Assembly: GCA_021817125.1 (NCBI GenBank) | Contig: JAKAWC010000008.1 | Span: forward strand, 1 to 37,031 | Length of the DNA stretch: 37,031 nucleotides | DNA from: Microcaldota archaeon | Lineage (GTDB): Archaea; Micrarchaeota; Micrarchaeia; Micrarchaeales; CABMGC01 | Direction: 5' to 3' | Shown: positions 1 through 37,031 of the stretch, one piece after another | Layout: every line of letters begins with the position of its first letter | Numbering within the stretch: position 1 is the first letter of the stretch | Notes under the pieces: model-generated | Told to the model about the DNA's origin: nothing | Seen by the model: only the letters and a program-made list of their open reading frames with translations | Databases searched by the model: none | Program-made: the position numbers and the translations under genes

Positions 1-1
1 G

Positions 2-811
2 ATGGACCTCGTAAAAAGATTCCCTCCAATAGCTGGTTTCAATCCTGCAGAAGGAGAAGGTCTGGATGACAAGGCAAAGTGGTGGGGAGGCAAGGAGGTA
101 TTCATAGACCTCGTAAAAAGATTCCCTCCAATAGCTGGTTACAGTCTTGAGAGTAGAGTTATACCTAGGCTATTGTATCTGCAGGAACTCTGCAAGGTCA
201 GAATGGTTCCCAGAGACGTGACCACCGATGCCGCAAGGCTCGCAGAGTTGATAGAGAGCCTCAGAGCTGGCAGACTCGATAAAGAGGAGACCGCGGATCT
301 TGCAGCATACTCGAGGATGGTGTTGATACCTAACGATGAGCGATTTATACACACGACGCAGATGAGGCTGGGTCTCGATGCTTTTATCGAAGACTATGCG
401 CGTTTTAGAGACGAACGCATAGTCCCAAGATTTATCTATCTGCGTAGCTTGGGGGAAAAGCAGACCTCCAAGTTTTATGGCTTGCTCTCAAAAGACAATA
501 GCCAGTTTATCGAAGCGTTGCGTGCCGATGGACTTGAGGCTGATATGCCTACTTACAATGGTATGCTGACAGAGATAAAGTCCAAATTGGATTATGCAAG
601 ATCACTGGGCGTAAAAGTGGGCTATAGAGCACATAAGTCATTAGAAAAGGGCACTGACGCTTTCATCGCTGTTCTCAGGACGGACAACAAGAACGCAAGC
701 ATGGAAGGCTACTCGGCGTTTGTTGCAGCGAGTGATTCTGCGGCTTCAGCTCTCAGAGCAGCCGCAAGAGCAGCTACACCTGCCACTCTCCCTGTTAATA
801 AAGTCAGGTGA
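2..811 (+). CDS. Unrecognised helical protein, probably 5'-truncated by the window edge
   Basis: An open frame of 269 codons from the first ATG in the window; the true start may lie upstream. I recognise no family. A 12-residue segment, DLVKRFPPIAGF/Y, occurs twice (residues 2-13 and 36-47), matching a 34-bp perfect DNA direct repeat 102 bp apart. A looser internal resemblance is VIPRLLYLQEL versus IVPRFIYLRSL, about 80 residues apart. The sequence looks alpha-helical and charged, with an Ala-rich C-terminus (SAASALRAAARAAT). There are no membrane segments or catalytic motifs. It reads towards the ribosomal protein genes with about 110 bp between. The length and in-frame repeat argue for a real coding region; function is unknown. 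Confidence 0.6.
   Translation: MDLVKRFPPIAGFNPAEGEGLDDKAKWWGGKEVFIDLVKRFPPIAGYSLESRVIPRLLYLQELCKVRMVPRDVTTDAARLAELIESLRAGRLDKEETADLAAYSRMVLIPNDERFIHTTQMRLGLDAFIEDYARFRDERIVPRFIYLRSLGEKQTSKFYGLLSKDNSQFIEALRADGLEADMPTYNGMLTEIKSKLDYARSLGVKVGYRAHKSLEKGTDAFIAVLRTDNKNASMEGYSAFVAASDSAASALRAAARAATPATLPVNKVR
5..140 (+). repeat. 34-bp perfect direct repeat (5-38 and 107-140) inside an ORF
   Basis: The 34 bases at 5-38 recur at 107-140 with an exact in-frame offset of 102 bp (34 codons). Both copies encode DLVKRFPPIAG. Perfect nucleotide identity, including synonymous positions, points to a recent duplication or ongoing repeat conversion. More copies may lie upstream of the window. Confidence 0.9.
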
Positions 812-921
812 TGGCCTGAGGACCGGCAACCAGAAACGTCGGGCAATCGTCGCCCTACCTGCAGGGAGATAGGGTTAAAAACCTTTATGGGTAAGTATAG
901 TGTATTAAGACAGTGCTTCTT

Positions 922-1347
922 ATGGCAGCAACAGTCGAAAATAAGCTACTGGCAGTCGTACGCGTCAGGGGGACGAACAACGTGCGTGAATCGATCTCGC
1001 ACACGCTTGACAGGCTCAACCTGAAGCGCATAAACAACCTCTCGTTTGTATTCGGGACCAAGTCGAACCTCGGCATGGTGAGAAAGTGCAACGATTATAT
1101 AACCTACGGTGAGGTCCCTCAGGATTTGGTGGAGAAGTTGCTCGCGAAGAAGGGCTTAAAGCCGACTGGCAGCGTATCCGAGCTCGTGTCGGGAAAGAAG
1201 ACGCCGAAGGACCTTGGGATAAAGATGCCGCTCCACATGAAGCCGCCAAGGAGGGGCTACCGCGACATAAAGGCGGGCTTCAATGCTGGCGGAGACCTGG
1301 GCTACCGAGGCGAGAAGATCATGGAACTCGTAAAGAGAATGATGTGA
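922..1347 (+). CDS. rpl30: Large ribosomal subunit protein uL30 (archaeal L30)
   Basis: A 50S subunit protein of 141 residues from ATG 922. An in-frame GTG at 913 would add three residues, but MAATVENKLLAVVRVRG is the expected N-terminus. The N-terminal uL30 core (LAVVRVRGTNNVRESISHTL, then RINNLSFVFG) is followed by the archaeal/eukaryotic extension, with KKTPKDLGIKMPLHMKPPRRG typical of the family's C-terminal half. Length is close to other archaeal L30 proteins (about 150). The stop overlaps the first in-frame codons of the uL15 gene (ATGTGAATATTATG), so the two are translationally linked. A weak TATA-like stretch (TTTATGG) lies about 35 nt upstream. Confidence 0.96.
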   Translation: MAATVENKLLAVVRVRGTNNVRESISHTLDRLNLKRINNLSFVFGTKSNLGMVRKCNDYITYGEVPQDLVEKLLAKKGLKPTGSVSELVSGKKTPKDLGIKMPLHMKPPRRGYRDIKAGFNAGGDLGYRGEKIMELVKRMM

Positions 1348-1352
1348 ATATT

Positions 1353-1751
1353 ATGGTTATCCGACAGAAGAAAAGGGCGAGGAAGTACCTCGGAACGCGA
1401 AGGTGGGGCGTAGGCAACATCAAGAACGCGAGAGGCGCGGGAGACCGCGGTGGGGTCGGGAAGGGAGGGAAGAAGCACAAGTGGACCTACATAGTCAAGT
1501 ACGAACCGGAGCGCATCCGAAGCAAGGGGTTCAACCAGTGGGAGCATGTCGAGCTGAAGGAGATCGACCTTAACGTTTTGTCAAAGATGGCAGAGAAGTC
1601 GAAGGACGCGAAACCAGCTCTGGAGTTGAGGGGCTACAAGGTCCTTAGCGACGGCGTCCTCAGGAAACCCGCCGTGATCAAGGCAACAAACTTCTCGAAG
1701 AAGGCGCTGGAGAAGATAAAGCAGTCGGGCGGGGAGGCTATAAAACTCTAA
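1353..1751 (+). CDS. rpl15: Large ribosomal subunit protein uL15
   Basis: A 50S subunit assembly protein of 132 residues from ATG 1353; an in-frame GTG at 1344 overlaps the uL30 stop and is less likely. The N-terminus is the basic, glycine-rich uL15 signature (KKRARKYLGTRR, then GAGDRGGVGKGGKKHKW), and the C-terminus carries the usual acidic/basic globular end (KQSGGEAIKL). The order uL30-uL15 is the universal spc-operon order. In most archaea secY follows; here a glycosyltransferase starts 41 bp downstream, so the operon is broken at this point. Confidence 0.96.
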   Translation: MVIRQKKRARKYLGTRRWGVGNIKNARGAGDRGGVGKGGKKHKWTYIVKYEPERIRSKGFNQWEHVELKEIDLNVLSKMAEKSKDAKPALELRGYKVLSDGVLRKPAVIKATNFSKKALEKIKQSGGEAIKL

Positions 1752-1792
1752 GAACCTTGGTTCCCCAGAGTCATCACGGCACAGTGCGTATC

Positions 1793-2968
1793 ATGAGAAA
1801 GTTAAACATAGCCTTCTACACGGACACTTATTCTCCGAACGTCGATGGAGTGGTCACATCGATGCAGAACTTTAAGAACGAACTAGAGCGGAGGGGCCAC
1901 AGGGTATTCATATTTGCGAGTGGCGACCGAAAGGCGAAGCGCAAGTACTCGAATGACAGAACGTTCATCTCGACCGGAGTGAGGCTGAAGCAGTACCCCC
2001 AGTACAAGGTTGCGCTCTTCCCCTACAAGAACATAGGGAAGCTCAGGAAGCTGGATCTCGATGTGATACACTCGCACACGCCATTCTTCATGGGATTCAC
2101 GGGGCTCATGGCATCAAAGTTCCTCGGCTACCCAATAGTCGGCTCGTTCCACACTATAGTAAATAACAAGGAGATAGTGAAGGCGTACTATCCCAAAAAC
2201 AAGTACCTTAAGAAGTTCACGTCGAAGTACCTGTGGGAGTACGTCAAGTTCTTCTACAGGTCCTGTGACCTGACCACCGTCCCGTCGGAACCTATCGCAA
2301 ACATGCTTAGGAAGGCAGGCGTCGCCCGGCTCTCCGAACTGCCGAACAGCGTAGATATGAATGTGTTCAATCCCCGAGTCGGCGGCAACGGGATACGGAG
2401 GAACCTCGGGATTCAGAAGAAGGACAGGGTTGTGCTCTACCTTGGAAGGCTTAGCCGGGAGAAGAAGCTCGAGACGTTCCTCATGGCGTCAAAGCTCCTG
2501 ATCGAGCGGAACAAGGACGTCCATGTCATAATAGGTGGCACAGGGCCGGCAGAGCGCTACTACCAAGACTATGCCCGTTCTATCGGGCTAAACGGGAACG
2601 TGAACTTTGTAGGCTTTGTGCCGCAGGAACAGCTAGCGAACGTCTACGCATCATCCGACGTCCTCTGCCTGCCGTCAACGTTCGAGACGCACGGCATTGT
2701 CTGCCTCGAGGCGATGGCCACGGGCAAGCCTGTCGTAGGGGCGGATTACCTCGCACTGAAGAACATGATAACCAACGGGAAAAATGGCGAGAAGTTCAAG
2801 CCAGGCGACTATATAAGGTGTGCCCAGAAGATAGAAAGGGTTTTAAATAACTCGGATACATATAAAGAACAAGCAATCGAGACTGCAAGAGAGTTCTCAG
2901 TCAAGAAGGTAACGGACAAGCTACTTGATATTTACGATCTAGTCTTATCAGAGAAGGCGATTTACTGA
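1793..2968 (+). CDS. GT4-family glycosyltransferase
   Basis: Retaining glycosyltransferase of GT-B fold, 391 residues from ATG 1793. The upstream TTG at 1757 lies in the spacer after uL15 and adds a non-family N-terminus. The N-terminal domain shows the donor-family opening MRKLNIAFYTDTYSPNVDG with the glycine-type loop and SHTPFFMG; the C-terminal Rossmann domain shows LYLGRLSREKKLETFL and the EX7E motif in FETHGIVCLEAMATGKPVVG. Relatives include mannosyl- and glucosyltransferases acting on lipid-linked or glycolipid acceptors on the cytoplasmic face; the acceptor here cannot be deduced. Its stop codon overlaps the probable start of the next gene (CTGA), so they form one transcription unit. 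Confidence 0.9.
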   Translation: MRKLNIAFYTDTYSPNVDGVVTSMQNFKNELERRGHRVFIFASGDRKAKRKYSNDRTFISTGVRLKQYPQYKVALFPYKNIGKLRKLDLDVIHSHTPFFMGFTGLMASKFLGYPIVGSFHTIVNNKEIVKAYYPKNKYLKKFTSKYLWEYVKFFYRSCDLTTVPSEPIANMLRKAGVARLSELPNSVDMNVFNPRVGGNGIRRNLGIQKKDRVVLYLGRLSREKKLETFLMASKLLIERNKDVHVIIGGTGPAERYYQDYARSIGLNGNVNFVGFVPQEQLANVYASSDVLCLPSTFETHGIVCLEAMATGKPVVGADYLALKNMITNGKNGEKFKPGDYIRCAQKIERVLNNSDTYKEQAIETAREFSVKKVTDKLLDIYDLVLSEKAIY

Positions 2969-3669
2969 ACGAGGAGGGAAAGACAGAGAGGCAGGAAGCA
3001 CAGAAGGCGGAGACTAGACCCGTCAACAACACCCCAGCCCCTGCGAGCTCTACGGCGAAGGTCGATGCAATACCCAAGAGCCCGAAGGACATCGAGCTCG
3101 ACGGCATAAGGGCAGCCATCGATGACGAGCGGAAGAAGAGGGGCGCAATAATCGATGAGATCAGGAGGCTCAGGCGAAGGGTCGCATACAAGCAGGCGGA
3201 GCAGCAGGCAATCGCGAAGCTGGTCACGATGGAGCCTCAGAAGAAGACCAAGAACATCGGTTTTCTGAGGAGGATGAAGGAGAAGCTCGAGTTCAGGATC
3301 GCGACTGAGGCCGGCTCACTCAGCGCCGAGAAGGACCTCGTCAGGCAGATAAAGCAGGTTGATGAAGAGCTCAACGAGGCGCTCAAGGGCTTCAGGATGA
3401 GGAAGAAGGCGGACTTCATAGCAAGGGACATAGAAGAGTGCAAGAAGAAGCTGGAGGAGCAGGAGAAACTCATCGGCGAGCAGGAGAAGAAGCTCGATGA
3501 ACTTTACACTAATCTTAGGAAGCTCTCTGGAATGCAGCGAAGGTCGCAGGGAAGGAGGGAGGGCGGCAGCAAGAGGTCGATGCAGGAACCACAGCACATG
3601 GAGGTAAGCCTCGCAGACATCGCCATAATAAAGGACAAGAAAGGAGAGAAGGACGACGAAGACGAGTAA
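2965..3669 (+). CDS. Archaeal coiled-coil protein of COG1340 type, probable non-AUG (CTG) start
   Basis: The first ATG (3229) gives only 146 residues, but the same frame is open and plainly coding from about 2929, with residues such as DIELDGIRAAIDDERKKRG then IIDEIRRLRRRVAYKQAEQQ. No ATG, GTG or TTG is in frame between that point and 3229. CTG at 2965 overlaps the preceding TGA as CTGA, mimicking the common ATGA coupling, and gives 234 residues. The centre matches the COG1340 signature (KLEFRIATEAGSLSAEKDLV, then long heptads EECKKKLEEQEKLIGEQEKK). It is soluble and rod-like, with an acidic tail (KGEKDDEDE). The molecular role of COG1340 is unknown. The start is inferred, the coding is not. 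Confidence 0.75.
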   Translation: MNEEGKTERQEAQKAETRPVNNTPAPASSTAKVDAIPKSPKDIELDGIRAAIDDERKKRGAIIDEIRRLRRRVAYKQAEQQAIAKLVTMEPQKKTKNIGFLRRMKEKLEFRIATEAGSLSAEKDLVRQIKQVDEELNEALKGFRMRKKADFIARDIEECKKKLEEQEKLIGEQEKKLDELYTNLRKLSGMQRRSQGRREGGSKRSMQEPQHMEVSLADIAIIKDKKGEKDDEDE

Positions 3670-3823
3670 GGAAAGGGCGAAGCGAACAGATTAAGAAACT
3701 TGGTTACTTATGTAACTTAGTCTCGACAGCGTCCGAGAAGCAGACGAGAGAAGACAAAACAAACCAATAAAACCAAAAGAAAGAATAACAGAAAAGAAAA
3801 TAGAAAGAATAAAAGTGAAAACA
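3670..3823 (+). promoter_or_regulatory. A-rich, T-poor leader of the aCPSF2-like gene
   Basis: The 154-bp gap holds no ORF. From about 3740 to the ATG at 3824 the plus strand is overwhelmingly A with some G and C and very few T. A transcript from here would be an unstructured, purine-rich 5' leader. No Shine-Dalgarno sequence is evident close to the ATG. I see no clear TATA box; the cttagtctcg area is a weak candidate. Confidence 0.4.
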
Positions 3824-5131
3824 ATGAAGATAACATTTTACGGTGCGGCACAAGAAGTAGGAAGGAGCTGCATCATGATAAGCACAGACAAGGCGAAGAT
3901 ACTGCTTGATGCTGGCGTAAGGCCAGAAGACAACGCGTTTCCGAGCATAACAGACAAGGAGCTGAGGGAGGTGGATGCGATACTCATATCGCACGCGCAC
4001 ATGGACCACAGCGCATACCTGCCGCACGCATACTCGCGGGGATACAGGGGGCCTACGTACACGACGAAGCCGACAATGGAGCTCATGAACGTGCTCATCG
4101 CGGACTACATGCACCTGACGGAGCCGAAAGACGTGACGAAGGAGGGGCTTGACGCACTTTCAAAGCACTTCAAGATAATAGACTACAAGAAGGAGTTCCA
4201 GATAAAGGACCTGAAGTGTGAGTTTATCCCTGCGGGGCACATAGTCGGCAGCGCGTTGATACGGGTGAGCGACGGGAAGAGGTCGATAATCTACACCGGG
4301 GACATAAACCTCACGCAGACGAGGCTGCTGGAAGGCGCAGACCTCGAGAACCTCAAGGCAGACGCGCTCATAACCGAGTCGACGTACGGCGCCAAGACCG
4401 ACATAAAGGCAAACGAAAAAGAGCAGGCGCCGCTCTTCCTGAAGAGCATAAAGGACACAATACTGCAGGGGGGCAAGATAATAATCCCAAGCTTCGCTGT
4501 CGGGAGGGCGCAGGAGATACTGCTCTTCCTTGACGATTACATAAACTCGGGGCTCATCCCGAAGGTCCCGATATATGTCGACGGCATGATAAACAAGACC
4601 ATGAGGATACACCGGCACAACGTCATATTCTGCAGGAAGGAGCTGCAGATGAGGATACTAATGAGCGACTATGACCCGTTCCATAGCCCGAACTTCACCC
4701 CCATCGAGGGACGGGACATGAGGGGCAAGATTGCCCGGATCCAGGAGAGCTGCATAGTCGTGACGACAAGCGGGATGGTCACCGGCGGTCCGGTGCTTTA
4801 CTACCTCACAAAGTGGGGCGGCAACTCTGCCAACAAGCTCATACTCATAGGCTACCAGCCGCAGGGTACTGGCGGACGGAAGCTGCAGGAGGGCGCGAGG
4901 GAGTTTGAGATAGACAAGAAGAAGGTCAAGATAAACCTGAAGGTCGAGACGTTCCACATGTCTGCGCACGCTGACAGGAAGCAGCTCGAGCTCATTCCAA
5001 AGCGGATAAAAGGGCTCAGGTACATCTACATCGTCCACGGAGAGCCCGAGAAGATGGAGGACCTCAAGTCGGCGTTCACAAGCAGGTACAGGGTCACCAT
5101 ACCTAGGATAGGCGAGAGCTACAACATCTAA
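3824..5131 (+). CDS. beta-CASP metallo-beta-lactamase RNase, aCPSF2-like
   Basis: RNA-processing nuclease of the cleavage-and-polyadenylation-factor family, 435 residues from ATG 3824 (GTG at 3815 is an alternative). Metallo-beta-lactamase motifs are present in order: HAHMDH (57-62), the GHIVGSA histidine, YTGD, then beta-CASP motif A (TESTYG), motif B (FHMSAHAD) and motif C (IVHGEP). There are no N-terminal KH domains, so this is the short aCPSF2-type protein rather than the transcription terminator FttA/aCPSF1 (about 640 residues). Family members act as endo- and/or 5'-exonucleases with two catalytic zincs. It ends with a 4-bp convergent overlap with the acylphosphatase gene. Confidence 0.93.
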   Translation: MKITFYGAAQEVGRSCIMISTDKAKILLDAGVRPEDNAFPSITDKELREVDAILISHAHMDHSAYLPHAYSRGYRGPTYTTKPTMELMNVLIADYMHLTEPKDVTKEGLDALSKHFKIIDYKKEFQIKDLKCEFIPAGHIVGSALIRVSDGKRSIIYTGDINLTQTRLLEGADLENLKADALITESTYGAKTDIKANEKEQAPLFLKSIKDTILQGGKIIIPSFAVGRAQEILLFLDDYINSGLIPKVPIYVDGMINKTMRIHRHNVIFCRKELQMRILMSDYDPFHSPNFTPIEGRDMRGKIARIQESCIVVTTSGMVTGGPVLYYLTKWGGNSANKLILIGYQPQGTGGRKLQEGAREFEIDKKKVKINLKVETFHMSAHADRKQLELIPKRIKGLRYIYIVHGEPEKMEDLKSAFTSRYRVTIPRIGESYNI

Positions 5132-5436
5132 TCCTGGTGCTTCTCCCGCTCAATCAGGAAATCCGTGTGCTCCTTGTCATCTTTTGGGAACCCAGCATCG
5201 CCCTCGGCGTGCTTCTCGATGGCGAACACCTGTGGGCCGTATCTCACGGAGACGTTTATCCCTTCCTCGAACGCCCTGAGCGACGCATCGTCGCCGATGG
5301 CAAGTGCGCGGACGCTGCCGTCGCCCATGTTCCTTACCCAACCGCGTATGCCGTTGCGTTTTGCGACAGTCCTGACAAGGTTGCGGTAGCCGACGCCCTG
5401 TATGGCACCGTGTATGACATAGAATATGCGCGGCAT
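5128..5436 (-). CDS. acyP: Acylphosphatase
   Basis: Small cytoplasmic hydrolase of carboxyl-phosphate bonds, 102 residues. The substrate loop HGAIQGVGYR (catalytic Arg18) and the downstream GWVRNMGDGSV (catalytic Asn36) are intact, followed by the expected GINVSVRYGPQVFAIE strand region. The C-terminus is a few residues longer and more charged than usual (ending EREKHQD). The gene starts one base after the DUF218 stop upstream (5438), so the two are an operon on the minus strand. Its stop overlaps that of the convergent RNase gene. Confidence 0.94.
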   Translation of the reverse strand: MPRIFYVIHGAIQGVGYRNLVRTVAKRNGIRGWVRNMGDGSVRALAIGDDASLRAFEEGINVSVRYGPQVFAIEKHAEGDAGFPKDDKEHTDFLIEREKHQD

Positions 5437-5437
5437 T

Positions 5438-6085
5438 TCAGATCCCCAATCTGCTGGTCTTGATCCGCGTTATGTCTGCGGCAAGGGTTTCGATATCCTT
5501 ATCGTAAAGGGCCTCTATCTCAAGTGTGTCCGTAACCAGGGGGTGGACGGCTTCCCTGTAGCTTCTATGGATTTTATCTATGATGACAGCGACGTTCTTG
5601 TATCTCAGCCGTCGAGAGATCTCTCTCAGCCTCAGCGCTCTGTCAGGCTTCTTCGGGTTGGCATATATCTCCTCCTGAAGGTCGTGCCAGTACTTTGCTA
5701 TCTCCGTTTCGCCCATGCCGAACCAGAAATGGAGGACGAACCACATCATCTTGAAGAACCTGACGCCGTCAGAGACGAGGAAGACATGGTTGCCACCCTC
5801 CAGGTCCAGAAACCGCTTCGCGAACTCCACGTTCTCCTTCGACGAGAGAGATCGGTCCTCGAGATGCACCCTGATATCGGGATCTAGTAAGGGTCTAAGG
5901 TACTCTGCCATAGTGCCCGCCTCGGTCTTGCCGGGTGCGCCTGAATCGGTTGCACCGCCGCAAAGGACGACTTCGCTGACATTCTTCTTCTTCACAAGCG
6001 CCACGAACCTGTCAAGGTAGTCCCTGTAATCCTTCTTGGACTCATCAAATATGCCGAACCCGGGCAGAACAGCGTAAGTCGTCAT
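5438..6085 (-). CDS. DUF218 (YdcF/SanA-like) family protein
   Basis: A protein of 215 residues from ATG 6085; an in-frame TTG at 6097 would add four residues. It has the DUF218 pattern: VVLCGGATDSG, EAGTMAEYLRPLL, then the DRSLSSKENVEFAKRFL signature. No signal peptide or anchor is visible, so it should be cytoplasmic, unlike bacterial SanA/ElyC. The family is functionally obscure; bacterial YdcF binds S-adenosylmethionine. It lies directly upstream of acylphosphatase. The element end (att copy 6099-6111) sits about 14 bp upstream of the ATG, so integration has replaced whatever originally lay upstream, evidently tRNA-Gly. Confidence 0.85.
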   Translation of the reverse strand: MTTYAVLPGFGIFDESKKDYRDYLDRFVALVKKKNVSEVVLCGGATDSGAPGKTEAGTMAEYLRPLLDPDIRVHLEDRSLSSKENVEFAKRFLDLEGGNHVFLVSDGVRFFKMMWFVLHFWFGMGETEIAKYWHDLQEEIYANPKKPDRALRLREISRRLRYKNVAVIIDKIHRSYREAVHPLVTDTLEIEALYDKDIETLAADITRIKTSRLGI

Positions 6086-6098
6086 CCTTTCACGCAAA

Positions 6099-6111
6099 AA
6101 TGCGAGCGCCG
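6099..6111 (+). repeat. Distal attachment-site copy (orphan tRNA-Gly 3' fragment)
   Basis: AATGCGAGCGCCG is identical to 13999-14011. Eleven of the thirteen bases equal the last eleven positions of tRNA-Gly(UCC) (complement). Similarity to the tRNA stops at 6112, which defines the edge of the crossover segment. Confidence 0.85.
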
Positions 6112-6223
6112 ATATTAGCCATTAAGTGGCGGTTCGCAAACGATATTATTTAATATACTTTAATATACCTCCTTTCGAACCATGGGCTATTTGTCTATGT
6201 TTTGAGCGTATGGGAGTATCATA

Positions 6224-6439
6224 TTATAGTGTGAATTCTGTCTTCTCTTTAGTGAAACGCGCTTTAGCGTTCTGTGTTGCATCGTCGATTGCAGAGAAAA
6301 TTTTATTTACATCTGCCAGAGTATACGCATAAGTGCCCTTGTTTGCACAGTTGCCTAACCTTCTCAAATCTTCTAATATACGCTTCGTCCGGCGAGCTGC
6401 GATCCGCTTAAACCGCTCCTCTTTCGACTCCTTCTCCAT
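6224..6439 (-). CDS. Small conserved-looking basic protein, 71 aa
   Basis: Starts at ATG 6439 with a good Shine-Dalgarno sequence (GGTGAT, 5 nt before the ATG). The sequence KEERFKRIAARRTKRILEDL, then LGNCANKGTYAYTLADVNKI and ATQNAKARF reads as a compact helical protein. From memory it resembles short proteins common on Gram-positive bacterial mobile elements (the ERF..AA.RR...L..L..LGNC.N pattern); I could not verify this by search. It is the first gene inside the distal element end, transcribed outward towards DUF218. The opposite-strand frame over it is a shadow. Confidence 0.75.
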   Translation of the reverse strand: MEKESKEERFKRIAARRTKRILEDLRRLGNCANKGTYAYTLADVNKIFSAIDDATQNAKARFTKEKTEFTL

Positions 6440-6510
6440 AGAATCACCAGTTTAACATAGAAAACATATCTTTAAAAGGACATCTATAAATTCCTACAAT
6501 AAGCGTAAAG

Positions 6511-6519
6511 TTTATATAG
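6511..6519 (+). promoter_or_regulatory. TATA-like box for the 51-aa membrane protein gene
   Basis: TTTATATAG about 40 nt before ATG 6555, in an AT-rich divergent spacer (6440-6554) that must also drive the minus-strand 71-aa gene (candidate CTTTTAAAG near 6475). GGTGAG 4 nt before ATG 6555 serves as ribosome binding site. Confidence 0.5.
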
Positions 6520-6554
6520 TTATTTATCACAATCCTACATATATTGGTGAGAAA

Positions 6555-6710
6555 ATGGTTCTACCTTTGAAACTCGGAGCAGGCACGGGTCCTGCAGCAT
6601 TGATTGTGGGAGGCGTGGTCTTCGTGGCATATCTGCAGAATCCAATAGGATGGGTATTGATAGGGCTTGGCATCGCTCTTAGCCTACTCTGGAAGCTTAA
6701 ATTCAGCTGA
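6555..6710 (+). CDS. Miniature two-helix membrane protein, 51 aa
   Basis: ATG 6555 has a ribosome binding site (GGTGAGAAA) and a TATA-like box upstream. The product starts MVLPLKLGAGTGPAALIVGG, continues VVFVAYLQ, then NPIGWVLIGLGIALSLLW and ends KLKFS, giving two hydrophobic segments (about residues 13-27 and 32-46) joined by a Gln-Asn-Pro turn. No family is recognised. Stop is 10 bp before the next ATG, so it forms an operon with the DUF457-like gene. The size and hairpin topology resemble pilin-like subunits, virion membrane proteins or holin-like peptides; none is established. Confidence 0.65.
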   Translation: MVLPLKLGAGTGPAALIVGGVVFVAYLQNPIGWVLIGLGIALSLLWKLKFS

Positions 6711-6720
6711 TGGTGTTAAA

Positions 6721-7077
6721 ATGCCAAATCAAGATACCCATTTATTGGCTGGAGCAATATCAGGTGGCTGTGGCTACATAGGAGCCAGATTAGTACAAAA
6801 TGAAAAGATAAATCCCGGAAGTTTGATTATTTCGATTCTTGGAGGCGCGGTAGCTGGGGAATTGCCCGATCTCTTAGAGCCGGCAACAAATCCAAATCAT
6901 AGGGCATTAGGACATAGTTTTGCTACCGGAGGGACAATAATTTATGGCGTTGCAGAACTCTTCAAGTCTTTTGATGTCGACAATGATAAAAAAGCAATAG
7001 GAGTAGGTTTAGCATGTGGGTATTTAAGCCATCTTCTCCTTGACGGTCAAACGCCGAAGGGTTTGCCATTCATTTAA
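6721..7077 (+). CDS. DUF457/YdjM-like predicted membrane-bound metal-dependent hydrolase, short form
   Basis: 118 residues from ATG 6721, with GGTG upstream; longer in-frame starts overlap the 51-aa gene. Family motifs are present: an N-terminal Thr-His (DTHLLAGAISGG), DLLEPATNPNHRALGHS with the conserved His-Arg and Gly-His-Ser, and GYLSHLLLDGQTPKGLPFI with Ser-His...Asp...Thr-Pro-x-Gly. Bacterial relatives are LexA-regulated inner-membrane proteins of unknown substrate; this copy is shorter and has fewer transmembrane segments. It is convergent with the ATPase gene and overlaps its 3' end by 8 bp. It may process or remodel membrane lipids for the element, which is speculative. Confidence 0.8.
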   Translation: MPNQDTHLLAGAISGGCGYIGARLVQNEKINPGSLIISILGGAVAGELPDLLEPATNPNHRALGHSFATGGTIIYGVAELFKSFDVDNDKKAIGVGLACGYLSHLLLDGQTPKGLPFI

Positions 7078-8872
7078 ATGAAATACTATCTTCAAACCGT
7101 GTAGTTACTACAGCAGGATTATCTATTGCTCTTCTGTAGTGCTCTAACTCTACTTCGCTAGGCACCACAATATAAGTTTTCTTTGTCGCGTTTGTTAATT
7201 TCCTTGCCAATTCACTAATATCATGTTTCAACCCTGTTTCTATCTCAATATCAAAATTCTTTGTCATTATATCGGGCTTGTCCTCCCCTGTCATTGCCAG
7301 CTCGTAGGTTATGCTCTGTGCTTCAAGCTTCTTCGTTACCTCTCTTTCCATGAACTTGTGCAATCCCGACATGGCAGGGTCTTTTCTGTAGTACAACATT
7401 ACCTCTATGTTTCCCAAAGGCAACATCTGCCTATCGACCTCACCGTCTTTCTGTAGCCTCTGCAATGCCTTGCTCACTATGAACTTCGCCTTTCCCAAAT
7501 CCATGCTTTCCTCTTCAATAAGCCGTTTGGCGAGCTTGTTTGGCCAGCTTGCCTCTTGATTGAGCATTTCCATTATCTTTTGGGTGTAATCCTGCACTTC
7601 CTCCGGTTGCGGCAACTCCACAGACACATCGGGCAACTCCGCTTTGATATAATTCGCCTTACAGTCGTTGAGCCTGCTTATCTCCGTCGTGTATATCGGT
7701 ATCGAGTTGCGGACATTGCACATCGCAACGTCCGTAAAATAGTGGTCCCTGAGCTCCACGGCCACGAAGGGCAGGAGCGCGTTTATCTCCTTAAGGGCCC
7801 GCAGGTCTCTCTCGCTCTTGGTGCTGAAAAGCAGCTGCATGGTGAATTGGTTCCTCACCTCAGGCTCAAGGTCGGAATAGTTCTGGGTGCCGCACCAGAG
7901 CGCGCCCTTCGACCGGATGAGCCTGGCGACCTCGCCGAAGATGGTCGCCTCTGACTTCAGTAGCCTGTGGGCCTCGTCTATGACCATGATGTGTTTCATG
8001 GGCTCCGGCGCGCTCGCCTCGATCTCGTGCCACTTCTGGCGCAGGTATAGCTCGGCGTAGAAGGACTTCGCGGCCTCGTTGAGCCCGGAGAAGTCAAGGA
8101 CGAAGCTCCCTGTCGCCGTGAGGCCGCTGGCGGAGCTAGGAAGCTCAAGGTCGGCGAGCTTTTGGAGAATGTAGGCGTAGGCGGAGCTGGTCACGCTGCC
8201 GGACTTCTCCTTAGCCATCTCGCCCTCGATGTTGGAGTGCAACGACCTCCACGAATTGCTCCGCTTTAAAATGCTCCGGAGAAGGTTCTGGACGGAAGCG
8301 GCGACGACGCCCTGCGAGGTTATGGGGTAGGTCACGAGGAACGCCTGCACGAAAGCCTCCCTATCCTGGAACGGGTTGCCGGCGTAGTCGGCGACGCGCA
8401 GTATGGGTATGCCGAGCTTTAGGTACTCGTCGCCCGCCTTGAATGAGAAGATGGTCTTGCTCGACTCCGGGAAGAGGTTTATCAGGTAGCGCATCAGCGT
8501 TGACTTGCCGGAGCCCGACCTTCCCGTTATGAACAGGTTCCGGTTGTTCCTGTCCCTTATGTACGCCTTGAAATCCATCCGCTTCCTGTAGACCTTGGCC
8601 ATCTCCGGCGAGTCCCGCGTCAGCGCGCCGGTTGAGGTATATCGGTTCGGCACATATGCGACCGAGTCCTGGTATACGCCTCCCTTTATGGGCCTGCGGC
8701 CCACTGCGAGCCAGAACAGGGCGTACAGCGCGACCAGAGCGAGCAGGGGCACGCTGAACGGGAGCAGGCGGAAGACGCCTGCGAGGTAGAGCGCGCCCCA
8801 CAGGACGCCGAGAAGGACGGCGTGCTCGACTACGGACAACCTCCTTCCTCTACTTATGGGGGATTTTTCCAT
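7070..8872 (-). CDS. Membrane-anchored FtsK/HerA-superfamily (conjugation-type) ATPase with winged-helix and nuclease-like tail
   Basis: 600 residues. Two N-terminal transmembrane helices (about 17-33 and 39-57) precede a RecA-like ATPase domain with Walker A GRSGSGKST (117-125), Walker B HIMVIDEAH (294-302) and a sensor-like LWCGTQN. Residues after about 400 look like a winged helix (LGKAKFIVSKALQRLQKDGE) followed by a restriction-nuclease-like fold (PDIMTKNFDIEIETG, then TYIVVPSEVE), with the ExE-T-G variant often seen in mobile-element proteins. The architecture suggests a DNA-pumping or coupling ATPase for transfer, packaging or partition. The gene lies 12 bp downstream of the 118-aa gene. 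Base composition changes near 7670: the ATPase half is GC-rich and the C-terminal half AT-rich, suggesting a fusion by recombination. Confidence 0.85.
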   Translation of the reverse strand: MEKSPISRGRRLSVVEHAVLLGVLWGALYLAGVFRLLPFSVPLLALVALYALFWLAVGRRPIKGGVYQDSVAYVPNRYTSTGALTRDSPEMAKVYRKRMDFKAYIRDRNNRNLFITGRSGSGKSTLMRYLINLFPESSKTIFSFKAGDEYLKLGIPILRVADYAGNPFQDREAFVQAFLVTYPITSQGVVAASVQNLLRSILKRSNSWRSLHSNIEGEMAKEKSGSVTSSAYAYILQKLADLELPSSASGLTATGSFVLDFSGLNEAAKSFYAELYLRQKWHEIEASAPEPMKHIMVIDEAHRLLKSEATIFGEVARLIRSKGALWCGTQNYSDLEPEVRNQFTMQLLFSTKSERDLRALKEINALLPFVAVELRDHYFTDVAMCNVRNSIPIYTTEISRLNDCKANYIKAELPDVSVELPQPEEVQDYTQKIMEMLNQEASWPNKLAKRLIEEESMDLGKAKFIVSKALQRLQKDGEVDRQMLPLGNIEVMLYYRKDPAMSGLHKFMEREVTKKLEAQSITYELAMTGEDKPDIMTKNFDIEIETGLKHDISELARKLTNATKKTYIVVPSEVELEHYRRAIDNPAVVTTRFEDSISFK

Positions 8873-8884
8873 CGGAACCGAGCT

Positions 8885-9241
8885 TTATTGCTGTTTTATG
8901 CTGTATTTCGTGTCAGCCTTTCCCTTGCCCACGCGGACTATCGTGAGTGCGCGCTCGCCCTTTGCGAGCGACTTCGCCAGCTCCCTGTAGAGCGGCGAGG
9001 TTTCCTTTACGGCGAGGTCATACTCGCCGCCGTGGAACTGCACCCTGAAGATGCGCTTTCCGCGCATGACGGCGTTCGTCCTGGGCGGCGCGTCCGCGAA
9101 ACGCACGGGCGTCTCGCCGACCTGCAATTTCAGGAACGGCTTGTAGTCGTTCCTGTCCCATGCCTGCTGTTGTTCCTGCTCCATTCTCTTGTTCTCCGAC
9201 TCCGCCCATTCCGCGAGGGTGGTCAGTTGTTGTTGTGTCAT
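8885..9241 (-). CDS. Possible OB-fold single-stranded-DNA-binding protein, 118 aa
   Basis: Starts at ATG 9241 and heads the operon that continues into the ATPase gene. A Gln-rich N-terminal helix (MTQQQLTTLAEW, then MEQEQQQAW) is followed by YKPFLKLQVGETPVRF, RIFRVQFHGGEYDLAV, LYRELAKSLAKGERALTIV and RVGKGKADTKYSI. The pattern of a core-strand opening on FLKL..GE..VRF and a closing G-KG..TKYS strand resembles phage and plasmid OB-type ssDNA-binding proteins, from memory only. The context beside a DNA-translocating ATPase supports a DNA-metabolism role. Confidence in coding is high, in function low. Confidence 0.6.
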   Translation of the reverse strand: MTQQQLTTLAEWAESENKRMEQEQQQAWDRNDYKPFLKLQVGETPVRFADAPPRTNAVMRGKRIFRVQFHGGEYDLAVKETSPLYRELAKSLAKGERALTIVRVGKGKADTKYSIKQQ

Positions 9242-9321
9242 GTTTGCACCTTAAATATTATTTTCTGCGTCTTTTTTCAGGAAAACACAGAGCCCCAAAC
9301 GTCGAAAGAGTTTAACTAACG

Positions 9322-9330
9322 TTTATATAT
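9322..9330 (+). promoter_or_regulatory. TATA-like box for the 53-aa membrane protein
   Basis: TTTATATAT centred 34 nt before ATG 9360, in a spacer divergent from the 118-aa gene. A transcript from here would run through the 53-aa ORF into the structured GC block. Confidence 0.55.
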
Positions 9331-9359
9331 CTTTAGCCATCATACTCATTGGGATTATA

Positions 9360-9521
9360 ATGATAAGTGCAAAGCTCATAATGGCCCTTCTAACTGCGAT
9401 ATTTATCTTAGCTTTCCTATTCCTTCCGATAAAAGACTTCGGTTCTAATCTTGGCCAGTTTGTTATTGGCGGTGTGGTAGTTTTAGGCATCTTGTGGGTC
9501 GTTGTTTTTAAGTGGTTATAG
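9360..9521 (+). CDS. Miniature two-helix membrane protein, 53 aa
   Basis: ATG 9360 opens a 53-codon frame: an N-terminal hydrophobic helix (LIMALLTAIFILAFLFLP, about residues 6-23), a short polar turn with KDFGSNLG, and a second helix (FVIGGVVVLGILWVVVF, about 34-50) ending KWL. A TATA-like box lies 34 nt upstream. It is the second protein of this type in the element, though the sequences are only loosely alike. The frame ends 30 bp before the structured block, so both could share a transcript. Function unknown; pilin-like or membrane-remodelling roles fit the context. Confidence 0.6.
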   Translation: MISAKLIMALLTAIFILAFLFLPIKDFGSNLGQFVIGGVVVLGILWVVVFKWL

Positions 9522-9551
9522 CCTGATTTCAGCCCCCTTTTCTTGATAAAA

Positions 9552-9843
9552 CTTCTTTTAGGCGAGCTGACCGGAGGGAACTCCTGGCTAAAAGAAGGTT
9601 TTGACGGGCGAGCCCCACGGTGCGCCCGAAGGGCGAGGTGGGGTGTCGCACACCCCACCGGCACCGTGCTGGGCGAGCAAGAGGGCACCGGTAGGCGGAG
9701 CGAAGCGAAGCCTAACTTTCCAACGGGAAAGTAGGGGTCCTCTTGCTCGCTTGCGAGCCCGTCATTCTTGGCTGACCTTCTTCCTAAGAAGGTCGGAGCG
9801 TAGGCCCAAGAGGGGGCGAGCGAAGCGAGGGGTGAATTGGGCC
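9552..9843. other. GC-rich multi-hairpin non-coding block (candidate structured RNA or replication origin)
   Basis: This 290-bp stretch has no credible ORF but is packed with perfect complementary segments: 9552-9561/9588-9597 (10 bp, with an inner GGAG-GGAA-CTCC hairpin), 9603-9609/9757-9763 (7 bp, closing a large domain), 9616-9623/9661-9668 (8 bp) enclosing GCCC-GAA-GGGC (9624-9634) and a 9-10 bp hairpin 9637-9645/9651-9659, 9673-9684/9739-9750 (12 bp) enclosing 9692-9696/9710-9714 and 9715-9721/9726-9732, 9774-9782/9786-9794 (9 bp, 3-nt loop), and 9803-9809/9837-9843 (7 bp). GCGAAGC, known as an exceptionally stable DNA mini-hairpin, occurs at 9700-9706 and 9820-9826. It is flanked by convergent genes in AT-rich DNA. 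A GNRA-type loop (GGAA) on the plus strand favours an RNA read from that strand; an origin or transfer-origin role is the alternative. Confidence 0.7.
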
Positions 9844-9852
9844 GAAGCGACA

Positions 9853-10059
9853 TTATCTAACCACCTTTAGGGTATGCTGATTCCCCAAGCCTTTGGCATG
9901 CCTCTCAAGCTCCTGTGCTATGCGCTCCTTGAAGAAGTCCACGCCGATCTTGAGCGTCGGGTCGGTTATGGCCTTGGGCTCTTTTATGAAGAAAGCTAGG
10001 GCCTCGGCCTGTGCCTCGCGCCTGGCTGCCCTCTTGTCCTCTTCAGTTTGAGCTTCCAT
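9853..10059 (-). CDS. Small charged protein downstream of the RHH regulator, 68 aa
   Basis: ATG 10059 is preferred because GAGGAG lies 10 nt upstream; an ATG at 10089 would extend it by ten residues. The product starts MEAQTEEDKRAARREAQAEA, continues LAFFIKEPKAITDPTLKIGV and ends with FFKERIAQELERHAKGLG. It is helical, rich in Ala, Glu and Arg, with no recognised domain. It overlaps the 3' end of the ribbon-helix-helix gene by 17 bp, so the pair is an operon resembling small antitoxin/partner or copy-control units. Nothing shows toxicity. Its 3' end abuts the structured GC block. Confidence 0.6.
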   Translation of the reverse strand: MEAQTEEDKRAARREAQAEALAFFIKEPKAITDPTLKIGVDFFKERIAQELERHAKGLGNQHTLKVVR

Positions 10060-10204
10060 CGCGCACCATCTCCTCTTTTCGATAATCATTGAGCACTTTT
10101 CGGACTAGAGTGGCCTTCTTGTAGCCCTGGCCGGCTTTCTGCGATAGCCAAGCCGAGAGCTCGTCGTTGAGATAAAGGAGCATGCGGTTGTGTAGCTTTT
10201 TCAA
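10043..10204 (-). CDS. Ribbon-helix-helix (CopG/Arc-type) DNA-binding protein, 53 aa, TTG start
   Basis: The frame has no ATG before residue 8; TTG 10204 is preceded by AAAGG 8 nt upstream and gives MKKLHNRMLLYLNDELSAWL, then SQKAGQGYKKATLVRKVLND. This is the RHH pattern: a short strand (RMLLYL), helix 1 (DELSAWLSQKA), turn Gly-Tyr, helix 2 (KATLVRKVLNDY). Such dimers repress plasmid or toxin-antitoxin operons, often their own. A TATA-like box (AAATATAAG, minus strand) is centred near 10237. It overlaps the downstream 68-aa gene. A diverged, truncated paralogue lies just upstream (10298-10435). Confidence 0.75.
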   Translation of the reverse strand: MKKLHNRMLLYLNDELSAWLSQKAGQGYKKATLVRKVLNDYRKEEMVRDGSSN

Positions 10205-10232
10205 GATAAAACCTTTTACTTAGCTACACGAA

Positions 10233-10241
10233 CTTATATTT
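10233..10241 (-). promoter_or_regulatory. TATA-like box for the RHH operon
   Basis: Minus-strand AAATATAAG centred 33 nt before the TTG start at 10204, with AAAGG as ribosome binding site in between. An AT-only stretch just upstream (10240-10258) could be part of an operator. Confidence 0.45.
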
Positions 10242-10297
10242 AGGTATATATTTAAAATGATAGGAATTAGTGGAAGTCTACGGGAGCGATGCGGAGC

Positions 10298-10435
10298 TCA
10301 GTAGCAGCACTTCAATATCTTTATATAGCCCCAGGCTGCTTTTACGCCGAGCCAGGTCGAGAGCTCGTCATTAAGGTAGATAAGTATGTGGTGTTCCAGT
10401 TTCCCCGAAGATATACCTTTTACTTTACTACTCAT
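10298..10435 (-). pseudogene. Truncated ribbon-helix-helix paralogue, 45 aa
   Basis: From ATG 10435: MSSKVKGISSGKLEHHILIY, then LNDELSTWLGVKAAWGYIK, closely matching the neighbouring RHH protein (RMLLYLNDELSAWLSQKAGQGYKK). After Gly-Tyr-Ile-Lys it runs into ILKCCY and a stop, so helix 2 (KATLVRKVLNDY in the intact copy) is missing. The nucleotide sequences are also alignable (AGAGCTCGTC is shared), so this is a tandem duplication in decay. It could still be expressed as a short dimerisation-competent fragment. An AT-rich TATA-like stretch precedes it in the spacer divergent from the nuclease gene. Confidence 0.6.
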
Positions 10436-10536
10436 ATTTATAGTAGAGTAAATATTTAAATGTTCCCAATTGGTGTGATGGTTTGTAAAATCGATGTCTT
10501 TATTTATGTTTCGATTCATTGACATTGCGTATTAGT

Positions 10537-11739
10537 ATGCCATTTCCAGGAGCCCATGTTTTTGTAGTTGATGCAGATAGTTATCCTGTCCATAGAGATA
10601 GGTTATTCTGCGGAATAAAAAACCCAAATAAAATCAGCGTTATGAAAAAGACAGGCACAAAAAGACCAAATACTTCTTATTATGGCTTAATAGCTGATTT
10701 AGTAACTTTGAGAATTGGAGACTATATTATCTTTTATCAAATGAGAAAGGAAGAATCGAAATTTGATAGGGGCTTTAGAGGCATATTCAAAGTTGTCAGC
10801 CAACCGTTTTTTGACGATTCTGATATTGATGGTTTATCGAGCTCTGTCGGCCCGCTCGGTTCTAACGGTAAAAAAGTTCTTGGAAAATGTCCTTTTTGTG
10901 GTACCAATTTATCTGAAAAAGCTGATGCCAACACAGGGGAAAAAGTATGTAGGGATTGCAAGAAACAGTTAGACTATCATATCTTACCAAACCGGGTTTT
11001 AATAGAGCCGGTTAAAGTTTTTGACGATCCTATAGACGATAATACCGCATATATAGATAGGAACTTCATAAAGGCCGACTTGCCAGTATTATGGACTATG
11101 CTATTTAGGAAAACTTCTGGCGAAGGCAGGGCGCGAAGTATAACCCACATTCTGCCAGAAGAGTTTAGAAAACTTCAGGTAATTTTTGAGACTAATTGCA
11201 GAGCCTCCACCAATAATCGCTTCCAAGCATATAAACCTTCCAAATCCCAACAAATAGTGATTCCACTTGACACAGACTCAAGCGGGGAACTGAAAGTAGA
11301 GGCATTTCTTGAAGCATGGATGATGGAGAATATTGACAAGAGCAAGCCGATCATTAAAGACATTATAGGAAATCCTGATGAATTGGAATATTTTGGTAAT
11401 AATGTACTTTATGGCATAGGTGGAGAAAAAGTAGACGTACTTTGCATCCATAAAACGGATAAAGTTAGGCACAGGGCTACAGTAATAGAGCTTAAGAAAG
11501 GTACGCTTACTGAGGCCAGTGTGAGGCAAATTGAGGATTATACAAAATGGATGGCACAGTTAGTATTTGGTGATGACTCTCAAACCTCAAAAAATAAGAT
11601 ACAGCCTGTTTTGGTTGGGTTTAATGCACCCACCAAAGTGATAAACCTGGCAAAGAAAAATGTAGCAGGAACAAAACCACCAATGATATTAGAGTATTCG
11701 GTTGGGGGTGGCACTATTAATTTTAAGCGTGTGCTCTAG
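10537..11739 (+). CDS. Probable restriction/modification-sensing endonuclease: EVE/PUA-like domain, zinc ribbon, PD-(D/E)XK nuclease
   Basis: 400 residues from ATG 10537 (TTG 10519 is an alternative). The N-terminus (GAHVFVVDADSYPVHRDRLF, ADLVTLRIGDYIIFYQMR, FRGIFKVVSQPFF) has the layout of an EVE/PUA-type domain, used elsewhere to read modified bases. It contains an inserted C4 zinc ribbon, CPFC...CRDC (Cys118, 121, 138, 141). The C-terminus has a PD-(D/E)XK core resembling EndoMS/NucS (DUF91): GGEKVDVL with Asp300, VIELKK with Glu318 and Lys320, and QIEDY (Gln331, Tyr335). It converges on, and overlaps by 17 bp, a DNA methyltransferase gene, so the pair reads as a restriction-modification system. 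AT-rich codon use suggests acquisition. Confidence 0.75.
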   Translation: MPFPGAHVFVVDADSYPVHRDRLFCGIKNPNKISVMKKTGTKRPNTSYYGLIADLVTLRIGDYIIFYQMRKEESKFDRGFRGIFKVVSQPFFDDSDIDGLSSSVGPLGSNGKKVLGKCPFCGTNLSEKADANTGEKVCRDCKKQLDYHILPNRVLIEPVKVFDDPIDDNTAYIDRNFIKADLPVLWTMLFRKTSGEGRARSITHILPEEFRKLQVIFETNCRASTNNRFQAYKPSKSQQIVIPLDTDSSGELKVEAFLEAWMMENIDKSKPIIKDIIGNPDELEYFGNNVLYGIGGEKVDVLCIHKTDKVRHRATVIELKKGTLTEASVRQIEDYTKWMAQLVFGDDSQTSKNKIQPVLVGFNAPTKVINLAKKNVAGTKPPMILEYSVGGGTINFKRVL

Positions 11740-12700
11740 AATTTCTTTCTAACTTTTCAACTAATTTTTGTCTATATCTTGGTGCACGATTAGCCTTATT
11801 TAACTCTGCTCCGTCAGGCTTATGGAATACAAGGATATAGGAATGGATATTCATGGCCTGGAAAGGCTTTTTGCCAAATGGTCTGAATCCTCCACTTCTA
11901 TAATAACGCCAAATGTATAAATCAAACAGAGTGAACCCTAGCTCTCGCATTATGTTTATCACATCAGAATGGACAGGTAAAATCTGCCTTGATGCACCTA
12001 CTCTATAATCAGCTACAAACACAACACAGTATTTATCTTTTTTTAATACTCTCCACATTTCACTGAATGATTTAGCTATTTCGTTTAGGAATTTACTGTA
12101 ATCTTCTATCGTACTTAGATCGTCGGGCAGGTCTGAATATTTTATCATGCTTGCATAGGGAATATCAGTCATAACTGCGTCTATGCTTTCGTTATTTAGA
12201 TTTAATTTCCTACTATCCTTTACTTCTGCAATGTGGGTTGTTTTGTAATACTCTGAGCCTGGAACTTTTAAGTTATCCAATATACTTTCTAATTTTTTAA
12301 CTTCCTTTTGTGCTTGTATCCTTTTAGCATCGTTTTTGTGTTTGAGGTCGCCGTTCCCCAATACTGTTTGAAAATCCTCTTGCAGGTCTGCGATTAATTC
12401 TTTGTAGGCATTAACCATTTCTTGAGGTCTGTCTAGTTGGTTTAGTTTTGTTTTGGTTAATTCTATTGCCTTTGAATTAATATCGTAATTAATTGAGTTC
12501 CGTCCTTGTAGTTTGGCTTCTACTGCAACTGTGCCTGATCCGGCAAAAGGATCTAAGATAGTATCGCCCTTGTTTGAAAACCTCTCAACAATATGTGAGA
12601 AAACAATAGGTCGTATCTTACTTGGATATTCACCAATTCCATGAACGCTGTAATTAGATTTACCTCCTCTTCCAAAATCCCATACAGATTTATAGCTCAT
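11723..12700 (-). CDS. N4/N6-type DNA methyltransferase
   Basis: 325 residues from ATG 12700. SAM-binding motif I DPFAGSGT (50-57) follows the typical lead-in EYPSKIRPIVFSHIVERF; the catalytic motif IV is TDIPYASM (179-182), a DIPY variant of DPPY. The motif I to IV order and the central spacer fit the N6_N4_Mtase family; base specificity (m4C or m6A) cannot be told. AT-rich. Its start lies 19 bp downstream of the integrase stop on the same strand, so integrase and methylase are probably cotranscribed. It overlaps the nuclease gene tail-to-tail and is the likely protective partner. Confidence 0.88.
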   Translation of the reverse strand: MSYKSVWDFGRGGKSNYSVHGIGEYPSKIRPIVFSHIVERFSNKGDTILDPFAGSGTVAVEAKLQGRNSINYDINSKAIELTKTKLNQLDRPQEMVNAYKELIADLQEDFQTVLGNGDLKHKNDAKRIQAQKEVKKLESILDNLKVPGSEYYKTTHIAEVKDSRKLNLNNESIDAVMTDIPYASMIKYSDLPDDLSTIEDYSKFLNEIAKSFSEMWRVLKKDKYCVVFVADYRVGASRQILPVHSDVINIMRELGFTLFDLYIWRYYRSGGFRPFGKKPFQAMNIHSYILVFHKPDGAELNKANRAPRYRQKLVEKLERNSRAHA

Positions 12701-12719
12701 GTTAACATCTTTTTTCCAA

Positions 12720-13925
12720 CTATTTAAACTTCTTTCCCTTCTTTCCCTGCATCAAAAGATACGCATGGACTATCTCCTCTATCGCATTCGGGTCCTTCAA
12801 GGCCTCTGCCACTGCTTCCTTCATATTGACTTCGTGTTTCTGCACCTGCATAGTAAAATCGATATCTAACGGGTTCCCGCATCTATTGCAGTATTGCGAC
12901 TCCACTGGATTTTGTAATTGGCACCTTTGGCATATCTTAGCTTTCAGCTTCGGTTCTGTTGTTATATTTTCCACCTTAATTCCGTTTGCAGTTTGCACCG
13001 CGTTGTCTATATCCCTTCCCGAAAGGTGCACATACACTGAGGCCATCCTGCTATCGCCGGTCCAACCGAAGAACGACTTTAGCTGCTGTTCCGTCAGTTT
13101 ATTGGCATAGTAAGACGCCCTTGAGTGCCTGAAATTGTGCGGGTTGCAACGCTTCTCGATACCCGCCTTAACGGCCGTGTCCTTTAGCATCTTCCTTGCT
13201 GCATTATACTGCAACTGTCGCTCCTTGCTCGTGGATGTCCCTATCTCGTACCAAAGGCAGCTCTCCGGCTTCGCCTTGCCTATGTCGTTCAGATACTTCG
13301 ATAGATAAGGCACACTAAACATTATCGGTATTTTCCTCATGCCTGTTTTCCCGTTTACAGTTATATGCGCAGGATTGCTCTTTAGGTCAACGTCTTTTAT
13401 CCTCATGCTCAGTAATTCCCCTACCCGGATTCCAGAGTCGAACAGCACCGCGATTATCGTCTTGTTCCTTATGTATTTCGTGTTCTCCATCATTGCTATT
13501 ATGTCGTCCTCAGTGAGTAAGTCTTCCGGCAACGTTCTTTTGCCTTTCCTGTTTGTGGTCTTAATCCACGCCACTTGTTTAGGGTATGCCAGGTCGTCAC
13601 CCAGAAGGTGCTTATAAAAAGCCTTTACCACCGCTCGTATGTCGCGCTTTGTTTCGGTTGATAGCGAGGATCCTTCTACCTTTGCCATCGCCCTCTCTAT
13701 ATCTGTTCTATCTGCCTTTGCGACGTTCACTCTCTCTAAACATCTGAAGAACCAGTCGAGGCAATATAGGTGCTTTATCAGTGTCTTTGGATCCACGCCA
13801 CGGGCGCGCATATAAGATAAGTGGTTGTCTATCGCTTCCTTGTTCGCCGGCGTTACGCTATCGTTAGATGTTACCTTTCCATATACAACGTCAATTCTTT
13901 TTGAGGTATTGTAGTAGTCTGGCAT
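12720..13925 (-). CDS. int: Tyrosine integrase with C-terminal zinc ribbon
   Basis: 401 residues. A SAM-like core-binding domain (about 25-110) precedes the catalytic domain with the full tyrosine-recombinase set: Arg167 (SGIRVGELL), Lys193 (NGKTGMRKIP), His263-x-x-Arg266 (PHNFRHSRAS), Trp288 (FFGWTG) and nucleophile Tyr298 (SVYVHLSGRD). A C4 zinc ribbon (Cys332, 335, 346, 349) and a helical tail follow. It is transcribed away from the adjacent tRNA-Gly, with its 5' end 76 bp from the tRNA. All catalytic residues are present, so it should be active, catalysing integration into and excision from the tRNA-Gly 3' end. The TATA-like box is 28 nt upstream. Confidence 0.95.
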   Translation of the reverse strand: MPDYYNTSKRIDVVYGKVTSNDSVTPANKEAIDNHLSYMRARGVDPKTLIKHLYCLDWFFRCLERVNVAKADRTDIERAMAKVEGSSLSTETKRDIRAVVKAFYKHLLGDDLAYPKQVAWIKTTNRKGKRTLPEDLLTEDDIIAMMENTKYIRNKTIIAVLFDSGIRVGELLSMRIKDVDLKSNPAHITVNGKTGMRKIPIMFSVPYLSKYLNDIGKAKPESCLWYEIGTSTSKERQLQYNAARKMLKDTAVKAGIEKRCNPHNFRHSRASYYANKLTEQQLKSFFGWTGDSRMASVYVHLSGRDIDNAVQTANGIKVENITTEPKLKAKICQRCQLQNPVESQYCNRCGNPLDIDFTMQVQKHEVNMKEAVAEALKDPNAIEEIVHAYLLMQGKKGKKFK

Positions 13926-13945
13926 ACGCTATTCTTATGAACCCA

Positions 13946-13962
13946 TATTTATTTAAAGCTTT
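13946..13962 (-). promoter_or_regulatory. int: TATA-like box for the integrase
   Basis: Minus-strand TTTAAATAAATATGG centred about 28 nt before ATG 13925, consistent with a leaderless integrase transcript. It lies between the gene and the tRNA att site, so excision would keep the promoter with the gene. Confidence 0.6.
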
Positions 13963-13968
13963 ATGTGG

Positions 13969-13979
13969 GGGATTTGAAC
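13969..13979 (+). repeat. Partial copy of the tRNA T-arm next to the integrase
   Basis: GGGATTTGAAC here is identical to 14011-14021 in the tRNA-Gly T-arm, 42 bp away in direct orientation. It may be a remnant of an earlier integration, or part of the integrase binding region. Confidence 0.5.
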
Positions 13980-13998
13980 TATTTTGCCAGAATAGTAG

Positions 13999-14011
13999 AA
14001 TGCGAGCGCCG
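13999..14011 (+). repeat. tRNA-proximal attachment-site copy
   Basis: AATGCGAGCGCCG spans the last 11 positions of tRNA-Gly(UCC) and two bases beyond; identical to 6099-6111. Because the crossover segment restores the tRNA 3' end, integration leaves the tRNA intact. Confidence 0.85.
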
Positions 14012-14073
14012 GGATTTGAACCCGGGCCTTCGCCTTGGAGGGGCGAAGTCCTACCAGGCTAGACTACGCTCGC
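14001..14073 (-). tRNA. tRNA-Gly(UCC), integration target
   Basis: 73 nt, folds as a complete cloverleaf: acceptor GCGAGCG/CGCTCGC with discriminator A73, D stem GTCT/GGAC, anticodon stem TCGCC/GGCGA, T arm with TTCAAAT. The anticodon loop reads CCTCCAA, placing UCC at 34-36 but a C at position 33 where U is almost universal. No CCA is encoded. Its D-arm and T-arm closely match the tRNA-Gly(GCC) upstream. It hosts the integrated element at its 3' end. Confidence 0.92.
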
Positions 14074-14114
14074 ATCGATGGAATATATTAATAGCCAAGG
14101 TCTAAAATGCCTTG

Positions 14115-14606
14115 CTACCTTCTCCTCTCTTCCCTCAGAGGGTCGTTGAGCATGGCTTCGATGTTCCCGAGAAAAGCGTCCAGCTCGATGAGCTGCCGCA
14201 GAAAGTGGTCGTCACTCCATGTCTGTAAGCTCGCCGCTGGTGCAGTACCCCTCGGGAAAGAATTCGCATAACTGCCGAATCTCTTCAGTTGTGTGCATAT
14301 ACCTGGCACCTTCTCCTCAACCCCTGCGCCGCCAGTCGCCAAGATATTGGCGATGCCGTTGTCGAAATCCCTGAGCGTCTTGGGCAACTTCAGAATATTG
14401 ATCCTGTCGGAGTAGCTTCTTCCAAGGAACTGCCCTGCCTCTGCGCCGAGCATGCGCCTTATCCTCATATCGTGCTGCGCCGGATGAAGTATCGTGTGTA
14501 TCTCAAGCCTCACGTCCTCCACGATGGCCCTTATCACATGGATATGAGCTTTCGCATGATTGAAGGCGCTCGTCGGCATACCATCGCCAGCCCGCATAGC
14601 ATTCAT
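14115..14606 (-). CDS. Unrecognised helical protein, 163 aa
   Basis: Start ATG 14606 is chosen because a TATA-like box lies 27 nt upstream; TTG 14612 would add two residues. The product is soluble and mostly helical (AFNHAKAHIHVIRAIVEDV, LPKTLRDFDNGIANILATG, FLRQLIELDAFLGNIEAML) and ends in a basic Glu/Arg tail. I recognise no domain. It lies between two tRNA-Gly genes on the same strand. An opposite-strand frame (14289-14669) is probably a shadow. Confidence 0.6.
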   Translation of the reverse strand: MNAMRAGDGMPTSAFNHAKAHIHVIRAIVEDVRLEIHTILHPAQHDMRIRRMLGAEAGQFLGRSYSDRINILKLPKTLRDFDNGIANILATGGAGVEEKVPGICTQLKRFGSYANSFPRGTAPAASLQTWSDDHFLRQLIELDAFLGNIEAMLNDPLREERRR

Positions 14607-14628
14607 GGTCAATCAACCGCTTTTGTGC

Positions 14629-14637
14629 TTTATATAC
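14629..14637 (-). promoter_or_regulatory. TATA-like box upstream of the 163-aa gene
   Basis: Minus-strand GTATATAAAG centred 27 nt before ATG 14606, the spacing of a leaderless archaeal transcript. Confidence 0.65.
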
Positions 14638-14921
14638 GTTCACTTGAGAAAGAGCAGAGGGGTCTTTAGCAGCAGCTACCCGTTACACGGTTCCCGCTGC
14701 AGCATGGCTTTACTAGACGGCCGTCTTTCACGAAGAAGTCTAGAAGGGGATTGTGCCTCCTCATTGCTGTCAACGGCTCTGGAACTGTTTTTGCTAGGGT
14801 GCGTTTCACGGCTTTCCTTTGCTCTCCCATAATACCGCAATTAGAAATGGCGGTTTTGCGATATTTCTGGCTTGCGCGAACTTGTCAGGTAACATCTATC
14901 TGCCTGCCTCATAAAAAGAAG
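14638..14921. other. Gene-free spacer with several hairpins between tRNA-Gly(GCC) and the 163-aa gene
   Basis: No convincing coding frame. There are complementary segments: GCAGC...GCTGC around 14669-14695, CTAGAC...GTCTAG around 14711-14742 with an inner TCTT/AAGA, and ACCGC...GCGGT (14834-14838/14850-14854) followed by TTT on the plus strand. This could be tRNA trailer plus a small non-coding RNA. I could not match it to RNase P, SRP or guide RNA consensus motifs. Confidence 0.35.
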
Positions 14922-14994
14922 TGCGACCGCCGGGATTTGAACCCGGGTTACTACCTTGGCAAGGTAATGTCCTACCAGGCTAGACTACGATCGC
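14922..14994 (-). tRNA. tRNA-Gly(GCC)
   Basis: 73 nt cloverleaf: acceptor GCGATCG/CGGTCGC with A73, D stem GTCT/GGAC, anticodon loop TTGCCAA giving GCC, T arm CGGG/TTCAAAT/CCCG. Position 33 is the normal U. No encoded CCA. Same strand as, and closely related to, tRNA-Gly(UCC) 0.9 kb away. Confidence 0.95.
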
Positions 14995-15084
14995 ACAGAG
15001 ATGATATATGCCCTAAACATTATTAAAAACCCACCTATCTTCGCACAGGGGCAGACACGTCGAAAAACCGAATGCAATATCAAG

Positions 15085-15094
15085 ATATTTAAAG
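15085..15094 (+). promoter_or_regulatory. TATA-like box for the 565-aa gene
   Basis: GATATTTAAAG centred about 55 nt before ATG 15144. Unusually for this window it leaves a leader of about 30 nt, with GGTG at 15132-15135 as a ribosome binding site. Confidence 0.5.
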
Positions 15095-15143
15095 GGGCAG
15101 AATAGACTAACGTACAGGCAGAAATCTACCAGGTGCTACTATC

Positions 15144-16841
15144 ATGGCAACACAATCACCAACAGCAGATGAAACATACGCATCGATAGAACAACGAAGA
15201 GTCATCACCTCCTTGCCCCTTCTTCTCCATGATGGCAAGGTTGTGTCTGAACAATCTGTAAGTGCGGTACTCTCCGCGCTTCAGGCGCATAAGGTGGCGC
15301 TTGTAACGTTCACCGATGAAAGGAGAAAGATCCTGGAAAAGTATAGTGCAGACATTCGGAGCAATGATTCTGCATACTCATCTCATGCCTCAATGTACCT
15401 GCACGGTTTCAAGTCCGATACCGATGCTGGCATTCGAGAAGCAGTATCAAAGGCGAAGTTGATACTAGAAGCTGCGCAGGAATCCGTACGCACAGAGACC
15501 GAAGAGATGACGAAAATTGGTGATAACCTGGTCAAGAGGTTTTATGATGACAATGAGCAGCTGAAGCGTCTTGACGCACTGCTGGAAACCGCAGGCAGAC
15601 GGATGGACGGAACCGCGTCGGACCTCGCCGAATTTCCAACCATTCAGCAGGTATTCAGGGAAAGTGCGGATAGCGCTATCAATGCCCTAGGCAAAGCAAA
15701 GGCTAGCTGGCAGGCGAACGCATCGAAGAGGCAAGTCGCAGAACTATCTGAGACGAGAGAGGCGCTCAGCGTGCACGGTACCTCGGTCAGCAACAGCACA
15801 ACGAATGTCACGCTTAACTTGGAGCGACCTGTTACTATAAGACTTGCCGGAAAGAAGCACGGCGCATGGATCGCTGACAAAGATAAGGAAAAGATAGGTC
15901 TCTCCATAAACTCTGTCAAGATATTTAAGGCCATGAAGGAGGGTGAGGAGCACGACATCGAGATTGATGGCATAGATTATACATTCACTATGGACTGGGC
16001 AAGAGAGTCCCTCTCGGTCCGCACTACAAAGGCAAGTATACTCCGAAAGGCCGGCGAAGACTTGAACTTAGTGTTCGCAGACCTTGAGAAGATGCTCGCA
16101 AGCAGACGACAGAGAAGGGACGAAGAACTGCTCCGGCTTAGCAATGAGGCAATCGGCAGAATGCAGATGATAAGTGCAGATAAGAATGCCGCACTAGTAG
16201 AAGTACAAAGCGCACTCAATGAGTCTTGGAAAACGCTCCTTCAGGCTATAACGGGATATAAAAACATAACAACGGAGATTAACGGTGGGCTAAAGCAATC
16301 CGAGGCACAAGGGAAGCCGATAACTGCAGACACCGCAAAGAGTAGGCTTGAAGCTGGCGTCCAGAGCTTAATGGCGTCATTCGAGATGGTCAGCCCGAGC
16401 AAGCTCGGAGAAGAGACGCCGAAGACCCAGCTTGAAGAGGTCATGAGCGTCAATGTACCATCATTAATAGTGAAGTTGCCATTAGATGACGAAGACACGG
16501 CAAAAAGGGTTGCAGATGCCAGACAAGAAACGATGTTATCCCTCGAGCAGCTGAGGAATGCGACCCACATTCACCTTTCAGAGGTAGTCCAGAAGATTAA
16601 GGACGCATACCGGGGTAAGACTTCCCCGAGCACGCCTATGGGCCAGCCAGAAGCGGAACCAATACGTGAGGTGGAATGGTCCGAGGACGACCTGAGCTGG
16701 GCCGATGTAGCATCATCCAGCAGCCCCCCAGCGACCGAGCTAAAGCAGGCAGCGAGAAGAGGAGACAGTCCCGCTACCGTTCCTGCCCCGACTCCCCAGA
16801 CTACGCCAACAGCCAATGCGAAAGTGGTTTCTGCCAAGTGA
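15144..16841 (+). CDS. Large unrecognised coiled-coil protein, 565 aa
   Basis: ATG 15144 is supported by GGTG nine nt upstream and a TATA-like box. There is no signal peptide or transmembrane segment. Long helical stretches with heptad character flank a beta-rich centre (about residues 220-300: STTNVTLNLERPVTIRLAG, DIEIDGIDYTFTMDWARESL). The last 80 residues are low-complexity, rich in Ser, Pro, Ala and Thr (PATVPAPTPQTTPTANAK) with an acidic patch (EWSEDDLSWAD). The arrangement resembles a cytoskeletal or scaffolding protein with a disordered tail, but I recognise no family. It stands alone between the tRNAs and the next small gene. Confidence 0.75.
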   Translation: MATQSPTADETYASIEQRRVITSLPLLLHDGKVVSEQSVSAVLSALQAHKVALVTFTDERRKILEKYSADIRSNDSAYSSHASMYLHGFKSDTDAGIREAVSKAKLILEAAQESVRTETEEMTKIGDNLVKRFYDDNEQLKRLDALLETAGRRMDGTASDLAEFPTIQQVFRESADSAINALGKAKASWQANASKRQVAELSETREALSVHGTSVSNSTTNVTLNLERPVTIRLAGKKHGAWIADKDKEKIGLSINSVKIFKAMKEGEEHDIEIDGIDYTFTMDWARESLSVRTTKASILRKAGEDLNLVFADLEKMLASRRQRRDEELLRLSNEAIGRMQMISADKNAALVEVQSALNESWKTLLQAITGYKNITTEINGGLKQSEAQGKPITADTAKSRLEAGVQSLMASFEMVSPSKLGEETPKTQLEEVMSVNVPSLIVKLPLDDEDTAKRVADARQETMLSLEQLRNATHIHLSEVVQKIKDAYRGKTSPSTPMGQPEAEPIREVEWSEDDLSWADVASSSSPPATELKQAARRGDSPATVPAPTPQTTPTANAKVVSAK

Positions 16842-16988
16842 GTCAGCCGAGCGGACTGCGGACAAATTCTATTTTTTTGCCTAATCCTCTCCGCTTTCGT
16901 CCAAGAAAGTCCATATCCGGGAACAACAGATATATACACGCGCCTATTCCATTTAAGTGTAACTGAGAATAGAATAAAAGGAATCCCC

Positions 16989-17225
16989 ATGCCTAGCATA
17001 GACATACTGGACCTCAGAAAGATCAGGCTGTACGACAAGATGTCGTCCCTGCTTAAAGAGGGCTATCACATAGTGAAATCCGAGAGCAGAGGCTACAAGG
17101 AGTACATCACCGTGCACAAGCCACCGAAGGAGACAAAGATAGTCATCCTCGAGCCTTTCAAGAAAGCAGGGGAGACTATCGAAAAGCTCCTAGAGGAGGG
17201 CGAATCCGGAGAGGTCCTGGACTAA
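16989..17225 (+). CDS. Small protein of a paralogous family (LDILD...EYxTV), 78 aa
   Basis: ATG 16989 has AAGGA 6 nt upstream and a TATA-like ATTTAAG near 16954. The sequence MPSIDILDLRKIRLYDKMSS, LLKEGYHIVKSESRGYKEYI, TVHKPPKETKIVILEPF aligns well with the 25894-26148 product (LDILDRRRLRLYQRM, GYCIVETRSKGHREYVTV). The predicted fold is a helix followed by a three-stranded sheet. Two copies in one window suggest a lineage-specific family; function unknown. It converges on the folA gene. Confidence 0.8.
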   Translation: MPSIDILDLRKIRLYDKMSSLLKEGYHIVKSESRGYKEYITVHKPPKETKIVILEPFKKAGETIEKLLEEGESGEVLD

Positions 17226-17234
17226 GCTGCCGAG

Positions 17235-17705
17235 TCAAGGCACTGCCTTTCGTGAGTAGAGCACATGCTCGAACTCGCCCATATCCTCCCGTGAGACCTC
17301 CGTCCATTCCTTCTTGCTTATCTCTGGGAAGAACTTGTCACCATCAAAGTCCTTCTTTATGTACGAAATGTGAAGTCGATCGGCCATGCCAATCGTCTGC
17401 GCGAAGAGGCTCTCCCCTCCGATGAAGAATATCTCTTTGCCATAAGCCTCCGCTTTTGTGATTGCGGTTTCGAGGCTGGGACAGACATCCGCCCCGTCTA
17501 CGCGCTGCATCGTCTTGCTGAGGATTATATTGTGCCTGTCGGGCAGAACCCTGCCTATGGACTCAAAAGTCTTCCTACCCATGATTACAGTGTTCCCAGC
17601 GGTGAGTTTTTTGAACAGTGCAAGCTCGCCCTTGATGTGCCATGGGGTGGCATTTGACTTCCCTATGACCCTGTCCTTGGTCATGGAAGCGATTATGGAG
17701 CGCAT
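17235..17705 (-). CDS. folA: Dihydrofolate reductase
   Basis: NADPH-dependent reduction of dihydrofolate to tetrahydrofolate; 156 residues, the normal length. Motifs: IIASMTKDRVIGKSNATPWH, LALFKKLTAGNTVIMGRKTF, ESIGRVLPDRHNIILS and the cofactor-binding FFIGGESLF. The substrate acidic residue is Glu in HIKGELALF. It lies 4 bp downstream of the ATP-grasp ligase gene and 35 bp further from the LUD gene, all on the minus strand, as one operon. Archaeal folA is patchily distributed, so the presence of tetrahydrofolate rather than only methanopterin is suggested. Confidence 0.96.
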   Translation of the reverse strand: MRSIIASMTKDRVIGKSNATPWHIKGELALFKKLTAGNTVIMGRKTFESIGRVLPDRHNIILSKTMQRVDGADVCPSLETAITKAEAYGKEIFFIGGESLFAQTIGMADRLHISYIKKDFDGDKFFPEISKKEWTEVSREDMGEFEHVLYSRKAVP

Positions 17706-17709
17706 CGCG

Positions 17710-18612
17710 TCACTCCTTTATTTTGCTGATCAGGTGCTTGACTATGTGCTCTGCAGGGTTTACCTTTGTCGCGATCTTGAATCCCTGCCATGAGATTGAC
17801 GGGTTCGCTTCCAGGACATAGTAGCCGTCCTTTGTCTCTGCGATGTCTATCCCTGCATACTCAAGGCCTAATGCATGCGAGGTCTTGACTGCCAGCTCTT
17901 CCAGTTCCGAATTAAGCTTTGCTGGCAGCGGGGCAGCGCCCTGGGCGATGTTGCTTTTCCATTCTTCCCCCTTCCTGAACTCTCCTCCAATCACCTGCCC
18001 CCCCACGACTATTATCCTGAAGTCGCCGCCGCCCTTCTTCTCCAGGAACTTCTGGACGTAGATGGGCTTGCTGAGATTTGTGAAGTAACTGAAGATGTGC
18101 ATTGCAACGTCTGCGTCGTTCACCCTGAACACCCCGAATCCCATCGCACCCCTGAGCTGCTTGACGACAGCCTCCTTGTACTCCTTGACTGCGTTGTATG
18201 CAATGAACATGTTCTCCGTGGACACCGTCTCCGGCACCGGGATTCCGTGTTTTGCGAGTACTATGAACGAATGCAGCTTGTCGCTGGCGCAGAGCCACGC
18301 GCTGAGAGGGTTGATGACTGGCATGCCCTTCTGTTCCATCGCGCTGACGCACCAGAGCCGCGACCCAAACTGCTCGAAGTCCTTGATGAAGCCCAAGTGC
18401 CTAAGTATTGCGCCATCAACATTCACGGGTTCCATCTTGTCGCGAGATATTATCTGGGAGAGTAAAATCCCCTTTTTGTTTATGCGGACTCCCATGTTAT
18501 CTACGTAGATGTTCTTTGCCTTGTGGCCCAGCGCAGAGATTGCGTTCTGGAGGTCTTCGATGTCCCTGTTGTTGTACTCGACCTCATACGGCCTGATTAA
18601 ACCGATATCCAT
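17710..18612 (-). CDS. RimK-type ATP-grasp amino-acid ligase (MptN/CofF-like)
   Basis: 300 residues from ATG 18612; GTG 18648 would add twelve residues unlike the family. ATP-grasp features: SDKLHSFIVLAKHGIPVPET, the lysine strand EAVVKQLRGAMGFGVFRV, FLEKKGGGDFRIIVVGGQVI and the metal-binding LEANPSISWQGF (Glu-x-Asn). Relatives join glutamate or lysine to carboxylates: RimK on ribosomal S6, LysX on LysW, CofF on F420, MptN on tetrahydromethanopterin. Position immediately upstream of folA makes a pterin or folate glutamate ligase attractive. That substrate is inference; the enzyme class is clear. Confidence 0.9.
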   Translation of the reverse strand: MDIGLIRPYEVEYNNRDIEDLQNAISALGHKAKNIYVDNMGVRINKKGILLSQIISRDKMEPVNVDGAILRHLGFIKDFEQFGSRLWCVSAMEQKGMPVINPLSAWLCASDKLHSFIVLAKHGIPVPETVSTENMFIAYNAVKEYKEAVVKQLRGAMGFGVFRVNDADVAMHIFSYFTNLSKPIYVQKFLEKKGGGDFRIIVVGGQVIGGEFRKGEEWKSNIAQGAAPLPAKLNSELEELAVKTSHALGLEYAGIDIAETKDGYYVLEANPSISWQGFKIATKVNPAEHIVKHLISKIKE

Positions 18613-18683
18613 AGAACCAGCTAGGTTATTGCATATGCATCCTTTCACAATATATAAAAATACTATAAAATGCGACCTTCCAG

Positions 18684-19292
18684 TCAGAAACCGAGCCTCT
18701 CCTTCACGAAGATTACAGTTACCCTGCCCACGGCGGATTCCCTGTTGATTATCGCCATCTTCGAGACAAAGCTTCCCGTCCCATACGCCTTCTTTGCGCG
18801 TTCGTTCTCAAGCGGCAGGGTGTATTCATATATGCGCTTCATTCCCTGATCGAGGTTCTTCACTATCTTCTGCGTGCCGACAATCCAGATGACGTGTGCT
18901 GCACCGTAAAGATATGCCGGAAGCTGGCTGCCGGATTGCGATGCCACCATGACCTGCCCATCTTCCGTTACTGCATGTACGCTGCCCACAACCCAGTCCG
19001 GCACTGCACCGAGACTCTTCATCTCTTTCTGGTGCGTGTTCCGGCTCATCTGGGAAAGCCTTTTCCTGACAGAGTCGTACCTTCCAGAGTCATTCAGTTC
19101 CTTCGTAAGACCTATGGTATCAACCGTAGTGGACGTGACAGTAAACACTTCTGCGCCCTCCGGGATGAGTTCGACAGCCTTCTTTTTCGCATCCTCCTCA
19201 TTCTCTGAGATTATAACCTCGATTCCATTTGCACCTAGAGCCTTCTCAGCGGCTTTCAACGACTTTGCGTCAGCCAGTTCATCCCACGCCAT
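18684..19292 (-). CDS. LUD-domain protein (LutC/YkgG-like, DUF162)
   Basis: 202 residues from ATG 19292, first gene of the operon with the ATP-grasp ligase and folA. Motifs: EVIISENEEDAKKKAVELIP, VTSTTVDTIGL, then GSVHAVTEDGQVMVASQSGS, QLPAYLYGAAHVIWIVGTQK and YTLPLENERAKKAYG, the characteristic LUD C-terminal half. Bacterial LutC works in lactate oxidation, but no lutA/lutB genes are here. The fold is related to 5-formyltetrahydrofolate cyclo-ligase, which gives the folate neighbourhood some meaning. A TATA-like box is 27 nt upstream, so the message is probably leaderless. Confidence 0.9.
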   Translation of the reverse strand: MAWDELADAKSLKAAEKALGANGIEVIISENEEDAKKKAVELIPEGAEVFTVTSTTVDTIGLTKELNDSGRYDSVRKRLSQMSRNTHQKEMKSLGAVPDWVVGSVHAVTEDGQVMVASQSGSQLPAYLYGAAHVIWIVGTQKIVKNLDQGMKRIYEYTLPLENERAKKAYGTGSFVSKMAIINRESAVGRVTVIFVKERLGF

Positions 19293-19313
19293 AATATTAT
19301 TATAAACCTAAAG

Positions 19314-19324
19314 AAATATAAAGA
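19314..19324 (-). promoter_or_regulatory. TATA-like box of the LUD-ligase-folA operon
   Basis: Minus-strand CTTTATATTTC centred 27 nt before ATG 19292. Confidence 0.6.
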
Positions 19325-19386
19325 AAAGGAAAACAAATCACAAGCACTAAATATTCCAGATAGTCATGTTACTCGGTGCTTGAACA

Positions 19387-20322
19387 ATGGGTCGTCTGGT
19401 CTGTGATAAGGTAACAAAGGTCTACGGAAAGGGTGCCACCGCGCTCGACAAGGTCAGCTTTAACGTCCCAGCCAGCGGCATATTCGCACTCATAGGCAGG
19501 AACGGTGCAGGAAAGACCACACTCGTCCGGATACTCACCACAGAGCTAATGCTCAGCTCCGGAAAAGCGACGATAGACGGGGTCGACGTGACAAATGATC
19601 CGAGCACCATCCGGGACATGGTCGCAATAGTGCCGCAGGAGGCCAGGCTGCTCATGTGGACCACACCAAAGCAGTTTATACTTGCGTATCTATTATATCG
19701 AGGCTACGGCTACAAAGAGGCGGTCGAGAGAGCTGCAGAAGCGGTGAAGAGGGTCAAGATAGAGAAGTTCGCCGACAAGCAGAGCCAGCACCTGTCTGGG
19801 GGCACTAAGAGGAAGGCGCTGGTCGCAGCGGTAATTGCCGCCGAAGCCAAGATACTATTCCTGGACGAGCCCACCACGGGCCTTGATCCGATATCGAGAG
19901 GGGAGCTCTGGGCGATGCTCAATCAGCTCAAGAAGGATCACTTCATCTTCCTGACGACCCATTATCTGGAAGAGGCTGAGCGGCTTGCCGATATGATCGG
20001 CATTATAGAAGACGGGAAGCTCCTCGCCATCGGCACCCTCGACAATCTCAGGAAGAAGGTCAAGCACGAGTACAGCGTCAGGATACTGCAGAAAGGTATA
20101 AACGTTCGACTGAGGGAGGGAGAGGTGGTCACTGGGCTAGACGGGCACAGGCAGATACTAACCACGGAGAGGGAAGCGAACAGGATATCCCAGGGCCTGA
20201 TAAAGAGGGGCATAAGGTTCTCCAGCAGTCCCATCTCGCTCGAGGAGATATTTTACTACCTGACCAAGAAATCAATAGATATAGCTGATGAAGAGAAGGA
20301 GGGCAATGGCGGTTGGCAATAA
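19387..20322 (+). CDS. ABC transporter ATP-binding protein (ABC-2 exporter type)
   Basis: 311 residues. Walker A GRNGAGKTT (37-45), Q-loop VPQEARL, signature LSGGTKRK (136-143), Walker B LFLDEP (157-162) and D-loop TTGLDP, H-loop LTTHYLEEAERL. The C-terminal 90 residues form the usual DrrA/CcmA-like extension. It overlaps the permease gene downstream, so the pair forms an exporter; substrate (lipid, drug or polysaccharide) is unknown. A lysine in place of Gln after the signature (LSGGTKRK rather than LSGGQ) is normal for this subfamily. Confidence 0.94.
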   Translation: MGRLVCDKVTKVYGKGATALDKVSFNVPASGIFALIGRNGAGKTTLVRILTTELMLSSGKATIDGVDVTNDPSTIRDMVAIVPQEARLLMWTTPKQFILAYLLYRGYGYKEAVERAAEAVKRVKIEKFADKQSQHLSGGTKRKALVAAVIAAEAKILFLDEPTTGLDPISRGELWAMLNQLKKDHFIFLTTHYLEEAERLADMIGIIEDGKLLAIGTLDNLRKKVKHEYSVRILQKGINVRLREGEVVTGLDGHRQILTTEREANRISQGLIKRGIRFSSSPISLEEIFYYLTKKSIDIADEEKEGNGGWQ

Positions 20323-21064
20323 GCGCAAAAGCATATCCAGCCAGATACTGGCATCGATACTCGTGAGTGCAATCTATCCCATGCAGAACTTTCCCATAAT
20401 GCTCATCAACGCGATGCTCGCCCCATTCTCTTTCCTGCTGGTGATAACGTTCATAAGCCACGGCACACTGCTGGGCGTTGCGATAATAGGTGCCCTTGTC
20501 ATGACGACAGTCTCGGCAGGCATGGCGCTGCAGGCGGACCTGTCGCACTTCAAGAACGACATACGTCTGCAGGACATGGTCGTCAGTTCTCCGACTTCTG
20601 CCATCGTGTATATAATAGGCATGGGGCTGTCGGAACTGATATACTTCCTGCCGAACATCATCATCCTGGCGATACTGGCGGTGATATTCATGAACCTGAC
20701 CGCGACGGCAGTGCTGACCATAGCCGTCGTCATGACGATAATGTTCATCTTCTCGATAACGCTCTCGTTCATGCTCTCGACGCTGACTGTCGATATAATC
20801 CAGAGCTGGGCGTTCACCAACATGGTCTCGACCCTGCTCTCCACGCTGCCGCCGGTCTACTATCCTATAACCTACATACCGATGCCATGGCGATACCTTG
20901 CGTACCTCTCGCCGACGACATACGCAGCCCAGCTAGCGCAGTCCGCGGCAGGCTTCATAGCCCTGTCCCCAACAAATATCCTGGCGGACTGGGTGATACT
21001 GGTGGTAGTCGCAATCGTCATGCTAATCATAGGGGTCAAGAGGACCAGGTGGAGAGAACCTTAA
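20306..21064 (+). CDS. ABC-2 type transporter permease
   Basis: 252 residues from ATG 20306, placed just after AGGAGGG; ATG 20288 would add six residues. It overlaps the ATPase gene. Six hydrophobic segments alternate with short loops (FSFLLVITFISHGTLLGVAI, IIILAILAVIF, VLTIAVVMTIMFIFSITLSF, WVILVVVAIVMLIIGV), and the ABC-2 signature region LPPVYYPITYIPMPWRYLAY is intact. It is the membrane half of the exporter. It ends 19 bp before the tRNA-Phe 3' end on the opposite strand. Confidence 0.92.
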   Translation: MAVGNKRKSISSQILASILVSAIYPMQNFPIMLINAMLAPFSFLLVITFISHGTLLGVAIIGALVMTTVSAGMALQADLSHFKNDIRLQDMVVSSPTSAIVYIIGMGLSELIYFLPNIIILAILAVIFMNLTATAVLTIAVVMTIMFIFSITLSFMLSTLTVDIIQSWAFTNMVSTLLSTLPPVYYPITYIPMPWRYLAYLSPTTYAAQLAQSAAGFIALSPTNILADWVILVVVAIVMLIIGVKRTRWREP

Positions 21065-21082
21065 CTCCAGAAAGAGCAGGAT

Positions 21083-21154
21083 TGCCGCAGGCTGGATTTG
21101 AACCGGCAACCTTCCCGTCTTCAGCGGGACGCGCTCCCGTTGCGCCACTGCGGC
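21083..21154 (-). tRNA. tRNA-Phe(GAA)
   Basis: 72 nt: acceptor GCCGCAG/CTGCGGC with A73, D stem GCGC/GCGC, anticodon stem TCCCG/CGGGA with loop CTGAAGA giving GAA. The T stem is GCCGG/CCAGC, with a C-A mismatch at 51-63. No encoded CCA, no intron. Confidence 0.94.
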
Positions 21155-21251
21155 ATAATGCGGTATTACTTGTGGACTAAAGACTATTTAAACGTTCCTA
21201 GCTTGCTTTCCCCTCGGCGGAGAAACTCTTTTAGCTGTGTGATGAGATAAC

Positions 21252-22832
21252 ATGGCGATTCGGATGGCCATAGATGAACGATGGAACAGGCTGGGCGACT
21301 TCGCCGGCTTCCTGAATCTCGATGGCATAGAGTTCAGGGAGTACCAGTACAATATCATCAAGGAGATACTCAAGTGCGGAAACACGCTGGTGGTGCTACC
21401 CACAGGTCTAGGCAAGACGTTCATAGGTGCCGCGCTGATTGCAGATGCCCTTGCGCGGGGCAAGAAGGCGATGCTCCTTGCACCAACGAAACCGCTCGCG
21501 GAGCAGCATTACTCAACAATATCAAAGCTGCTCAAGCTTTACGAAGGCGAACTCTTCCTGCTCATCGGCTCTTCCAAGAAGAAGGAGAGGCAGGAGAAAG
21601 AGAACAACGCAAAGGTGATCGTCGCAACCCCGCAGACAGTCGCAAACGACCTGAAGGCGGGTCTCCTCTCGCTCAACGGCTTCGACCTTGTCGTGATAGA
21701 CGAATGCCATAAAGCTGTAGGCAAGTACGCTTACACCTATGTTGCCAACGAGGCGTTCCTGAAAGGCATCCCGTTAGTCGGGCTTACAGCCTCTCCCGGT
21801 GGCGACAAGGAAAAGATAAAAAGGCTCGTAGACACGCTCAACATAAAGCATATCGAAGCACGCGTCTCGACAGACGCCGACGTTTCAGCATACGTGATGC
21901 CGAAGTACATGCACATAATCATGGTCGACCTCAGCGACAGGATAAAGCAGATGTCGGGCCTGCTGCTGCCTCCGATGAATGAGTTCATGCAGAACCTCAA
22001 CCGGATGGGGCTGAGCCCGTTCAAGAGTGCGGCCAACGTCCCTAAGGGCAGGCTCATTCAGCTCGGCAAGGAGATAGAGAAGATACAGGCGAAGAACTAC
22101 AAGTTCTCCGCGATAATGAACTACGTCAAGCTGCTCAACCTCTCCCATATGTACGACCTCCTCCAGTGCGAGGGCATGTATCCGTTCATGAGCTACATAA
22201 ACTCGCTCGAGAACAGGGAGAAGAAGTCTCGGTCTGTGGAGCAGCTCTTCAAGAACAGCAACGTCATAGCCGCAAAGAATCTCGGTCTCGACGCGATGAA
22301 AGCAGGAGAAGAGCACCCGAAAGTTATAGCGGTCCTCGACACCCTAAGAAAGGTTCCTGGAAAGAGCGCGATAGTCTTCGTGCAGTACCGGTCGACGATA
22401 AAGATGCTGAACGAGTACCTCAACAACAACGGCTTCAGAGCGATGCCATTTGTGGGCAAGACGGACGGCGTCACCCAGGCGCAGCAGAAGCAGGTCATCG
22501 AGGACTTCCGTGCCAGAAAGTTCGACGTCCTTGTGGCGAGCTCCATCGGAGAGGAAGGACTCGACATCCCGAACGTCGACGTCGTGATATTCTATGAACC
22601 TATCCCGAACGAGATAAGGAACATACAGCGCAGGGGCAGGACCGGCAGGTTCAGGCCTGGCGATGTCTACATACTCGCTGCCAGGGACACGAAAGACCAG
22701 GCGTATCTCTACATCTCGTCCAGAAAGGAGAGGAAGATGTTCGAAATAATCAAGAAGATGAATCAGGATATGGCGAGGGAGAGGTCCATCGAGAATAGGC
22801 TCAGCGACGGCCAGAAGACGCTTGAGCTATGA
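21252..22832 (+). CDS. hef: Hef-type SF2 DNA helicase, lacking the XPF-like nuclease domain
   Basis: 526 residues, superfamily 2 helicase of the Hef/FANCM/MPH1 group that remodels stalled forks and branched DNA. Motifs: YQYNIIKEIL (Q-like), LPTGLGKT (Walker A, 50-56), APTKPLAEQH, VATPQTVAND, DECH box (151-154; typical Hef has DEAH), LTASPGG, FVQYRSTIKMLNEYL, GEEGLDIPNVD and QRRGRTGR. The thumb-like insertion region lies between the two RecA lobes. Euryarchaeal Hef continues into an ERKxxxD nuclease and HhH domains (about 750 residues); this protein stops after the helicase. Start ATG 21252 or 21264. Confidence 0.92.
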   Translation: MAIRMAIDERWNRLGDFAGFLNLDGIEFREYQYNIIKEILKCGNTLVVLPTGLGKTFIGAALIADALARGKKAMLLAPTKPLAEQHYSTISKLLKLYEGELFLLIGSSKKKERQEKENNAKVIVATPQTVANDLKAGLLSLNGFDLVVIDECHKAVGKYAYTYVANEAFLKGIPLVGLTASPGGDKEKIKRLVDTLNIKHIEARVSTDADVSAYVMPKYMHIIMVDLSDRIKQMSGLLLPPMNEFMQNLNRMGLSPFKSAANVPKGRLIQLGKEIEKIQAKNYKFSAIMNYVKLLNLSHMYDLLQCEGMYPFMSYINSLENREKKSRSVEQLFKNSNVIAAKNLGLDAMKAGEEHPKVIAVLDTLRKVPGKSAIVFVQYRSTIKMLNEYLNNNGFRAMPFVGKTDGVTQAQQKQVIEDFRARKFDVLVASSIGEEGLDIPNVDVVIFYEPIPNEIRNIQRRGRTGRFRPGDVYILAARDTKDQAYLYISSRKERKMFEIIKKMNQDMARERSIENRLSDGQKTLEL

Positions 22833-22860
22833 CTTCGAATAAGCTTCAAAAACAGGAAAG

Positions 22861-22868
22861 AATATAAG
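22861..22868 (+). promoter_or_regulatory. TATA-like box for the Lrp-type regulator
   Basis: AATATAAG centred 27 nt before ATG 22891, implying a leaderless message. Confidence 0.6.
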
Positions 22869-22890
22869 TTTTGGCTCAAGACTTGTCATA

Positions 22891-23898
22891 ATGCCAGACG
22901 TAAGCTTGTTGTCCAGGAGGCTACTCAGAGAACTCTGCACGAATTCAAGAGTCAGTGTAACTTCGCTCTCAGAAAAGTTAGCGATATCGCGGCCTATTAT
23001 AAGCAAACGAATAAAGGCTCTAGAAAAAGAATTTGGGCTTAAATATACGCTAGAACTGAATATGACATCATTGGGTGTTAGCAACATCCACGTCCTAAGG
23101 GTGAAATTTGACAAGAAGCCGAAGGAGGCGGACCTCGGCGCCCTTTTTGAAAGTAGCAAGCGAATACAGCTCGCACTAACTACAGTAGGGGACTTTGATT
23201 TACTCCTCTTCGTGGTTGCAAAGAGTGTTGAGGATTATCTGGGCTGGGAGCTTAAATTCGACCTGGCGTTATCAAAATACGGCGTTTCCACCAGCCCTTC
23301 AGAAGTCGCGATTTTGCATCTAGGCTTCGTTCCAGTAAGCGATACTCTGATACTGGCATCAGGGCTAGATGAGACATACAAGAAAATACTCTTGGAGCTA
23401 AACTCGAACTCAAGGATAAAAATCAGTGACTTAGCTAGGCGAATAGACACCAGCGAAGACGCTGTCCACTATTACATGGAAAAGATAGAAAAGGAAGGGA
23501 TTGTTAAGCGCTTTACAGCAGTCGCAACAAAGCCTCTTATCAATGAAAACATTGTTTATTTTGCTGATTACACCATACACGAAGACATCGAGCGGAGAGT
23601 AGAGGCAGAGAGGAAGCGCATGTACTGGAAATTGCAGAATGAATTCCCAATCCTGAGTGAGTTTCAGATGATGTTTAGCACTAGTGGCAGCGATATGTCT
23701 TTTACGTGGGCTACATATCCTAATTTTAAAGAAGGGCTTAAGCAAAGCGTTGGGCTGCACGCAGAGATATACAAAAGAGATGCTGCTGTCATGCGATACG
23801 CCAGGATATGCAATCTGGTGAAGGGAACGCTGCCTCTCAGGAACATAGATCTAAAAGAAGCTTATGATGCACGTTTGTTCACCACCGAAGAGCTGTGA
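22891..23898 (+). CDS. Double winged-helix Lrp/AsnC-type transcription regulator
   Basis: 335 residues. The first wHTH is LCTNSRVSVTSLSEKLAISR, PIISKRIKALEKEFGL (about 14-50), followed by an RAM-like segment (TTVGDFDLLLFVVAKSVEDY). A second wHTH, ILLELNSNSRIKISDLARRI, DTSEDAVHYYMEKIEKEGIV (about 168-207), has its own C-terminal part. Such tandem Lrp-like proteins are typical archaeal regulators; ligand and targets are unknown. Codon use is more AT-rich than its neighbours. It overlaps the convergent transporter gene by 37 bp, so expression of the two may be antagonistic. Confidence 0.85.
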   Translation: MPDVSLLSRRLLRELCTNSRVSVTSLSEKLAISRPIISKRIKALEKEFGLKYTLELNMTSLGVSNIHVLRVKFDKKPKEADLGALFESSKRIQLALTTVGDFDLLLFVVAKSVEDYLGWELKFDLALSKYGVSTSPSEVAILHLGFVPVSDTLILASGLDETYKKILLELNSNSRIKISDLARRIDTSEDAVHYYMEKIEKEGIVKRFTAVATKPLINENIVYFADYTIHEDIERRVEAERKRMYWKLQNEFPILSEFQMMFSTSGSDMSFTWATYPNFKEGLKQSVGLHAEIYKRDAAVMRYARICNLVKGTLPLRNIDLKEAYDARLFTTEEL

Positions 23899-25154
23899 TC
23901 GATATTTCTGAGTCTATGATATAAGTCCGTCAAAGAGTTCTCCACGATCTCTTCCCTTCCGATGCCAATTATCACCACGCCTTTTTCGAAGCCGACCATC
24001 TCTTTCACTAGACCTATTTCACTTATTTCTAACCTCAAGGAATAACTCTTGCCTTTTACGAAGGCTATGGCTCCTCTTTCTCCGAAGGAATTGAATCCGA
24101 GCTTTCCAAGCTCATCGTAAGAATTTTCAGGCGAGCATATTGCCAATGCTTTACCATCGTCATCAAGTAATTCTGACAGTATAAGATTGGGGGTCCCTAT
24201 GAATGCACTAGTAACGTCGTGGCAAGGTATCAAGCCGGCTCTGGTCTGCCTCTGGTAAAGACGCGTGGGCTTCAAGAGCGATTGCTGCAATGCCATGCCC
24301 AAAATGACAGTTGCAACTACTGGTAAGTAGTATAGCTGTACCTGCTCAGAGAGTATTATGGCGCCGAGTACCATTGTAACAAATGGGCTCAGTAAGTATG
24401 CGTTGCTTGCTTTATGGGTCTTAACCCTCCTCAATGAGCCAACAAATAAGAAGGTGAGCACTACATTTTGTACAACCCCCAAAAACAAGATTGCCGCGAT
24501 ATCCGAGAGAGATAGATTAACCAGATGCAAGCCACCCTGAACTACTATGGCAATAGAAAAGATTGCGAACGCAACAAGGTTGTACATGAATATAGAGCTG
24601 CTCAGGTCGTAGTTGAATCTTTTAGACAATGCCCCAGCCATAGCATCAAAGAGGGCTGCAAGAAGCAGGATTGCTACATATGGCCAGTATGCGGCAGGGA
24701 AGCCAACATTTCCACCGTCCAAAAGGACGAACAGCAAACCAGAGAAGCCTACGATGGCTGACAGAGGCTCCTTCCAATCTATCCTCTCTCTTAGCATCGC
24801 TGGAGAAAGCAGGATTAAGATTATTGGCCATGTTCTGAAGACTACTGCTACGAGGTCTGCGCTTACATAGTGTGTGGCATAAGCCATAATGGACGACACT
24901 AAAGCATATGCCAGTACACCAAACGAAACCACAGATATGACGTAACTCTTTTTCCTGATGTTCTGCTTCAACCTAGTGGTCTTCCCTCTGGCAATCAGCA
25001 GAGATACTGACACAGTAGTGCCTGTAGCCGAGACTAGAAACATCAGTGACAGCACGTCCATGCCGCTAGCAAATTTATACGCCAGGGGCACACCCGATGT
25101 TACCAGCAGTGCCGCCAAGAGATAAGCATACCCCCAAAACTTTATCTTATTCAT
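23862..25154 (-). CDS. DMT-superfamily (EamA-like) transporter with a C-terminal soluble domain
   Basis: 430 residues from ATG 25154, chosen for the TATA-like box 28 nt upstream; the longer TTG-type frame from 25256 crosses that promoter. About ten hydrophobic helices in two EamA-like halves span residues 5-300 (VISVVSFGVLAYALVSSIMA, VVFRTWPIILILLSPAMLRE, FLGVVQNVVLTFLFVGSL). The last 115 residues are soluble (SAFIGTPNLILSELLDDDGK, GLVKEMVGFEKGVVIIGIGR) and unlike standard EamA proteins of about 300 residues, so a regulatory tail is possible. Substrate unknown. It converges on the Lrp gene. Confidence 0.85.
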   Translation of the reverse strand: MNKIKFWGYAYLLAALLVTSGVPLAYKFASGMDVLSLMFLVSATGTTVSVSLLIARGKTTRLKQNIRKKSYVISVVSFGVLAYALVSSIMAYATHYVSADLVAVVFRTWPIILILLSPAMLRERIDWKEPLSAIVGFSGLLFVLLDGGNVGFPAAYWPYVAILLLAALFDAMAGALSKRFNYDLSSSIFMYNLVAFAIFSIAIVVQGGLHLVNLSLSDIAAILFLGVVQNVVLTFLFVGSLRRVKTHKASNAYLLSPFVTMVLGAIILSEQVQLYYLPVVATVILGMALQQSLLKPTRLYQRQTRAGLIPCHDVTSAFIGTPNLILSELLDDDGKALAICSPENSYDELGKLGFNSFGERGAIAFVKGKSYSLRLEISEIGLVKEMVGFEKGVVIIGIGREEIVENSLTDLYHRLRNIDHSSSVVNKRAS

Positions 25155-25175
25155 ACCAACACGTCTCTTTGCAAC

Positions 25176-25187
25176 CTTATAAATATT
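25176..25187 (-). promoter_or_regulatory. TATA-like box for the DMT transporter
   Basis: Minus-strand AATATTTATAAGG centred 28 nt before ATG 25154; GTTGGT just before the ATG is a weak ribosome site. Confidence 0.6.
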
Positions 25188-25323
25188 CCTAAAAACGATA
25201 TATTCTGGATAACTAATCCGACAAATGAAAGTTTCAAAAGTCGTATAAACCACCAATGATATTTCAGAAAAAGATGCATTTAAATATCATAATTGCAATA
25301 GAATTATATCGGATGGGGTTGGC

Positions 25324-25464
25324 ATGGAAACGGAATCTATTTTAGGTCCCTCATTTCCCTCCCCGAAGAATGCCGCCCCATCTCCATCCCATTTCGGATG
25401 CGTCACGCTTGGTGGGTTGAATGATGGTGGTAAGCACTATAAAGAGAACTCTGGGAATCAGTAA
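25324..25464 (+). CDS. Tiny ORF in a structured leader, 46 aa
   Basis: ATG 25324 is preceded by GGATGGGGTTGG and, about 42 nt further up, by a TATA-like CATTTAAATAT (25277-25287). The product starts METESILGPSFPSPKNAAPS and is Ser/Pro/Gly-rich without recognised domains. It ends one base before a perfect GGCGTC/GACGCC hairpin. It may be a real small protein or a leader ORF of the downstream gene at 25590. Coding status is uncertain. Confidence 0.35.
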   Translation: METESILGPSFPSPKNAAPSPSHFGCVTLGGLNDGGKHYKENSGNQ

Positions 25465-25499
25465 GGCGTCAATTGAGACGCCGTACATCTGTTGGATGT
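25465..25499 (+). other. Two consecutive hairpins after the tiny ORF
   Basis: GGCGTC (25465-25470)/GACGCC (25477-25482) with a 6-nt loop, followed at once by ACATC/GATGT (25485-25499) with a 5-nt loop. They could be a terminator, attenuator or small RNA. The remaining spacer 25500-25589 shows only GGTGG as ribosome site before ATG 25590. Confidence 0.5.
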
Positions 25500-25589
25500 G
25501 TAGCGTGAGATTCGTCAGCGCGGCGGAATTCCTCTGCCATTTGCACGTCGAAAAAGGGCAGTAATAGTTAATACTTAATTGGTGGTTGC

Positions 25590-25889
25590 ATGGGGCAGAA
25601 ACAAACGACACTCAGTGTAAACAAGGTATCGAACGAGACGGGAAGGGGATTCCTCCTTCTCAGCCCGAAGAAGAATATGGATGTGGACAGGACCGCAAGG
25701 AGGCTCGCATCCTGCAGCGGAGTCGACCAGGTATTCCTGACGAGCGGCGAGTATGGATTTGTCGTTTCCACTAGGCACGGCGTTGAAAAGGTAAGATCCC
25801 GATTAAGGCGCATAATAAGGGGCACAGGCATTGCCGTAGTTGTGCACCATCGGATTTACAGGCTATCAGGAAAGCAAAAGGGAAGGTGA
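25590..25889 (+). CDS. Small RAM-like (Lrp/AsnC effector domain-like) protein, 99 aa
   Basis: ATG 25590 follows GGTGG at a 4-nt spacing. After a polar N-terminus (MGQKQTTLSVNKVSNETGRG) it reads RTARRLASCSGVDQVFLTSG, EYGFVVSTRHGVEKVRSRLR, RIIRGTGIAVVVHHRIYRL. The alternation of V-x-x-V-F-x-T-S-G-E-Y-x-F-V-V with an amphipathic helix and closing strand is the beta-alpha-beta-beta-alpha-beta of the RAM ligand-binding domain, without an HTH. Stand-alone RAM proteins can modulate Lrp-type regulators; a double-wHTH Lrp protein is encoded 1.7 kb away. The assignment is from pattern only. It runs into the next small gene. Confidence 0.6.
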   Translation: MGQKQTTLSVNKVSNETGRGFLLLSPKKNMDVDRTARRLASCSGVDQVFLTSGEYGFVVSTRHGVEKVRSRLRRIIRGTGIAVVVHHRIYRLSGKQKGR

Positions 25890-25893
25890 TCAT

Positions 25894-26148
25894 CTGGAGC
25901 ATGGGATCCGCTGCCTCGACATCCTGGACAGGAGGAGACTGAGGCTCTACCAGAGGATGGTCGAGCTGCTAAGCAAGGGCTACTGCATCGTAGAAACAAG
26001 GAGCAAGGGGCACAGAGAATATGTTACTGTCGAGAAGCATACATCCTGCAGGCGGATAGTCGAGATCGCTCCGTTCGAGAAGGAGGTGCATGTGAAAGTG
26101 TATTCTGGCAACGAGATGCGAAGCGTCAGGGAGTGGCTTGAGGGGTGA
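25894..26148 (+). CDS. Second member of the LDILD...EYxTV small family; no AUG start
   Basis: The coding frame is clear (IRCLDILDRRRLRLYQRMVE, LLSKGYCIVETRSKGHREYV, TVEKHTSCRRIVEIAPF) and aligns with the 16989 product, but where that has ATG this copy has ATC. Upstream, CTG 25894 follows GGTGAT at a good Shine-Dalgarno spacing and starts 4 bp after the preceding stop; TTG 25840 lies inside the preceding gene. I annotate the CTG start provisionally (84 residues). Function unknown. The gene is downstream of, and probably cotranscribed with, the RAM-like gene. Confidence 0.65.
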   Translation: MEHGIRCLDILDRRRLRLYQRMVELLSKGYCIVETRSKGHREYVTVEKHTSCRRIVEIAPFEKEVHVKVYSGNEMRSVREWLEG

Positions 26149-26247
26149 TTCTGCGGTGTTGTTAAGGCATAAGTTAACGCAGTAGAACGAAATGTTTTTA
26201 AAGGGAGAAAGAGGCCTGTCGTCGAGAAGCCGCAGTTCCACAATCGG

Positions 26248-26258
26248 GTTTAAATACC
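26248..26258 (+). promoter_or_regulatory. TATA-like box for the 127-aa gene
   Basis: GTTTAAATACC centred 26 nt before ATG 26279. The spacer before it (26149-26247) also holds a CTGCG/CGCAG hairpin (26151-26155/26178-26182) that may terminate the upstream transcript. Confidence 0.6.
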
Positions 26259-26278
26259 AGAAACCCCACTAAGTATAC

Positions 26279-26662
26279 ATGTCCTTGGGGAGGGACACAC
26301 AGACGGATTTGGGTAAGTGGGGGATGGATGGTATGGGTGGAACAAAAACAAGGAGTGGGGATGTGCGGTTTGGCGGCAATATATTGCCAAGCCTGCAGCA
26401 GAATCTCAGGCCGGGAGCGCCTGAGAAGCAACTTGACGAGTTGAGCGACCTTCAGATAGTCCAGAGCATACACGGAAAGCCTGGATTCCTGTCGGAACTG
26501 ACCGAATACGCCATAGCAAATCCTGACAGCAGGCAGCGCACAATGCGCGTATGCGAGGGTGCAATCACGCTAGCGCCTAGCGAGGAGCACAGGGTAGCAG
26601 CGCAGGGCACCATAGATGCGGTCAGGGCAGTGGAGATGCTAGAGGTTCTAGCCGGAGCCTGA
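26279..26662 (+). CDS. Unrecognised soluble protein, 127 aa
   Basis: Leaderless-type start ATG 26279. The N-terminal 45 residues are glycine-rich and probably disordered (MSLGRDTQTDLGKWGMDGMG, GTKTRSGDVRFGG); the rest is helical (EKQLDELSDLQIVQSIHGKP, FLSELTEYAIANPDSRQR, TMRVCEGAITLAPSEEHR, AAQGTIDAVRAVEMLEVLAG). The paired helices could be a small alpha-solenoid. No family recognised. It precedes the folding operon by 71 bp, with that operon having its own TATA-like box. Confidence 0.6.
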   Translation: MSLGRDTQTDLGKWGMDGMGGTKTRSGDVRFGGNILPSLQQNLRPGAPEKQLDELSDLQIVQSIHGKPGFLSELTEYAIANPDSRQRTMRVCEGAITLAPSEEHRVAAQGTIDAVRAVEMLEVLAGA

Positions 26663-26705
26663 TGGACAAGACAGGAAAGCCTTAATAATCTAGCCTGAGG
26701 ATTGC

Positions 26706-26715
26706 CTTTTAATAT
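26706..26715 (+). promoter_or_regulatory. TATA-like box of the DUF929-VKOR-parvulin operon
   Basis: CTTTTAATAT centred about 24 nt before ATG 26734; no ribosome binding site, so probably leaderless. Confidence 0.5.
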
Positions 26716-26733
26716 TCCCAGAGTTCAGGTTGT

Positions 26734-27558
26734 ATGCACCCCAGGCACAGGCTTTACGTCATCACGTTCGCGGTCATAGCAATAGCCGTGGTCGCTCTCT
26801 TCCTCGCCACAGGCGTGCTCAGGCAGGGCAGGGGAGCGGCTCTCGCAGCGTACGACGGCCTGCCGGTCCCGCCCTCGCTTCTCGCACAGATGCAGGTGCA
26901 GGACAGCGTGGCGAACAGTGTGGGCATAGGGGCAGCGAGCTACCAGCATACGCTGAAGTCGGTATCCGGTGCGGAGCAGCTGAATGCAAGCGGGAAGCCC
27001 GAGATATTATACATGGGCGCAGAGTACTGCCCCTTCTGTGCAGCGCAGAGATGGGCCATGGTGATAGCACTCTCGCGTTTCGGCACATTCGGCGGGCTGA
27101 AGTACATGACATCGAGCGCGACAGACTACTCGCCATCGACCCCGACGTTCACATTCTACAATTCGACCTACACCAGCAGCTACGTGACCTTTGTAAGCGT
27201 GGAGATGCAGAGCAACATCCCAGCGAACGGCACATACCCCCTCTTGCAGCGCCCCACCGCGCAGCAGCAGTCTCTGATGGGCACGTTCGATCCCAGCGGC
27301 AGCATACCGTTCATGGACTTCGCAAACCAATCTGTCATAGTCGGTGCGCTGTTCGACCCTCTGGCCATAGACTCTGAGAACTGGACGACGATTGCGTCGA
27401 GGCTCAGCAACCCATCATCGCTCGAGTCCCAAGAGATAATTGGTTCGGCGAATCTGATGACCGCACAGATCTGTCAGGCAACGGGCAACCAGCCGCAGAG
27501 CGTGTGCGGGCAGCCTTATGTTTCTCAGATAGAGGCCCTGCTAAGCAGACTAGGTTGA
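26734..27558 (+). CDS. DUF929 membrane-anchored thioredoxin-like protein (DsbA-like)
   Basis: 274 residues. One N-terminal membrane anchor ([20 protein letters not shown], about 8-27) faces a large extracytoplasmic domain. After [20 protein letters not shown] the active-site CPFC (Cys99, Cys102) is followed by [13 protein letters not shown], the DUF929 hallmark. A further Cys pair sits near the C-terminus ([17 protein letters not shown]). Several N-glycosylation sequons are present. Family knowledge is limited, but a thioredoxin-like CXXC outside the membrane next to VKOR makes it the likely disulfide donor to exported proteins. First gene of the folding operon. Confidence 0.88.
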
Positions 27559-27574
27559 TGCAATCCCAATCGAA

Positions 27575-27949
27575 ATGAAGAAACTGATGCTCTGGCTCTC
27601 GGTCATGGGCCTCCTGATAGCGTTATACCTAACCCTCGACTACTATCTGAGCATACCTGTCGCCTGCCCGACGGGCGGCATCATCGACTGCGGCAAAGTA
27701 CTGCATAGCCCATACTCAGATCCGCTCGGCGTGCCGCTTGCAGCTATTGGGCTCGCATTCTTCATCATCGAGACCCTAGTGATAGTTATGGGCAGTGCCG
27801 AAGCGATAGTGATATTCTCCGCGCTCGGCGTAGCCGGCATATTATATCTGGTCTATCTGGAGTACCTGATAGGGGCAATCTGCCTCTGGTGCACGGCAGA
27901 CCACATCATTGGGCTAACGTTATTCGTACTTGCACTGCGTAACAAGTGA
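27575..27949 (+). CDS. Vitamin K epoxide reductase (VKOR) family quinone-linked disulfide generator
   Basis: 124 residues, four transmembrane helices. Both redox pairs are present: the loop cysteines Cys31 and Cys39 in [19 protein letters not shown], with the conserved Ser region and GVPLAAIG after them, and the CXXC Cys103-Leu-Trp-Cys106 near the last helix. VKOR homologues replace DsbB: they reoxidise a thioredoxin-like partner and pass electrons to quinone. The partner is evidently the DUF929 protein 16 bp upstream. The parvulin gene starts 4 bp downstream. Complete and probably active. Confidence 0.94.
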
Positions 27950-27953
27950 GCAC

Positions 27954-28229
27954 ATGGCGAACAAGATAAGATGCGCGCATATATTGGTCGAGAAACAGTC
28001 TACTGCGCTCGAGATACAGGGGAAGCTGAAGAAGGGCGAGAGTTTTGCCAAACTGGCGGAGCAGTATTCGATGGATGGCTCAAGGAAGCAGGGCGGAGAC
28101 CTCGGATACTTCGGCAAGGGAATGATGGTCAAGCCGTTCGAGGAGGCCGCGTTCGCACTCGAGAAGGGGCAGGTGTCGGGATTGGTGAAGACGCAGTTCG
28201 GCTACCATATAATAAAGCGGCTGGACTGA
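27954..28229 (+). CDS. Parvulin-type peptidyl-prolyl isomerase
   Basis: 91 residues from ATG 27954, a single parvulin domain: [88 protein letters not shown]. The two signature histidines (HILV, GYHII) are intact. There is no signal peptide, so it acts in the cytoplasm unless exported unusually. It is third in the operon with the DUF929 and VKOR genes, linking proline isomerisation to disulfide formation. Parvulins are uncommon in archaea. Its stop is exactly adjacent to the stop of the convergent glycosyltransferase. Confidence 0.95.
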
Positions 28230-29348
28230 TTACCGCAGCCCGAGAAAACCGAATACCTTCGCGTAATGCGCGGGTATCATCCCCGTCTCGAACTGCTTCA
28301 GATCATCGATGTTCCTGAGGAATGCCCTTTTATCCTTGGCCCTGAGGATCCCGGATACTACCTTGGGCAGCTTGTCCTCCCTTTCCACGATGCACATCCT
28401 CTTCACCTCATCTGGCACAGGTGAGTAGGTCGGCAGCACCACCGGCGTTCCAAGAGCTAGAGATTCCAGGATCACTGCGCCCAGACCTTCCCTTTCGGAC
28501 ATATGAAGCATCACGGCAGAGTTCCGAAGTTCTGCATACATCTTAGCCTGTGATGCCTTAGGCGGCGTCATGCTGACCTTGCCCGACAGCTTCGCACTCC
28601 TGATTATCTGCCAGATGTTGTCTCTCTCCGGGCCATCGCCTATAATTAGGGCGTTCTGCTTTCCGACGTTCTCGATGACACTAAGCCACTTGTCAAGCCT
28701 CTTCTCCTTGATGAGCCTGCCTACGAAGATGACTCTCCTCTCGTAACCTTTCTTCAGCGGCACTCTTGCGATAGCTGCAGAGTCTATTATCGGCGAGAAT
28801 GCAAAGACTTTCTCCCGCCTCACTCCGAGGTCTATAAGCGCCTCTTTGACCGCACCGGGGTTGGTGATGTAAGCGTCGCCGAACTTCAGCACCCAGTTGG
28901 AGAAGAAATATGCGGCAGTTCCAGATATCAATCCGATATAGCTCCGCCAGTACTCTGCGCTCCAGACCTCAGCTACGTCTATGATTAGCTTTGTCCTGCT
29001 AAGCATGCAGTAGAGCTTCACAACCGGCAGGTGAACATAGGGGAAGGCGTTGGCCTGGATGACGTCGAGCTTCTTGCCGAAGAGTATCAACGGCAAAAGG
29101 GTGCAGAACTTGAGCGCCTGGATTACGGACCTGTGCCTGGATCTGAAGAGATCTCCCTTCATCGTCTTCCCAACGGAGTGGTAATGGATGCCGTCCATCG
29201 CGAAGTCGGGTTCCATGTCCTCGAGCTGGAGCGAGAAAGAGTGTATCTCATGTTCCCTTCGCAGCTGCATCATCTCCATGTACTCGGTTCGCTCCACCCC
29301 ACCTTTCATGAACGGGTAGACGAGGTCAGAGACGAATCCGATTCTCAT
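28230..29348 (-). CDS. GT4-family glycosyltransferase
   Basis: 372 residues, GT-B fold: N-terminal MRIGFVSDLVYPFMKGGVER, donor domain RVIFVGRLIKEKRLDKWLSV, IIGDGPERDN and the EX7E motif in SEREGLGAVILESLALGTPV. The only conspicuous hydrophobic stretches are moderately so (LKFCTLLPLILFGKKLDV), consistent with peripheral membrane association. It starts 1 bp after the DPM1-like gene's stop, so the two are an operon, probably building lipid-linked or protein-linked glycans. Sequence similarity with the GT4 at 1793 is limited to family motifs. Confidence 0.9.
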   Translation of the reverse strand: MRIGFVSDLVYPFMKGGVERTEYMEMMQLRREHEIHSFSLQLEDMEPDFAMDGIHYHSVGKTMKGDLFRSRHRSVIQALKFCTLLPLILFGKKLDVIQANAFPYVHLPVVKLYCMLSRTKLIIDVAEVWSAEYWRSYIGLISGTAAYFFSNWVLKFGDAYITNPGAVKEALIDLGVRREKVFAFSPIIDSAAIARVPLKKGYERRVIFVGRLIKEKRLDKWLSVIENVGKQNALIIGDGPERDNIWQIIRSAKLSGKVSMTPPKASQAKMYAELRNSAVMLHMSEREGLGAVILESLALGTPVVLPTYSPVPDEVKRMCIVEREDKLPKVVSGILRAKDKRAFLRNIDDLKQFETGMIPAHYAKVFGFLGLR

Positions 29349-29349
29349 G

Positions 29350-30255
29350 TCAACGCTTCTCTTTGTACATCGTCCTCTCTATCTCCAGAAGAAGGTCCAG
29401 GATGAGCCCAACGGCTATCGACAGGAAGCCGAAGGTCAGGAGCATGAACGCAATCAGCGCCCTTCCTATCTCGTTGAAGACGCCCGTGATGAGGAATGCC
29501 GCAATCACAGACAGGCCTAATATCAGCCCTATGGCTCCGAGGATTAGGCCAAATCCGCCGAAGATGAGCATCGGCTGGTAATCCCTCGCATACTTTATCG
29601 CATGGTATGCCATGGTTATGCCGTATATCGGCTTCGCCCTGCTTATCTGCGACTCTGAACCAACCGCCCTTACTCCATAGTGGACAGGGATGTTCTTCAG
29701 CTTGTATCCCCGTCTCCTCAGTTCTATCTCGAAGAAGACAGTGCCTGCCCTGTAGGGGTCCTCGTCCCTCATGCTGTCATAAGCATCGCGCCTCATGGCG
29801 AATGATCCGCTGAGTACGTCCCTCATCGAGCACCTGTAGAGCAGGTTGAACAATGATGTTATCAGGATGTTGCCCATCTTTATAGAGCTGGTCATGGCGC
29901 CAGGGTCCAGTCTGCCGAATCGGTTTCCGGATACAAATCCACAGTCGCCTGTCGCGAGTTCGTCGATCACTCTCTTCAGGTCAGAGACGTCATAGGTTCC
30001 GTCTGCATCTATCGTCGCAATGATCTCACCTTTCGCCAGCCTAAAGCCCTCCTGCAACGCGTTCTCGTATCCCTTACTGGACTGCGTGACGACCCTCGCA
30101 CCGCTCTTCAGCAGCGGTCTCTTCAGCTCTTCGTTGCTGCTCTTGTCTATGACTATGACCTCGGTATCCTTGCCGAAGGTCTTGTAAAGCTCGGCGATGA
30201 TGCTGGGGGCTGTGGGCTCGTCCTTCGTTGGAACTATGACGCTTAGGTCCTTCAT
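29350..30255 (-). CDS. GT2-family dolichyl-phosphate sugar synthase-like (DPM1/GtrB-like) with membrane helices
   Basis: 301 residues. N-terminal GT2 domain: LSVIVPTKDEPTAPSIIAEL, IATIDADGTYDVSDLKRVID (the DxD-type DADG), VSGNRFGRLDPGAM, FAMRRDAYDSM. Two or three C-terminal hydrophobic segments follow (MLIFGGFGLILGAIGLILGL, SVIAAFLITGVF, LIAFMLLTFGFLSIAVGLIL). The layout matches enzymes that charge a polyprenyl phosphate with a sugar for use outside the membrane. It is first in the operon with the GT4. The many sequons in the surface protein at 35283 suggest a need for such donors. A TATA-like box lies 27 nt upstream. Confidence 0.9.
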   Translation of the reverse strand: MKDLSVIVPTKDEPTAPSIIAELYKTFGKDTEVIVIDKSSNEELKRPLLKSGARVVTQSSKGYENALQEGFRLAKGEIIATIDADGTYDVSDLKRVIDELATGDCGFVSGNRFGRLDPGAMTSSIKMGNILITSLFNLLYRCSMRDVLSGSFAMRRDAYDSMRDEDPYRAGTVFFEIELRRRGYKLKNIPVHYGVRAVGSESQISRAKPIYGITMAYHAIKYARDYQPMLIFGGFGLILGAIGLILGLSVIAAFLITGVFNEIGRALIAFMLLTFGFLSIAVGLILDLLLEIERTMYKEKR

Positions 30256-30277
30256 CTGAGCACTCGATTAAGTCAAT

Positions 30278-30286
30278 AGTATAAAG
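30278..30286 (-). promoter_or_regulatory. TATA-like box of the GT2-GT4 operon
   Basis: Minus-strand CTTTATACT centred 27 nt before ATG 30255. The plus-strand CTTTAAAAAG (30294-30303) and TCTTTAAAC (30337-30345) are candidates for the divergent gene. Confidence 0.55.
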
Positions 30287-30412
30287 AATGAACCTTTAAA
30301 AAGCATGTGTGCGGCCGCAAACGGGCAGACGGAAAGCTCTTTAAACCGCAAAAGTGCAATGCCTAACGGGCGTGGATGCCATACCAATGGATTCACCCCG
30401 AGACGACGCATC

Positions 30413-30742
30413 ATGGAGACAGGCAACCCGGCAGGACAGACAGCAGCGACAACGCCTCCCGGAGCAGCGATGTCATTCGAACATGCCGGATGCATGCGTC
30501 TCCAGACTGGAGATGCCGGCAAGGCCGCAGCGGATTTCAAGGCCGCTGCAAAAGACTGGGAAGCGTTAGGCAACGGGGACTTCCAAGAGGTCAAACTTAC
30601 GGATGCGAAGGTATGGTACTTCTACGCACTTGACGGCTGGAAACGGATAGAGGAGTGCAATGTTCCAAGAGAAAGAGGGGCTGCCGGCGCGGAAATAATC
30701 CAAAGAAGGATTGCCGGATTGGGGGTAAGCCAGAATGGCTGA
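30413..30742 (+). CDS. Small TPR-like helical protein, 109 aa
   Basis: The frame is open from 30305, but TATA-like boxes at 30294 and 30337 make earlier ATGs (30305, 30359) too close to a promoter; ATG 30413 is the first start beyond both. Sequence: METGNPAGQTAATTPPGAAM then SFEHAGCMRLQTGDAGKAAA, DFKAAAKDWEALGNGDF, KVWYFYALDGWKRIEECNV. The A/G-x-x-x-x-x-G-D-x-x-x-A-A-x-D-F pattern is TPR-like. No catalytic motif. It overlaps the rhodanese-like gene by 8 bp, so they are coupled. Confidence 0.55.
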   Translation: METGNPAGQTAATTPPGAAMSFEHAGCMRLQTGDAGKAAADFKAAAKDWEALGNGDFQEVKLTDAKVWYFYALDGWKRIEECNVPRERGAAGAEIIQRRIAGLGVSQNG

Positions 30743-31097
30743 AGAGGCGCTCGAAGTCGATAAGAACGGCGCGGAACGCGTCCTCTCAAAGAAGAGGCCG
30801 GCGTATGTCCTGGGCGACTCATACCGGGATCTGGATTTCATACGCGAGGCATTCTCGCTCGGCAAGCTGGATGTCGAGCTCGTGGACATGAACGACTTCT
30901 ATCCGGCAATCATGAACTACGGCGACGACTCCGAACTGAAGGCGATGGCGAAGAAGTATGACGGCGCCTTGATAGTCTGCCCACACGGTATAAGCTCAAA
31001 GGCGTTCGCAGAAGCACTCAGAGCCCTCGGCGCGAATGCGTATAGCCTCAAAGGAGGTATAGAAGGGCTGAGGGAGGGGAAAACCGAAACCCCGTGA
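30735..31097 (+). CDS. Rhodanese-like domain protein
   Basis: 120 residues from ATG 30735, overlapping the upstream gene by 8 bp. The C-terminal half has the rhodanese active loop: DGALIVCPHGISSKAFAEAL (Cys in CxxGxSS) followed by RALGANAYSLKGGIEGLREG, the standard helix-strand-Gly-Gly-Ile end. The N-terminal half (KRPAYVLGDSYRDLDFIREA, LVDMNDFYPAIM) departs from the usual opening, so it is a divergent or short variant. The active cysteine is present, so a sulfurtransferase or phosphatase-like activity is possible. Confidence 0.75.
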   Translation: MAEEALEVDKNGAERVLSKKRPAYVLGDSYRDLDFIREAFSLGKLDVELVDMNDFYPAIMNYGDDSELKAMAKKYDGALIVCPHGISSKAFAEALRALGANAYSLKGGIEGLREGKTETP

Positions 31098-31136
31098 AAG
31101 CTCTAATACTTTTGCTGAGATACCAGATACGGTTTA

Positions 31137-32726
31137 ATGCAGATCAATCTGTCCCAGGGGCTTGACCTCGATGCGCAGCTTGTAGTCACTGGCAGAGGGT
31201 GCATCATCGGGCAGAGCGGCTCGGGCAAGTCTTACCTGGTCGGTGTCATGGTTGAAGAGCTTGCACGGCAACACCTACCCTTTGTAGTGATAGACACCGA
31301 AGGGGAATATGCGTCCCTCAAATCTGCTTTTGATGTGCTATGGGTCGGGCGCTCGAAGAACGCAGACCTAAGCATGGATATAGACTTTAAGAGATTGTTC
31401 GCCGAGTGCATAGAGTCCGACACGCCGATAATACTGGACGTATCCGACGAGCTAGACATGCAGGCGACTGTTTACAGTGCGCTCCATGCGTTGTATGCGG
31501 TTGAGGAGGAGAAAAGAAAGCCGTATCTGGTCATAATCGAGGAGGCGGACAAGTTTGCACCGCAGATAGTCAAGCCGAAAGTCAATCCCGTCGAGGAGCT
31601 GAGCGTGAGGGGGAGAAAGCGTGGCATAGGCCTTCTGGTCGCGACGCAGCGTCCTGCAAATGTCAGCAAGAACGTGTTGGCGCAATGCTCGTATGGATTT
31701 ATAGGCAGGCTCAGCATCGACAACGACATCAGCGCCGTCAGGACGCTCTTGGAGGATGACAAGATGCTGAGGCGCCTTCCCGAGCTCAGGACTGGGGAGT
31801 TTCTCCCGTTCGGAGTTACGTCCAGTGGGCGCTTCAAGGTAAAAGCAAGAGAGGTCAAGCATATCGGGTCGACCCCGGTGATATCCGAAGCAAAAGCCAT
31901 TGGTTTGCTCGCCGAGACAATATCAAATCTCCGTTCAAAACCTATGGTGGCAATGGAAAGAGAACGTGGCCAGTCCAGACCTATGCCAGCAAGAGTAATA
32001 AAGCCAAGATTTACAGAGGAGCAGGTCAAGGACGCAGCCGCAAAGCTGCTAAAGAAGCAGTTCGGCCTGTTCGGCAAGAACGTCGAGGAGATCGATGCGA
32101 TAGAGAACAAGTTCGTAGCGTTGACGCTCTGCAGCTTGAGGCTTCCAACAGGTAGAAAGGGAGAGTACATCGAACGACATATCCTAATAAACTCGAAATG
32201 CGGGATGGTGAACATCGACACAGGCATAAAGGTCACCGACCCTGGTATGGCCTCGCCGGCCAGGCTGAATGAGGATGACGAAAAAGTGCTGACCGCACTA
32301 TTCGTTTACGGCAGATCGGACTCAACCCGGCTGAAGAAAATGTCGGGCCTGAAGGACGATGCTTTTGACCGTGCGCTCTCCAGACTAGAGCGCATGGGCA
32401 TGCTCAAATATGGCGGCGGGAAGATATCCGGCATGAACTACCGGAGCGCGCTGATGCAGGACCCTCCCGTGCTGGAAGAGATAGTTGTTCCTGAAAGCAG
32501 CGTTGTCGCTCCGGAAGCGAAGGCACGCGGAAGGGTACAGAAGAGGAAAGCGGACCAATACGCCAAAGATGTGGTGGCGACTCTGTTTCCCGGGGCCATC
32601 CTCATGAAAGCCGAGAGGGTCCACCTCCCCGTCTATGAGATAACCCTGAGAGACCGTAACAGCGTTCGCGTCTTCGAGATGGATGGCCTCTTCGGCAGAC
32701 AGGTGCTGATAAATGCCCTCGCGTAA
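31137..32726 (+). CDS. HerA/DUF87-family ATPase
   Basis: 529 residues. Walker A GQSGSGKS (25-32), VVIDTEGEYASLK, Walker B LVIIEEAD (131-138), the arginine-bearing GRKRGIGLLVATQRP and NVLAQCSYGFIGRL mark the HerA-FtsK superfamily. A C-terminal region holds a winged-helix-like segment (LFVYGRSDSTRLKKMSGLKD, DALDR-type helices) and an extra alpha/beta tail. Canonical HerA works with NurA in end resection, but no nurA is adjacent, so this is better called a HerA-like ATPase of unknown partner. It is chromosomal and unrelated in detail to the element's membrane ATPase. Confidence 0.88.
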   Translation: MQINLSQGLDLDAQLVVTGRGCIIGQSGSGKSYLVGVMVEELARQHLPFVVIDTEGEYASLKSAFDVLWVGRSKNADLSMDIDFKRLFAECIESDTPIILDVSDELDMQATVYSALHALYAVEEEKRKPYLVIIEEADKFAPQIVKPKVNPVEELSVRGRKRGIGLLVATQRPANVSKNVLAQCSYGFIGRLSIDNDISAVRTLLEDDKMLRRLPELRTGEFLPFGVTSSGRFKVKAREVKHIGSTPVISEAKAIGLLAETISNLRSKPMVAMERERGQSRPMPARVIKPRFTEEQVKDAAAKLLKKQFGLFGKNVEEIDAIENKFVALTLCSLRLPTGRKGEYIERHILINSKCGMVNIDTGIKVTDPGMASPARLNEDDEKVLTALFVYGRSDSTRLKKMSGLKDDAFDRALSRLERMGMLKYGGGKISGMNYRSALMQDPPVLEEIVVPESSVVAPEAKARGRVQKRKADQYAKDVVATLFPGAILMKAERVHLPVYEITLRDRNSVRVFEMDGLFGRQVLINALA

Positions 32727-32821
32727 CCGAGACATCCCATCTGCTTTTAAATAAGAGAGTATTCCGGGAGATCGAACCAAAATAACCGAAACGCCGCGGC
32801 ACGCTGACCCCTCCAGGAAAG

Positions 32822-32832
32822 GATTAAATACC
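32822..32832 (+). promoter_or_regulatory. TATA-like box for the 109-aa gene
   Basis: GATTAAATACC centred 32 nt before ATG 32859. Confidence 0.5.
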
Positions 32833-32858
32833 ACTTCGGATAACATCTTGATGATTTG

Positions 32859-33188
32859 ATGGCCATATCCACGTTTCCCACTCCGGGCGCTGCGAAGATT
32901 GATCTCCAGAACAGGGTCCAGATCAAGCTCGACGAAGGCAGTCCGAGGCACAAGGTGTACGAGAACCTCTCACGCGCACTCGCATTCTCCGAGGCAGTCA
33001 GGGTGGAACCGCTCGGTGACTATCTATCCAGGAAGAACCAGGGCGGAGAGGAGTTCAAGAGCGAGCTGCGCAGCGAAAACAACCGGGTCGCGCTGGTCGA
33101 CAGAAAGAATGGGATAGTCCTCCACATGACGACCATGACGAAAGGAGGAAAGTTCATAGAGTTGGACAGCAAGGATATGGACCTATAA
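32859..33188 (+). CDS. Unrecognised small protein, 109 aa
   Basis: From ATG 32859 (TTG 32856 immediately precedes it): MAISTFPTPGAAKIDLQNRV, QIKLDEGSPRHKVYENLSRA, LAFSEAVRVEPLGDYLSRKN, NNRVALVDRKNGIVLHMTT, GGKFIELDSKDMDL. The C-terminal third reads as three beta strands after two helices. There is no known domain. It sits among other orphan genes in the same direction, each with its own TATA-like box. Confidence 0.6.
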   Translation: MAISTFPTPGAAKIDLQNRVQIKLDEGSPRHKVYENLSRALAFSEAVRVEPLGDYLSRKNQGGEEFKSELRSENNRVALVDRKNGIVLHMTTMTKGGKFIELDSKDMDL

Positions 33189-33204
33189 ACGCCCTGCGGC
33201 AAAT

Positions 33205-33214
33205 CTTTTTAAAG
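33205..33214 (+). promoter_or_regulatory. TATA-like box for the NTAN1/CheD-like gene
   Basis: CTTTTTAAAG centred 40 nt before GTG 33249. Confidence 0.45.
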
Positions 33215-33248
33215 ACGAAAATGCAACCATCTCTGTTCTGGTGACACA

Positions 33249-33851
33249 GTGAGACCCAACTTGAGCACTCCCGCGCCGACCCCTAAGGGAGTTGCAAAGG
33301 TGAGCCCGATGGCGGAAGGCATGCAGGTGAGCGCCAAGACCGAGCAGCTGTGGCGATATTATGGAGGCAGGGTGCCGCTCAGCCCCGAACTGATACTGGA
33401 TGTTCCACAGGCGTGCTTTGGATACCTGAGCGCAGGCGCTCCGCAAACGATGGCAGGCACGCTCAATGCGCAGGACTGCGTTATAGTAATACTACAGAGT
33501 CCTGGCGAAGCTCTCGTGGGGCACATCGACATTACGGCAAGCAGCCAGGGCCTTAAATTATTCAACAGCGAGCTCAGGAAGCTCAGGAGGGGCAGATTCG
33601 AGAGAGGATATGTAGTGACTACAACGATTGCATATTCGGGAAACGAAGAAGCGGCAGAAGCGCTCGTCGCTTTGCACGCGGATCGAGCGGAGCGAAAGAG
33701 AGTCGGTGGCGTTGTCGCGTGGGCGCTTGCGGGCCTGGACATGAACCTCCATATCGGATGCACTCCGGATGCCCTGGTCCTGAAACGGATGGTTGTCGAG
33801 GCGATAAGGGACGGAGACAAACCTGGCGGAGAGACGGCGTGGTCGTTGTAA
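33249..33851 (+). CDS. Possible NTAN1/CheD-like cysteine amidohydrolase, 200 aa, GTG start
   Basis: GTG 33249 opens the frame; ATG 33309 is a later alternative. The centre, LNAQDCVIVILQSPGEALVG followed by HIDITASSQGLKLFNSEL, resembles the active-site strand pair of protein N-terminal asparagine amidohydrolase (TCHIVVL...AHCDG) with a Cys at the strand start and a His-x-Asp after it. Next come a helix and a beta hairpin (GYVVTTTIAYSGNEEAAEAL). The likeness is a pattern match from memory and could be misleading. No targeting signal. Unknown gene if this is wrong; coding itself is well supported by length and promoter. Confidence 0.55.
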   Translation: MRPNLSTPAPTPKGVAKVSPMAEGMQVSAKTEQLWRYYGGRVPLSPELILDVPQACFGYLSAGAPQTMAGTLNAQDCVIVILQSPGEALVGHIDITASSQGLKLFNSELRKLRRGRFERGYVVTTTIAYSGNEEAAEALVALHADRAERKRVGGVVAWALAGLDMNLHIGCTPDALVLKRMVVEAIRDGDKPGGETAWSL

Positions 33852-33869
33852 AAACGTTTTAAAAAGCAT

Positions 33870-33880
33870 CTTTATAAATG
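33870..33880 (+). promoter_or_regulatory. TATA-like box for the 345-aa gene
   Basis: CTTTATAAATG centred 37 nt before ATG 33912; CGTTTTAAAAAG just upstream is a second candidate. Confidence 0.5.
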
Positions 33881-33911
33881 GGGAAAGATAAAGGGCTACT
33901 ACGGTAGTGCA

Positions 33912-34949
33912 ATGCCAAAACCCACTTCGCATCCAGGGGAGGTCAGGTCAGGAGTCACCACAATCCAAGACCTTAGCAAAGAGAAGGCGGAGCCAAAATC
34001 AGAGCCTGTCGGAAACCCTGGGGTTACGGGGAAGACCGTAAGAAAGGGAGACTTCAAAGCCGCTGTAAGAGGGTCTGCAAGAGCTAAGGCCAAGAAGGCG
34101 CCTAAAGTGAATACCCCTGCGGGGATAGCCACCCTGAGGAAGGAGGCATCGGAGAAGTTGCGACGCGAGATCATAGCCATAGATGCCATGATAAATGCCA
34201 GGACCGAAGCGCGCCACATGACCGAAGCTGCTGAAAAGCAAGCTGCGACCGATCCAAGGATAGCGGAAGGCAGCCTTGTGAAGGCGGCTGTCCTCTACGA
34301 ACAATCATTCTTTTACACCAAGGAAAGGTACGATATGAAGCCCGGCGACGCATCGATCAGCTCGCCCGTCCAGTGGGCCATTGAGGACGCAGAGCAGGCG
34401 ATAAACCTCTGGGAGCGTGTCGGCAGGTCCAAGGAGGCGAAGGGCGTTGCCGCAAAGCTCATCCCGCTGATCAATAAACTTGAGATGGACCTTGCTATGG
34501 GGAAGAGCATATTCAGCGGGGCGTACTATGCAGAGCAGAGGATGGTGTTGAACCTGAGGTACGGGACTCTGGCCGAAGCGGCAAGCGCAGCGACACACGC
34601 GAGGACGCTCTCCAGCTATGCCGGATCCACGTTTAGGGCAGATTCGCCGTATGCACACGTAATTCCAGCTTCTGAAAGGAAGATGGGGATAAATGAAGCC
34701 GAGTTGCTTGCTCTGCAGCAACTTCAGAATGGGGACAAGGCTGGTGCCGTGTATATCCTCCAGGAGAGAGTGATAACACCACTGCGAAACATGGCTAACC
34801 TCTATACGGTGATAGCGATCGCCTACAATGGAACGACGAACACGCTGCTCGGCGACTGGGCAAGGAGCCTCGGAGAGCGGGATGCCAAGACGGCAAAAGC
34901 ACTTGAAGATTACTGCACGAAGCTTGGTGTTCTTCTAGCAAAGCGATAA
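33912..34949 (+). CDS. Unrecognised alpha-helical repeat protein, 345 aa
   Basis: A basic, disordered N-terminus (KGDFKAAVRGSARAKAKKAP, about 45-65) precedes an all-helical body with TPR-like spacing: EGSLVKAAVLYEQSFFYTKE, AIEDAEQAINLWERVGRSKE, AKGVAAKLIPLINKLEMDLA, AELLALQQLQNGDKAGAVYI, AKALEDYCTKLGVLLAK. There is no membrane segment or catalytic motif. Similar small-residue helix pairs occur in the 30413 product, hinting at a local family. It may be a scaffold, possibly nucleic-acid-associated through its basic tail. Confidence 0.65.
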   Translation: MPKPTSHPGEVRSGVTTIQDLSKEKAEPKSEPVGNPGVTGKTVRKGDFKAAVRGSARAKAKKAPKVNTPAGIATLRKEASEKLRREIIAIDAMINARTEARHMTEAAEKQAATDPRIAEGSLVKAAVLYEQSFFYTKERYDMKPGDASISSPVQWAIEDAEQAINLWERVGRSKEAKGVAAKLIPLINKLEMDLAMGKSIFSGAYYAEQRMVLNLRYGTLAEAASAATHARTLSSYAGSTFRADSPYAHVIPASERKMGINEAELLALQQLQNGDKAGAVYILQERVITPLRNMANLYTVIAIAYNGTTNTLLGDWARSLGERDAKTAKALEDYCTKLGVLLAKR

Positions 34950-35282
34950 GGCATATCTCATAAGATAGCCCCAAAGAAACCTCTGACTCCAGTTGAAGGA
35001 GGAACTGGAGACGATCTCCGCCAATATCCTCATACGTCCTTCCCCACGTCCTTCCCCATATACCATTACGGGTTGGTGGAGTGAAACGCGCTATTCTTTT
35101 GCAGACATCTGAGACAAAATCCAAAGAAAGAGTTCTCTCTGACTTTTCTTCAAAAGCAACTCCATGCCGGCCATAATCTTGCATCGGAAGAGATCAAGCC
35201 TTCTGCCCCGTAAAACCGGGACAACACACGCATCCTTTTATTTCTTCGCCGTGTAATGCATCTATTTAATTAGCTGATATCA
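34950..35282. other. 333-bp gene-free spacer with a perfect hairpin and a tandem repeat
   Basis: No credible ORF. A perfect 8-bp hairpin CTCCAGTT/AACTGGAG (34987-34994/35003-35010) presents GAAGGAGG in its loop. ACGTCCTTCCCC is repeated in tandem at 35034-35045 and 35046-35057. A CCCG/CGGG hairpin lies near 35215. AT-rich TATA-like sequences (CTTTTATTT near 35236, CTATTTAATT near 35262) probably serve the gene at 35283. Confidence 0.4.
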
Positions 35283-36737
35283 ATGGCAGATAATCTAATA
35301 CCAGAGAAACCACAGGAAACCCCGTTTCCAGCACCGCGCGCAAAGAAGGCAGTGCAGAAGACGCCAACGCAGCCAACCTCTGCGCCTGCTGAAGCTGAGG
35401 AGGAGGTGCAGCAGCCGGTGCAGCAACCACAGGCATTGCAGACTTCCGCATCCCGGGGATTCGGTGGGCCAGTTGGAACGACCCCTGGCTCTGGCGGGCT
35501 GGTCAGGATTCTACTGGCAGTAGTGGTTCTGGTAGCCATAGCGCTGCTTGTAATGCATTTCATGGCCGGCAGCAGCGGCTCGCAGCTCCAGTCTATACTG
35601 TCTGCAAGGCAGTTCAACTCTACCGCATACGCACAGCTCGTCTCTCAGGACATCAACTCGAGCCCGACTTTCCAGGTCGCATACTCTGGTAGCATCTTCG
35701 TCAATGGTTCGAACTCCTCGCTGCTCGGCGGAATCACCCTGACAATACCATTCACTGCAGAGTACATGAAGTACAACAACGACTCAAGAATATCTCTTTC
35801 TGCGAAGCATATCCTAGTACTTGGCAACCTTAGCGTTGTCGAAGTTACTGAGGGCAAGACCCTTGCATACGGCTGTCTGAGCTCGTCGATGTACGGGGGC
35901 AGCGGTTACAAGTGCCAGGAGGCGTCCACGGCAGACCTTCTTAATGCGACTGGTTTATCCTCACTCCGGAATATGGAAACGGTCAACATATCTGTAAAAT
36001 CCGTGACCCAATCATCGTTCAACGGGCAGAGCTGCTATCTAGTTACCGGAACGGTCAAGTCAAGCCCCAACCGGCAGCAGGGCGGCTCGGTATCCTCGTT
36101 TCTCGGCTCAAACAGCACCACGACCAACTTCACAGCCTGCATGTCAGAGCAGTATGGCATACCCCTGAACGGAACGATGGCCGGAAAGGCAGACGGAGCA
36201 ACCAGCATAATCACGTTCGAGGAGACCAGTATAGGCCAGAGCGTGGCGCAGAGCGATGTGACGCAGCTGCCCGGGCCTGTGGTCAACAACACGTCGTTCG
36301 CTGGTGGCTTCGATGGCAGCTACGGCGGCAATGGTGCATCGACAACGATAAACTACGGCTACAATTATACCACAATCAATGTGTCGCCTACAACCACCAC
36401 CAATGCAACGTACACACAGGGCAATACTGGGAGCTACCCGTCTTGTGATAACTACACGCTCACCGCAAACAACAGCAACTCAGCCACAGGGACATGCTAC
36501 TGGACCGGCGGATTCATGGACGTGGGCTGCGGGCTTGGGATACAGAACGGCGCATTCTATTCCTTCAGCAGCCTTTCGACCGGGACGCAATACTTCACAG
36601 GGCAGGCGGTGAGTTGCGGAGCGGTGTGCTCAGAACCCAGATACGTGCCTTCCGGTTCGTATTCACTGCTTGTCACAGCAGGCTCTGGCTACGGCACATG
36701 TCTGGGAAACGACTATGCGACTATGCAGTCGGCCTGA
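35283..36737 (+). CDS. Membrane-anchored, cysteine- and sequon-rich surface protein, 484 aa
   Basis: A Pro/Gln/Ala-rich cytoplasmic N-terminus of about 70 residues (KTPTQPTSAPAEAEEEVQQP) leads to one transmembrane helix (LVRILLAVVVLVAIALLVMH, about 74-94) and a large extracytoplasmic domain. That domain has about fifteen N-x-S/T sequons (NST, NGS, NSS, NLS, NIS, NFT, NYT and others) and ten cysteines, an even number. The C-terminal third is Gly/Asn/Tyr/Thr-rich (SYGGNGASTTINYGYNYTTI). It looks like an S-layer-associated or adhesin-type glycoprotein and a natural client of the DUF929/VKOR system and glycosyltransferases in this window. No known domain is recognised. Confidence 0.75.
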   Translation: MADNLIPEKPQETPFPAPRAKKAVQKTPTQPTSAPAEAEEEVQQPVQQPQALQTSASRGFGGPVGTTPGSGGLVRILLAVVVLVAIALLVMHFMAGSSGSQLQSILSARQFNSTAYAQLVSQDINSSPTFQVAYSGSIFVNGSNSSLLGGITLTIPFTAEYMKYNNDSRISLSAKHILVLGNLSVVEVTEGKTLAYGCLSSSMYGGSGYKCQEASTADLLNATGLSSLRNMETVNISVKSVTQSSFNGQSCYLVTGTVKSSPNRQQGGSVSSFLGSNSTTTNFTACMSEQYGIPLNGTMAGKADGATSIITFEETSIGQSVAQSDVTQLPGPVVNNTSFAGGFDGSYGGNGASTTINYGYNYTTINVSPTTTTNATYTQGNTGSYPSCDNYTLTANNSNSATGTCYWTGGFMDVGCGLGIQNGAFYSFSSLSTGTQYFTGQAVSCGAVCSEPRYVPSGSYSLLVTAGSGYGTCLGNDYATMQSA

Positions 36738-36928
36738 CCCAGAAGCATCCCGCATGCTAAATTATCTTACTCGGGGCAGAAGATAGGATCCGGCATCCTG
36801 TCGGATCTTGTCCTGACGGTGGGCCGCGATTACGTAACACGTCTGCCGGACTTGCCGGATACTTCCTAGAAGGGGACGCCAAGACTGCGTTTATCGGCGC
36901 AAAACGGCTCTGTAGAATTCCTCTATTT
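36738..36928. other. Gene-free spacer after the surface protein
   Basis: No ORF seen. GATCCG/CGGATC (36787-36792/36102-type arm at 36802-36807) forms a hairpin with a 9-nt loop, and GCCGGA is repeated closely near 36843-36860. Possibly a 3' UTR or small RNA; nothing recognised. Confidence 0.3.
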
Positions 36929-36937
36929 GATATAAAG
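36929..36937 (+). promoter_or_regulatory. TATA-like box for the right-edge gene
   Basis: GATATAAAG centred 30 nt before the ATG at 36963, the standard distance for a leaderless archaeal transcript beginning at that ATG. Confidence 0.6.
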
Positions 36938-36962
36938 ACCGAAGGATTTTAACCCTTCGGTC
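36937..36962 (+). repeat. Perfect 9-bp inverted repeat
   Basis: GACCGAAGG (36937-36945) and CCTTCGGTC (36954-36962), 8-nt AT-rich loop. It lies between the TATA-like box and the likely transcription start, so it may be a repressor operator as well as, or instead of, an RNA hairpin. Confidence 0.75.
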
Positions 36963-36989
36963 ATGGTTGTTATTTGGCGACAACCATGA
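36963..36989 (+). CDS. Candidate 8-codon leader peptide overlapping the next start (ATGA)
   Basis: ATG GTT GTT ATT TGG CGA CAA CCA TGA encodes MVVIWRQP. Its ATG is 30 nt from the TATA-like box centre. Its stop shares bases with the downstream ATG (36986), a classic coupling overlap. The same segment is a perfect 8-bp hairpin (36963-36970/36980-36987) whose 3' arm covers the downstream start codon. Confidence 0.4.
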   Translation: MVVIWRQP

Positions 36990-37031
36990 AAGAGAAAGGC
37001 GACTCTAGGTATAAGAGGTTTATTGAAACGG
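36986..37031 (+). CDS. 5' end of an unidentified gene, cut by the window edge
   Basis: ATG 36986 opens a frame to the edge: MKEKGDSRYKRFIET. Too short to classify. The start codon is inside the 3' arm of a perfect hairpin and overlaps the stop of the candidate leader peptide, so translation may depend on ribosomes melting that stem. Confidence 0.5.
   Translation, partial: MKEKGDSRYKRFIET

Follow-up and report, generated by a model that had tools for sequence, protein, structure and literature searches.

Actinomycete ICEs (AICEs) combine a tRNA-targeting tyrosine integrase with one FtsK/HerA-class membrane translocase, a repeat-rich cis region and small membrane proteins, and they use a TraB-type transfer of double-stranded DNA by a single protein, with cis-acting clt repeats. 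The element described here, found at positions 6099-14011 of the window (i.e. the whole stretch of 37,031 nt that was analysed, from a Microcaldota archaeon), is like AICEs in its tRNA-targeting integrase, its single FtsK/HerA-class membrane translocase, its repeat-rich region and its small membrane proteins; compared by description, however, AICEs possess replication genes and an FtsK-type TraB, unlike the window element. A related set of parts is known from ICEth1, the TdtA element of Thermus thermophilus, which carries a XerC-family integrase, repeats identical to the 3' end of tRNA-Ile, a HerA-like ATPase, a restriction enzyme and a PF01555 methylase, forms an apparently non-replicative circle and donates DNA via the HerA-like ATPase (PMC5365140). 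A Xer-family integrase, repeats of a tRNA 3' end, a HerA/FtsK-type ATPase, a restriction enzyme and a PF01555 methyltransferase are thus common to both, whereas ICEth1 is 14.9 kb long, bacterial and has a separate NurA nuclease, and the window element has an ATPase with two transmembrane (TM) helices and C-terminal domains of its own, as well as a module of an RHH-like gene, a 78-aa gene and a palindromic region. As no NurA-like nuclease gene was recognised beside the ATPase gene, we do not claim membership in the ICEth1 type; the likeness would be one of parts list. The nearest catalogue is that of the thaumarchaeal integrated elements, most of which are cryptic; like the window element these have an integrase, direct repeats, in some cases restriction-modification (R-M) cargo, and a size mostly under 20 kb (PMC6563490). 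However, this cryptic class is without signature genes, whereas the Micrarchaeota elements have a recurring core module.

The element is delimited by a 13-bp sequence, AATGCGAGCGCCG, which occurs as an exact match at 13999-14011 (+), where it covers the 3' end of tRNA-Gly(UCC), and at 6099-6111 (+), where it represents the displaced tRNA 3' end. A search of the whole genome (893,314 bases) found only these two exact copies, other places carrying one mismatch; on the scale of chance, a given 12-mer is expected ~0.0015 times per 25 kb of one strand (25,000/4^12). The target gene, tRNA-Gly(UCC) at 14000-14074 (-), is left intact by the insertion and was called by ARAGORN (Rfam tRNA, 65.5 bits). 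Both the borders and the integration site of the original prediction, a 13-bp repeat overlapping the 3' end of this tRNA, are therefore upheld. Between the two copies lie 7.9 kb of DNA whose G+C content is a mosaic, from 36% to 61% in 1-kb windows. The segment 6099-14011 is almost certainly an integrated mobile element, and we assign it, as an intact copy, to a family of small integrative elements found in Micrarchaeota.

In four relatives of other genera, tRNA-Gly(UCC) is found 295-2667 bp from a CPSF-type (RNase-type) gene without element genes; in the window, 8.9 kb separates the two. In G010, an acylphosphatase gene stands between the two, ~10 bp from the tRNA gene (295 bp overall), and the distance is 876 bp in G022, 1578 bp in G003 and 2667 bp in G017. 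These genomes keep the pre-insertion gene order, as synteny across genera and not as a near-identical empty allele, and it is in this form that the empty site, for which a search had been proposed, was found. The DUF218 gene named in that proposal as the marker of an empty site was rejected, its position not being conserved in relatives, the same-genus genome included; in the latter, no tRNA is present within the 2.8 kb of contig beyond the acylphosphatase gene. In the same part of the window (14000-14994), ~0.85 kb separates tRNA-Gly(UCC) from tRNA-Gly(GCC), a pair that is kept in several genera with a spacing varying from about 0.04 to 3.3 kb.

The integrase gene (12720-13925, (-)) starts 75 bp from the tRNA-Gly 3' end and encodes an XerA/XerD-like tyrosine recombinase (PF00589, Phage_integrase, 2e-22) with a C-terminal CxxC...CxxC zinc ribbon. 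In an alignment with 21 relatives, R167, K193, R266 and Y298 are invariant and H263 is nearly so, in agreement with the earlier description of a catalytically complete integrase beside the tRNA copy of the repeat. The four zinc-ribbon cysteines are kept in all 21 relatives as well; the word 'zinc' is absent from PMC8371274, which reviews the tyrosine recombinases of archaea. Of 148 related genomes, 52 encode relatives of the integrase, and the nearest ones in the GTDB collection are almost all labelled Micrarchaeota, labels that confirm the suspected DPANN host and name its lineage.

The arrangement of integrase and tRNA is constant: the distance from the tRNA 3' end to the integrase start is 52-77 bp, with both genes in the same orientation, at 22 of 23 loci, where Gly, Val, Glu, Ala, Ser, Asn, Tyr, Asp, Pro and His tRNAs are the targets (intron-bearing tRNAs were detected with the intron option on). 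In the remaining locus, in G056, the integrase start lies ~73 bp beyond a displaced copy (11 nt) of the tRNA-Thr end, as expected of a tandem insertion; with this tRNA-Thr counted, 11 isotypes are targeted in total. In eight loci, the window included, the final 11-13 nt of the tRNA are found again at a distance of 5-17 kb, i.e. at 7.90 kb in the window, 11.06 kb in G044 (Tyr), 9.84 kb in G041 (Val), 8.81 kb in G070 (Ala), 8.99 kb in G111 (His), 17.4 kb in G082 (Glu), 5.26 and 6.89 kb in G096 (Glu) and 5.06 kb in G056 (Thr). The att core of this integrase family is thus only 11-13 nt, similarly short to the 13-14 bp of SNJ2-type haloarchaeal proviruses and shorter than the 40-50 bp usual for suicidal archaeal integrases (PMC8371274); SNJ2, however, is a virus, whereas no structural genes were recognised in the window element. 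Additional tRNA 3'-end copies are present in G096:C8 (L058 9243-16210) and G056:C27 (L070 4453-9650), and these suggest successive insertions at one tRNA gene in both genomes.

The gene at 7070-8872 (-) encodes a 600-aa HerA/TrwB-type DNA translocase with two N-terminal TM helices and a P-loop motor. Its AlphaFold model (mean pLDDT 68) places the motor with HerA (Foldseek 2e-8), TrwB (7e-6) and VirB4, and the two helices ahead of the motor are arranged as in coupling proteins. C-terminal to the motor follow a winged-helix-like segment and a D..ExE domain, in which D534 is nearly invariant and the ExE motif is present among close relatives; as Pfam gives no match for either part, we read the latter as a putative nuclease from its pattern only. 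The nearest homologue, in G044, is 63% identical, compared with 53% for a host gene in the same comparison of the window's own genome (G000) with G044, and this higher identity of the ATPase is consistent with horizontal movement. Relatives in G094, G108, G080 and G144 are encoded at a distance from such integrases; the ATPase thus also occurs outside these elements. At another locus (L046 2657-5966), an ATPase homologue has as neighbours two large proteins whose signal sequences resemble those of archaeal type IV pilins.

A HerA/FtsK-type ATPase might also package the DNA of a small provirus, with two-helix proteins of 51-53 aa as its coat, as in spindle-shaped or filamentous viruses. The element would fit this in size (7.9 kb), in its FtsK-HerA ATPase, part of which gives a weak phage terminase HMM match (8e-10), and in two miniature membrane proteins from the ORF list, candidate coat proteins, one of 51 aa with two hydrophobic stretches (6555-6710, (+)) and one of 53 aa with two hydrophobic helices (9360-9521, (+)); the second element of the same genome, described below, also carries a 53-aa two-helix membrane protein. 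However, neither small protein of the window element has a homologue among the fetched loci, no phage DNA match was obtained, and scans of viral contigs for the ATPase, the integrase and the palindrome pattern returned nothing close (integrase relatives there are at most 36% identical). The N-terminal TM helices of the ATPase and its best likeness to HerA/TrwB (Foldseek) also argue against packaging, and we consider a provirus unlikely; DNA transfer by a membrane-anchored translocase is the reading that we prefer.

In line with the original prediction, profile scans of the element revealed neither a capsid gene (no HMM match to a capsid family) nor a recognised replication initiator (Rep); equally, no relaxase match was obtained with Pfam, PHROG or NCBIfam among the element proteins scanned. 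The predicted cargo of R-M genes, a translocase-type ATPase and miniature membrane proteins is borne out by HMM matches and the ORF list. It comprises a putative restriction endonuclease (10519-11739, (+); PADLOC REase_II, 1e-13) that starts at either TTG 10519 or ATG 10537 and has an EVE-like N-terminus (3e-4) and a zinc-binding match (2e-3), both under Pfam cut-offs, with a D..ExK pattern, a nuclease motif seen by eye, at the C-terminus. An N6/N4 DNA methyltransferase (11723-12700, (-); PF01555, 1e-25; PADLOC type II MTase, 4e-34), a YdjM-type membrane protein (6667-7077, (+); PF04307, 2e-9) whose start is probably ATG 6721, and a 71-aa protein with a weak match to phrog_35258 (6224-6439, (-); 1e-3) are also encoded. 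A 118-aa protein (8885-9241, (-)) possibly has an OB-fold, with the predicted order beta-beta-beta-alpha-beta-beta (pLDDT 71); its assignment as an SSB by fold was rejected, since the best Foldseek match, plasmid SSB PrgE, is not significant (E 0.29). Of the RHH regulators predicted earlier, only part stands: the pattern is seen in a 53-aa putative DNA-binding protein (10043-10204, (-)), for which Pfam gives no RHH support, and what had been taken as the second one (10298-10525, (-); phmmer 1e-6 to the first) looks like a truncated duplicate. The 53-aa RHH-like protein has homologues in G044, G082, G121 and the second element of its own genome, and the overlapping gene for a 78-aa protein (9853-10089, (-)) has homologues in G044, G121, G082 and G111.

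Directly after the 78-aa gene, in the window as in G044 and G121, lies a ~330-bp multi-hairpin region (9522-9852, no strand assigned) that the original prediction had missed, a candidate origin, transfer locus or structured RNA. It folds far better than shuffled sequences on both strands (z -4.8 and -5.4), and its first part, as a 96-nt model built from sequences of eight of the ten strongly matching genomes plus one more, has strong matches in 10 Micrarchaeota genomes; RNA-model matches with E above 1e-9 were set aside, several being of tRNA length and one lying on a tRNA-Ser beside an integrase. Among relatives, blastn identity is 70-90%. In nine copies, 28 of 73 pairs have changed on both sides with pairing kept, and double-change cells number 55 against 18 expected, with none of 500 shuffles as strong, a figure that is not a probability, as the nine copies share descent. 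Sliding the pairing partners by 1-3 columns removes most of this signal. A 176-aa ORF (9323-9853) was rejected as a protein gene, because relatives keep the stems by paired changes and indels and not the reading frame, and an Rfam covariance-model search of 9522-9852 returned no family. Among about 640 cells there are 12 G-U pairs on the strand of the 78-aa gene and 8 A-C pairs (G-U on the other strand); so few wobbles, with no clear strand preference, favour selection on DNA hairpins, and a DNA hairpin or origin as the reading, with an RNA as the less likely one.

In G111, G077 and G073, too, the region has a 78-aa or RHH-like homologue as its neighbour, and in G096 there are two overlapping tandem copies inside the element, near a far att copy. 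Remnants lie downstream of tRNA-Val in G042 and G044, and the G044 remnant is part of a 3.3-kb stretch that a 12-nt tRNA copy terminates. The G111 copy is located beyond the bounded element, adjoins a truncated integrase-like fragment and apparently belongs to an old insertion that has decayed. Directly beyond the far att of this tRNA-His element (L271 8401-8844), an integrase-like N-terminal stretch is apparently fused to a 78-aa homologue, likely the remains of an earlier insertion. Neither the second element of the window's own genome nor the surroundings of the RHH-like/78-aa pair of G082 revealed the region, which is therefore not obligatory. Covarying palindromes beside an RHH-like regulator, with no other maintenance gene, would also suit an integrated plasmid with RNA- or ssDNA-primed replication via the hairpin region, in which the ATPase acts in partition or translocation. 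However, no Rep was recognised, and a free circular contig was not seen, nine small contigs being without terminal overlaps; such a plasmid seems to us rather improbable, and a Rep-less donated element is preferred.

The element's closest sister, in G044, measures 11.06 kb, is inserted at tRNA-Tyr, is delimited by an exact 12-nt repeat and contains an integrase, an NgoPII-type enzyme, a C5 methylase, Vsr, a 117-aa protein, the RHH-like and 78-aa homologues, the palindromic region and the ATPase. The window's own genome carries a second element, at tRNA-Val(UAC) (G000:C8 62772-~72000; L064 8773-~18000), which follows the same plan with ThaI and its methylase, an RHH-like gene and a 66-aa gene of marginal likeness to the 78-aa gene (equalled by 2 of 1000 shuffles), but with another HerA-class ATPase, of 719 aa and with two N-terminal TM helices; for the far att of this second element, no second copy within one mismatch was found in 25 kb. 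In these gene sets, the cargo changes and the core persists. That ATPase, OB-like protein and restriction genes act jointly against foreign DNA, as in HerA-containing or MADS systems, with mobility incidental, is the least probable of the alternatives, for although mad8 (9e-12) and mad2 (2e-13) match and ATPase homologues have R-M genes (G056, G084) or Vsr/Schlafen genes (G077) as neighbours, the window and G044 elements have unrelated R-M sets yet a constant ATPase module, the ATPase is membrane-anchored and set apart from the R-M genes, and HerA superfamily kinship alone can give the mad8 match. The new family that had been held possible is supported, as the integrase plan recurs across the order and the core module is present in at least one other delimited element. 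In the literature covered, which left most subscription papers and preprints outside, no description of such elements in Micrarchaeota was found, and the family is widespread and apparently undescribed.

On balance, we think it fairly likely, by analogy, that this is a minimal, Rep-less integrative element working by ICEth1-like DNA donation. The integrase would recombine the two 13-bp copies and so excise a circle. Lacking a recognised Rep, this circle may not replicate at all, or it may have its origin in the hairpin region. That region may serve as a cis-acting origin or transfer site to which the RHH-like and 78-aa proteins may bind; the ATPase would pump the DNA out, and in the recipient it would re-integrate into the same tRNA gene. 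R-M would stabilise the element and may help transfer. A bolder proposal, which we put forward tentatively and hold to be doubtful as a whole, is that the hairpin region and the RHH-like/78-aa pair form a new class of cis-acting DNA locus, a replication or transfer origin acting via folded single strands, and that the element is a self-transmissible archaeal conjugative element, Rep-less and relaxase-less, with one membrane HerA-type translocase.

For DPANN archaea, descriptions of mobile elements are poor, and how DNA is exchanged among such tiny, host-dependent cells is an open question. The family delimited here offers integrases at many tRNA genes, a candidate DNA pump, a candidate cis-acting origin with strong covariation, and R-M systems that differ between elements. 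With it, excision, transfer and origin function can be tested directly in Micrarchaeota co-cultures.
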